Below are positions 1 through 34,158 of a stretch of 34,158 nt of DNA, piece after piece. The stretch comes from Aminobacter carboxidus. GTDB lineage: Bacteria; Pseudomonadota; Alphaproteobacteria; Rhizobiales; Rhizobiaceae. The stretch is from assembly GCF_014863355.1 (NCBI RefSeq), contig NZ_JACZEP010000023.1, positions 1 to 34,158 on the forward strand, written 5' to 3'. The stretch's first letter is position 1; every line of letters begins with the position of its first letter. The position numbers and the translations under genes were made by a program. The notes beneath the pieces were generated by a model. The model was not told the DNA's origin, ran no database searches, and worked only from the letters and a program-made list of their open reading frames with translations.

Positions 1-34
1 GACCTGAAGGCGTCAGACGCGCATTCTTATGGAC

Positions 35-107
35 GTTCATTCGAGGAGCTCCACTGAAGGTTGGTTGGCTTCGCAACCCCAGCTTCTCAGTCCCTCCTCG
101 AATGAAC
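35..107. repeat. Inverted repeat downstream of aldehyde dehydrogenase
   Basis: A 14-bp perfect inverted repeat (35-48 with 94-107) flanks a 45-nt interior that holds a second small hairpin (63-67 with 74-78). It lies just beyond the aldehyde dehydrogenase stop. It could act as a transcription terminator or be one copy of a dispersed palindromic repeat; no clear T-tract follows it. I see no gene in positions 1-127. Confidence 0.5.
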
Positions 108-127
108 AACCTTCATAGCTTCGACAC

Positions 128-1576
128 CTAACCCAGCCCTTCCTCGAAGCCGCTGATCGCCTTGACCTCGAGGAAATCCTCAAGACCCCACTTGCCGCCC
201 TCGCGGCCGAGGCCCGACTGCTTGTAGCCGCCGAAGGGGCTGCCATAGGGACGGTCGGTGCCGTTGATCTGCACCATGCCGGCGCGGAGCCGGCGCGCCA
301 CGCGCTGGGCGCGGGCCTTGTCGCCTGATTGCACATAGGCCGACAGGCCGTAGGGCGTGTCGTTGGCAATGGCGATCGCTTCTTCTTCGGTTTCAAACGG
401 GATCATCGCCACCACCGGCCCGAAGATCTCCTCGCGGGCGATGCGCATGTCGTTATTGGCGTCGGCAAAGACCGTCGGGCGCACATAGTAGCCGCGGTTG
501 AAGCCTTCAGGACGGCCGAGCCCGCCGGCAACGACGCGCGCGCCTTCCTTGATGCCGGCATCGATCATGGCTTGCACCTTGTCGAACTGCACGTCCGACG
601 ACAGCGGGCCGATATGGTCGCCGTCCTCGGCCGGGTTGCCGACCTTGACGGTGGCCGCATACTTGGCCGCGATGTCGACCGCCTTGTCGTAGACCGGGCG
701 CTGCACCAGCATGCGCGTCGGCGCGTTGCAGGACTGGCCGGTATTTTCGAAGCAATGCGCCAGCCCGCGCGTCACCGCGTCGGTGAGGTCGGCGTCGTCG
801 AAGACGATGTTGGGCGACTTGCCGCCCAGCTCCAGCGCCACGCGCTTGACGGTCTCGGCGGCAGCCTTGGTGACGGCGACGCCGGCGCGCGTCGAGCCGG
901 TGAACGACATCATGTCGATGCCGCGGTGGCGCGACATCGCCTCGCCGACGGTCGGCCCATCGCCATTGACCATGTTGAACACACCGGCCGGGAAGCCGGC
1001 TTCCTCCATCATCTCGGCAAACACGATCGACGACATCGGCGCGATTTCCGACGGCTTCAGCACCACCGTACAGCCGGCCGCCAGCGCCGGCACGACCTTC
1101 AGCGCCACCTGGTTCATCGGCCAGTTCCACGGCGTGATCAGCCCGCACACGCCGATCGGCTCGCGCACGATGCGCTCCTGCGGGTTGTGCTCATTGAGCG
1201 GCTCCTCGAACTCGAAGCCCTTCAGCACGTCGATAAAGCTCTCGATATGGCCCGAGCCGCTGGCAGCCTGCGATTCCAGCGCCAGCCTGATCGGCGCGCC
1301 CATCTCCCAGGAAATCGCCTGGGCCATGTCGCGCACCCGCCTTTTATAGGCGGCGAGCAGCTTTTCGAGCAGCGCCACACGCTGTTCGCGGCTGGTCGTG
1401 CTCCATGCCGGGAAGGCGCGCTGCGCAGCCGCCACCGCCTTGTCGACATCGGCGGCGGAACCAAGCGAGATCACCGCGAAGGCCTGCTCGTCGGCCGGGT
1501 TGATGACTTCGAGCTCTTTCGCGACCGTTGGTGCGACCCACTTTCCGTCGATGAAGAAATCCGTCTTGCGCAGCAT
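128..1576 (-). CDS. NAD(P)-dependent aldehyde dehydrogenase
   Basis: A 482-aa protein of the aldehyde dehydrogenase superfamily, which oxidises an aldehyde to a carboxylate with NAD(P)+ in the cytoplasm. The nucleotide-binding motif FTGSTRAG lies near residue 226, the general-base Glu is in LELGGKSPN (about 249), and the nucleophilic Cys is in NTGQSCNAP (about 283). The Glu-Cys spacing and the length are normal for the family. I chose the ATG at 1576 because AGGGAG lies six bases upstream; the frame stays open to 1645, but the extra residues fall in a repeat and do not look like family sequence. It is transcribed divergently from the MFS exporter. The substrate cannot be told from sequence, and nothing adjacent suggests one. 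Confidence 0.93.
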   Translation of the reverse strand: MLRKTDFFIDGKWVAPTVAKELEVINPADEQAFAVISLGSAADVDKAVAAAQRAFPAWSTTSREQRVALLEKLLAAYKRRVRDMAQAISWEMGAPIRLALESQAASGSGHIESFIDVLKGFEFEEPLNEHNPQERIVREPIGVCGLITPWNWPMNQVALKVVPALAAGCTVVLKPSEIAPMSSIVFAEMMEEAGFPAGVFNMVNGDGPTVGEAMSRHRGIDMMSFTGSTRAGVAVTKAAAETVKRVALELGGKSPNIVFDDADLTDAVTRGLAHCFENTGQSCNAPTRMLVQRPVYDKAVDIAAKYAATVKVGNPAEDGDHIGPLSSDVQFDKVQAMIDAGIKEGARVVAGGLGRPEGFNRGYYVRPTVFADANNDMRIAREEIFGPVVAMIPFETEEEAIAIANDTPYGLSAYVQSGDKARAQRVARRLRAGMVQINGTDRPYGSPFGGYKQSGLGREGGKWGLEDFLEVKAISGFEEGLG

Positions 1577-1591
1577 GGCAGGCTCCCTGGT

Positions 1592-1635
1592 GCATGACCC
1601 CGAAAACCGGAAGCGATTTTCGGAAAGGATCACGC
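1592..1635. repeat. RIME-like palindromic intergenic element
   Basis: Two imperfect arms (1592-1606, GCATGACCCCGAAAA, and 1617-1635, TTTTCGG followed by GATCACGC) face each other across a short loop. This resembles the intergenic palindromes of rhizobial genomes that end in GATCATGC-like arms. It sits directly upstream of the aldehyde dehydrogenase ribosome-binding site, so it would be transcribed in that gene's 5' leader. The identification rests on remembered consensus. Confidence 0.55.
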
Positions 1636-1806
1636 GCGGTTTCAAATTTGCTACAGCGTCCTTGCCCGTCCAACAGGAGGCGCGGCGCTATGGTGTTGGC
1701 GTCTTGTAGAACGGCGCACGGCACGACCGTGTCTCGAATCCGACCGCATTTGTAGGCCGGCACTCCCGGCACGGGAAGGCTTGGTTCAGCGCTTCGGCGT
1801 TGTTGC
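1636..1806. other. Divergent intergenic region, no gene seen
   Basis: This stretch between the palindrome and the tandem repeat should carry the promoters of the divergent aldehyde dehydrogenase and exporter genes. I could not pick convincing -35/-10 pairs in it. Open frames here have no family resemblance. Confidence 0.4.
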
Positions 1807-1881
1807 CCCAATGGCAGTAAGCCCAATGGCAGTAAGCCCAATGTCAGTAGGCCCGATGTCAGTAGGCCCCATGTCAGTAGG
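1807..1881. repeat. Five tandem 15-bp repeats
   Basis: Five head-to-tail units start at 1807, 1822, 1837, 1852 and 1867. The first two are CCCAATGGCAGTAAG and the last three are variants of CCCAATGTCAGTAGG. The array ends 76 bp before the exporter start codon, so copy-number change could alter the exporter's leader or promoter spacing. The unit is a multiple of three and gives a repeating peptide (roughly PTDIG/LTAIG) in an open minus-strand frame (1786-2163), which I do not believe is a gene because it overlaps the exporter. Confidence 0.9.
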
Positions 1882-1957
1882 TTTGGATAATATTCCCGCC
1901 ACGACTGGATCGCGCGCCAGCTTGTTTTTATAAGGCTCGTCCATCGAGGCCACCATC

Positions 1958-3202
1958 ATGTCCATTACAGCTTCGCGGCGCCAGGCGGCAATCGCCTTCA
2001 TCTTCGTCACCGCCGTCCTCGACATCGTCGCCATGGGCATCATCATTCCGGTGCTGCCATCGCTGATCGAGGAGTTCGCCGGCTCCAATGCCGACGCCGG
2101 CTGGATCAATGGCGTCTTCATCGCGTTGTGGGCCTTCATGCAGTTCGTCTGCTCGCCGATCATCGGTTCGCTGTCGGACCGTTACGGCCGCCGTCCCGTC
2201 ATCCTGCTGTCGACGGCGGGGCTTGCCGCCGACTACGTGCTGATGGCGCTGGCGCCGAACCTGTGGTGGCTGGCGCTCGGCCGCATCGTCGCCGGCATCA
2301 CCTCGTCGAGCTTCACCACCGTCTTCGCCTACATGGCCGACATCACCCCGCCCGAGGGCCGCGCCCGCGCCTACGGCCTGATCGGTGCTGCCTTCAGCGC
2401 CGGTTTCGTCGCCGGTCCGCTGATGGGCGGCTTCCTCGGCGAGATCTCGCCACGCGCGCCCTTCTGGGTGGCGGCGGCGATGAGCGGGCTCGCCTTCCTC
2501 TATGGCGCCTTCGTCCTGCCGGAATCGCTGCCACGTGAAAAGCGCATGACGTTTTCCTGGCGCCGCGCCAATCCGTTCGGCGCCATGATGCTGCTGCGCT
2601 CGCACCCTGAACTGACCGGGCTCGCCGCGGTGACCTTCCTGCTGCATTTCGCCCATCACGTCTTTTCGGCGGTGTTCGTGCTCTATGCCGCCTACCGCTA
2701 CAACTGGCATGCCTGGGAGGTCGGCACGCTTCTGGCGATGGTCGGCGTGCTCGACATGACCGTCCAGGGCCTGATCGTCGGCCCCGTCGTCAAGCGTTTC
2801 GGCGACCGCGCCACCATGGTCTTCGGGCTGTTTGCCGGCGCCTTCGGCATCGCCTGCATGGGCCTCGCACCCTCGGGCTTCTGGTTTTCGCTGGCGATCA
2901 TCCCCAACGCGCTCTGGGGTCTCGCCATGCCGACGACGCAGTCGCTGATGACCCAGCGCGTTTCGGAATTCGAGCAAGGCCAGCTGCAGGGTGCCAATAT
3001 GAGCGTGGCAAGCATCGCCGGCGTCGCCTCGCCGCTGTTTTTCGGCGCGGTCTATGCCTGGACGGTTCGCGACGGCACGCCGATGCCTTACCCCGGCCTC
3101 GCCTTCTACCTTGCGGCAGCCGTGCTGTTGGGCGCAGCCCTGCTCGGCTGGGTTGTGGCGCGCCAGGCGGACCGAGCCGACGCCGCCGAAAAGGCGGCCT
3201 GA
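1958..3202 (+). CDS. TCR/Tet-type MFS multidrug exporter
   Basis: A 414-aa membrane protein with about 12 hydrophobic segments, matching the DHA1/Tet branch of the major facilitator superfamily: proton-driven drug or metabolite efflux across the inner membrane. TM1 has the Tet-like LDIVAMGIIIPVLP, motif A is GSLSDRYGRRP (70-80), and antiporter motif C is in VAGPLMGGFLG (about 151-161). The ATG at 1958 has a GAGG-type site nine bases upstream. No TetR repressor gene lies beside it, unlike classical tet loci, and the upstream tandem repeats are unusual. The gene ends seven bases from the convergent flavin oxidoreductase. Tetracycline itself need not be the substrate. Confidence 0.9.
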   Translation: MSITASRRQAAIAFIFVTAVLDIVAMGIIIPVLPSLIEEFAGSNADAGWINGVFIALWAFMQFVCSPIIGSLSDRYGRRPVILLSTAGLAADYVLMALAPNLWWLALGRIVAGITSSSFTTVFAYMADITPPEGRARAYGLIGAAFSAGFVAGPLMGGFLGEISPRAPFWVAAAMSGLAFLYGAFVLPESLPREKRMTFSWRRANPFGAMMLLRSHPELTGLAAVTFLLHFAHHVFSAVFVLYAAYRYNWHAWEVGTLLAMVGVLDMTVQGLIVGPVVKRFGDRATMVFGLFAGAFGIACMGLAPSGFWFSLAIIPNALWGLAMPTTQSLMTQRVSEFEQGQLQGANMSVASIAGVASPLFFGAVYAWTVRDGTPMPYPGLAFYLAAAVLLGAALLGWVVARQADRADAAEKAA

Positions 3203-3215
3203 GGAATCCTCAGGC
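3197..3215. terminator. Palindrome spanning two convergent stop codons
   Basis: A 19-bp perfect palindrome around a single central base, GCCTGAGGAATCCTCAGGC. It contains the TGA of the exporter (3200-3202) and, symmetrically, the TGA of the flavin oxidoreductase (3210-3212). As RNA it forms a 7-bp stem with a 5-nt loop on either strand. There is no T-tract, so it may block or protect 3' ends rather than act as a standard intrinsic terminator. Confidence 0.5.
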
Positions 3216-4199
3216 AGGCCGCAAGGCGGGCAGCACCTCGCGTCCGAAAAGCGCCATGTCGGCGATGGCTGCCGGCATCTCGACGATGCCGTTGCCGTTG
3301 AAGACCAGCCGGACAGCCTCGATGCCAGTGCTGGTCGCCAGGGCTTTCAGCTGCGCGACGCAATCATCGGGCGCGCCTGCAATCACCTGCCGCGCCATCG
3401 CCGTCTGCCGGTCGGGCATCACGATCTGGTCGGTGGGCCGTCCTGCAGCCTTGGCCGATGCCATCCGGCGCTCGAACAGCCGCGGCACCAGATCGTCCAG
3501 CCTGGCCATCGCCTGCGCCGTCGTCGGGGCGATGCAGACGTAGCGCGACAGTTGCGACGCCCGCAAACGGCAGGCATGGCTCTCCTCGCCGAGAATTGCC
3601 CGGTAAGTGGCAAGCTGCCCGCCTTCCGGCGGGTCGAGGCTGAGCAGCAGCGGCAGCCCCTCGCGGGCAGCGAAACCAAGCGTGTCGCGCGAGCTTCCCG
3701 CGACATAGACCGGCACCGTCTCGCCGGCCAGAAGCGGCCCGACAGTAACTTCACAGGCTGGCCAGCATCCGCCCTCCTCGATCCTTGTGCCATTCGTCCA
3801 GGCGTCGCGCATGATCCTGTAGGACTGCTCGAAACGGTCGCGGGTGCTGTCGGCAGCAATGCCAAGTGCGGCCAGCGTCGCCGGATGCGTGCCCCGGCCG
3901 ATGCCAAGATCGAAGCGACCACCGCTTTGCCAGTGCAGTTGCGCCACCTGCTCGGCCAGCAGCAACGGATGGTAGAGCGGCGTGACGACGATGGAGGTCC
4001 CGACCCGCAGGCGCTGCGTCCGCTCCAGGATCGCAGAGGCCAGCAGCAGCGTCGACGGATAGGCCTGCGGCGGGTCCTGGAAATGAAACTCGTTGAACCA
4101 GATGCCGTCGAAGCCGATGCGCTCGACCTGTTCGCACAGGTGAAGCACCCGCTCATGGCTTTCGCTGCGGCCGCCGAAGCCGGCAATGTCGAGGCGCAT
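3210..4199 (-). CDS. LLM-class flavin-dependent oxidoreductase
   Basis: A 329-aa protein of the bacterial luciferase-like monooxygenase superfamily: TIM-barrel enzymes using reduced FMN or F420. Family features include the N-terminal ERIGFDGIWFNEFHF (about 26-40), TSIVVTPLYHPLLLAEQ, GRFDLGIGRGTHP near 94-106, and a later VPVYVAGSSRDTLGFAA. It is the last gene of the riboswitch-controlled operon. Its ATG shares one base with the stop of the ATPase gene (TGATG), so its translation is probably coupled to the transporter. Most members have unknown substrates. Its place behind a cobalamin riboswitch suggests a role in corrinoid or flavin chemistry, but that is inference. Confidence 0.87.
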   Translation of the reverse strand: MRLDIAGFGGRSESHERVLHLCEQVERIGFDGIWFNEFHFQDPPQAYPSTLLLASAILERTQRLRVGTSIVVTPLYHPLLLAEQVAQLHWQSGGRFDLGIGRGTHPATLAALGIAADSTRDRFEQSYRIMRDAWTNGTRIEEGGCWPACEVTVGPLLAGETVPVYVAGSSRDTLGFAAREGLPLLLSLDPPEGGQLATYRAILGEESHACRLRASQLSRYVCIAPTTAQAMARLDDLVPRLFERRMASAKAAGRPTDQIVMPDRQTAMARQVIAGAPDDCVAQLKALATSTGIEAVRLVFNGNGIVEMPAAIADMALFGREVLPALRPA

Positions 4200-4972
4200 C
4201 AGGTCAGCTCATGCGGGGCAAAGACGGGAATGTCGCGCAGCAGGCCGATCTCGACATTGACGCCGTAGACCTCGCGCACGGTCTTTTCGGTCAGCGTGCC
4301 TTGCCAGTCGCCATGTCCGACCACCGCCCCCTTGTCGAGCAGAAGCATGCTGTCGGAAAAGCGCGCGGCAAGCGACAGGTCGTGAATGGCCACCAAGGCG
4401 GTGACGCCCCTTTCGCGCGCGATTTCCGACACCACCCGCAAGGTGAAAAGCTGGTTGCCGATGTCGAGCGCGCTCGTCGGCTCGTCGAGCACCAGCACCT
4501 CGGTTTCCTGCGCCAGCGCACGCGCCAGCATCACACGCTGGCGTTCGCCGCCGCTGAGTTCCGACATCGGACGAAAGGCGAAATCTTCGAGCCTCAGCCG
4601 CCGCAACATGTCTTCGACAACAGTGAGATCGCCACGGCTCGGGCTTGCTCCCATATGCGGCGTGCGCCCGAGCAGGCAGGTCTCGAAGACGGTCGCCGGA
4701 AAGCTGAGCGGCGAGGATTGCGGCACATAGGCGATGCGGCGGGCGCGATCCTTGGGCGACATCGAGCGGATGTCGGCGCCGTCGAGCAGGACCCGGCCCG
4801 AGGACGGGGTGGCGAGGCCAAGGACGGTGCGCACCAGCGTCGACTTGCCGGCGCCGTTCGGACCGATCAGGCCGAGAATGTCGCCCTTGTTCAGGCCAAC
4901 GGAGACCTCGCGCAGCACGCTGCGGCTGCCGTAGCCGAAGCTGACCTTATCGATGGAAAGGTAGTCGCTCAT
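4199..4972 (-). CDS. ABC transporter ATPase, FepC/BtuD type
   Basis: A 257-aa nucleotide-binding subunit for siderophore/cobalamin-type import. Walker A is GPNGAGKS (37-44), the Q-loop lies in AYVPQSS (81-87), the signature is LSGGERQ (139-145), Walker B is EVLVLDEP (158-165), and the switch His is in AIHDLS (about 197). Length and motif spacing fit the FecE/BtuD family. Its ATG overlaps the permease stop by four bases (ATGA) and its stop overlaps the LLM gene start. With the neighbouring FecCD permease and binding protein it forms a complete importer, presumably for a corrinoid given the upstream riboswitch; iron-siderophore import is the main alternative. Confidence 0.92.
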   Translation of the reverse strand: MSDYLSIDKVSFGYGSRSVLREVSVGLNKGDILGLIGPNGAGKSTLVRTVLGLATPSSGRVLLDGADIRSMSPKDRARRIAYVPQSSPLSFPATVFETCLLGRTPHMGASPSRGDLTVVEDMLRRLRLEDFAFRPMSELSGGERQRVMLARALAQETEVLVLDEPTSALDIGNQLFTLRVVSEIARERGVTALVAIHDLSLAARFSDSMLLLDKGAVVGHGDWQGTLTEKTVREVYGVNVEIGLLRDIPVFAPHELT

Positions 4973-6072
4973 GAAAAATACTCCGAGCGCCGCGACAGGA
5001 TCAGGTGCAAAAACAGCGGCACGCCAACGAAGGCGACGACGATGCCGACAGGGATGACGGTCGGGCTGAACGCCATGCGTCCGACCGTATCGGCCAGAAG
5101 TAGCAGCATGGCGCCACAGATGGCCGAGAAAGGAATGAGGTAGCGATGGTCGCTGCCGATCATCAGGCGGGCGACATGCGGCCCGATCAGCCCGACGAAG
5201 CCGATCACCCCGGTAAAGCTGATGACCACCGCCGACACCACCACCGACAGCACGACGGCGAGTCCGCGCAGCAAGGCGACATTGATGCCGAGCGAGCGCG
5301 AGACGTCATCGCCGGCACTGGTCAGCGCGTTGAACTGCCATGCCCTGGACTGGGCGAGCGGAAGGGCGACCAGCAAGGCAGCGCCCGAAACGGCAACCGC
5401 ATCCCAGCCGATGCCGTTGAGGCTGCCGAAGGTCCAGTGCACGACCCGGGCCAGTTGCTCCTGGGTGGCGACGAACTGCACCGCGGCGGTCATGGCTGAA
5501 AACAGGTACATCAGCGCGATGCCGGTCAGCACCATGGTCTGCGCCCCCATACCGCGCAGCCAGGCCATCGAAAACACCAGCACGGCACAGCCAAGCGCAA
5601 ACAGGAATGCCGTCAGCGGCACGAAATACAGCCCCGCGGCACTGAAGCCGACGCCGAACATGATGGCGATCGAGGCCCCGAAGGCGGCCGCCGAAGACAC
5701 CCCGATCGTATAGGGGCTGACCAGCGGGTTGCGGGTGATTGCCTGCATCAGCACGCCGGCGAAGGCTAGCGAACCGCCCGCCACCATGGCCATGACGACG
5801 CGCGGCAAGCGAAGATGGACAAGCACCCGCGCCTGCTGCGGATCGACCTCGGCGACGAAATAGCCGAAGGTGAGCTTCTGCAGGATGACCATGAGCAGCG
5901 TCATCAGCCCCGTTTCGGCGATGCCGATGATGGCGACGGCCCCGGCCACCAGCAGGAGCACAAGCAGCGAGCACAGGATAACAGCCGCCTTGCGATAGCC
6001 GCTCCGGCGGTAGCGGCTGGAAGTGCCGGCGGATTGGCCGCGCGCCAAACCGGCACTGCTTGCGATGTCCAT
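4969..6072 (-). CDS. FecCD-family ABC transporter permease
   Basis: A 367-aa polytopic inner-membrane protein of the BtuC/FecCD family, which has about ten helices and works as a homodimer. Family-typical stretches include LRLPRVVMAMVAGGSLAFAG followed by the cytoplasmic motif around ITRNPLVSPYTIGVSSAAAFGA, and near the C terminus GVIGFVGLIGPHVARL with SDHRYLIPFSA. The N terminus carries about 28 polar residues before TM1. The ATG at 6072 is preceded by a CCGGAG-like site. It lies 62 bases after the binding-protein stop, across a strong hairpin, and overlaps the ATPase start by four bases. Confidence 0.93.
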   Translation of the reverse strand: MDIASSAGLARGQSAGTSSRYRRSGYRKAAVILCSLLVLLLVAGAVAIIGIAETGLMTLLMVILQKLTFGYFVAEVDPQQARVLVHLRLPRVVMAMVAGGSLAFAGVLMQAITRNPLVSPYTIGVSSAAAFGASIAIMFGVGFSAAGLYFVPLTAFLFALGCAVLVFSMAWLRGMGAQTMVLTGIALMYLFSAMTAAVQFVATQEQLARVVHWTFGSLNGIGWDAVAVSGAALLVALPLAQSRAWQFNALTSAGDDVSRSLGINVALLRGLAVVLSVVVSAVVISFTGVIGFVGLIGPHVARLMIGSDHRYLIPFSAICGAMLLLLADTVGRMAFSPTVIPVGIVVAFVGVPLFLHLILSRRSEYFS

Positions 6073-6096
6073 GGTCTAAGGCTCCGGATTGAGGAT

Positions 6097-6127
6097 GCAC
6101 GCCGCCGCCTCGCGGGCAGCGGCGTGC
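6097..6127 (-). terminator. Intercistronic hairpin after binding-protein gene
   Basis: A perfect 9-bp stem (6097-6105 with 6119-6127, GCACGCCGC/GCGGCGTGC) with a 13-nt loop, eight bases after the binding-protein stop and inside the operon. There is no T-tract. Known parallels in ABC operons suggest 3'-end protection or partial termination that raises binding protein over membrane subunits. Confidence 0.55.
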
Positions 6128-6134
6128 CGGTCGA

Positions 6135-7184
6135 TCAGTTGGAGGCTGTGCCCTGGTAGGTCATGCCGCCCTGGAACGGCAGCCCCTGGTAGATCTCGAT
6201 CCATTCCTTCATCGCCGCCTCAGGATCGACGTCGGCGAATTTTTCGGGATAGAGCCACTTGGCGACCTGCAGCGCCCCTGTGACCTTGGACGAGCCACCG
6301 GCGAGGTAGTAGTTGATCAGACGGACATTGCCCGCCTGCCCGGCCGGCGTGCCTGATATCTCCTCGCGGGTGACGATCGCCTTCCAGCTCTCGGTGAATT
6401 TGGCTTCGGGGATGGTCTGGTAGGAGCCCGGCTGCAGCTTGATCACCAGGTCAGGCTTGCGCGCGATGATCTCTTCGGGGTCGACGGTGAAGCTGTTTTC
6501 GTTGCCGCGCGAGGATGGCTCCTTCTTGATGTCGATGTCGCCGAAGACATTGATGCCGCCGCCGGCCTCGATCATGTCGTGCCAGCCGGAGCCGGGCGTG
6601 ACCGTCACCAGGTCGCGCACTTCCTCGAGATAGACGCGTTTGCGCTCGACGCCCTTCAGCCGCTCGGCCAGCAGATCCATATAGCTGATGTAATAGGCGT
6701 TCAGCGCGTCGGCCTTTGCCTTCTGGTCGAACAGCTTGCCAAACAAGGTGACGTTTTCGACGTGCTGCAGCGTGTCCCAGGCGGTGACCACCAGCACCGG
6801 AATATCGAAGGCTTCGAGCTGCCGTGCCGCTTCTTCGTAGACGCCATTGCGCGGGATGATCACCACGTCGGGCTTGAGCGCCACGATCGCCTCGTAATTG
6901 GGCTGGGTCTGACCCTGTCCGACGATGTCGGCTTGCTTGAATTGCGGCCAGTAGGTCGGGTCGCGCATCGTGCTCGCATCGACGCCGACGACCTTGTCGA
7001 TGGCGCCGATGGCACGAGCGAACTCGACGGCGTAGCGGTTGAAGATGACCGCGCGCTTGATCGGCAGCTCGAGCTCGACCTTACGCCCGGCATCGTCGGT
7101 GAAGGTTTCAGCGGCGGCCGGCGCAAGGCCGATGGCAGATGCCATGGCAAGCCCGAGCCACAGGGCCCAATGTCTGATGTTCAT
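6135..7184 (-). CDS. Periplasmic binding protein, probable corrinoid or metal-chelate uptake
   Basis: A 349-aa protein with a Sec signal peptide (MNIRHWALWLGLAMASAIGL, cleavage probably after APAAA near residue 25), then a TroA/BtuF-like Peripla_BP_2 fold: TFTDDAGRKVEL, IGAIDKVVGVD, YEAIVALKPDVVIIP, and later EEIIARKPDLVIK. The ATG at 7184 has AGGAGAG seven bases upstream; the frame extends to 7265 but that part is not signal-like. It is the first gene after the cobalamin riboswitch and heads the FecCD-type importer operon. Vitamin B12-dependent control makes a corrinoid, a corrinoid precursor or a cobalt chelate the likely ligand. It is longer than a typical BtuF and I cannot call it BtuF with certainty. 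Confidence 0.88.
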   Translation of the reverse strand: MNIRHWALWLGLAMASAIGLAPAAAETFTDDAGRKVELELPIKRAVIFNRYAVEFARAIGAIDKVVGVDASTMRDPTYWPQFKQADIVGQGQTQPNYEAIVALKPDVVIIPRNGVYEEAARQLEAFDIPVLVVTAWDTLQHVENVTLFGKLFDQKAKADALNAYYISYMDLLAERLKGVERKRVYLEEVRDLVTVTPGSGWHDMIEAGGGINVFGDIDIKKEPSSRGNENSFTVDPEEIIARKPDLVIKLQPGSYQTIPEAKFTESWKAIVTREEISGTPAGQAGNVRLINYYLAGGSSKVTGALQVAKWLYPEKFADVDPEAAMKEWIEIYQGLPFQGGMTYQGTASN

Positions 7185-7231
7185 GATCTCTCCTTGCTTG
7201 AATGGGGTGCGCAACGCGCAGCACAGCCGTG

Positions 7232-7247
7232 CCCGGCAAAAGCCGGG
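7232..7247 (-). other. Small GC-rich hairpin in riboswitch leader
   Basis: CCCGGC-TTTT-GCCGGG forms a 6-bp stem about 48 nt before the binding-protein start codon on the minus strand. No T-run follows, so it is not a standard intrinsic terminator. It might take part in the riboswitch response, but the structural link to the aptamer is not visible. Confidence 0.3.
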
Positions 7248-7469
7248 GACAAGATGTCGAGGCACAGCGCTACGGCAGCGGGCGACGAAAATTTCGCCTG
7301 CTCAAGCTTTTGATATCGAGGGGAAACCGTTCTTCCCGCCATCGCCGCGCCAACCTCTGCCTGCCATGGCGGGGATGCGGAAATGCGGACCTGACGAAAG
7401 CCGCAAACAGGCTTCCGGGCTGGAACCGGCATTCCTGTGGCACACCCCGACCACGGAATCTCACTCTGT

Positions 7470-7632
7470 CAGGCAGGTCTCCTGGCTCGTGGGTCGTAGC
7501 CTTCATCACCCGTCTTCCCGGCACGCATGCCAGTGACACAGGGGCGATCGGCTCACCGCTTACAGTTGCGGGTCAGCTCCGGTTTCACACCGGATTCCCT
7601 CTTAGCTTCCATCCGGAGATGGAAGACCATGA
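7470..7632 (-). promoter_or_regulatory. Cobalamin riboswitch
   Basis: Read on the minus strand, this has the cobalamin aptamer landmarks in order: GGTCTTCC with a pairing arm, AAGCTAAGAGGGAATCC, GGTGTGAAACCGG, GCTGACCCGCAACTGTAAGC, a CACTGGC element, CCGGGAAGACGGG, and the B12 box AGCCAGGAGACCTGCC near 7471-7487. It lies 285 nt upstream of the binding-protein start codon, so the operon 3210-7184 should be repressed when adenosylcobalamin is plentiful. The expression platform is not clear: I see neither a classic terminator nor a sequestered ribosome-binding site directly after the aptamer. Confidence 0.95.
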
Positions 7633-7639
7633 CGGCGGC

Positions 7640-7667
7640 AAACTATCGCTGGCCAAGGTAAAGTCAA
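7640..7667 (-). promoter_or_regulatory. Candidate promoter of the riboswitch transcript
   Basis: On the minus strand TTGACT (7662-7667) and TAGTTT (7640-7645) are separated by 16 nt and end just before the aptamer. Position and spacing fit a sigma-70-type promoter, but the -10 match is modest. Confidence 0.4.
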
Positions 7668-7689
7668 GTTGCCATCGGGGACTATGCAG

Positions 7690-7716
7690 AAAGGCATCTG
7701 CATGAACTGCAGATGC
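7690..7716 (-). terminator. Likely terminator of the glycan/HprK-type operon
   Basis: A perfect 9-bp stem with a 5-nt loop (GCATCTGCA at 7694-7702 pairs with TGCAGATGC at 7708-7716). On the minus strand it is followed by CTTTCT, 45 nt after the stop of the nucleotidyltransferase gene and just before the riboswitch promoter. The T-tract is short. Confidence 0.5.
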
Positions 7717-7760
7717 TGCAAAGCAGACTGGACTGGCGGCACGGCGAATTGTTCTCGGCC

Positions 7761-9242
7761 TCAGCGAAGCGGCGACACGCTCACCGAAACGATCCGGAAC
7801 GGCACCGCGCCATAGGTGGAAACAGTCTGCTCATGCTCCCACTGGCGGAACTGCCGCGACGGCCGTGCCGAAAGCACCAGCGCGCCATCTGCCTGGTCGA
7901 CCCGGATTTTGCCTCGAAAGCGCAATGTCAGCCGGCCGCCTGACTTGCCGAGCTTGCGATAGCGCAGCCGGGCGAAATGGCATTCGCCGCCATTGAGCTC
8001 CATCTCGATGCGACGGCGCACCGGCGGCACATCCATTTGCACCACGATGTCGAGCTCGGCCTGGGCAGCGCCTGTCGCGGCCTGTGGCAACGGCAGTTGC
8101 TGCGACAGCGCCGGAGCCGCCGCCCCAACGCCATCGACCGCCTGGGTGCGGCGGCCATGCCACTCGACACCGGGCAGTTCGCGTTCGCGGACGGCGCGTT
8201 TCTTGCGCATGCGCAATTGCTTGGCGACGCCGCGCGACAGCCAGGTAAGGCCCTTGAAATCGGTCCGCGGCTTGGCCTGCAGCAGCGAAGCGATGCGCGA
8301 AGCCCCAGTGCGGTCGGCCATGCCGACCACCTGTTCCAGCACCTCTGATGGAACCGGCACCGCCATCTCGGCTTCGAGATAGCTCAGCGCCACCGCCGCC
8401 GGCACGGCCAGGTGGCGGCGGGCAACGATGTTGCCAAGCACGGACCAGTCGATGCTGCCGGCGCGGATCGCTGACGCCGTGTCGACCAGCCAGTCGCTGT
8501 GGGTATGGGCGTCGAGGCCGCCATGGCCGATCGCCAGCGTCACCCGGTCGGCGGCCGAAGGCACCAGCACGTCGAGACCGCTGAAGCTGGCCGGCGACGC
8601 CCGCTGCCACAAAGCAGCGTCATCCACCGCGTCGGCCTGCGACCAGTCATAGGCGACCTGGTGCAGGTCGATGTCGCCATAGCTGCCCTTGAAGAAGTTC
8701 ATCGACCGCACCGCCGCCAGCCGCGGCTTCAGATATTGCGGGCTGACCCCCGTCGACACCTGCCAGTCGCCATGGCGCAGCACGTCGAAGGCAGCCGCCA
8801 TGTGCTCGGGTCGCACCAATATGTCGATGTCATGCGCCACCCGGCCACGCTGCGCCGCCGGATCGACAGCGATGCGGCTCGCGCCCTTGAGCAGCATGAT
8901 CGGCACGCCGGCCTCAACGATGGCCTTCAAGGCCGGCTCGGCCTCGCGCATGGCCAGCCGCGATTTGGTCCACAGCATCTTCTGCAGGCCGGCAAGGCGC
9001 GGATAGGCCGCGTGTCCGGCCAGCGCCTTGCCGAAGCGGTCGGCGATGGCGGCAAGCAGCCGGTGCTCGCGAAACTCGACGGCGTCGATGTCGTTGGCGT
9101 CGAGCCACCGCAAGACCTGTGCCTGGGCAGCCTCGTGGTCCGGCAGCAGCACCGCCTTGAGCAAGCGGTCGAGACCGTTTGTCGGCCATGCCCAGCCATA
9201 GTCGGGAAAGCGCCGGCCGATGCGGCGTGACGTCGGCGCCAT
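7761..9242 (-). CDS. Nucleotidyltransferase family protein (NTP_transf_5-like)
   Basis: A 493-aa protein. The N-terminal two-thirds matches the uncharacterised NTP_transf_5 family: MLLKGASRIAVD (about 116-127) followed by RVAHDIDILVRPEH (134-147), whose D-x-D resembles the metal-binding aspartates of the polymerase-beta nucleotidyltransferase fold, and later LHQVAYDW. The last ~120 residues form a basic linker and then a beta-rich tail I do not recognise. Its ATG overlaps the stop of the upstream GT2 gene by one base (TGATG), making it the fifth gene of the PqqD/HprK operon. Proteins of this family recur beside HprK-like kinases and PqqD-like proteins; the target is unknown. Confidence 0.75.
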   Translation of the reverse strand: MAPTSRRIGRRFPDYGWAWPTNGLDRLLKAVLLPDHEAAQAQVLRWLDANDIDAVEFREHRLLAAIADRFGKALAGHAAYPRLAGLQKMLWTKSRLAMREAEPALKAIVEAGVPIMLLKGASRIAVDPAAQRGRVAHDIDILVRPEHMAAAFDVLRHGDWQVSTGVSPQYLKPRLAAVRSMNFFKGSYGDIDLHQVAYDWSQADAVDDAALWQRASPASFSGLDVLVPSAADRVTLAIGHGGLDAHTHSDWLVDTASAIRAGSIDWSVLGNIVARRHLAVPAAVALSYLEAEMAVPVPSEVLEQVVGMADRTGASRIASLLQAKPRTDFKGLTWLSRGVAKQLRMRKKRAVRERELPGVEWHGRRTQAVDGVGAAAPALSQQLPLPQAATGAAQAELDIVVQMDVPPVRRRIEMELNGGECHFARLRYRKLGKSGGRLTLRFRGKIRVDQADGALVLSARPSRQFRQWEHEQTVSTYGAVPFRIVSVSVSPLR

Positions 9243-9916
9243 CAGCCCTGCCCGGCATTCTTGAGCTTGCGCCGCAGCATCGCCATCCTTGCCACTTCGA
9301 GATAACCGCGGTCGCGCGCGGGATCACGGCCATAAGACATGCTGCCCGGCAGGATCCGCCGCAGCGCCAGCACCTCGTCGATCATGCCGAGCTGATGGCC
9401 GTCCTCGCGGGCGCGGCCGAGCCAGTCGACCATGTCGCCGCGGTTGCCGGGCGGATCGATCACCGGCCCGACCGCCAACGCCACCTCGCGGCGGACCAGC
9501 ATCGTCGTGCGCGACCAGCCCGGCCCGGCAGTGCCAGTGCCATCATCGGGTTGGCCATGCCTGAAGGTCCGCCACAGCGTGAACACGGCAGCCAGCTGCG
9601 GCGCCTGGTCCAGCCTGCGCAACTGCCGCTCGACCTTTTGTGGTAGCCACAGATCGTCGGCGTCGACGGTGGCGATCAAGGGTGCCGTCGCCAAAGCGAA
9701 GCCGCGTGTCGTAGCACTGCCCGGTCCGGCATTGTCCTGCCTGACATATCTGACTGGAATACCCGACTGCAGCACGGTTGCCTCGGTTTCGTCGCTCGAG
9801 CCATCGTCGACGACGATGATCTCGGCAGGCACGACACTCTGCGCGGCAACCGAGCGCAGCGTCTCGGCAATGGTGCGAGCGGCGTTCCAGGCCGGAATGA
9901 CGACGCTGTAGCTCAT
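9242..9916 (-). CDS. Family 2 glycosyltransferase
   Basis: A 224-aa GT-A fold glycosyltransferase: SVVIPAWNAARTIAETL at the N terminus, nucleotide-binding VVDDGS (35-40), and the metal-binding DxD as TVDADDLW (83-90). It likely transfers a sugar from a nucleotide donor during glycan assembly at the cytoplasmic face of the inner membrane. I chose the ATG at 9916 because family sequence starts there and it overlaps the previous stop by four bases (ATGA); a longer in-frame extension to 10264 only shadows the neighbouring gene. It is shorter than many GT2 enzymes and has no obvious membrane helix. Donor and acceptor are unknown. Confidence 0.88.
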   Translation of the reverse strand: MSYSVVIPAWNAARTIAETLRSVAAQSVVPAEIIVVDDGSSDETEATVLQSGIPVRYVRQDNAGPGSATTRGFALATAPLIATVDADDLWLPQKVERQLRRLDQAPQLAAVFTLWRTFRHGQPDDGTGTAGPGWSRTTMLVRREVALAVGPVIDPPGNRGDMVDWLGRAREDGHQLGMIDEVLALRRILPGSMSYGRDPARDRGYLEVARMAMLRRKLKNAGQG

Positions 9917-10674
9917 GGGCGCAGCGGCGCTCCATCGCCCGTTGGATGCGCCACCTGGATGAAACCGCGGAGGTCGCCGAGCGTCGGATCGGCCTTGCGT
10001 CGGCGCATCGATTTCTGCATCGCCTTGAGGAATTCGCGGCGCGACTCCGCGAGATTGCGGGTCAGGTTGTGCTCGTGGCGGCGGTAATAGAGCGCGATGG
10101 TGTCGGGAAAGACGAACCGGGCCCGCTGCTCGAAGATGCGAAACAGGAAGTCGGTGTCTTCGGACTGCGCCAGCTCCTCGTCGAAATCGCCGATCCGCTT
10201 GATCAGGCCGCGCCGGTAGATGCCGGCCGACAGATGCACGCCGCGAAAGATGCGGTCGTCGCATCCCGCCACCGGCTCCAGCGTCTCGTCGTCGATCTGG
10301 TCGACCATGCGCATGTAGGAATAGGTCAGCTCGAGCCCCGGGTCGGACCTGAAATGGGCCAGGTCGGCGGCGAAGCGCCCGACCGGCGAGATGTCGTCGG
10401 AATCGATGAAGGAGACGAATTCCGTGTCGTCTAAAAGCCGACGCAGGCCGGCGTTGCGCGCCCTGGTGACGCCTGTATTGGCCTGCGAAAACAGGCGGAT
10501 CGGCGCACCGTCGGCAATGAATGAGCGTACGACTTCGGCCGTGCCGTCGACCGAGCCGTCATCGATGACGATGATGTCGAACTCGGCTGCCTCGCGCTGG
10601 CGCAACACCGAGCGCAACGCCGAGCCGACATAGGTCTCGCGATTGTAGACGGGCAGCACGATGCCCAGCTTCAT
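9913..10674 (-). CDS. Family 2 glycosyltransferase
   Basis: A 253-aa GT2 enzyme: LGIVLPVYNRETYVGSALRS (3-22), IVIDDGSVDGTAEV with DDGS at 38-41, and the DxD motif in SFIDSDDISPVGRF (about 88-101). The C-terminal region (ALYYRRHEHNLTRN, followed by a basic tail) is typical of glycosyltransferases acting on saccharide or lipid acceptors. The start at 10674 overlaps the HprK-like kinase stop by four bases (ATGA); the open frame upstream to 11664 merely shadows that kinase. It is third in the operon and probably acts with the following GT2 on the same glycan. Confidence 0.88.
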   Translation of the reverse strand: MKLGIVLPVYNRETYVGSALRSVLRQREAAEFDIIVIDDGSVDGTAEVVRSFIADGAPIRLFSQANTGVTRARNAGLRRLLDDTEFVSFIDSDDISPVGRFAADLAHFRSDPGLELTYSYMRMVDQIDDETLEPVAGCDDRIFRGVHLSAGIYRRGLIKRIGDFDEELAQSEDTDFLFRIFEQRARFVFPDTIALYYRRHEHNLTRNLAESRREFLKAMQKSMRRRKADPTLGDLRGFIQVAHPTGDGAPLRP

Positions 10675-11726
10675 GGTCTGCCCCTGTCCAGAAACGCAGC
10701 GATCGTCTCCGCGATCTCTTCGCCGCGCGTGCCCAATGCCAGATTGTAGCACGGCAAACGACGCGTCAGTTCGCCAAAGAAACGAAACCCGCTTTCGCGT
10801 TCGCCCGGCATCTGCGCGATGCCCGACGGTGCCAGCGCCATCAGCGCGTCCTTGCGCGCCAGAGGCGTGATCGCGCTTAGCGGCGCACCCGAAATCCTGG
10901 GCACCAGCAGCGCAACGATGTCGAGCTGGTCGGCGACACCGCGCGGGCAGATATCCTGCACCCGGAACTGGTGTTTGCCTTGCCAGTTGAGCGGCCCCGG
11001 ATCGGGCAGCAACCGGGCAAGCCCGAGCCGGTCGAAACCCGCCTGATCCTGCTTCAGCGTCGTGAACAGCGGACGCGCCAGTGAACGGTCGCCGTCGAAT
11101 TCGACAACCACATAGTCGTCGCCGACACTGTCGAGCCCGGCAAGCAGGCCCGAGGCAACGGTGCCCGACTTGCCGGCGCCGCCCGCCCCGGCCAGCAGCA
11201 CGCCCTTGCCGCCCTTGCCAAGCGTTCCCGCATGCGTCAGTCGCATGCCGCGCGCGGCATATTCCCAATGCAGGAAGCAGCGCAGCGGTGCACCGAACTC
11301 CCATGGCGGGCAGCCGTCGGCGGACAGCATGAGCTGGACGCCCAGCCGTCTTTCGACATCGTAGAACTGCCAGTAGCTGAGATCGTGGAAATAGTGGCCG
11401 CGCAGGCCCACGGCCTCGAGCCGCTCGGCAAACATGTTCGGATGAAACAGCGCCTCGCCCCACTGCGCCGGCGGCGGGATCGAGCCGATGCCGGGATGGG
11501 CAAGGAAGACCCGGGCGGGCGTCGCCAGGTTCGCAACCGTCGAAGACGCCATGCCATGGGCAAGCGCAGTCGCCAGTTCGCCGTGATCGGAAAACACCTC
11601 GATCGCAAGGCCAGGCAGCTCGACCCGGCTTTTCCCAGGGAAGGCATCGGCATTTGCCTCGCACGCGGCAAAAAGCGCGCGCGCATAGTCGGCAAGACCG
11701 TCAAGGGTTACACGTCGCATCGGCAC
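10671..11726 (-). CDS. HprK-related kinase (HPr-rel-A type)
   Basis: A 351-aa protein related to the ATPase core of HPr kinase/phosphorylase. A P-loop, GVLLAGAGGAGKSG (175-188), is followed by SVGDDYVVVEF (200-210), a Walker-B-like acidic pair. The N-terminal ~170 residues are a separate domain rich in aromatic residues (FHDLSYWQFYDVE, WEFGAPLRCFLHWEY). It lacks an evident HPr substrate in the window, as expected for the 'HprK-related kinase A' group described beside PqqD-like proteins. The frame opens at a GTG (11726) with an ATG two codons later (11720); neither has a strong Shine-Dalgarno site. The 40-nt gap from the PqqD gene implies one operon. Its phosphoacceptor is unknown. Confidence 0.8.
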   Translation of the reverse strand: MPMRRVTLDGLADYARALFAACEANADAFPGKSRVELPGLAIEVFSDHGELATALAHGMASSTVANLATPARVFLAHPGIGSIPPPAQWGEALFHPNMFAERLEAVGLRGHYFHDLSYWQFYDVERRLGVQLMLSADGCPPWEFGAPLRCFLHWEYAARGMRLTHAGTLGKGGKGVLLAGAGGAGKSGTVASGLLAGLDSVGDDYVVVEFDGDRSLARPLFTTLKQDQAGFDRLGLARLLPDPGPLNWQGKHQFRVQDICPRGVADQLDIVALLVPRISGAPLSAITPLARKDALMALAPSGIAQMPGERESGFRFFGELTRRLPCYNLALGTRGEEIAETIAAFLDRGRP

Positions 11727-11766
11727 CTGAAGGCGGCAAGTGGGATCGAGACGCCGGAAACCGGCG

Positions 11767-12192
11767 CTACTGCTTCACTGCCGGCCAGCCGGCGGGCTCG
11801 TCGACATCGTGGATCGGATCGACCATGACCAGGTCGGCGAGTTCGTCGTGCATGTCGATCTTGAGCGCTTCGCGGGCTGCGGCCAGACGCTGCGCCAAAT
11901 CAGGCGACAATGCAGTGGATACGGCATCCGTCGCCGGCAAGAGCAGCCCGTATTCGGTCAGCCTGGCTATGAAGGCGTCAAGGTCGGCTGCAGAAAGCAG
12001 CCCGTCGCCGCAGGGCCGACCGACAAGGCTTGCCGGCGGAACCTGCGCGATCAGCGCTTCCCACACGCAGCTGCCGCTGTCGGAGAACCCGAAATACCTG
12101 CCGCTGGCGAGGTCGAGCACGACCGCGTCGCCATCGAAAGTCTCATAGACGATGTCGCTGTTTGCAACCGCGTAAATTGTTGAATACCCCAC
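11767..12192 (-). CDS. PqqD-family protein (HPr-rel-A-associated)
   Basis: A 141-aa protein whose N-terminal ~90 residues match PqqD-like peptide chaperones: VVLDLASGRYFGFSDSGSCVWEAL (strand-turn-strand and helix) and then a winged-helix-like segment, LSAADLDAFIARLTEYGLL. PqqD proteins present precursor peptides to radical SAM or other modifying enzymes, but no radical SAM enzyme or obvious precursor lies here. Translation probably starts at the GTG at 12192 with TAGGGTAGG upstream. It is the first gene of the operon that continues into the HprK-like kinase and two GT2 enzymes. The C-terminal ~50 residues are variable and charged. Confidence 0.78.
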   Translation of the reverse strand: MGYSTIYAVANSDIVYETFDGDAVVLDLASGRYFGFSDSGSCVWEALIAQVPPASLVGRPCGDGLLSAADLDAFIARLTEYGLLLPATDAVSTALSPDLAQRLAAAREALKIDMHDELADLVMVDPIHDVDEPAGWPAVKQ

Positions 12193-12392
12193 GCCTACCC
12201 TACCCCTAGGTTACTTCCGAAGAAAACCGCTTATCAAGCACACACTGATATAGCCAATAACCGCCTCGGGGGGCGCTGTCTATATGGTTGTAATTCAAAA
12301 CACAAAACTCGCGCCCAGATTGTTTTTGATGGTAATTCGCTGCCGCATTCCACGCCCTTCACCCCGCGGTAGGTCCATGCCATAGGTGATCA
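12193..12392. promoter_or_regulatory. Divergent promoter region, PqqD operon and GT-B gene
   Basis: These 200 bp separate two divergent genes and are clearly more AT-rich than the flanks (for example ATATGGTTGTAATTCAAAAC near 12282-12301 and TTGTTTTTGATGG near 12320-12332). The composition and layout fit back-to-back promoters. I could not assign -35/-10 boxes or find a small peptide gene with confidence. Confidence 0.5.
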
Positions 12393-13505
12393 GTGGATGG
12401 GCGGCTTGCGGGCGACATGCGACTGAAGAACAGATTGAGGCTGGCTTATCGGACCCATGTCCGCGCGGGGCCAGGCTTTGCGCCTGACGCCGCCCTGAGG
12501 GCCGGCGCCGAGCTGCGGATGGCAGCGGGCCGGCTGGACGATGGGTCCTGCCCGGTATTCTGCTCGTCGATGCTCAACCACGCGCCGCTCGGCGTTGCCA
12601 ACTATCTTGGCCCGCGCCTCGCCGGGCACCCTGCCCTGTTTCTTGTCTGGTTCACCTGGGCCATGCGCAAAGAAAGGCAGGTATTGCGGACGCTGGCCGC
12701 TGAGCGTCTCTATCGCCGCCGCTATCCCGAACATCGCTTCGTCTTCATGTGCAATGAACGCGAGGAAGTCGCGCTGTTTCGCGAAAACGGCTTGAACGCG
12801 CTGTTTTGCAGCCACAACGCGCTGGCCGACGAAGCGATCTTCAAGCCCGAGCCCGATGTCGAGCCGGTCTATGACGCGTTCTACAACGCCATGATGACCC
12901 CGTGGAAGCGCCGGCATCTGGCCCGGCTGGTGCCCCGTGCTGCCCATGTCTTCTATGAGTCGAGGCTGACCGGACGGCAAAAGACCGCCGAGCTGCTCGA
13001 CGAATTGAAGCGCCTGATGCCGGCGCACCATTTTCTCAATCCGCACGACGCGCACCGCATCGAAAAGCTCGGCTGGCAGGCGATCAACACGGTCATGGCG
13101 GCCAGTGCGACAGGTCTGTGCCTCTCGGCGGAGGAAGGTGCGATGTATGCCAGCATCGAATATCTGCTTGCCGGGCTGCCTGTCGTCTCCACGCCCTCCG
13201 TCGGTGGCCGCCATGTTTTCGGCACCCCCGAGACCTGGCTGACGGTGGAGCCCACGGAAGAAGCGGTCCGCGACGGCGTCGCCGAAATGCAGGCACGGAA
13301 TGTGCCGCGCGCGCATGTTCGCGCCATCACCCTTGCCAAGGTATACGAGCATCGCAAGCGGCTGCGCGCCTGTGTGCTGGTCGAGACGGACGGGCAGGTC
13401 GACCTGCCGGAGGACTATGGCGACGCCGTTTATCGCCGCCTCAACAACTGGCAGCGCGGCCTGGAGTTCGAGCGCCTGCTCATCGACGATTATCGAAAGG
13501 CGTGA
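12393..13505 (+). CDS. GT-B fold glycosyltransferase
   Basis: A 370-aa protein whose C-terminal half has the GT-B donor-site pattern: GLCLSAEEGAMYASIEYLLA (241-260), then GLPVVSTPSVGG (261-272), as in GT1/GT4 enzymes where the Glu contacts the nucleotide sugar. The N-terminal half is less typical: a basic start, then CSSMLNHAPLGVANYLGPRL and a segment with HPALFLVWFTWAM. The frame begins at a GTG (12393) with AGGTGA close upstream; an ATG at 12417 is a possible alternative. It is divergent from the PqqD/HprK/GT2 operon and probably serves the same glycan, though this is by proximity only. Confidence 0.75.
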   Translation: MDGRLAGDMRLKNRLRLAYRTHVRAGPGFAPDAALRAGAELRMAAGRLDDGSCPVFCSSMLNHAPLGVANYLGPRLAGHPALFLVWFTWAMRKERQVLRTLAAERLYRRRYPEHRFVFMCNEREEVALFRENGLNALFCSHNALADEAIFKPEPDVEPVYDAFYNAMMTPWKRRHLARLVPRAAHVFYESRLTGRQKTAELLDELKRLMPAHHFLNPHDAHRIEKLGWQAINTVMAASATGLCLSAEEGAMYASIEYLLAGLPVVSTPSVGGRHVFGTPETWLTVEPTEEAVRDGVAEMQARNVPRAHVRAITLAKVYEHRKRLRACVLVETDGQVDLPEDYGDAVYRRLNNWQRGLEFERLLIDDYRKA

Positions 13506-13539
13506 GATCGGCGATTTCGGTTTCAGCCATGGATCGACA

Positions 13540-13561
13540 AGCAGGCTGAAGGTTGCCTGCT
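13540..13561. terminator. Hairpin between convergent genes
   Basis: A 7-bp stem (AGCAGGC/GCCTGCT) with an 8-nt loop lies between the convergent GT-B and hydrolase genes and touches the hydrolase stop codon. There is no T-tract. It is a weak candidate bidirectional terminator. Confidence 0.35.
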
Positions 13562-14289
13562 CAGTTGCCAAGGCGCCGCCGCAACAGCTCACCCCATGTC
13601 AGCTGGTGATCGAACCGCCCGTCGCGCAGGAAGTTCAGCGTCTGGGCGATGACCAGCGGGTTGTTCATCATGAAGGTGTGGGTCGTCGGCAAGACGATAT
13701 GGTCGGCCATGCCTTCGAGCCTGGTGCTCTCCACCGAGACCTTGCCGTCATTGGGGCCGTCGAACATGGTCGACAGGATCGGGTTGGCCGTGCGATCGCC
13801 GGCGATGATGCCGAGTTCGAAATCCGCAGCACCCAGCTGGTTCGGAACGCTGTCGGGACCGGTACCGAGCTGCATGCCGGCGGGGCCGTTGAGCATTTCG
13901 AACAGTTTGAGGTCGCCCAGTGTGTCGACGACTTCCGAGCCGTGATTGGGCGGAGCGAGCATGACGACGCGGCCGAGATTTGCCGGCCGGTTGTCGCGCA
14001 GCCAGGCCCTGAGCAGGATGCCGCCCATCGAATGGGTGACGAAGTCGACCCTTGATGCCGCGCCGCACTTTGCCGCCGACGCCCCGACATGAGCAATCAG
14101 CTGGCCGATCGGCGCGTCTACCGAAGGATAGCTGTCATTGACCACAGTGTAGTAGCCCCTGGTAAGCGTTTCCTCCATCAGCAGGAACGACGCGTCGGAG
14201 CGCGCCAGCCCGTGCAGCAGAACGACGCAGTCCTGCGCCAGAGCAGTCGACGAAATCACCGATAGCAGCAGGGCGGACAACAGGCGCAT
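13561..14289 (-). CDS. Secreted alpha/beta hydrolase, lipase-like
   Basis: A 242-aa protein with a signal peptide ([19 protein letters not shown], cleavage near residue 19). It then has the alpha/beta hydrolase oxyanion motif LLHGLAR (24-30), the nucleophile elbow THSMGG with Ser about 87, an acidic residue in [10 protein letters not shown], and a C-terminal His in LPTTHTFMM. This is the layout of small secreted triacylglycerol lipases or esterases, acting in the periplasm or outside the cell. The ATG at 14289 is chosen because it begins the signal peptide; no strong Shine-Dalgarno site precedes it. It follows the small XRE-like gene by 64 bp and may be co-transcribed with it. The substrate is unknown. 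Confidence 0.82.
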
Positions 14290-14353
14290 GAGCAAAGCTA
14301 ATCCGGATTGCCTGGCGGCCTCAAGGACGACGTCGCAAGGCAAGCAAGCCTCT

Positions 14354-14656
14354 TCAGGGAACGTCGTCGCTGGCCGCGGGCCCGCCCTCTCCTTCCAGCA
14401 TCGACAGTCTTTTGGTCACCGACCGGCTGAACTTCAGCCGCACGCCCGCGCCGTTGCCACCATCTTCAGGGATGAAGACGGCACCGTAGCGCTCCAGCGC
14501 CGCCTGCAGGGCACCGCGCGCATCATCGTCGGGAATGCTGATCTTGCGCTCGAAGGCCTCGATATCAGCTTCGTCGACGCTGGAAGCCACGGCAAGTCTT
14601 TGCCGGCTGATCTCCACCAGCGCCCGCGCCGCCTTACACATCGCTCCCGTCATCAT
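14354..14656 (-). CDS. Small XRE-like helix-turn-helix protein
   Basis: A 100-aa protein resembling the short XRE-type regulators common in rhizobia. [20 protein letters not shown] begins the helix-turn-helix; [12 protein letters not shown] takes the place of the recognition helix, and [24 protein letters not shown] is the typical C-terminal 'AAGVEFI..ENGGGPGVRL' motif of this group. AGGAGG eight bases upstream fixes the start at 14656. The recognition region is more acidic than usual, so DNA binding may be weak or altered. It lies upstream of the lipase-like gene on the same strand and could control it. Confidence 0.7.
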
Positions 14657-14829
14657 CGCTTGCGCCTCCTGGCCAAACACCAGTGATGGCAAATGACGGG
14701 CCGCCTGTCACCCCACCAGGCAGCAGCCGAAGAAAGCGAGCACGCGACGCCCTGACCCGTCGTCGAGGGCGCACGCCTTGCCCGAGGCAGCATTCCGCCG
14801 ACCCTAGCCGACAGGATGCTGGAGATTCC
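14657..14829. other. Intergenic region, no gene seen
   Basis: Between the XRE-like gene start and repeat copy A. It should hold the promoter of the XRE-like gene (minus strand). Open frames here are short and have no recognisable family or good ribosome-binding site. Confidence 0.4.
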
Positions 14830-14925
14830 GCTTTTCTTCGAAACGCGGAATCTCTCTATCTTCTTGTTTTTGCGCAATTCTCAGGGAAAACCGCTACGCA
14901 CTTTTCCTGGAATTGCTTCTAGGCT
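14830..14925. repeat. MITE-like repeat, copy A
   Basis: This ~96-bp segment matches the reverse complement of 33355-33450 with only scattered differences. Shared stretches include GGAATCTCTCTATCTTCTTG (14847-14866) and ACCGCTACGCACTTTTCCTG (14890-14909). It lies in the 3' region of the DUF1684 operon. One terminal repeat has degenerated relative to copy B. Confidence 0.88.
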
Positions 14926-14941
14926 GCCGGCCACCGGCAGC
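14923..14941 (-). terminator. Hairpin downstream of DUF1684 gene
   Basis: An 8-bp perfect stem with a 3-nt loop (GCTGCCGG-CCA-CCGGCAGC), 33 bases after the DUF1684 stop. It lacks a T-tract but is well placed to end the seven-gene operon. Confidence 0.45.
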
Positions 14942-14974
14942 GCGTGGTGAACCGTCTCACGCCGCGCCGCTTGT

Positions 14975-15847
14975 TCAGGCCTTGTAGGTCATGGTCCTGA
15001 CCACGTCCCGCGCCGGGCGTTTTTCGCCGGCGAGCACCTCGAAGTCGAGCTGGTTCTCGCGCGGCACCAGTGGACAGGTGACGAAGTTGGTGAAGGCGCA
15101 TGGCAGCGCCACGGCATAGTTGAAATCGATCCAGTCGATGCGGCTGTTGCTGGCGTCGGTGAACTGCAGTTCGATGACGCGGCCAGCACCATAGGTGACG
15201 GGGCCGCTGGTCTTGTCGCGGACATGGGCCACCGGCTGCACGCCTGTTGCCGTGTCCTTGCCGATCAGCTCGATGCTGTAGCTCTTGCCGTGATGCTCGA
15301 AGGTGAAGGTGCCGATGCGCGGCGTCGATTCACGCACGCCGGCTTCCACCGTTTCCGCCTCGTATTCGGTAAGCGCGGTCGGCGTATAGACGCCTGCAAT
15401 ACGCCAAGCGGGATCGTAGTCGAAGGCGCTGACGCCAGCTTCTTCCACCGATGTCGCCACCCTGGGATCGCGCACCCGCACACCGTACAGCGACTTGCCG
15501 TCATTTTTGCTGCGCAGGATCGCTTCGACCTCGTTGACGCCGAAATAGACCGGCTCGCTCTGGCCATGGCCATAGGTCTGGTTGCGGCCCGGAATGATCT
15601 CGACTGTTTCGGTCGGGTACTTGCCATTGACCGAAAGGTTCGGTCCCGACGCCGGCGGCGTGAACATGACCCGACCGTCGTCAACCGACCAGGTGCCGGG
15701 GAGCAGGTCGAAACCGACGTCCTTGTCGTTCGCTTCGAGCCAGTACTGGGCCACCAGCGAGGTCCAGCCATAGGGCCGGAACATCTTGGCGACATGGGCG
15801 TAGCGCCATTCACGCCACTGGCCTTCCAAATGTTCTCTTGTGGGCAT
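14975..15847 (-). CDS. DUF1684 domain protein
   Basis: A 290-aa protein. The C-terminal region carries the DUF1684 hallmark: IDWIDFNYAVALPCAFT (DFN...PCAF), FVTCPLVPRENQL, then VLAGEKRP; the preceding TYGAGRVIELQFTD also fits. The family has no established function. The ATG at 15847 has GGGAG upstream; an earlier in-frame start at 15889 is less likely. No signal peptide or membrane helix is seen, so it is probably cytoplasmic. It is the last gene of the operon with the ABC importer, GntR regulator, Ldh_2-like protein and BAAT-type hydrolase, 57 bp after the hydrolase stop, which suggests work on the same imported compound. Confidence 0.82.
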   Translation of the reverse strand: MPTREHLEGQWREWRYAHVAKMFRPYGWTSLVAQYWLEANDKDVGFDLLPGTWSVDDGRVMFTPPASGPNLSVNGKYPTETVEIIPGRNQTYGHGQSEPVYFGVNEVEAILRSKNDGKSLYGVRVRDPRVATSVEEAGVSAFDYDPAWRIAGVYTPTALTEYEAETVEAGVRESTPRIGTFTFEHHGKSYSIELIGKDTATGVQPVAHVRDKTSGPVTYGAGRVIELQFTDASNSRIDWIDFNYAVALPCAFTNFVTCPLVPRENQLDFEVLAGEKRPARDVVRTMTYKA

Positions 15848-15904
15848 GTTCGTCTCCCTTTCGAAGAATTCAGCTGTCTGCTTGCGCATCGGGGTTAGAT
15901 GGAC

Positions 15905-17227
15905 TCAGCCTTGACCGGCAGCACCGGTGACCTCGCCGAGGAAGGCGAGCATGCCGCGCCAGGAACCGTCGTCGGCCCTGGCGTTGCCCGAGGGCGTACC
16001 GCCATTGGTGTAGGGGACCTTCGAGACCGGGTGCAGGCGGCTCAGCTGCGTCGACGGTGCGATCGGCAGGTTGATGGCGTGGCCGGCATCGTCGAAGTCG
16101 AGATGACGGACCAGATGCGGATGGTCGTGCTTTTGCAGCGTCGAGACGACCATGCGGGAATAGAGGCTGGACGGCCAGGCCCGGTCGTCTCGGCCCGAGA
16201 TCAGCAGCACCGGGCCGGCGATGTTTTCGACCGCAATGCGCGCGCGCGCTGCAAGCCCGGTATCCTTGAGCCCCTCGAAGAAGACCGAGTGGTGCCGGCT
16301 GGGCGGAGCGTCACCGGCCCAGGGGTGCCAGTGCACGGCGGCGTTGTCCTGCCACAGATGCGGCAGCGCAACCCCGCCCCTGGTCCAGGTCGTGCCTTGC
16401 CAGCCGCCACGCGCCGGATCGCCGGCACCCTGGGCGCCATGGACCACAGCACCTGGCACGAATGCGATCACGGCGGAGACCAGCTCCGGGAAGGTGGCGC
16501 CGAGCAGCAGCGCGAGTTCACCGCCGCGCGACTGGCCGCTGACCGCAACGAAGCCGTCTTTGGGTTGCAGTTCCCGCCGCGCCCAGCGCAGGCCGGTTTC
16601 GAGATATTCGAGAGGTGTCTCGGTGATGAAGGGCGACAGACCCGGCGCCTTGAAATAGCCGAGCGCAAAAGCCCGGTAGCCGCGCGACGCAAGCAAGGCG
16701 GCACGCGGTTCGTTGATGCCGCCGCCCGAGCCGTTGAGCACGATCACGACAGGATGAGGGCCCGGCCCGGCCGGGGTGAACAGCGTGCCGACCAGCCCGT
16801 CCTCACGAATATCCCGACGTTCGACCCCGGGCGCGGCAAAGCCCTGGCAGAGCCTGGCTTCGGCCTTGATGCCGGCGGCGGTTTCAGCCGTCAGCGTCGT
16901 CTGCATGGGCTGCATGACGTCGTCGGCAAACAGCTCGGCGCTGGCACTGTCGACCGCCTGTTGGCTCCAGATCAGCCCCATGCCTGAGACTTCCGCATAG
17001 TCGCCGCCGACCGGTGCGTCACGGCTCAGATCGACCACGCCCAGCGCGTCGGCCATGAAGGTCGCCTGGCTCATCCAGGTCACGCCGCGCCCCCGTGTCG
17101 TGCGGGCCGAGATGGCAACCAGCTCGTCGGGCGCGAGGCCGGAGACGACGATCCGGCGCGGCTCGTCGATCAGGCCGTCGACGGCATCGATGGAAAAGAC
17201 GGGGGCGGAAACGGGCTTTGTCGTCAT
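15905..17227 (-). CDS. BAAT/acyl-CoA thioesterase family hydrolase
   Basis: A 440-aa protein with the two domains of bile-acid-CoA:amino-acid N-acyltransferase and type-I acyl-CoA thioesterases: an N-terminal beta domain (SGLAPDELVAISARTT..., about 28-130) and an alpha/beta hydrolase domain. The nucleophile elbow is SGQSRGGE with Ser at about 233; the acid is in SGRDDRAWPS (about 347) and the His in DDAGHAINLP (about 383), so the triad is complete. Serine rather than the cysteine of the mammalian transferase favours hydrolysis. No strong ribosome-binding site precedes the ATG at 17227. Lying in an operon with a sulfonate-type ABC importer, it may cleave or make an acyl conjugate of the imported compound, which is inference. 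Confidence 0.85.
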   Translation of the reverse strand: MTTKPVSAPVFSIDAVDGLIDEPRRIVVSGLAPDELVAISARTTRGRGVTWMSQATFMADALGVVDLSRDAPVGGDYAEVSGMGLIWSQQAVDSASAELFADDVMQPMQTTLTAETAAGIKAEARLCQGFAAPGVERRDIREDGLVGTLFTPAGPGPHPVVIVLNGSGGGINEPRAALLASRGYRAFALGYFKAPGLSPFITETPLEYLETGLRWARRELQPKDGFVAVSGQSRGGELALLLGATFPELVSAVIAFVPGAVVHGAQGAGDPARGGWQGTTWTRGGVALPHLWQDNAAVHWHPWAGDAPPSRHHSVFFEGLKDTGLAARARIAVENIAGPVLLISGRDDRAWPSSLYSRMVVSTLQKHDHPHLVRHLDFDDAGHAINLPIAPSTQLSRLHPVSKVPYTNGGTPSGNARADDGSWRGMLAFLGEVTGAAGQG

Positions 17228-17264
17228 CTGAATTACAGTCTCTGCAGGGAAGTGGCCGGCGTGA

Positions 17265-18182
17265 TCATCGCCCGGCGGAGCGGCCGGTCATGCGGGCGAG
17301 ATGGGTATCGAGGCGCTGGGCGAAATCGTCGTCCAGCTCGGTTTCCAGCGACAGGCTACCGCCGCGCGGCCAGTGACCGCCGCCTGTCGTCCAGTCGCGT
17401 TTCAGGCCGGCAAGCCTTGCCTGCCAATCGACATCGTCTCCAGCCCGGGCCGGATCGAAAGCAAGGATGAACACGCCGCGGCCTTTCGGATCGCCCCTGC
17501 CGCCGCCGGCAACGCCGGCCACCAGCTCGACCACCAGCCCGAGCAGCGAGCCGATCTGGCCGCCGCGCGGCAGCAACGCCGCAACCTCGGCAGCGATGCT
17601 GGTCGGCCGTCCTTCGCCGTCGAGCGCAATGCCGTCAGGCAATGGCGCGCCGGAAACACGGGCATTGCGGATATCGGCCATCGTCGCCGTGCTGGTAGCA
17701 ACGTCGATGACGACGCGATCCGCACCTTGTCCGATGGCAAGCGCCAGCGGATTGGTGCCGATCACCGGATGGATGCCGCCATATGGCGCAACGAAAGGCG
17801 GGCCCTCGGCGCCGGCGATGGCCAGCAGGCCGGCATCGGCGAGGTGACGGACGAAAGGCGCGAGCCGGCCAAAACCTCTGACGCCGCGCAGGAAGACAGC
17901 GGCGATGCCGAACTGTCGGGCCGCCCCGGCAAGGTCGAGCGCAGCACTGGCGACCGCCAGCGGCGCAAAGCAGGAGGAACAGTCGAGCCAGTTGATGGCC
18001 TGCGCGCCATCGCTCGCCGCCACAGGTGCTGCATCGACAGTCCATTCATCAAGCATGGCGATGCCGAAGCGTGGCAGGCCGAGCGCGTCGGCCTCGACCA
18101 GGGCCGAAGCCGCGAGCTTGGCGGCCGGGCCGTCGCCCAAGGCCGCCGCCAGCCGACCGGCCGCATCATGAACAGTGATCAT
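17265..18182 (-). CDS. Ldh_2-family (malate/L-lactate dehydrogenase-like) protein, atypical
   Basis: A 305-aa protein placed in the Ldh_2 family (malate, ureidoglycolate and sulfolactate dehydrogenases) by VAPYGGIHPVIGTNPLALAI (131-150), VVIDVATSTATMADI, and GAPLPDGIALDGEGRPT. However, the usual SHG segment near the N terminus is PRFG (37-40), the His of the second motif (NHFG in many members, GHSG in E. coli AllD) is replaced in RGVRGFG (99-105), and the PKGYGL segment is GGQIGSLLG. It is also shorter than the 330-350 aa norm. It may be inactive or catalyse something else. Its ATG overlaps the GntR stop by four bases. Confidence 0.75.
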   Translation of the reverse strand: MITVHDAAGRLAAALGDGPAAKLAASALVEADALGLPRFGIAMLDEWTVDAAPVAASDGAQAINWLDCSSCFAPLAVASAALDLAGAARQFGIAAVFLRGVRGFGRLAPFVRHLADAGLLAIAGAEGPPFVAPYGGIHPVIGTNPLALAIGQGADRVVIDVATSTATMADIRNARVSGAPLPDGIALDGEGRPTSIAAEVAALLPRGGQIGSLLGLVVELVAGVAGGGRGDPKGRGVFILAFDPARAGDDVDWQARLAGLKRDWTTGGGHWPRGGSLSLETELDDDFAQRLDTHLARMTGRSAGR

Positions 18183-18892
18183 TCGGCCGGGCTCCGCGTC
18201 GTGCCGCCAAGCTGGATCTCGCTTGCCGAGAGATAGCCCAGGGTCATCAGGCGCTCGATCAGGAATTCCCTGGAGTGCTTGATATGGGCGAATTCGATCG
18301 CCGCGGCGCGCTCGCCGTCGCCGGCTGCGATCGCATCGACAAGTGCGGTGTGCTCGTCGGAATGCTCGCCGGCCTTGACGGTAAAATCGATGGCGAAGCG
18401 CAGCAGGCGTTCGAGTTCGTCGAACAGGGTCTCGGAAAGTGCCACGACACGCTTGTTGCGGCTGCAGCGGGCAATAGCGAGGTGAAAGCGCCGCGCCACC
18501 TGCTGCATGGTGCCGATATCCATCGGCGCGGCATATTCCCTGACGATCTGGCGCAGCAGCGCGATCTCGGCCGGCGTGGCGTAGCGCGCCGCCTGCCTTG
18601 CCGCATGCGGCCCGATCGCGGCACGCATGTCGAGAATGTCATGCACGGCCTGGAAGGTGATCGGGGCGACACGATAGCCGCTGCGCGGCAGGATCGTCAC
18701 CAGCCCATCGGCGGCGAGCCTCTGCATGGCATCGCGCACCGGCGTCTTCGAGACCTCGTACGTGCTGGCGATGGAGGCCGCGTCGAGCGTCGTCCCCGGC
18801 ACGATCTCGCAGCGCATGATCTCCTGGCGCAGCGCCAGGTAGATGCGCTCCGAAACGGGTGCATGGGCGGTGGGGTCGGCCTCGACGATCAT
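18179..18892 (-). CDS. GntR/FCD-family transcriptional regulator
   Basis: A 237-aa regulator. The winged helix-turn-helix spans about 14-78 (YLALRQEIMRCEIVPGTTLD, ASTYEVSKTPVRDAMQRLAA, GLVTILPRSGYRV), followed by an FCD ligand-binding helical bundle (from DILDMRAAIGPHAARQA, with ARRFHLAIARCS). FCD regulators respond to organic acids or related metabolites. It sits inside the operon it probably controls: 21 bp after the permease gene and overlapping the Ldh_2-like gene. A TGATGCATCA palindrome upstream of the binding-protein gene (21601-21610) is a candidate operator. Confidence 0.9.
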   Translation of the reverse strand: MIVEADPTAHAPVSERIYLALRQEIMRCEIVPGTTLDAASIASTYEVSKTPVRDAMQRLAADGLVTILPRSGYRVAPITFQAVHDILDMRAAIGPHAARQAARYATPAEIALLRQIVREYAAPMDIGTMQQVARRFHLAIARCSRNKRVVALSETLFDELERLLRFAIDFTVKAGEHSDEHTALVDAIAAGDGERAAAIEFAHIKHSREFLIERLMTLGYLSASEIQLGGTTRSPAE

Positions 18893-18913
18893 CAGTTGGT
18901 GCTCCTCAATGCC

Positions 18914-19729
18914 TCAATGCTTCGCCCAGGGCACGAGCTTGCGCTCGATCAGCTCCAGCGCAAGGATGGTGAAGTAGCCGAGCGCCGAAATCACCACGAT
19001 GCCGACGAACATGCGCGACACGGCGAAGGTCTGCCATGACGCCCAGATGAAGAAGCCGACGCCGCTGCGCGCGCCGAGAAATTCGGCCGCCGCGATGATG
19101 ATGTAGGACGAGCCTGCCGCAAGCCTGAGCCCGGTGAAGATGTTGGGCAGTGCCGACGGCAGCGCGATGCGGAAGAAGGTCTGCAGCCGCGTCGCGCCGG
19201 CGTTCTTGGCGACGTCGAGATAGATCTGCGGTGTCTGCATCACCCCGCCCATGGTGTTGTAGAGCAGCAGGAAAAACACGCCGATGGCGATGACGACGAA
19301 TTTCGAGGCGTCGCCGACACCGAAGATCAGCAGGATCAGCGGCAGGATGGCGATCTTGGGCACCGGATAGAGAGCGGCAAAGATCGGCCCGAGCACGCGC
19401 CGCGCCGGCTGCGACAGGCCAAGCACCAGGCCGAGCAGGATGCCTGGTATCGCGCCCATGACGTAGCCGACCGACACACGGCGCAGCGTCGCGCCGATAT
19501 GGTCGAAGATCTCGAAACTGGTGATCATCTGCCAGAACGTGCCGGCAATGGCGCTGGGCGGCGGAAAGAAGCGCCGGTCGATGACGTTGAGCTGAGAGGC
19601 GACCTCCCACAGCAGCAACAGCAGGATCGGGCTGAAATAAGAAATGGTGCGGAACAGCCGCTCGCGCTGGGCCGGTGCCTTGAGCTCGCGGATCTGCTCC
19701 TCGGTCAGTTTTGCGGTGACAAGGCTCAT
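18914..19729 (-). CDS. ABC transporter permease, sulfonate/nitrate/taurine type
   Basis: A 271-aa inner-membrane protein of the SsuC/TauC/NrtB group with about six helices. The BPD_transp_1 coupling segment is visible as DVAKNAGATRLQTFFRIALP SALPNIFTGLRLA (EAA-like loop), and LLLLLWEVASQLNVIDRRFF is typical of the N terminus. The C terminus ends in the cytoplasm with a basic tail. The start overlaps the ATPase stop by four bases. It forms a complete importer with the ATPase and Tat-exported binding protein upstream. Confidence 0.92.
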   Translation of the reverse strand: MSLVTAKLTEEQIRELKAPAQRERLFRTISYFSPILLLLLWEVASQLNVIDRRFFPPPSAIAGTFWQMITSFEIFDHIGATLRRVSVGYVMGAIPGILLGLVLGLSQPARRVLGPIFAALYPVPKIAILPLILLIFGVGDASKFVVIAIGVFFLLLYNTMGGVMQTPQIYLDVAKNAGATRLQTFFRIALPSALPNIFTGLRLAAGSSYIIIAAAEFLGARSGVGFFIWASWQTFAVSRMFVGIVVISALGYFTILALELIERKLVPWAKH

Positions 19730-20532
19730 GCGTGACGCTCCGGCGAGGTTGAGGCCAACAGGCGCCAGACCTCATAGGTGAGGTCCCAGAAACGCTTGTC
19801 GCGGCGCATCTCGACGACGTCGCGCGGCCGGTCGAAAGGCACGGCAAGGTCGGCGATGATGGTGCCGGGGCGCGGCGACATCACCAGCACCCGGTCGGCC
19901 AGCGTCAGCGCCTCATCGACGCTGTGGGTGATGAAGACGACGGTCTTTCCCGTCGTCTCCCAGATGCGCAGCAATTCCTGCTGCAGCACCAGCCGCGTCT
20001 GCTCGTCAAGCGCGCCGAACGGCTCGTCCATGAGCAGGATCTCGCGGTCGTCGACAAGCGCGCGCGCCACCGACACACGCTGCTTCATGCCGCCGGAAAG
20101 CCTATGCGGCAGCGCATCGGCGAAATCGGCCAGGCCGGTCAGCTCGAGCAGTTCGTCGACGCGCGCGCGGCGTTTTGCTGCGGAAACGCCCTTCAGGGAA
20201 AGCGGAAAGCCGACATTTTCGCGCACGGTGAGCCAGGGCAGCACCGAGGCTTCCTGGAACACCATCGCCGGCGGGTTGTCGCTCTTCATATCGATACTGC
20301 CGCCGAGCTTGCTTTCAAGCCCGGCAAGGATGCGCAGCACCGTTGTCTTGCCGCAGCCGCTGGGGCCGACGATGCAGACGAATTCGCCGCGCTTGACCTC
20401 GAACTCGACCTCGTAGGCGGCGATTGTGGTGCGGTCGCTGTCGGCATCGTAGAAGGCTTTGGTGAGGTTGCGCACCTCGATCGCCGTCTCGCTCATCGTA
20501 GCAGCCCCCAGCGGCAATGCGGCCTGCGTCAC
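19726..20532 (-). CDS. ABC transporter ATPase, SsuB/TauB/NrtD type
   Basis: A 268-aa nucleotide-binding subunit: Walker A GPSGCGKT (56-63), Q-loop in AMVFQEASVLPWLTV, signature LSGGMKQRV, Walker B ILLMDEPFGALD, switch His in VFITHSVDEA. The wording of these motifs is characteristic of nitrate/sulfonate/taurine importers. A GTG at 20532 overlaps the binding-protein stop (GTGA); an internal ATG at 20496, with a GGGGG-rich site upstream, is a plausible alternative that removes 12 unaligned residues. Confidence 0.92.
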   Translation of the reverse strand: MTQAALPLGAATMSETAIEVRNLTKAFYDADSDRTTIAAYEVEFEVKRGEFVCIVGPSGCGKTTVLRILAGLESKLGGSIDMKSDNPPAMVFQEASVLPWLTVRENVGFPLSLKGVSAAKRRARVDELLELTGLADFADALPHRLSGGMKQRVSVARALVDDREILLMDEPFGALDEQTRLVLQQELLRIWETTGKTVVFITHSVDEALTLADRVLVMSPRPGTIIADLAVPFDRPRDVVEMRRDKRFWDLTYEVWRLLASTSPERHA

Positions 20533-21545
20533 TTCTTGGCCACCAGCTCGTTGGCGCGCTTCAAAAGGTCGCTGCGATAGACCGAGTTGATGTCGACATC
20601 GCCCTTGTATTCAAGGTCGCCGCGCTTGCGGAAGAACGCCTCCTGCTCGCGCACCGAGTTCAGGTCGATCGAGCCGTCCTCGGAGCGGATGGTGTAGGCG
20701 ATGCCCTGCAGCAGCGACTTTTCGGTGCCGGTGTAGCGGGCAACGATTTCGAGCACACGCTCGTCCTTCCAGCCGCCATTGTCGAGCTGGCGCGCCGCCT
20801 TGAGATAGGCGGCGAGGAAGTTGACGACGGCATCCTCGTGGCTCTCGACGAACTCCTTGTTGAAGGCAATGAAGCCCAGCTCGGTGCCGAAGGTATGGTC
20901 TTCGACCAGGCGGCGACCCAGGCCCTCGCGTTCGAGCTGCAGGGCGAAGGGCTCGATGCTCCAGCCGGCCTCGAGACCGCCATTGGCGAAGGCAGCGGCG
21001 GTGGCGGGCGGCGGCAGGTAGATCGCCTCGACATCGTCGACGGTCAGCCCGCCCTTCTCCAGCGCCTTGGCGACCGAATACATGCCGAAGCCGCCAGGCC
21101 CGGGAATGCCGACGCGCTTGCCTTTGAGATCCTGCACGGTGCGGATGCCGGCATCCCAGGCAGCCTGCGAAACCATGAAGGGCGACGGCGACGGCACGGT
21201 GTTCGGCATCTTGGCCGAGGTCGCGACAATGGCGACGGTGGCGCCCGCATTGATCGAGTTGAACAGCCCGGCACCCCAGGTCGCGGCACCCGCCTGGACA
21301 TTGCCCGAGGCCAGCATCTGGATCGTCTCAGCCGTACCGCTCTTCGGCGACAGCGTCACGTCGACGCCGTATTCGTCGAAATAGCCGAGATCCTCGGCGA
21401 GGAAGAACGGCGCATAGTCGGCAAAGGGCGAATAGAGGAATTCGATCTTCGGCTTGTCCTCAGCCAGCGCGCCGCCTGCGGCGCCGGCCACAAGGCCAGC
21501 CGCAAGTGCTGAGACAAGAAATCCGCGACGATTGACGGCAACCAT
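20529..21545 (-). CDS. Periplasmic binding protein, NrtA/SsuA/TauA type
   Basis: A 338-aa protein with a Tat-like leader (NRRGFLVSALAAGLVAGAAG, RR at 6-7, cleavage after GGALA near 28), then the NMT1/SsuA fold: IEFLYSPFADYAPFFLAEDL, EYGVDVTLSPKSGTAETIQM LASG, GKRVGIPGPGGFG, and EAIYLPPPATAAAFANGGLE. The ATG at 21545 has GGAGAGGG upstream and begins the leader; the in-frame extension to 21872 is not supported. It is the first gene of the operon 14975-21545. Ligands of this class include sulfonates, nitrate, taurine, pyrimidine precursors and aromatic acids, so the substrate is open. Confidence 0.9.
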   Translation of the reverse strand: MVAVNRRGFLVSALAAGLVAGAAGGALAEDKPKIEFLYSPFADYAPFFLAEDLGYFDEYGVDVTLSPKSGTAETIQMLASGNVQAGAATWGAGLFNSINAGATVAIVATSAKMPNTVPSPSPFMVSQAAWDAGIRTVQDLKGKRVGIPGPGGFGMYSVAKALEKGGLTVDDVEAIYLPPPATAAAFANGGLEAGWSIEPFALQLEREGLGRRLVEDHTFGTELGFIAFNKEFVESHEDAVVNFLAAYLKAARQLDNGGWKDERVLEIVARYTGTEKSLLQGIAYTIRSEDGSIDLNSVREQEAFFRKRGDLEYKGDVDINSVYRSDLLKRANELVAKK

Positions 21546-21600
21546 AAGAACCCTCTCCATTGAGCGATCAGCCAGACTTTGATGTCCTGGATTTTGCAAC

Positions 21601-21610
21601 TGATGCATCA
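21601..21610. promoter_or_regulatory. Candidate GntR-type operator
   Basis: A perfect 10-bp palindrome, TGATGCATCA, lies 56 bp upstream of the first gene of the transporter operon, which encodes a GntR/FCD regulator. Its size and symmetry fit GntR-family sites. A single short palindrome is weak evidence. Confidence 0.35.
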
Positions 21611-21778
21611 CATAGAGAAAGTGATATTTTCTAATCTCGTTGGCAAGTGGAAAAATCATCTGCGCGAACGACGCCGGTTGCAGCACGCCACGCGCCGGTC
21701 CAGGCTGTGCCGTATTTCGGCACGCACCCGCCAAGGCCGTCGCCAACCTCCGCTCAGCTCTCCTTTTGGGGGCTTGAT

Positions 21779-21820
21779 CTGAAATATATTTCAGTATATG
21801 AATTTTATTGACATATGCTG
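21779..21820. promoter_or_regulatory. Twin palindromic operators for the polyol operon
   Basis: A 16-bp perfect palindrome, CTGAAATATATTTCAG (21779-21794), is immediately followed by a second, imperfect one: CAGTATATG (21792-21800) and CATATGCTG (21812-21820), which pair with one mismatch across 11 nt. The second spans the -35 box. AT-rich symmetric sites overlapping the promoter fit repression by the SorC regulator encoded in the operon. Confidence 0.55.
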
Positions 21821-21835
21821 GGTGAGCTGTAATCT
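21808..21835 (+). promoter_or_regulatory. Candidate sigma-70 promoter of the polyol operon
   Basis: A consensus -35 TTGACA (21808-21813) is followed after 16 nt by TAATCT (21830-21835), a weak -10. It would give a leader of about 100 nt to the binding-protein start. Confidence 0.5.
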
Positions 21836-21942
21836 CCAGACCGTCGGCTTTCGGGAGGAAGTCCGGCGGCAATCAATCCACATAGCGGCGCCTTTGGCGG
21901 CCGCGACGGTCATTGAGGATGGCTTCGGCCAAGGGAGGAAAC

Positions 21943-22974
21943 TTGCGCAAATTTTTGAGCACGCTCGCAATCGCGGCGGCTGCGTCGACCTGTTTGGCTT
22001 CGACCCAGGCGCTTGCCGAAACCGCCAACCCGTTCAAGTGCGAGCCGGGTGAAAAATACGTCATGAACGTCATGGTCTCGGGCGTCGAATACTGGTTCCC
22101 GGTCTATGAGATGTTCAAGCAGGCCGGCCAGCAGTTCGGCTGCGAGACCGAATATACCGGCACGCCCGAATATGACGTCAACAAGCAGATCGCCACCTTC
22201 GACCAGGCGCTGGCCCAGAAGCCGGCCGGCATCCTGGTCCATCCGATGAACTCCGATCCGTTCATCGAGCCGATCAACCGCGCCATCGAGCAGGGCACGG
22301 CGGTCGTCACCTTCGCCGCCGACTCACCCAACTCCAAGCGTGTTTCGTTCATCACCTCGGACAATCTGGCCGAAGGCACCTATGCCGCCGACGCCGTTGC
22401 CAAGGCGATGGACGGCAAGGGCGAATATGCCGTGCTGGAAAACCCCGGCCAGGACAACCACGACAAGCGCGTCTCGGCCTTCATCGCCCGCATGGAAGCC
22501 AAGTGGCCCGACATGAAGCTGGTCGGCCGCGCGGCTTCGAACCAGGATCCGACCAAGGCCTATCAGGCCGTGCTCTCGCTCGCCCAGGCACATCCCGACC
22601 TCGGCGCGGTGTTCATGCCGGAAGCCAACTCGGCCATCGGTGCGGCCCAGGCGGCCAAGGAAGGCGGCGGCAAGATCAAGGTCATGCTCGCCGACGTCAA
22701 CGCCAAGATCCTCGACATGATCAAGGCCGGCGAGATCTACGGCTCGGTCAACCCCAACCAGGGCATGCAGGGCTATATGGGCTTCATGCTGTTGTGGCTG
22801 GCCAAGCACCCCGACCTGATCGATCCGATGAACGACACCAAGCGTTCGGGTGCCAACGGCATGAGCGTGCCCTTCGTCGACAACGGCTTCTCCATCGTCA
22901 CGGCCGAAAACGCCGACGACTTCTATTGGGACAAGTATCTCAAGCGCCGCGGCACCAAGGGCATCGAGGAATAA
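21943..22974 (+). CDS. Sugar ABC transporter periplasmic binding protein
   Basis: A 343-aa protein with a signal peptide ([20 protein letters not shown], cleavage after QALA near 25) and a Peripla_BP_4 (ribose/rhamnose/AI-2 binding) fold: [60 protein letters not shown], and [21 protein letters not shown] prefer the TTG at 21943, four bases after GGGAGG; an ATG at 21919 is in frame but lacks a spaced ribosome-binding site. It is the first gene of the nine-gene plus-strand operon, and it supplies the extracellular sugar or polyol to the adjacent RbsA/RbsC-type components. The ligand is not identifiable from sequence. Confidence 0.9.
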
Positions 22975-23005
22975 GCTCGCGCCTCGCCTTCACGGCAGAA
23001 AACCC

Positions 23006-23029
23006 GGAAGGGGGCCTTGGTCCCCTTCC
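23006..23029 (+). terminator. Intercistronic hairpin after sugar-binding protein gene
   Basis: An 8-bp perfect stem (GGAAGGGG/CCCCTTCC) with an 8-nt loop, 32 bases after the binding-protein stop and followed by CCTTTG. Within an ABC operon this placement usually means partial termination or 3'-end stabilisation, giving excess binding protein. Confidence 0.55.
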
Positions 23030-23059
23030 CCTTTGCAGCGCCCATCGCAGGAGCATGGC

Positions 23060-24598
23060 GTGACCGAGACGCCCATTCTTGAAATACGCGGCCTGTCCAA
23101 GGCGTTCGGGCCGGTCAAGGCGCTCAGCGACGTGCGGTTCGAGCTCAAGCAAGGCGAGATCCACGCGCTGTGCGGCGAAAACGGTGCTGGCAAGTCGACG
23201 CTGATGAACATGATCGCCGGCGTGCTGCAGCCCGACCACGGCGAGATCCTGATCGACGGGGTGGCTGTTTCGATCCCCTCGCCGGCGGCAGCCCAGCGCC
23301 TCGGCATAGCCCTTGTCCACCAGGAGATCGCGCTCTGCCAGGACGCGACGGTCGCCGAAAACATCTACATGGCCGCGATCAACGGACGCCGCGCGCCGCT
23401 GATGAATTTCCACAGGCTTTATGCCGACGCGCAGAAGGTGATGGACCTGCTTGCGCCCATTCCGGTGCGCACCAGGGTCGCCGACCTTTCCATTTCCAAC
23501 CAGCAGCTCGTCGAGATCGCCAAGGCGCTGACGCTCGACTGCAAGGTGCTGATGCTCGACGAACCGACAGCGGCACTGACCGAAGGCGAAGCGCAAAGGC
23601 TGTTTGCCATCGTGCGTGGCCTTAAGGATCGCGGCATCTCGGTGGTCTATATCAGCCATCGCATGGCCGAGATCTTCTCTTTGTGCGACCGCGTCACCGT
23701 CTTCCGCGACGGCCATTACGTCGCCACCGATCCGATCGCCAAGAGCTCCCCCGACGACGTCGTCCGCAAGATGGTCGGCCGCGAGATCACCCAGCTTTAT
23801 CCCGACAAGCTGGCACCTGGGCAACCCGGCCGCCTTTTGCTCTCTGTCGAAAACCTGTCCGACGGCAAGCGCTTCGCAGATGTGAAACTGCAATTGCGCG
23901 CCGGCGAAATCCTCGGCATTGGCGGCCTGATCGGCGCTGGCCGCAGCGAGATCGCCCAGACCATCTGCGGCCTCAGGCCGGCAAGTTCTGGAACCGTCGA
24001 ACTCGACGGCACGGCAGTGCGCATCCGCAACTACAGCGATGCCGTCAAAGCCGGGTTGGTCTACCTCTCGGAAGACCGCAAGGGCTCGGGCGTATTCCTC
24101 GACATGCCGATTGCAGCCAACGTCTCCGCCCTTGACCTTGGCAAGCTGACCGGTTCGCTCGGCCTGCTCGACCGCAAGGCGGAAGATCGCCAGGCCACCG
24201 ACCTGACCAAGCGCCTCGGCGTGCGCATGGCCGGCATCGACGCAGCGGTGTCGACGCTGAGCGGCGGCAACCAGCAGAAGGTGGCGATCGCCAAGCAGCT
24301 GTCGATCGATCCCAAGGTCATCATCATGGACGAGCCGACGCGCGGCATCGACGTCGGCGCCAAGGTCGAGATTCATCGCCTGTTGCGCCAGCTTGCCGGC
24401 AAGGGCGTCGGCATCGTCGTCATCTCCTCGGAGCTGCCGGAACTTATCGGCCTGTGCGACCGCGTCATGGTGGTGCGCGAAGGCCGCATCGCCGGCGAGC
24501 TCGGCGCCGACGAACTCGGCGAAGAAGCCATCATCATGCTCGCCTCGGGCGTCCAGAATTCGTCAAATCAAGAAAAGCAGGCTCAAAATGTCGCCTAG
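23060..24598 (+). CDS. Sugar ABC transporter ATPase with two nucleotide-binding domains
   Basis: A 512-aa RbsA/XylG/LsrA-type subunit made of two fused ATPase domains. Domain 1: Walker A GENGAGKS (39-46), signature-like [15 protein letters not shown], Walker [12 protein letters not shown]. Domain 2: degenerate Walker [11 protein letters not shown] (about 291-300), signature [15 protein letters not shown] (near 399), Walker [13 protein letters not shown]. The degenerate second P-loop is normal for this family. GTG at 23060 is chosen because AGGAG lies six bases upstream; a TTG further out at 23033 is less likely. It energises import through the next gene's permease. Confidence 0.95.
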
Positions 24599-24617
24599 GG
24601 AAGCGGGAGAAACCCTG

Positions 24618-25619
24618 ATGCAGGCCGAGATCAAGGCACCCGAGACGGCCATCGAGAAACACACCAGGCGCATCAACTTCGCCCGCCTCGCCTCGATGCG
24701 CGAAGCCGGCCTGATCGTCATCATCCTGGCGCTGTGCATCGCCATGAGTTTTGCTTCGCCCCACTTCCTGACATGGGGCAATTTCCGCGCCATGCTGATG
24801 AGCTTCTCGATCGAGGGCATCGTCGTCGTCGGCATGACCATCCTGCTGATCGTCGGCGGCATCGACCTGTCGGTCGGCTCGGTGGTGTGTTTCTCGATGG
24901 TCGTTTCCGGCGCCTTGTTCCTCGCCGGGCTCGACCCGTGGACCGCGAGCCTGATCGGCATCGGCGTCAGCGCCCTGATCGGTGCCGCCATGGGCTTCTT
25001 CGTGACCGTGGTCGGCCTCAACCACTTCATCACCTCGCTTGCGGCGATGGTCATCGTGCGCGGCCTGTGCCTGGTCATCACCAAGGGCACGCCGCTGTCG
25101 CTGTTCACCTTGCCGCCGGCCTTCAAGGCCATCGGCCAGGGCAGCTTCCACGGCCTGCCTTATGTCATCATCATCTTCGTCGTCGTCGTTGCGATCTTCG
25201 ACTTCCTGCTGCGCCGCGCCACCGCCTTCCGCAAGGTGTTCTACACCGGCTCCAACGAGAAGGCGGCGCAGTTCTCCGGCATCAAGACCAAGCAGGTGAA
25301 GTTCTGGGTGACGGTGCTGTGCTCGACCCTCGCGGGCCTTGCCGGCGTCATCTATATGGCCCGCTTTGGTGCTGCGACCCCGACCTTCGGCGCCGGCATG
25401 GAGCTCAACATCATCGCCGCAGCGGTCATCGGCGGCGCCTCGCTCAATGGCGGCTCGGGCACCATCTTCGGCGCCATCCTGGGCATGGCGCTGCTTTCGG
25501 TGGTCACCAGTTCGCTGATCCTGCTCGACGTCTCGGTCTACTGGCAGGACATGATCAAGGGCTGCATCTTGCTTGCCGCCGTCTCAATCGACCACTTCCT
25601 GCACCGCAAGAAGTCCTGA
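24618..25619 (+). CDS. Sugar ABC transporter permease (RbsC/AraH type)
   Basis: A 333-aa polytopic membrane protein of the BPD_transp_2 family: IVVVGMTILLIVGGIDLSVG (the family hallmark), GFFVTVVGLNHFITSLAAMV, and FYTGSNEKAAQFSGIKTKQVK. GGGAG eight bases upstream supports the ATG at 24618; an ATG at 24588 overlaps the ATPase gene and adds ten unaligned residues. Only one permease gene is present, so the transporter presumably uses a homodimer, unlike the LsrC/LsrD pair of AI-2 importers. Confidence 0.93.
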   Translation: MQAEIKAPETAIEKHTRRINFARLASMREAGLIVIILALCIAMSFASPHFLTWGNFRAMLMSFSIEGIVVVGMTILLIVGGIDLSVGSVVCFSMVVSGALFLAGLDPWTASLIGIGVSALIGAAMGFFVTVVGLNHFITSLAAMVIVRGLCLVITKGTPLSLFTLPPAFKAIGQGSFHGLPYVIIIFVVVVAIFDFLLRRATAFRKVFYTGSNEKAAQFSGIKTKQVKFWVTVLCSTLAGLAGVIYMARFGAATPTFGAGMELNIIAAAVIGGASLNGGSGTIFGAILGMALLSVVTSSLILLDVSVYWQDMIKGCILLAAVSIDHFLHRKKS

Positions 25620-25639
25620 GCATCCGGACGAGACAGATC

Positions 25640-26620
25640 ATGGCACCCCCAAACACCCGCGACGACATATCGACCGTCCGCCAGATGCACCAGGCGCTCG
25701 TGCTGCATTATGTCGAAGGCAAGACCCAGTCCGACATCGCCAGGGAACTCGGCATCTCGCACGCCACCGTCAACCGGTTGATCAAGCGCGGCCACCAGCT
25801 CGGCCTCGTCGAGATCAAGATCAAGTCGCCGATCGACCATCTCGTCGACATCGAGACGCGCCTGGTCGCGCTTGGCGGCATCGAACGCGCCGTCGTCGTA
25901 CCATCGGTATCGGACAATCCGCAGACAGCTTTGCAGCGTGTCGGCGAAGCAGCGGCCAGCCTGCTGCTCGACACCATCAAGGACGGCGACACCATCTCGA
26001 TCACCGGCGGCAAGGGCGTCAGCGCGCTTGTCGCCGGGTTGAAGCCCGGCCGCCGCTACGATGTCGAGGTCATTCCGGCCACCGGTCTCGTCCAGGGCAA
26101 GCACTACACCGACGTCAACCACGTCGCCTCACTAATGGCCGACAAGCTCGGCGGCCGCGCCTACCAGGTCCATGCGCCGCTGTTTGCCGACACGCCGGAG
26201 CAGCGCGAGATGCTGATGGGCGTACGCTCCGTCGCCGACGTCTTCCGCAAGGCGCGCGAGGCCGATGTCGCCGTTGTCGGCATCGGTTCAATCCTGACCG
26301 ACGATTCCAGCTATTACGACCTGCATCCGTCATCGAGCGCCGACCGCCGCGCCATCGAGCAGTCGGGCGCGTCGGGCGAATTGCTCGCCCACCTCATCGA
26401 CCACCGCGGCAAGCTGTGCAGCTACGCGCTCAACCGCTCACTGGTGTCGCTGACATTGGACGAATTCGCCACCATCCCGCGCTCGATCGGCATCGCCAGC
26501 GGGCCGAGCAAGGCAGCGCCGATCCTCAGCGCCATGCGCGGCAACCATCTCGACACCATCGTCACCGACGAGGCGACAAGCCTCCAGATTCTCGACCTTG
26601 CCGAACAGGAGGCAGCATGA
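25640..26620 (+). CDS. SorC-family transcriptional regulator with sugar-binding domain
   Basis: A 326-aa regulator. The N-terminal helix-turn-helix (about 24-51, EGKTQSDIARELGISHATVN) is followed by a SorC/DeoR-type sugar-phosphate binding domain (PF04198-like): GDTISITGGKGVSALVAGLK, TGLVQGKHYTDVNHVASLMA, VAVVGIGSILTDDSSYYDL. EryD of the brucella/rhizobia erythritol locus and LsrR of the AI-2 system belong to this family and sense a phosphorylated substrate. It starts 20 bp after the permease stop and overlaps the next gene by four bases, so it is regulated with its targets. The palindromes at 21779-21820 are likely operators. Confidence 0.92.
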   Translation: MAPPNTRDDISTVRQMHQALVLHYVEGKTQSDIARELGISHATVNRLIKRGHQLGLVEIKIKSPIDHLVDIETRLVALGGIERAVVVPSVSDNPQTALQRVGEAAASLLLDTIKDGDTISITGGKGVSALVAGLKPGRRYDVEVIPATGLVQGKHYTDVNHVASLMADKLGGRAYQVHAPLFADTPEQREMLMGVRSVADVFRKAREADVAVVGIGSILTDDSSYYDLHPSSSADRRAIEQSGASGELLAHLIDHRGKLCSYALNRSLVSLTLDEFATIPRSIGIASGPSKAAPILSAMRGNHLDTIVTDEATSLQILDLAEQEAA

Positions 26621-27612
26621 GCTCCCGACAAATCCAGCGCCGCATCGGCCGCTCCGACGTCTCCGCATCGGCCGTGGGCCTCGGCACCTGGGCGATAGGC
26701 GGCTGGATGTGGGGCGGTACCGACGAGCAGGCCTCGATCCGCGCCATCGAAGCCTCCATCGAGGCTGGCATCAGCCTGATCGACACCGCGCCCGCCTATG
26801 GCCTCGGCCGCAGCGAAGAGATTGTCGGCAAGGCGATCAAAGGCAAGCGCGACAAGGTCGTCATCGCCACAAAATGCGGCCTCAACTGGCATTCCGGCAA
26901 GGGCAACCACTTCTTCGACCAGGACGGCAAGCCGGTGCACCGCTATCTCGGCGCCGACGGCATCGTCCATGAAATCGAGCAGAGCCTGCGCCGGCTCGGC
27001 ACCGATTACATCGACCTCTACATCACCCATTGGCAGGACCCGACGACGCCGATCGCTGAGACCATGGCGACGCTGGAAAAGCTCAAGGCATCGGGCAAGA
27101 TCCGCGCCATCGGCGCATCCAATGTCAGCACTGAAGACCTCGAGCACTATGTCGCCGCAGGCCAGATCGACGCGATCCAGGAACGCTATTCGATGATCGA
27201 CCGCGAGATCGAACAGACCCTGCTGCCGATCACCCAGCGCAACGATGTCGCCACGCTCAGCTACTCCTCGCTGGCACTCGGCCTGCTGACCGGGATGATC
27301 GATCCCTCGCGCGAATTCACCGGCGACGACCAGCGCAAGGACAATCCGCGCTTCTCCCCCGCCAACCGGCAGAAGGTGGCGAAGCTCAGGCAGGCCATCG
27401 CGCCGGTCGCTGCACAGCACAAGGCGTCGATGGCCCAGATCGTCATCGCCTGGACGCTGGCGCAGCCGGGCATCACCTTCGGCCTGTGCGGCGCGCGCAC
27501 TGCCGAACAGGCGCTCGACAATGCCCGGGCCGGCGAAATCACGCTTGGCGCGGACGAACTGGCAATCATCGACACGGCAATCGCCACGCATCTCACCTCA
27601 ATGGATGCCTGA
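26617..27612 (+). CDS. Aldo/keto reductase
   Basis: A 331-aa TIM-barrel NAD(P)H-dependent reductase. The catalytic tetrad is visible as Asp56 and Tyr61 in LIDTAPAYG, Lys86 in VVIATKCG, and His138 in LYITHWQDP; IRAIGASNVS and the C-terminal GLCGARTAEQALDN (cofactor phosphate region) are also typical. It resembles the AKR11/IolS-like group. Its ATG overlaps the SorC stop (ATGA), with AGGAGG seven bases upstream. In this operon it could reduce an aldehyde produced by the aldolase, or interconvert polyol and sugar forms of the substrate before phosphorylation. Confidence 0.92.
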   Translation: MSSRQIQRRIGRSDVSASAVGLGTWAIGGWMWGGTDEQASIRAIEASIEAGISLIDTAPAYGLGRSEEIVGKAIKGKRDKVVIATKCGLNWHSGKGNHFFDQDGKPVHRYLGADGIVHEIEQSLRRLGTDYIDLYITHWQDPTTPIAETMATLEKLKASGKIRAIGASNVSTEDLEHYVAAGQIDAIQERYSMIDREIEQTLLPITQRNDVATLSYSSLALGLLTGMIDPSREFTGDDQRKDNPRFSPANRQKVAKLRQAIAPVAAQHKASMAQIVIAWTLAQPGITFGLCGARTAEQALDNARAGEITLGADELAIIDTAIATHLTSMDA

Positions 27613-27631
27613 GCGAAAAGGCACAGCCCAC

Positions 27632-29344
27632 ATGAACCGCAACGACACACTCGCCGCTCTGCGAGAGCGGCCCGATATTGCCGTGCTTGTCATAGGCGGC
27701 GGCATCAACGGCATCTCGGTGTTCCGCGAGCTCGCCCTGCAAGGCGTCGACGTCTTGCTGGTCGACAAGGCCGACTATTGCTCAGGCGCCAGTGCCGCCC
27801 TGTCGCGCATGGTGCATGGTGGCCTGCGCTATCTCGAAAACGGCGAGTTCAAGCTGGTGCGGGAATCGCTGGTCGAGCGCGACCGGTTGTTGAAGAACGC
27901 CCCGCACTATGTCGCGCCGCTGCCAACGACGGTGCCGATCTTCGACACCTTCTCCGGCATCGCCAATGGCGCGGTCCGTTTCCTCGGCCTGACGCGCAAT
28001 CCCAGCCGCCGTGGCGCGCTGGTGATTAAGGCCGGCCTGACCATGTACGACCTGTTCACGGCAACACGGCGATTGATGCCCAAGCACCGCTTCCGCGGCC
28101 GTGCCGAAACCCTCAAGGCCTGGCCTGATATCAATCCCGATATCCGCAGCTCCGCCACCTATTACGACGCCTGGGTCAGCCGTCCCGAGCGCCTTGGCCT
28201 CGAAATGCTGTTCGACGCCATGGCATCGAGCCCGACCGCGCGCGCCCTGAACTACGCCACGGTCGCCGCATCTAACGAAGGCCTCGCCCTCACCGACAGC
28301 TTGAGCGGCGAGAAGTTGCCGCTCCGCCCGAAGCTGATCATCAACGCCACCGGCGGCTGGATCGACCTGACCAACAAGGCCATTGGCGCTTCGGCACCGC
28401 GCATGATGGGCGGCACCAAGGGGTCGCACCTGATCGTCGACAATGCCGAGCTTTACGACGCGCTTGGCGGCCACATGGTCTATTACGAAAACGAGGATGG
28501 CCGCATCTGCATCCTGTTTCCTTATCTCGGCAAGGTGCTGATCGGCTCGACCGACATCCGCGTCGACGACCCGGACCAGGTCCGCTGCGACGACGATGAG
28601 CGCAGCTACATCCTGCAGTCACTGGCTTTCGTGTTCCCCTCGATCGCCATAACCGACAATGAGATCGTCTTCCGCTTCTCCGGCGTGCGGCCCCTGCCCG
28701 CCAGCGACGACAGCTTCACCGGGCGCATTCCACGCGATCATTTCTGCGAGTTTGTCGAGCCGAGCGACGGCCTGCCGGCAACTCTGTGCATGATCGGCGG
28801 CAAGTGGACGACCTTCCGCTCCTTTGGCGAGATGGCCGCCGACATGGCGCTGCAACGGCTTGGCCTCAGGCGCAGATCAGGCACCGAAGATCTCGCCATT
28901 GGCGGTGGCCGCGACTTTCCTGCCGACCCGGACAAGTGGTGTGTCGCCTTTGGCGCCAGGCACGTCGTGCCGGTCGAACGCGCAAAAGTCCTGCTTGAGC
29001 GCTACGGCACGTCGGCGGTGGATTTCGCGACCGACCTCGCCTCCGACCCGATGCTGGCGGGATCGACCTACTCGACCGGCGAGATCCGCCTGATTGTCGC
29101 GCGCGAGCAGGTCGAATGCCTCGCCGACATTTTCCTGCGCCGCACCACCATCGCCATTTCGGGCGGCCTCAGCCTTGCCCTTATCGACGCCGTGCTTGGC
29201 ATCCTCACCGAGCACAAGGGTTGGAGCACGGCCCAGGCCGCTGCCGAACGCACGGCCTTCCTCGCTCTGCTCGCCCACCAGCATGGCATCGCCATCTCAG
29301 ATCTCTCCCAGACGAACGACAAAAGGAGCGCCCTATGCGCCTGA
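27632..29344 (+). CDS. FAD-dependent polyol-phosphate dehydrogenase (GlpD/EryB-like)
   Basis: A 570-aa flavoprotein of the glycerol-3-phosphate dehydrogenase family. It has the FAD-binding VLVIGGGINGISVFREL (18-34) and the GlpD signature SRMVHGGLRYLENGEFKLVR ESLVERDRLL (from about 58), plus GTKGSHLIVD and MIGGKWTTFRSFGE in the second half and a C-terminal helical domain. GlpD enzymes oxidise C2 of a polyol phosphate and pass electrons to quinone at the membrane. EryB of erythritol loci is a paralogue. The neighbouring FGGY kinase and aldolase suggest its substrate is the kinase product, yielding a ketose-1-phosphate. The ATG at 27632 follows an AAAAGG-type site. Confidence 0.9.
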   Translation: MNRNDTLAALRERPDIAVLVIGGGINGISVFRELALQGVDVLLVDKADYCSGASAALSRMVHGGLRYLENGEFKLVRESLVERDRLLKNAPHYVAPLPTTVPIFDTFSGIANGAVRFLGLTRNPSRRGALVIKAGLTMYDLFTATRRLMPKHRFRGRAETLKAWPDINPDIRSSATYYDAWVSRPERLGLEMLFDAMASSPTARALNYATVAASNEGLALTDSLSGEKLPLRPKLIINATGGWIDLTNKAIGASAPRMMGGTKGSHLIVDNAELYDALGGHMVYYENEDGRICILFPYLGKVLIGSTDIRVDDPDQVRCDDDERSYILQSLAFVFPSIAITDNEIVFRFSGVRPLPASDDSFTGRIPRDHFCEFVEPSDGLPATLCMIGGKWTTFRSFGEMAADMALQRLGLRRRSGTEDLAIGGGRDFPADPDKWCVAFGARHVVPVERAKVLLERYGTSAVDFATDLASDPMLAGSTYSTGEIRLIVAREQVECLADIFLRRTTIAISGGLSLALIDAVLGILTEHKGWSTAQAAAERTAFLALLAHQHGIAISDLSQTNDKRSALCA

Positions 29345-30177
29345 ACCACAAAGTCCGCATGAACCGGCTCTTCACCGGCGGCCGCTGCCTCGACGTCGCC
29401 ATCGATCACGGAGTCTGCAACGAACCGAGCTTCCTCAACGGGCTCGAGGACATGGCAGGCGTGGTCGCGCAGCTGGTCAAGGCCGGTCCCGACGCCATCC
29501 AGATGAACTACGGCCAGGCCGACCTGCTGCAGGCGGTGCCGGGCAAGGACAAGCCGGCACTGGTCATGCGCATCGACATGGGCAACCCCTACAACAAGAT
29601 CCGCCACCGGGCGATGTGGGCGCTGCTGCAGAACGAGGCAGAGCCGTTGGTTGGCGCCCTCGAGATGGATGCGGCCTGCGTCGTGGTCAATCTGTTCATG
29701 CTGCCCGACGAGCCGGACCTGTTTCGGCAATGCGTCCAGAACATCGCCCGTGTCCGCGCCGACTGCGAAAAATACGGCCTGCCGCTGATGATCGAGCCGC
29801 TGGCCATGTTGCCGGTCGACCAGAGCGGCGGCTACATGGTCGACGGCGATGCCGAAAAGATCGTCACCCTGACCCGGCTCGCCCGCGAGATGGGTGCCGA
29901 CATCATCAAGGCCGACCCGACCACCGATCCCAACGATTTCCACCGCGTCGTCGAGGCGGCGCGCTGCCCGGTGCTGGTGCGCGGCGGCGGCAAGGAAGAC
30001 CTGCGCGCCGTGTTCGACAAGTCGGCGGCCCTGATGGCGCAGGGCGCGATGGGGATGGTCTATGGCCGCAATATCTACCAGCATGCCAATCCGAGCGCTG
30101 TCGTGCGCGGACTGATGGCGATCATCCACGACGGTGCGGATGGTGCCACGGCCTTCGACCTGTACAAGCAGGCCTGA
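29335..30177 (+). CDS. Class I aldolase, DhnA/LsrF (DeoC/LacD) family
   Basis: A 280-aa TIM-barrel protein. CLDVAIDHGV (18-27) is the DHG motif of DhnA-type fructose-bisphosphate aldolases and LsrF. The probable Schiff-base lysine is Lys192 in GADIIKADP; the phosphate-binding segment is CPVLVRGGGKED (211-222), followed by MGMVYGRNIYQHANP, very like LsrF's GVDMGRNIFQ. It likely cleaves a ketose phosphate to DHAP and an aldehyde, or acts as a thiolase as LsrF does. AAAGGAG precedes the ATG, which overlaps the dehydrogenase gene by ten bases. Confidence 0.87.
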   Translation: MRLNHKVRMNRLFTGGRCLDVAIDHGVCNEPSFLNGLEDMAGVVAQLVKAGPDAIQMNYGQADLLQAVPGKDKPALVMRIDMGNPYNKIRHRAMWALLQNEAEPLVGALEMDAACVVVNLFMLPDEPDLFRQCVQNIARVRADCEKYGLPLMIEPLAMLPVDQSGGYMVDGDAEKIVTLTRLAREMGADIIKADPTTDPNDFHRVVEAARCPVLVRGGGKEDLRAVFDKSAALMAQGAMGMVYGRNIYQHANPSAVVRGLMAIIHDGADGATAFDLYKQA

Positions 30178-30199
30178 GCAGCGGCATCGGGAGGAGCCA

Positions 30200-31747
30200 A
30201 TGGGCACGTATATTCTCGGCCTCGATGCCGGCAACACCGTCATCAAGGCGATCATCTTCGACACGCAAGGGCGCGAACTGGCGCTCGCCGCCTGCGACGG
30301 CCACTCGTCCATGCCCAAGCCTGGCCATGTCGAGCGCGACCTCGACGAGCTCTGGCGCAACGCGGTCGCCGTCATCGGCCAGTGCATCGACAAGGCCGGC
30401 ATCGACGCAAGCGAGATCGTCGCCGTCGGCTGCGCCGGGCATGGCAACGGCCTCTACGCGCTCGACCGCCACGGTGCGCCACTTGTCGGCATCCAGTCGC
30501 TCGACACCCGCGCTGTCGGCATCGTCGACGAATGGGCCGAGCAGAATGTCGGCGACCGCACCTATGTCCATTGCCTGCAAAAGCCGTGGGCGGCACAGAC
30601 GCCGACCCTGCTCGCCTGGCTCAAGCGCCATGCGCCGGAGCTGTTCAGCCGCATCGGCACGGTGTTCCTGTGCAAGGATTTTGTCGTCAACAGGCTGACC
30701 GGCGCGCGTTCGACCGACACCACTGACATGTCGGGCTGCGGCCTGCTGCAGATGCCCGGCAGGCGCTACGATCAAGACTTGCTCGCCGCCTATGGTCTCG
30801 GCGACTGCATGGCGCTTTTGCCGCCGGTGCTGGAATCGGCCGACATTGCCGGCCATGTCACATCTGATGTCGCGGCCCTGACCGGGCTGCGCGCCGGCAC
30901 ACCCGTCGTCGCCGGCCTGTTCGACGTCGTCGCCAGCGCCCTCGGCTCCGGCGTCACCCGCACCGGAGCGGCATCGATCATCGCCGGCACCTGGAGCGTC
31001 AACCAGGTCATCACCGACGAGCCGATCCGCGATCCCTCTATCTTCATGCTCTCGACCTTCGATCCCAGCCGCTATCTGGCGATCGAATCGAGCGCGACGT
31101 CGGCTGCCAATCTCGAATGGATCGTCCGCGAGTTCCTCGAACATGGCCATGACACTGCCGCCTCGCCGTTCGAATTGTGCAGCGAGCTCGTCGCCTCGGT
31201 CGATCCCGACGGTGACATCCCGATCTACCACCCCTTCCTTTACGGCTCGCAGCAGAACGGCCACGCCCGCGCCGGCTTTTACGGCATCGCCGGCTGGCAC
31301 AGCCGGGCGCATTTGCTACGCGCGCTGTTTGAGGGCGTCGCTTTCGAACACAAGCGCCATGTCGAGACCTTGCGCAAGGCGGGAGCCGTCTTTGACCAGG
31401 TCGTCTTGTCTGGCGGCGGCTCGCGCAGCGCCATCTGGCCGCAGATCTTCGCCGACGTGCTCGGCGTTCCCGTCACCGTGGCGCGCAGCCGCGAGACCGG
31501 CGCGCTCGGTGCGGCGATTGCCGCGGCTACCTGCGTCGGCATCTTTGCGGACTACAGTACCGGCGCAGCCGCAATGACGGCGGCAGCGCGCCACTATACG
31601 CCCAATGGCGCGATTGCCCCTGTCTATTCCAGGCGCTATCGCCTGTATGGCGAGATCAACCAGGCGATGACGCCGATCTGGCAGCGCATCGCCCCCGAAC
31701 AGGCATCTGGGCAGGCAACTGAGAAGTCTAAGCAGGCACCGCAGTGA
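30200..31747 (+). CDS. FGGY-family carbohydrate kinase (EryA/LyxK-like)
   Basis: A 515-aa kinase with the two actin-like domains of the FGGY family: phosphate-binding [20 protein letters not shown] (4-23), [17 protein letters not shown], and the catalytic-base region [19 protein letters not shown] with Asp about 242, then [20 protein letters not shown] near the C terminus. The wording is closer to E. coli L-xylulose kinase and rhizobial erythritol kinase than to LsrK or GlpK. It would phosphorylate the imported polyol or ketose with ATP. GGGAGGAG precedes the ATG at 30200, 22 bp after the aldolase stop. Confidence 0.91.
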
Positions 31748-33360
31748 CCGAAGCATCCTCATCATTTGGCGACTACGACTACGTCATCGTTGGTGCCGGC
31801 TCCGCCGGATGCGTGCTCGCCAACCGGCTGTCCGCCGACCCGCGTACGCGCGTGCTCCTGCTCGAAGCCGGCGGTTCCGACCGCTACCACTGGGTCAACA
31901 TCCCGATCGGCTACCTCTACTGCATGGGCAATCCGCGCACCGACTGGCTGATGAAGACCGAGCCGGAAGCCGGCCTCAATGGCCGCAGCCTCAACTATCC
32001 CCGCGGCAAGGTTCTGGGCGGCTGCTCGTCGATCAACGGCATGATCTACATGCGCGGCCAGGCCGCCGACTATGACGGCTGGCGCCAGGCCGGCAATGCC
32101 GGCTGGGGCTGGGACGACGTGTTGCCCTATTTCCTCAAGTCGGAGGACTATCACGGCGGCAACAGCGCTATGCATGGTTCTGGCGGCGAATGGCGCATCG
32201 AAAAGCAGCGCCTGTCCTGGCCGATCCTCGATGCCTTCCGCGACGCCGCCGAGGAGCTTGGCATCCCGCGCACCGACGATTTCAACACCGGCACCAATGA
32301 AGGCTCCGGCTATTTCGAGGTCAACCAGCGAGGCGGCGTGCGCTGGAACACCTCCAAGGCCTTCCTGCGCGGCATCAGCGATCGCAACAATTTGCGTGTC
32401 GTCACAGGTGCTGAGACCGAACGGCTTGAATTGGACGGCCGCCGCGTCACCGGCCTGGTCTTCCGCAAGGACGGGCAGTTGCATCGGGTCAAGGCTGGCC
32501 AGACCATCCTCGCCGCCGGCGCCATCAACTCGCCGAAGATTCTCGAGCTTTCCGGCATCGGCCAGCCGGAGCTGCTTTCACGCCTCGGCATCGAAGTCCG
32601 CCATGCGCTGGCAGGCGTCGGCGAAAACCTGCAGGACCATCTGCAGATTCGCACCGTATTCAAGGTGACGGGTGCAGCGACACTCAACCAGCGCTACCAC
32701 AATCTGTTCAGCCGCGCCGCCATGGGTCTCGAATATGCGTTGAAGCGCAGCGGCCCGCTGTCGATGGCGCCGAGCCAGCTCGGCATCTTCGCCAAGAGCG
32801 ATCCGCGCCTCGCAACGCCCGATCTCGAATATCATGTTCAGCCGCTCAGCACCGACCGGCTCGGCGAGCCGCTGCACCGCTTTCCCGCTGTCACCGTGTC
32901 GGTCTGCAACCTGCGCCCGCAAAGCCGAGGCACGGTGCACATGGCATCGGTCAACGCACGCGAGGCGGCGAAGATCCAGCCGAACTACCTCTCCACCGAA
33001 GGCGACCGCGACACGGCCATTGCCTCGCTGCGCCATGTCCGCCGCCTGATGAAAGCAAAAGCCGTGGCGCGTTTTGCGCCCGAGGAGATGTTGCCCGGCA
33101 CGCAATATGACAGCGACGAAGACCTGCTGCGCAAGGCCGGCGACATCGGCACGACGATCTTCCACCCTGTCGGCACCTGCAAGATGGGTTCGGATGCCAT
33201 GGCCGTGGTCGACGACCGGCTGCGCGTGCATGGCCTCGATGGCCTGCGTGTCGTCGATGCCTCGATCATGCCGACGATCGTCTCCGGCAACACCAACTCA
33301 CCCGTCATCATGATCGCCGAAAAGGCGGCCGAAATGATCCTCGGGGATCGCCGCGCCTAG
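31744..33360 (+). CDS. GMC-family FAD oxidoreductase
   Basis: A 538-aa glucose-methanol-choline oxidoreductase: FAD-binding [20 protein letters not shown] (12-31), LLLEAGGSD, the GMC signature [40 protein letters not shown], and the C-terminal [10 protein letters not shown] with the active His (about 474) and [11 protein letters not shown]. Such enzymes oxidise alcohols to aldehydes. It has no signal peptide. A GTG start overlaps the kinase stop by four bases (GTGA), so it closes the operon. It may oxidise the polyol directly, offering a second entry route beside the kinase. Its stop codon lies inside repeat copy B. Confidence 0.92.
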
Positions 33361-33462
33361 AGCAATTCCAGGAAAAGTGCGTAGCGGTTTTCCGTCCGGA
33401 ATTGCGCAAAAACAAGAAGATAGAGAGATTCCGTGATTCGAAGAAAGGCGGAAACGCTCTAG
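33355..33462. repeat. MITE-like repeat, copy B with terminal inverted repeats
   Basis: A ~106-bp element bounded by 7-bp terminal inverted repeats, CTAGAGC (33357-33363) and GCTCTAG (33456-33462). It contains an inner palindrome, GCAATTCC/GGAATTGC (33362-33369 with 33397-33404). It matches copy A at 14830-14925 in the opposite orientation. The first terminal repeat supplies the TAG stop codon of the GMC gene. Confidence 0.9.
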
Positions 33463-33616
33463 CTGGAGCATGTTCCCAAAGCTCCAGTCATTCATTTGCC
33501 TTTTCTTGCCGCTGGATTCATCGGTGCGATCGTGCGCATCAACGTCATGGCAAGGCCCACGTCTTCGAGGACGCGGCCTAACCAAATTGTCGGAGTCACC
33601 CGCCGCTACCAACAGA
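33463..33616. other. Intergenic region, no gene seen
   Basis: Between the repeat and the terminator. It contains a short hairpin-prone stretch (CGTCTTCGAGGACG, 33559-33572) and short open frames without family resemblance. Confidence 0.4.
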
Positions 33617-33640
33617 AAGCCCCGCGTTTGCGGGGCTTTT
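33617..33640. terminator. Bidirectional intrinsic terminator
   Basis: A perfect 9-bp stem with a GTTT loop (AAGCCCCGC-GTTT-GCGGGGCTT) followed by TT on the plus strand and preceded by GAA, which gives a TTTC tract on the minus strand. It lies between the convergent GMC and aminomethyltransferase genes and can serve both. Confidence 0.88.
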
Positions 33641-33679
33641 GCGTTGTGTGCCGTCGTTGCGGCGATGGTGCGGTACCGC

Positions 33680-34158
33680 TTACGACCTCGGGCGTTCCTT
33701 CTTGGGATCGTAATGGGCGAAAGGCACGATCCTGGCCGGCAGGCGCTTTTGCTGGCCGTCGAGCTTGCCGACCTCGACCTCGGTGCCTGTATTGGCGTGG
33801 GTTGCCTCGACACGGGCGAGCGCGATGTTCTTGTTAAGCACCGGCGAGCGCATCGACGAGGTGACGATGCCGATCTGGGCACGGCCGATATGGACGCAGT
33901 CGCCATGGCCGACAGCGACGTTTGAGTCGATGTCGAGGCCGACAAGCTTGTGGATCGGGTTGTCCTTGCGCCGGATCAGCGCCTCGCGGCCGATGAAGTC
34001 GTCGGTCTTGGTCTTGAGCGGCACGGTGAAGCCGATGCCGGCTTCAAACGGGTCGGTCTGGTCGGAGAACTCGTAATTGGCAAAGATCAGGCCGGCCTCG
34101 ATGCGCACCATGTCGAGCGCGGCAAAACCCATCGGCTTCAGCCCATGCGGCTGGCCGG
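33680..34158 (-). CDS. GcvT-like aminomethyltransferase family protein, C-terminal part
   Basis: The frame is open to the window edge, giving the last ~159 residues only. It reads GLKPMGFAALDMVRIEAGL, where GcvT has 'GLGARDSLRLEAG', then DPFEAGIGFTVPLKTKTDDF IGREAL, and a C-terminal barrel with IGIVTSSMRSPVLNKNIALA. These mark the tetrahydrofolate-binding C-terminal domain of the GcvT/DmdA/dimethylglycine-type family. Without the N-terminal half I cannot tell glycine cleavage T-protein from a demethylase paralogue; no gcvH or gcvP is visible. The true start is beyond 34158. Confidence 0.85.
   Translation of the reverse strand, partial: GQPHGLKPMGFAALDMVRIEAGLIFANYEFSDQTDPFEAGIGFTVPLKTKTDDFIGREALIRRKDNPIHKLVGLDIDSNVAVGHGDCVHIGRAQIGIVTSSMRSPVLNKNIALARVEATHANTGTEVEVGKLDGQQKRLPARIVPFAHYDPKKERPRS

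Follow-up and report, generated by a model that had tools for sequence, protein, structure and literature searches.

The window, the whole 34,158-nucleotide stretch of Aminobacter carboxidus DNA analysed here, carries nine consecutive reading frames, all on the + strand, whose products belong, by Pfam and NCBIfam, to the domain families that an earlier sequence-only reading had named. This bears out that reading, which had described nine same-strand genes joined by overlaps or short gaps: a gap of 85 bp lies 3' of the binding protein (SBP) gene, and all other neighbours either overlap by 4-11 bp or lie about 20 bp apart. The genes, at their likely starts, and the two sites upstream of them are listed below.

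21780-21793, strand not given: operator-like site TGAAATATATTTCA, a perfect 14-bp palindrome, putative SorC-regulator site
21799-21813, + strand: second operator-like half site; a TTGACA -35-like hexamer (21808-21813) overlaps it
21943-22974, + strand: SBP, CUT2-type periplasmic sugar binding protein (TTG start; PF13407, 6.3e-54)
23060-24598, + strand: sugar ABC transporter ATPase (GTG start; PF00005, two stretches)
24588-25619, + strand: sugar ABC permease (start at 24588 or 24618; PF02653, 6.2e-36)
25640-26620, + strand: SorC-family regulator (PF04198, 9.7e-59)
26617-27612, + strand: aldo/keto reductase (AKR), YdjG-like (PF00248)
27632-29344, + strand: GlpD-like FAD dehydrogenase, clade I (PF01266, PF16901)
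29335-30177, + strand: DhnA-fold class I aldolase (PF01791, 2.7e-57)
30200-31747, + strand: FGGY kinase, LyxK nearest among known references (PF00370, PF02782)
31744-33360, + strand: GMC oxidoreductase, optional member (GTG start; PF00732, PF05199)

These nine genes are one operon. A search with the aldolase found 486 relatives, and in 79 of the 80 near loci obtained through it the first eight genes recur in order, the remaining locus being cut by a contig end; all nine are present in 64. Gene order, where the genes are present, is kept in 80/80 (+ strand matches only), so the grouping is not a product of chance. Because the gene caller misses genes (SorC and AKR when tried on the window), the neighbour lists lean on tblastn. 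The distribution is patchy: of the 249 genomes of the order, 19 have an aldolase match of at least 71%.

The more divergent loci separate a constant core from variable parts. The GlpD-like dehydrogenase, the aldolase and the FGGY kinase occur together in all 23: dehydrogenase and kinase accompany the aldolase in 15/15 loci found through the aldolase, and aldolase and kinase are present in 8/8 found through the dehydrogenase. The earlier reading had proposed a neighbourhood comparison to see whether this trio is conserved, and the answer from both the 23 divergent loci and the dehydrogenase-first search is that it is, since in the latter all 26 clade I genes adjoin this aldolase and kinase. None of the 19 genes of the sister clade (clade II) lay beside an operon-type aldolase within the stretches fetched. 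The variable parts among the 23 loci are the transporter, the reductase, the regulator and the GMC gene. Four loci carry another transporter, four lack the AKR gene, and the GMC gene is found in 65 of the 80 near loci and 13 of the divergent ones (10/23 are without it). One locus, L115, has the genes in another arrangement: a GntR gene takes the place of SorC, and the kinase lies at a distance.

The palindrome is a predicted site, new here, that is probably a dedicated operator for the SorC regulator, and the operon is probably under SorC control. Its sequence is invariant in 13/13 aligned upstream regions (the window and 12 relatives), an alignment in which the second half site also stands out as a conserved block; the TTG start of the SBP gene and its GGGAGG are likewise present in 13/13 rows (the window and 12 of the 80 relatives). 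It is the only site in the 6.29 Mb genome at one mismatch or fewer, the reversed-pattern control gave 0, and 0.01 sites would be expected in the window at up to two mismatches. Across 97 loci, 85 have a copy with at most two mismatches, 11 have three, and L115 has six; the palindrome is not kept in L098 and L100, where the best match has four. L115 also lacks the operon's SorC. Among 248 genomes of the order, 4 contain the exact motif of palindrome plus block, each in a single copy about 7.5-7.7 kb 5' of the aldolase, as in the window. A generic sigma-70 scan did not find a full promoter. The regulator itself shows 30% identity to EryD of R. johnstonii and 27% to E. coli LsrR. The interval given in the sequence-only reading omits this upstream region (21780-21813).

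That reading had called the dehydrogenase GlpD/EryB-like, and the first half of this description stands while the second does not. The enzyme has the Pfam DAO and DAO_C domains of the GlpD type, and the E. coli GlpD residues R54, Y55, H233, R317, R332 and K354, which we take to be phosphate-site residues, are all conserved in 19/19 dehydrogenases (a count that excludes the duplicate rows L146_eryB and L147_eryB). EryB itself is set apart by the tree, in which a 100/100 branch unites it with E. coli GlpD and separates both from the window enzyme, which groups with a second, ery-associated dehydrogenase; the trees include L146_eryB, L147_eryB, L135_eryA and L138_eryA, second-clade duplicates entered by mistake. 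We propose that the window enzyme is a polyol-phosphate dehydrogenase. In three loci of the L141-L145 branch (L142, L143 and L145), a related kinase-GlpD pair has a glycerol-type transporter as its neighbour, so the substrates of such a pair need not be longer polyols. A glycerol operon is unlikely at the window locus, as a probable glpD-transporter-glpK operon exists separately on contig C1 of the genome, which makes glycerol a less than obvious substrate.

The description of the kinase as EryA/LyxK-like holds. LyxK scores best among the known references compared (35%, 304 bits), ahead of EryA (29%) and LsrK (28%), and in the kinase tree the EryA clade is the sister group (92/81), with the window kinase outside it. 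Against the LsrK model the kinase scores 222.7 bits, under the cutoff of 528, and LsrK sits on a long branch in another part of the tree; the long branches of AraB, RhaB, the L115 kinase, FucK, LsrK and LyxK make their positions unsure. The AKR scores 286 bits against the YdjG model NF049922 (cutoff 550) and is 41% identical to E. coli YdjG.

The aldolase had been read as LsrF/DhnA-type. The DhnA fold is supported, and the likeness to LsrF extends to the fold only, with a YihT-type glutamate where LsrF has valine. In the structure model (pLDDT 81.2) K192, presumably the Schiff-base lysine, lies within the barrel on strand 190-193, as expected of a DhnA-fold class I aldolase, and E154 on strand 151-160. 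Both residues are invariant in 109/109 aldolase rows (105 distinct; mostly close relatives). K192 aligns with LsrF K203 and YihT K193, and E154 with YihT E159, whereas LsrF has Val173 and FbaB a tryptophan at that position. Ten "mid" aldolases include E. coli LsrF itself, and the other nine carry the glutamate. Among the closest solved relatives are an ADH synthase and LsrF, the latter with a thiolase annotation, which leaves room for chemistry other than DHAP release: LsrF-like thiolysis or a synthase reaction would yield an acyl-CoA or a condensed product instead of DHAP and an aldehyde. ADH synthase and LsrF are indeed the best fold matches, together with an archaeal FBPA, and ADH synthase models give the top NCBIfam scores, though under cutoff. 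We consider such chemistry very improbable, since the glutamate is invariant and common to YihT, the operon has no LsrG, and the kinase groups apart from LsrK; on these three grounds an LsrF-like thiolase was rejected. The LsrF model NF006081 gives 102.5 bits against a cutoff of 297. The best reading is cleavage into DHAP and an aldehyde, and we propose that the enzyme is a ketose-1-phosphate aldolase. Aldolases of a family at 42-52% identity sit in different surroundings, and the two such loci scanned contain Gfo/Idh and mannitol-dehydrogenase-like genes. That family did not pin down a substrate.

Gene content, linkage, the conserved palindrome and residue conservation are observed, and from them we infer all reactions, the order of steps and the substrate. 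We favour, with some reserve, a catabolic operon for the import, phosphorylation, oxidation and aldolytic cleavage of a polyol. The CUT2-type transporter would bring in either a small polyol or a sugar for later reduction to one. The LyxK-like kinase would phosphorylate a terminal hydroxyl, and the GlpD-like FAD enzyme would oxidise the adjacent carbon, with quinone as electron acceptor, giving a ketose-1-phosphate. Working via a Schiff base, the class I aldolase would then split this product; one half would be DHAP and the other a shorter aldehyde, namely formaldehyde, glycolaldehyde or glyceraldehyde from a C4, C5 or C6 substrate, respectively. The YdjG-like reductase, where encoded, would handle the aldehyde, probably by reducing it, and the GMC enzyme may be an optional extra.

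Alternatively, oxidation may come first, with the GMC enzyme, the AKR or another dehydrogenase forming a ketose that the LyxK-like kinase phosphorylates at C1 for the aldolase, and the GlpD-like enzyme serving a side branch. LyxK is annotated as an L-xylulose kinase, hence acting on a ketose, and by annotation the E. coli pairs yihT/yihV and ydjH/ydjI each consist of a ketose-1-phosphate aldolase and a sugar kinase. This order seems unlikely to us, since the GlpD-like enzyme, not the AKR or the GMC enzyme, is constant (23/23) and retains its phosphate-site residues. For the phosphorylation-first route, a C5 substrate is perhaps the first guess because LyxK, the nearest known kinase, is a pentulose kinase. 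The best solved match of the binding protein is labelled an arabinose binding protein, followed by other sugar binders; its solved relatives bind varied sugars and four loci have a different transporter, so the substrate is not readable from this protein. For the ATPase, none of the best 25 of 194 NCBIfam matches reaches its cutoff. SMb20504, listed in PMC12542648, may be the operon's binding protein.

The operon occurs in many root-nodule bacteria and their relatives and is apparently unstudied. It is common in model rhizobia, and symbionts that have it include Sinorhizobium meliloti, Rhizobium and Mesorhizobium. That frequency is a reason to suspect that it has been characterised under other names; we doubt this, as a full-text literature search (most subscription journals outside its scope) gave no description, and the product names in the records viewed are generic. 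It is a widespread, putatively catabolic operon in symbionts; if the proposed pathway is right, rhizobia would finish similar kinase-dehydrogenase chemistry in two ways, by isomerase or by aldolase. Annotation of its genes as "glycerol-3-phosphate dehydrogenase/oxidase" or as "class I fructose-bisphosphate aldolase" would then probably be wrong, and predictably so. The trio and the operator-like site allow direct testing in laboratory strains.

Among known systems, the ery locus of Brucella and Rhizobium (EryABCD, EryH/TpiB, EryI/RpiB) likewise combines an ABC importer, a SorC-family regulator, an FGGY kinase and a GlpD-family dehydrogenase; its route runs via erythrulose phosphates. It ends in isomerases and erythrose-4-phosphate, whereas the window operon, as the earlier reading had noted, has no EryC, TpiB/EryH or RpiB/EryI among its nine genes (Pfam, NCBIfam), and EryA and EryB belong to different clades from the window enzymes. 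Plasmid pRL12 of R. johnstonii holds both the ery locus and the aldolase operon. Of the reference proteins in the comparison, those nearest to the window enzymes are the KIN2-GlpD2 pair of rhizobial ery loci (RL_RS33910/33905 in R. johnstonii), at 39% for the kinase and 44% for the dehydrogenase; we found no characterisation of this pair. Clade II is part of a related cassette of two enzymes whose neighbours are of the isomerase type in place of the aldolase: an FGGY kinase is nearby in 19/19, at least one of EryA-D in 12, TpiB or RpiB in 8, and either in 14.

The lsr (AI-2) operon also has an ABC importer, a SorC-family regulator, an FGGY kinase and a DhnA-fold aldolase-family enzyme, but it has two permeases, LsrG and no GlpD, where the window operon has one permease, no LsrG and a GlpD-like gene; its kinase lies in another branch, and LsrF is without an equivalent of Glu154. 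The E. coli yih (sulfoquinovose) and ydj operons share the combination of kinase, ketose-1-phosphate aldolase and reductase. YihT has the same lysine and glutamate as the window aldolase, and YdjG is related to the AKR, but neither operon has a GlpD-like gene. The yih and ydj kinases belong to other kinase families, and the YdjI aldolase is of class II. Finally, in the synthetic EuMP cycle, as PMC10733421 describes it, DHAP-dependent aldolases interconvert DHAP plus formaldehyde and erythrulose-1-phosphate (erythrulose-1-phosphate formaldehyde-lyase, EC 4.1.2.2), there as a side activity run in the opposite direction. A natural erythrulose-1-phosphate route, in which a dedicated aldolase would take a C4 polyol (threitol or erythritol) to DHAP and formaldehyde, is a long shot for the window operon; if true, it would give this side activity an enzyme of its own and tie polyol use to rhizobial one-carbon metabolism.

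The aldolase, the FGGY kinase and the GlpD-like dehydrogenase occur together in 23 of 23 divergent loci, so that the neighborhood comparison which the sequence-only reading had suggested does show this trio to be conserved. These loci, with aldolases at least 66% identical, were recovered through the aldolase (15; L094-L106, L114 and L115) in surveys of 249 genomes of the order and 398 of the phylum, or through the dehydrogenase (8; L122-L129) in surveys of 385 genomes of the class and 248 of the order. All carry the dehydrogenase at 38% identity or more, and the kinase reaches at least 45% in 22 and 30% in L115. Other members are present less often: the SorC regulator in 21, the aldo/keto reductase in 19, the one-permease transporter in 18 and the GMC oxidoreductase in 13. 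Four loci (L095, L098, L100 and L102) have a different, two-permease importer, 28-39% identical to the window's ATPase and permease, and no match to its binding protein. In L115, which lies outside the class, kinase, GlpD and GntR genes diverge from transporter, reductase and aldolase genes. Because the trio is kept throughout while the transporter varies, it is the trio that defines the system.

Reading frames, starts, overlaps and domain families support the nine plus-strand genes at 21943-33360, in agreement with the positions given in the sequence-only reading, and we add one element upstream of them. The window is one contig of a 6.29 Mb genome. Among the NCBIfam matches listed (for the ATPase, the best 25 of 194), none of the nine proteins reached a model's cutoff. 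An aldolase search of genome contigs, from which the best 80 of 486 relatives were kept, gave 80 near loci, the closest named relative among them being Aminobacter anthyllidis (99% aldolase identity). Gene order is the same in all 80 where the genes are present; the first eight genes are found in 79 (L005 ends at a contig end), GMC in 65 and all nine in 64, counts that are not independent since the loci were chosen via the aldolase and are closely related. The operon genes carry generic product names in R. johnstonii pRL12 (RL_RS36690-36730), and S. meliloti 1021 pSymB 516976-526873 holds the same stretch from binding protein to kinase. Distribution is patchy: an aldolase of at least 71% identity occurs in 19 of the 249 genomes of the order, and the order survey found none in several genomes of another genus of the same family. 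Within the genus itself, 9 of 10 genomes have the aldolase.

Searching with the dehydrogenase first gave a clean split between matches of at least 49% (clade I; 18 in the order, this genome included, and 8 more in the class) and matches of 40-47% (clade II; n=19). The clade I gene adjoins aldolase and kinase in 26 of 26, kinase adjacency in G209, G244, G187 and G023 having been established by separate comparison. Within the stretches retrieved, some of them truncated by a contig end, the operon's aldolase adjoins none of the 19 clade II genes; an FGGY kinase is nearby in all 19, and at least one of EryA-D in 12. In L131 and L137 the only ery-type neighbor is RpiB or TpiB, with a DeoR match as well in L137; TpiB or RpiB accompanies 8 of 19 overall. 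In three of the remaining five (L142, L143 and L145) the adjoining transporter shares 45-80% identity with the probable glycerol importer of this genome; their kinase-GlpD pair, another branch of the family, is perhaps a substitute for glpK/glpD. The R. johnstonii clade II pair (RL_RS33905/33910) adjoins genes that we take to be eryABCD.

This second FGGY kinase and GlpD-like pair of R. johnstonii (KIN2 and GlpD2) lies beside the erythritol genes at L121:3837-7155 (R. johnstonii pRL12 203836-207154). The survey recovered its relatives at 19 loci, of which 14 also contain ery genes or ery-type isomerases. We found no description of this pair, which may handle another small polyol.

The dehydrogenase had been likened to EryB, the enzyme that makes erythrulose-1-phosphate. 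The GlpD tree does not uphold this likeness: a 100/100 branch parts the two clades (36 rows, including two duplicates) from EryB and GlpD (7 rows). The window's enzyme is 44% identical to GlpD2 and 29% to EryB, which is itself 51% identical to this genome's GlpD. E. coli GlpD positions R54, Y55, H233, R317, R332 and K354, which presumably bind substrate and its phosphate, are unchanged in 19 of 19 clade I enzymes; of the 15 clade II rows, 11 have K in place of R54. The EryA/LyxK-like description of the kinase held up. In a direct comparison with known references, LyxK scores highest (35%, 304 bits), ahead of LsrK (176 bits) and EryA (166 bits). In the tree, kinases I and II (39% between window kinase and KIN2) form a group with LyxK and the kinase of L115 (99/97); EryA is the sister of this group (92/81), and LsrK falls in another part of the tree. 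The positions of LyxK and LsrK are unsure owing to long branches.

Two residues are present in all 109 aldolase rows (105 distinct): a lysine at the position of LsrF K203 and YihT K193, and a glutamate, E154, at that of YihT E159. The glutamate position is occupied by V173 in LsrF and by W199 in FbaB. The model (mean pLDDT 81.2; residues 84-102 poorly modeled) places E154 on strand 151-160 and K192 on strand 190-193, and its top-ranked structural matches are ADH synthase, LsrF and archaeal FBPA, with YihT further down the list. The enzyme thus has a DhnA fold and, from the alignment, a predicted YihT-like catalytic pair; YihT is annotated in databases as cleaving a ketose-1-phosphate. A 49-51% identical aldolase family (L107-L111 and L116) carries the same lysine and glutamate; in L108 and L110 a Gfo/Idh gene and one resembling mannitol dehydrogenase are among its neighbors, and it perhaps represents another aldolytic sugar pathway.

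Upstream of the binding-protein gene lies an operator-like palindrome:

21780-21793, palindrome TGAAATATATTTCA, unchanged in all 13 upstream regions aligned (the window and 12 of 80 relatives)

No other site in the genome matches it with one mismatch or none (reversed-pattern control, 0), and at up to two mismatches chance would give 0.01 in the window. The best match ahead of the binding-protein gene was scored in 97 loci: 53 match exactly, 24 have 1 mismatch, 8 have 2, 11 have 3 and one has 6. Two or fewer are seen in 72 of the 79 near loci and in 13 of the 18 divergent ones. The six-mismatch locus is L115, without an operon-type SorC; the other SorC-less locus, L126, falls outside the 97, its stretch having no such binding-protein gene. 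Among the loci with the other transporter, L095 and L102 retain a site, at 1 and 2 mismatches respectively. L098 and L100, where the best match has 4, have lost it although SorC is there, which counts against a strict site-SorC rule. A longer motif that adds the second half site is found in its exact form in 4 of 248 genomes, a single copy in each. There it precedes the aldolase by 7.5-7.7 kb, a spacing shared with the window; most operon carriers do not have it in this exact form. The simplest reading is a putative local SorC site. Between the binding-protein and ATPase genes, a hairpin of 8 pairs (23006-23029, listed on the minus strand) possibly raises the binding-protein level relative to the rest; sites of this kind are no commoner in this region than in shuffled sequence (11 vs 7.5, sd 2.8).

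Elsewhere in the window is one further regulatory element:

7456-7646, minus strand, cobalamin riboswitch (129.5 bits)

It precedes minus-strand genes for a binding protein, FecCD permease and ABC ATPase, then a luciferase-like monooxygenase gene; the transporter is probably a vitamin B12 or cobinamide importer.

We propose that the kinase would act first, followed by GlpD-like oxidation and then the aldolase, an order that uses every constant part. A C5 substrate would be favored by one consideration only, the LyxK resemblance. There is precedent for such chemistry: the alpha-proteobacterial erythritol route passes via erythrulose-1-phosphate (PMC12780249), and DHAP-dependent aldolases form this compound from DHAP and formaldehyde as a side activity (PMC10733421). 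We found no description of the operon in the open-access literature. From its genes, it appears to be a variant of known polyol operons, with familiar enzyme families in a strongly conserved combination that we found described nowhere and a function that is proposed. The operon's reductase is 41% identical to E. coli YdjG, whose cluster likewise has a kinase and an aldolase.
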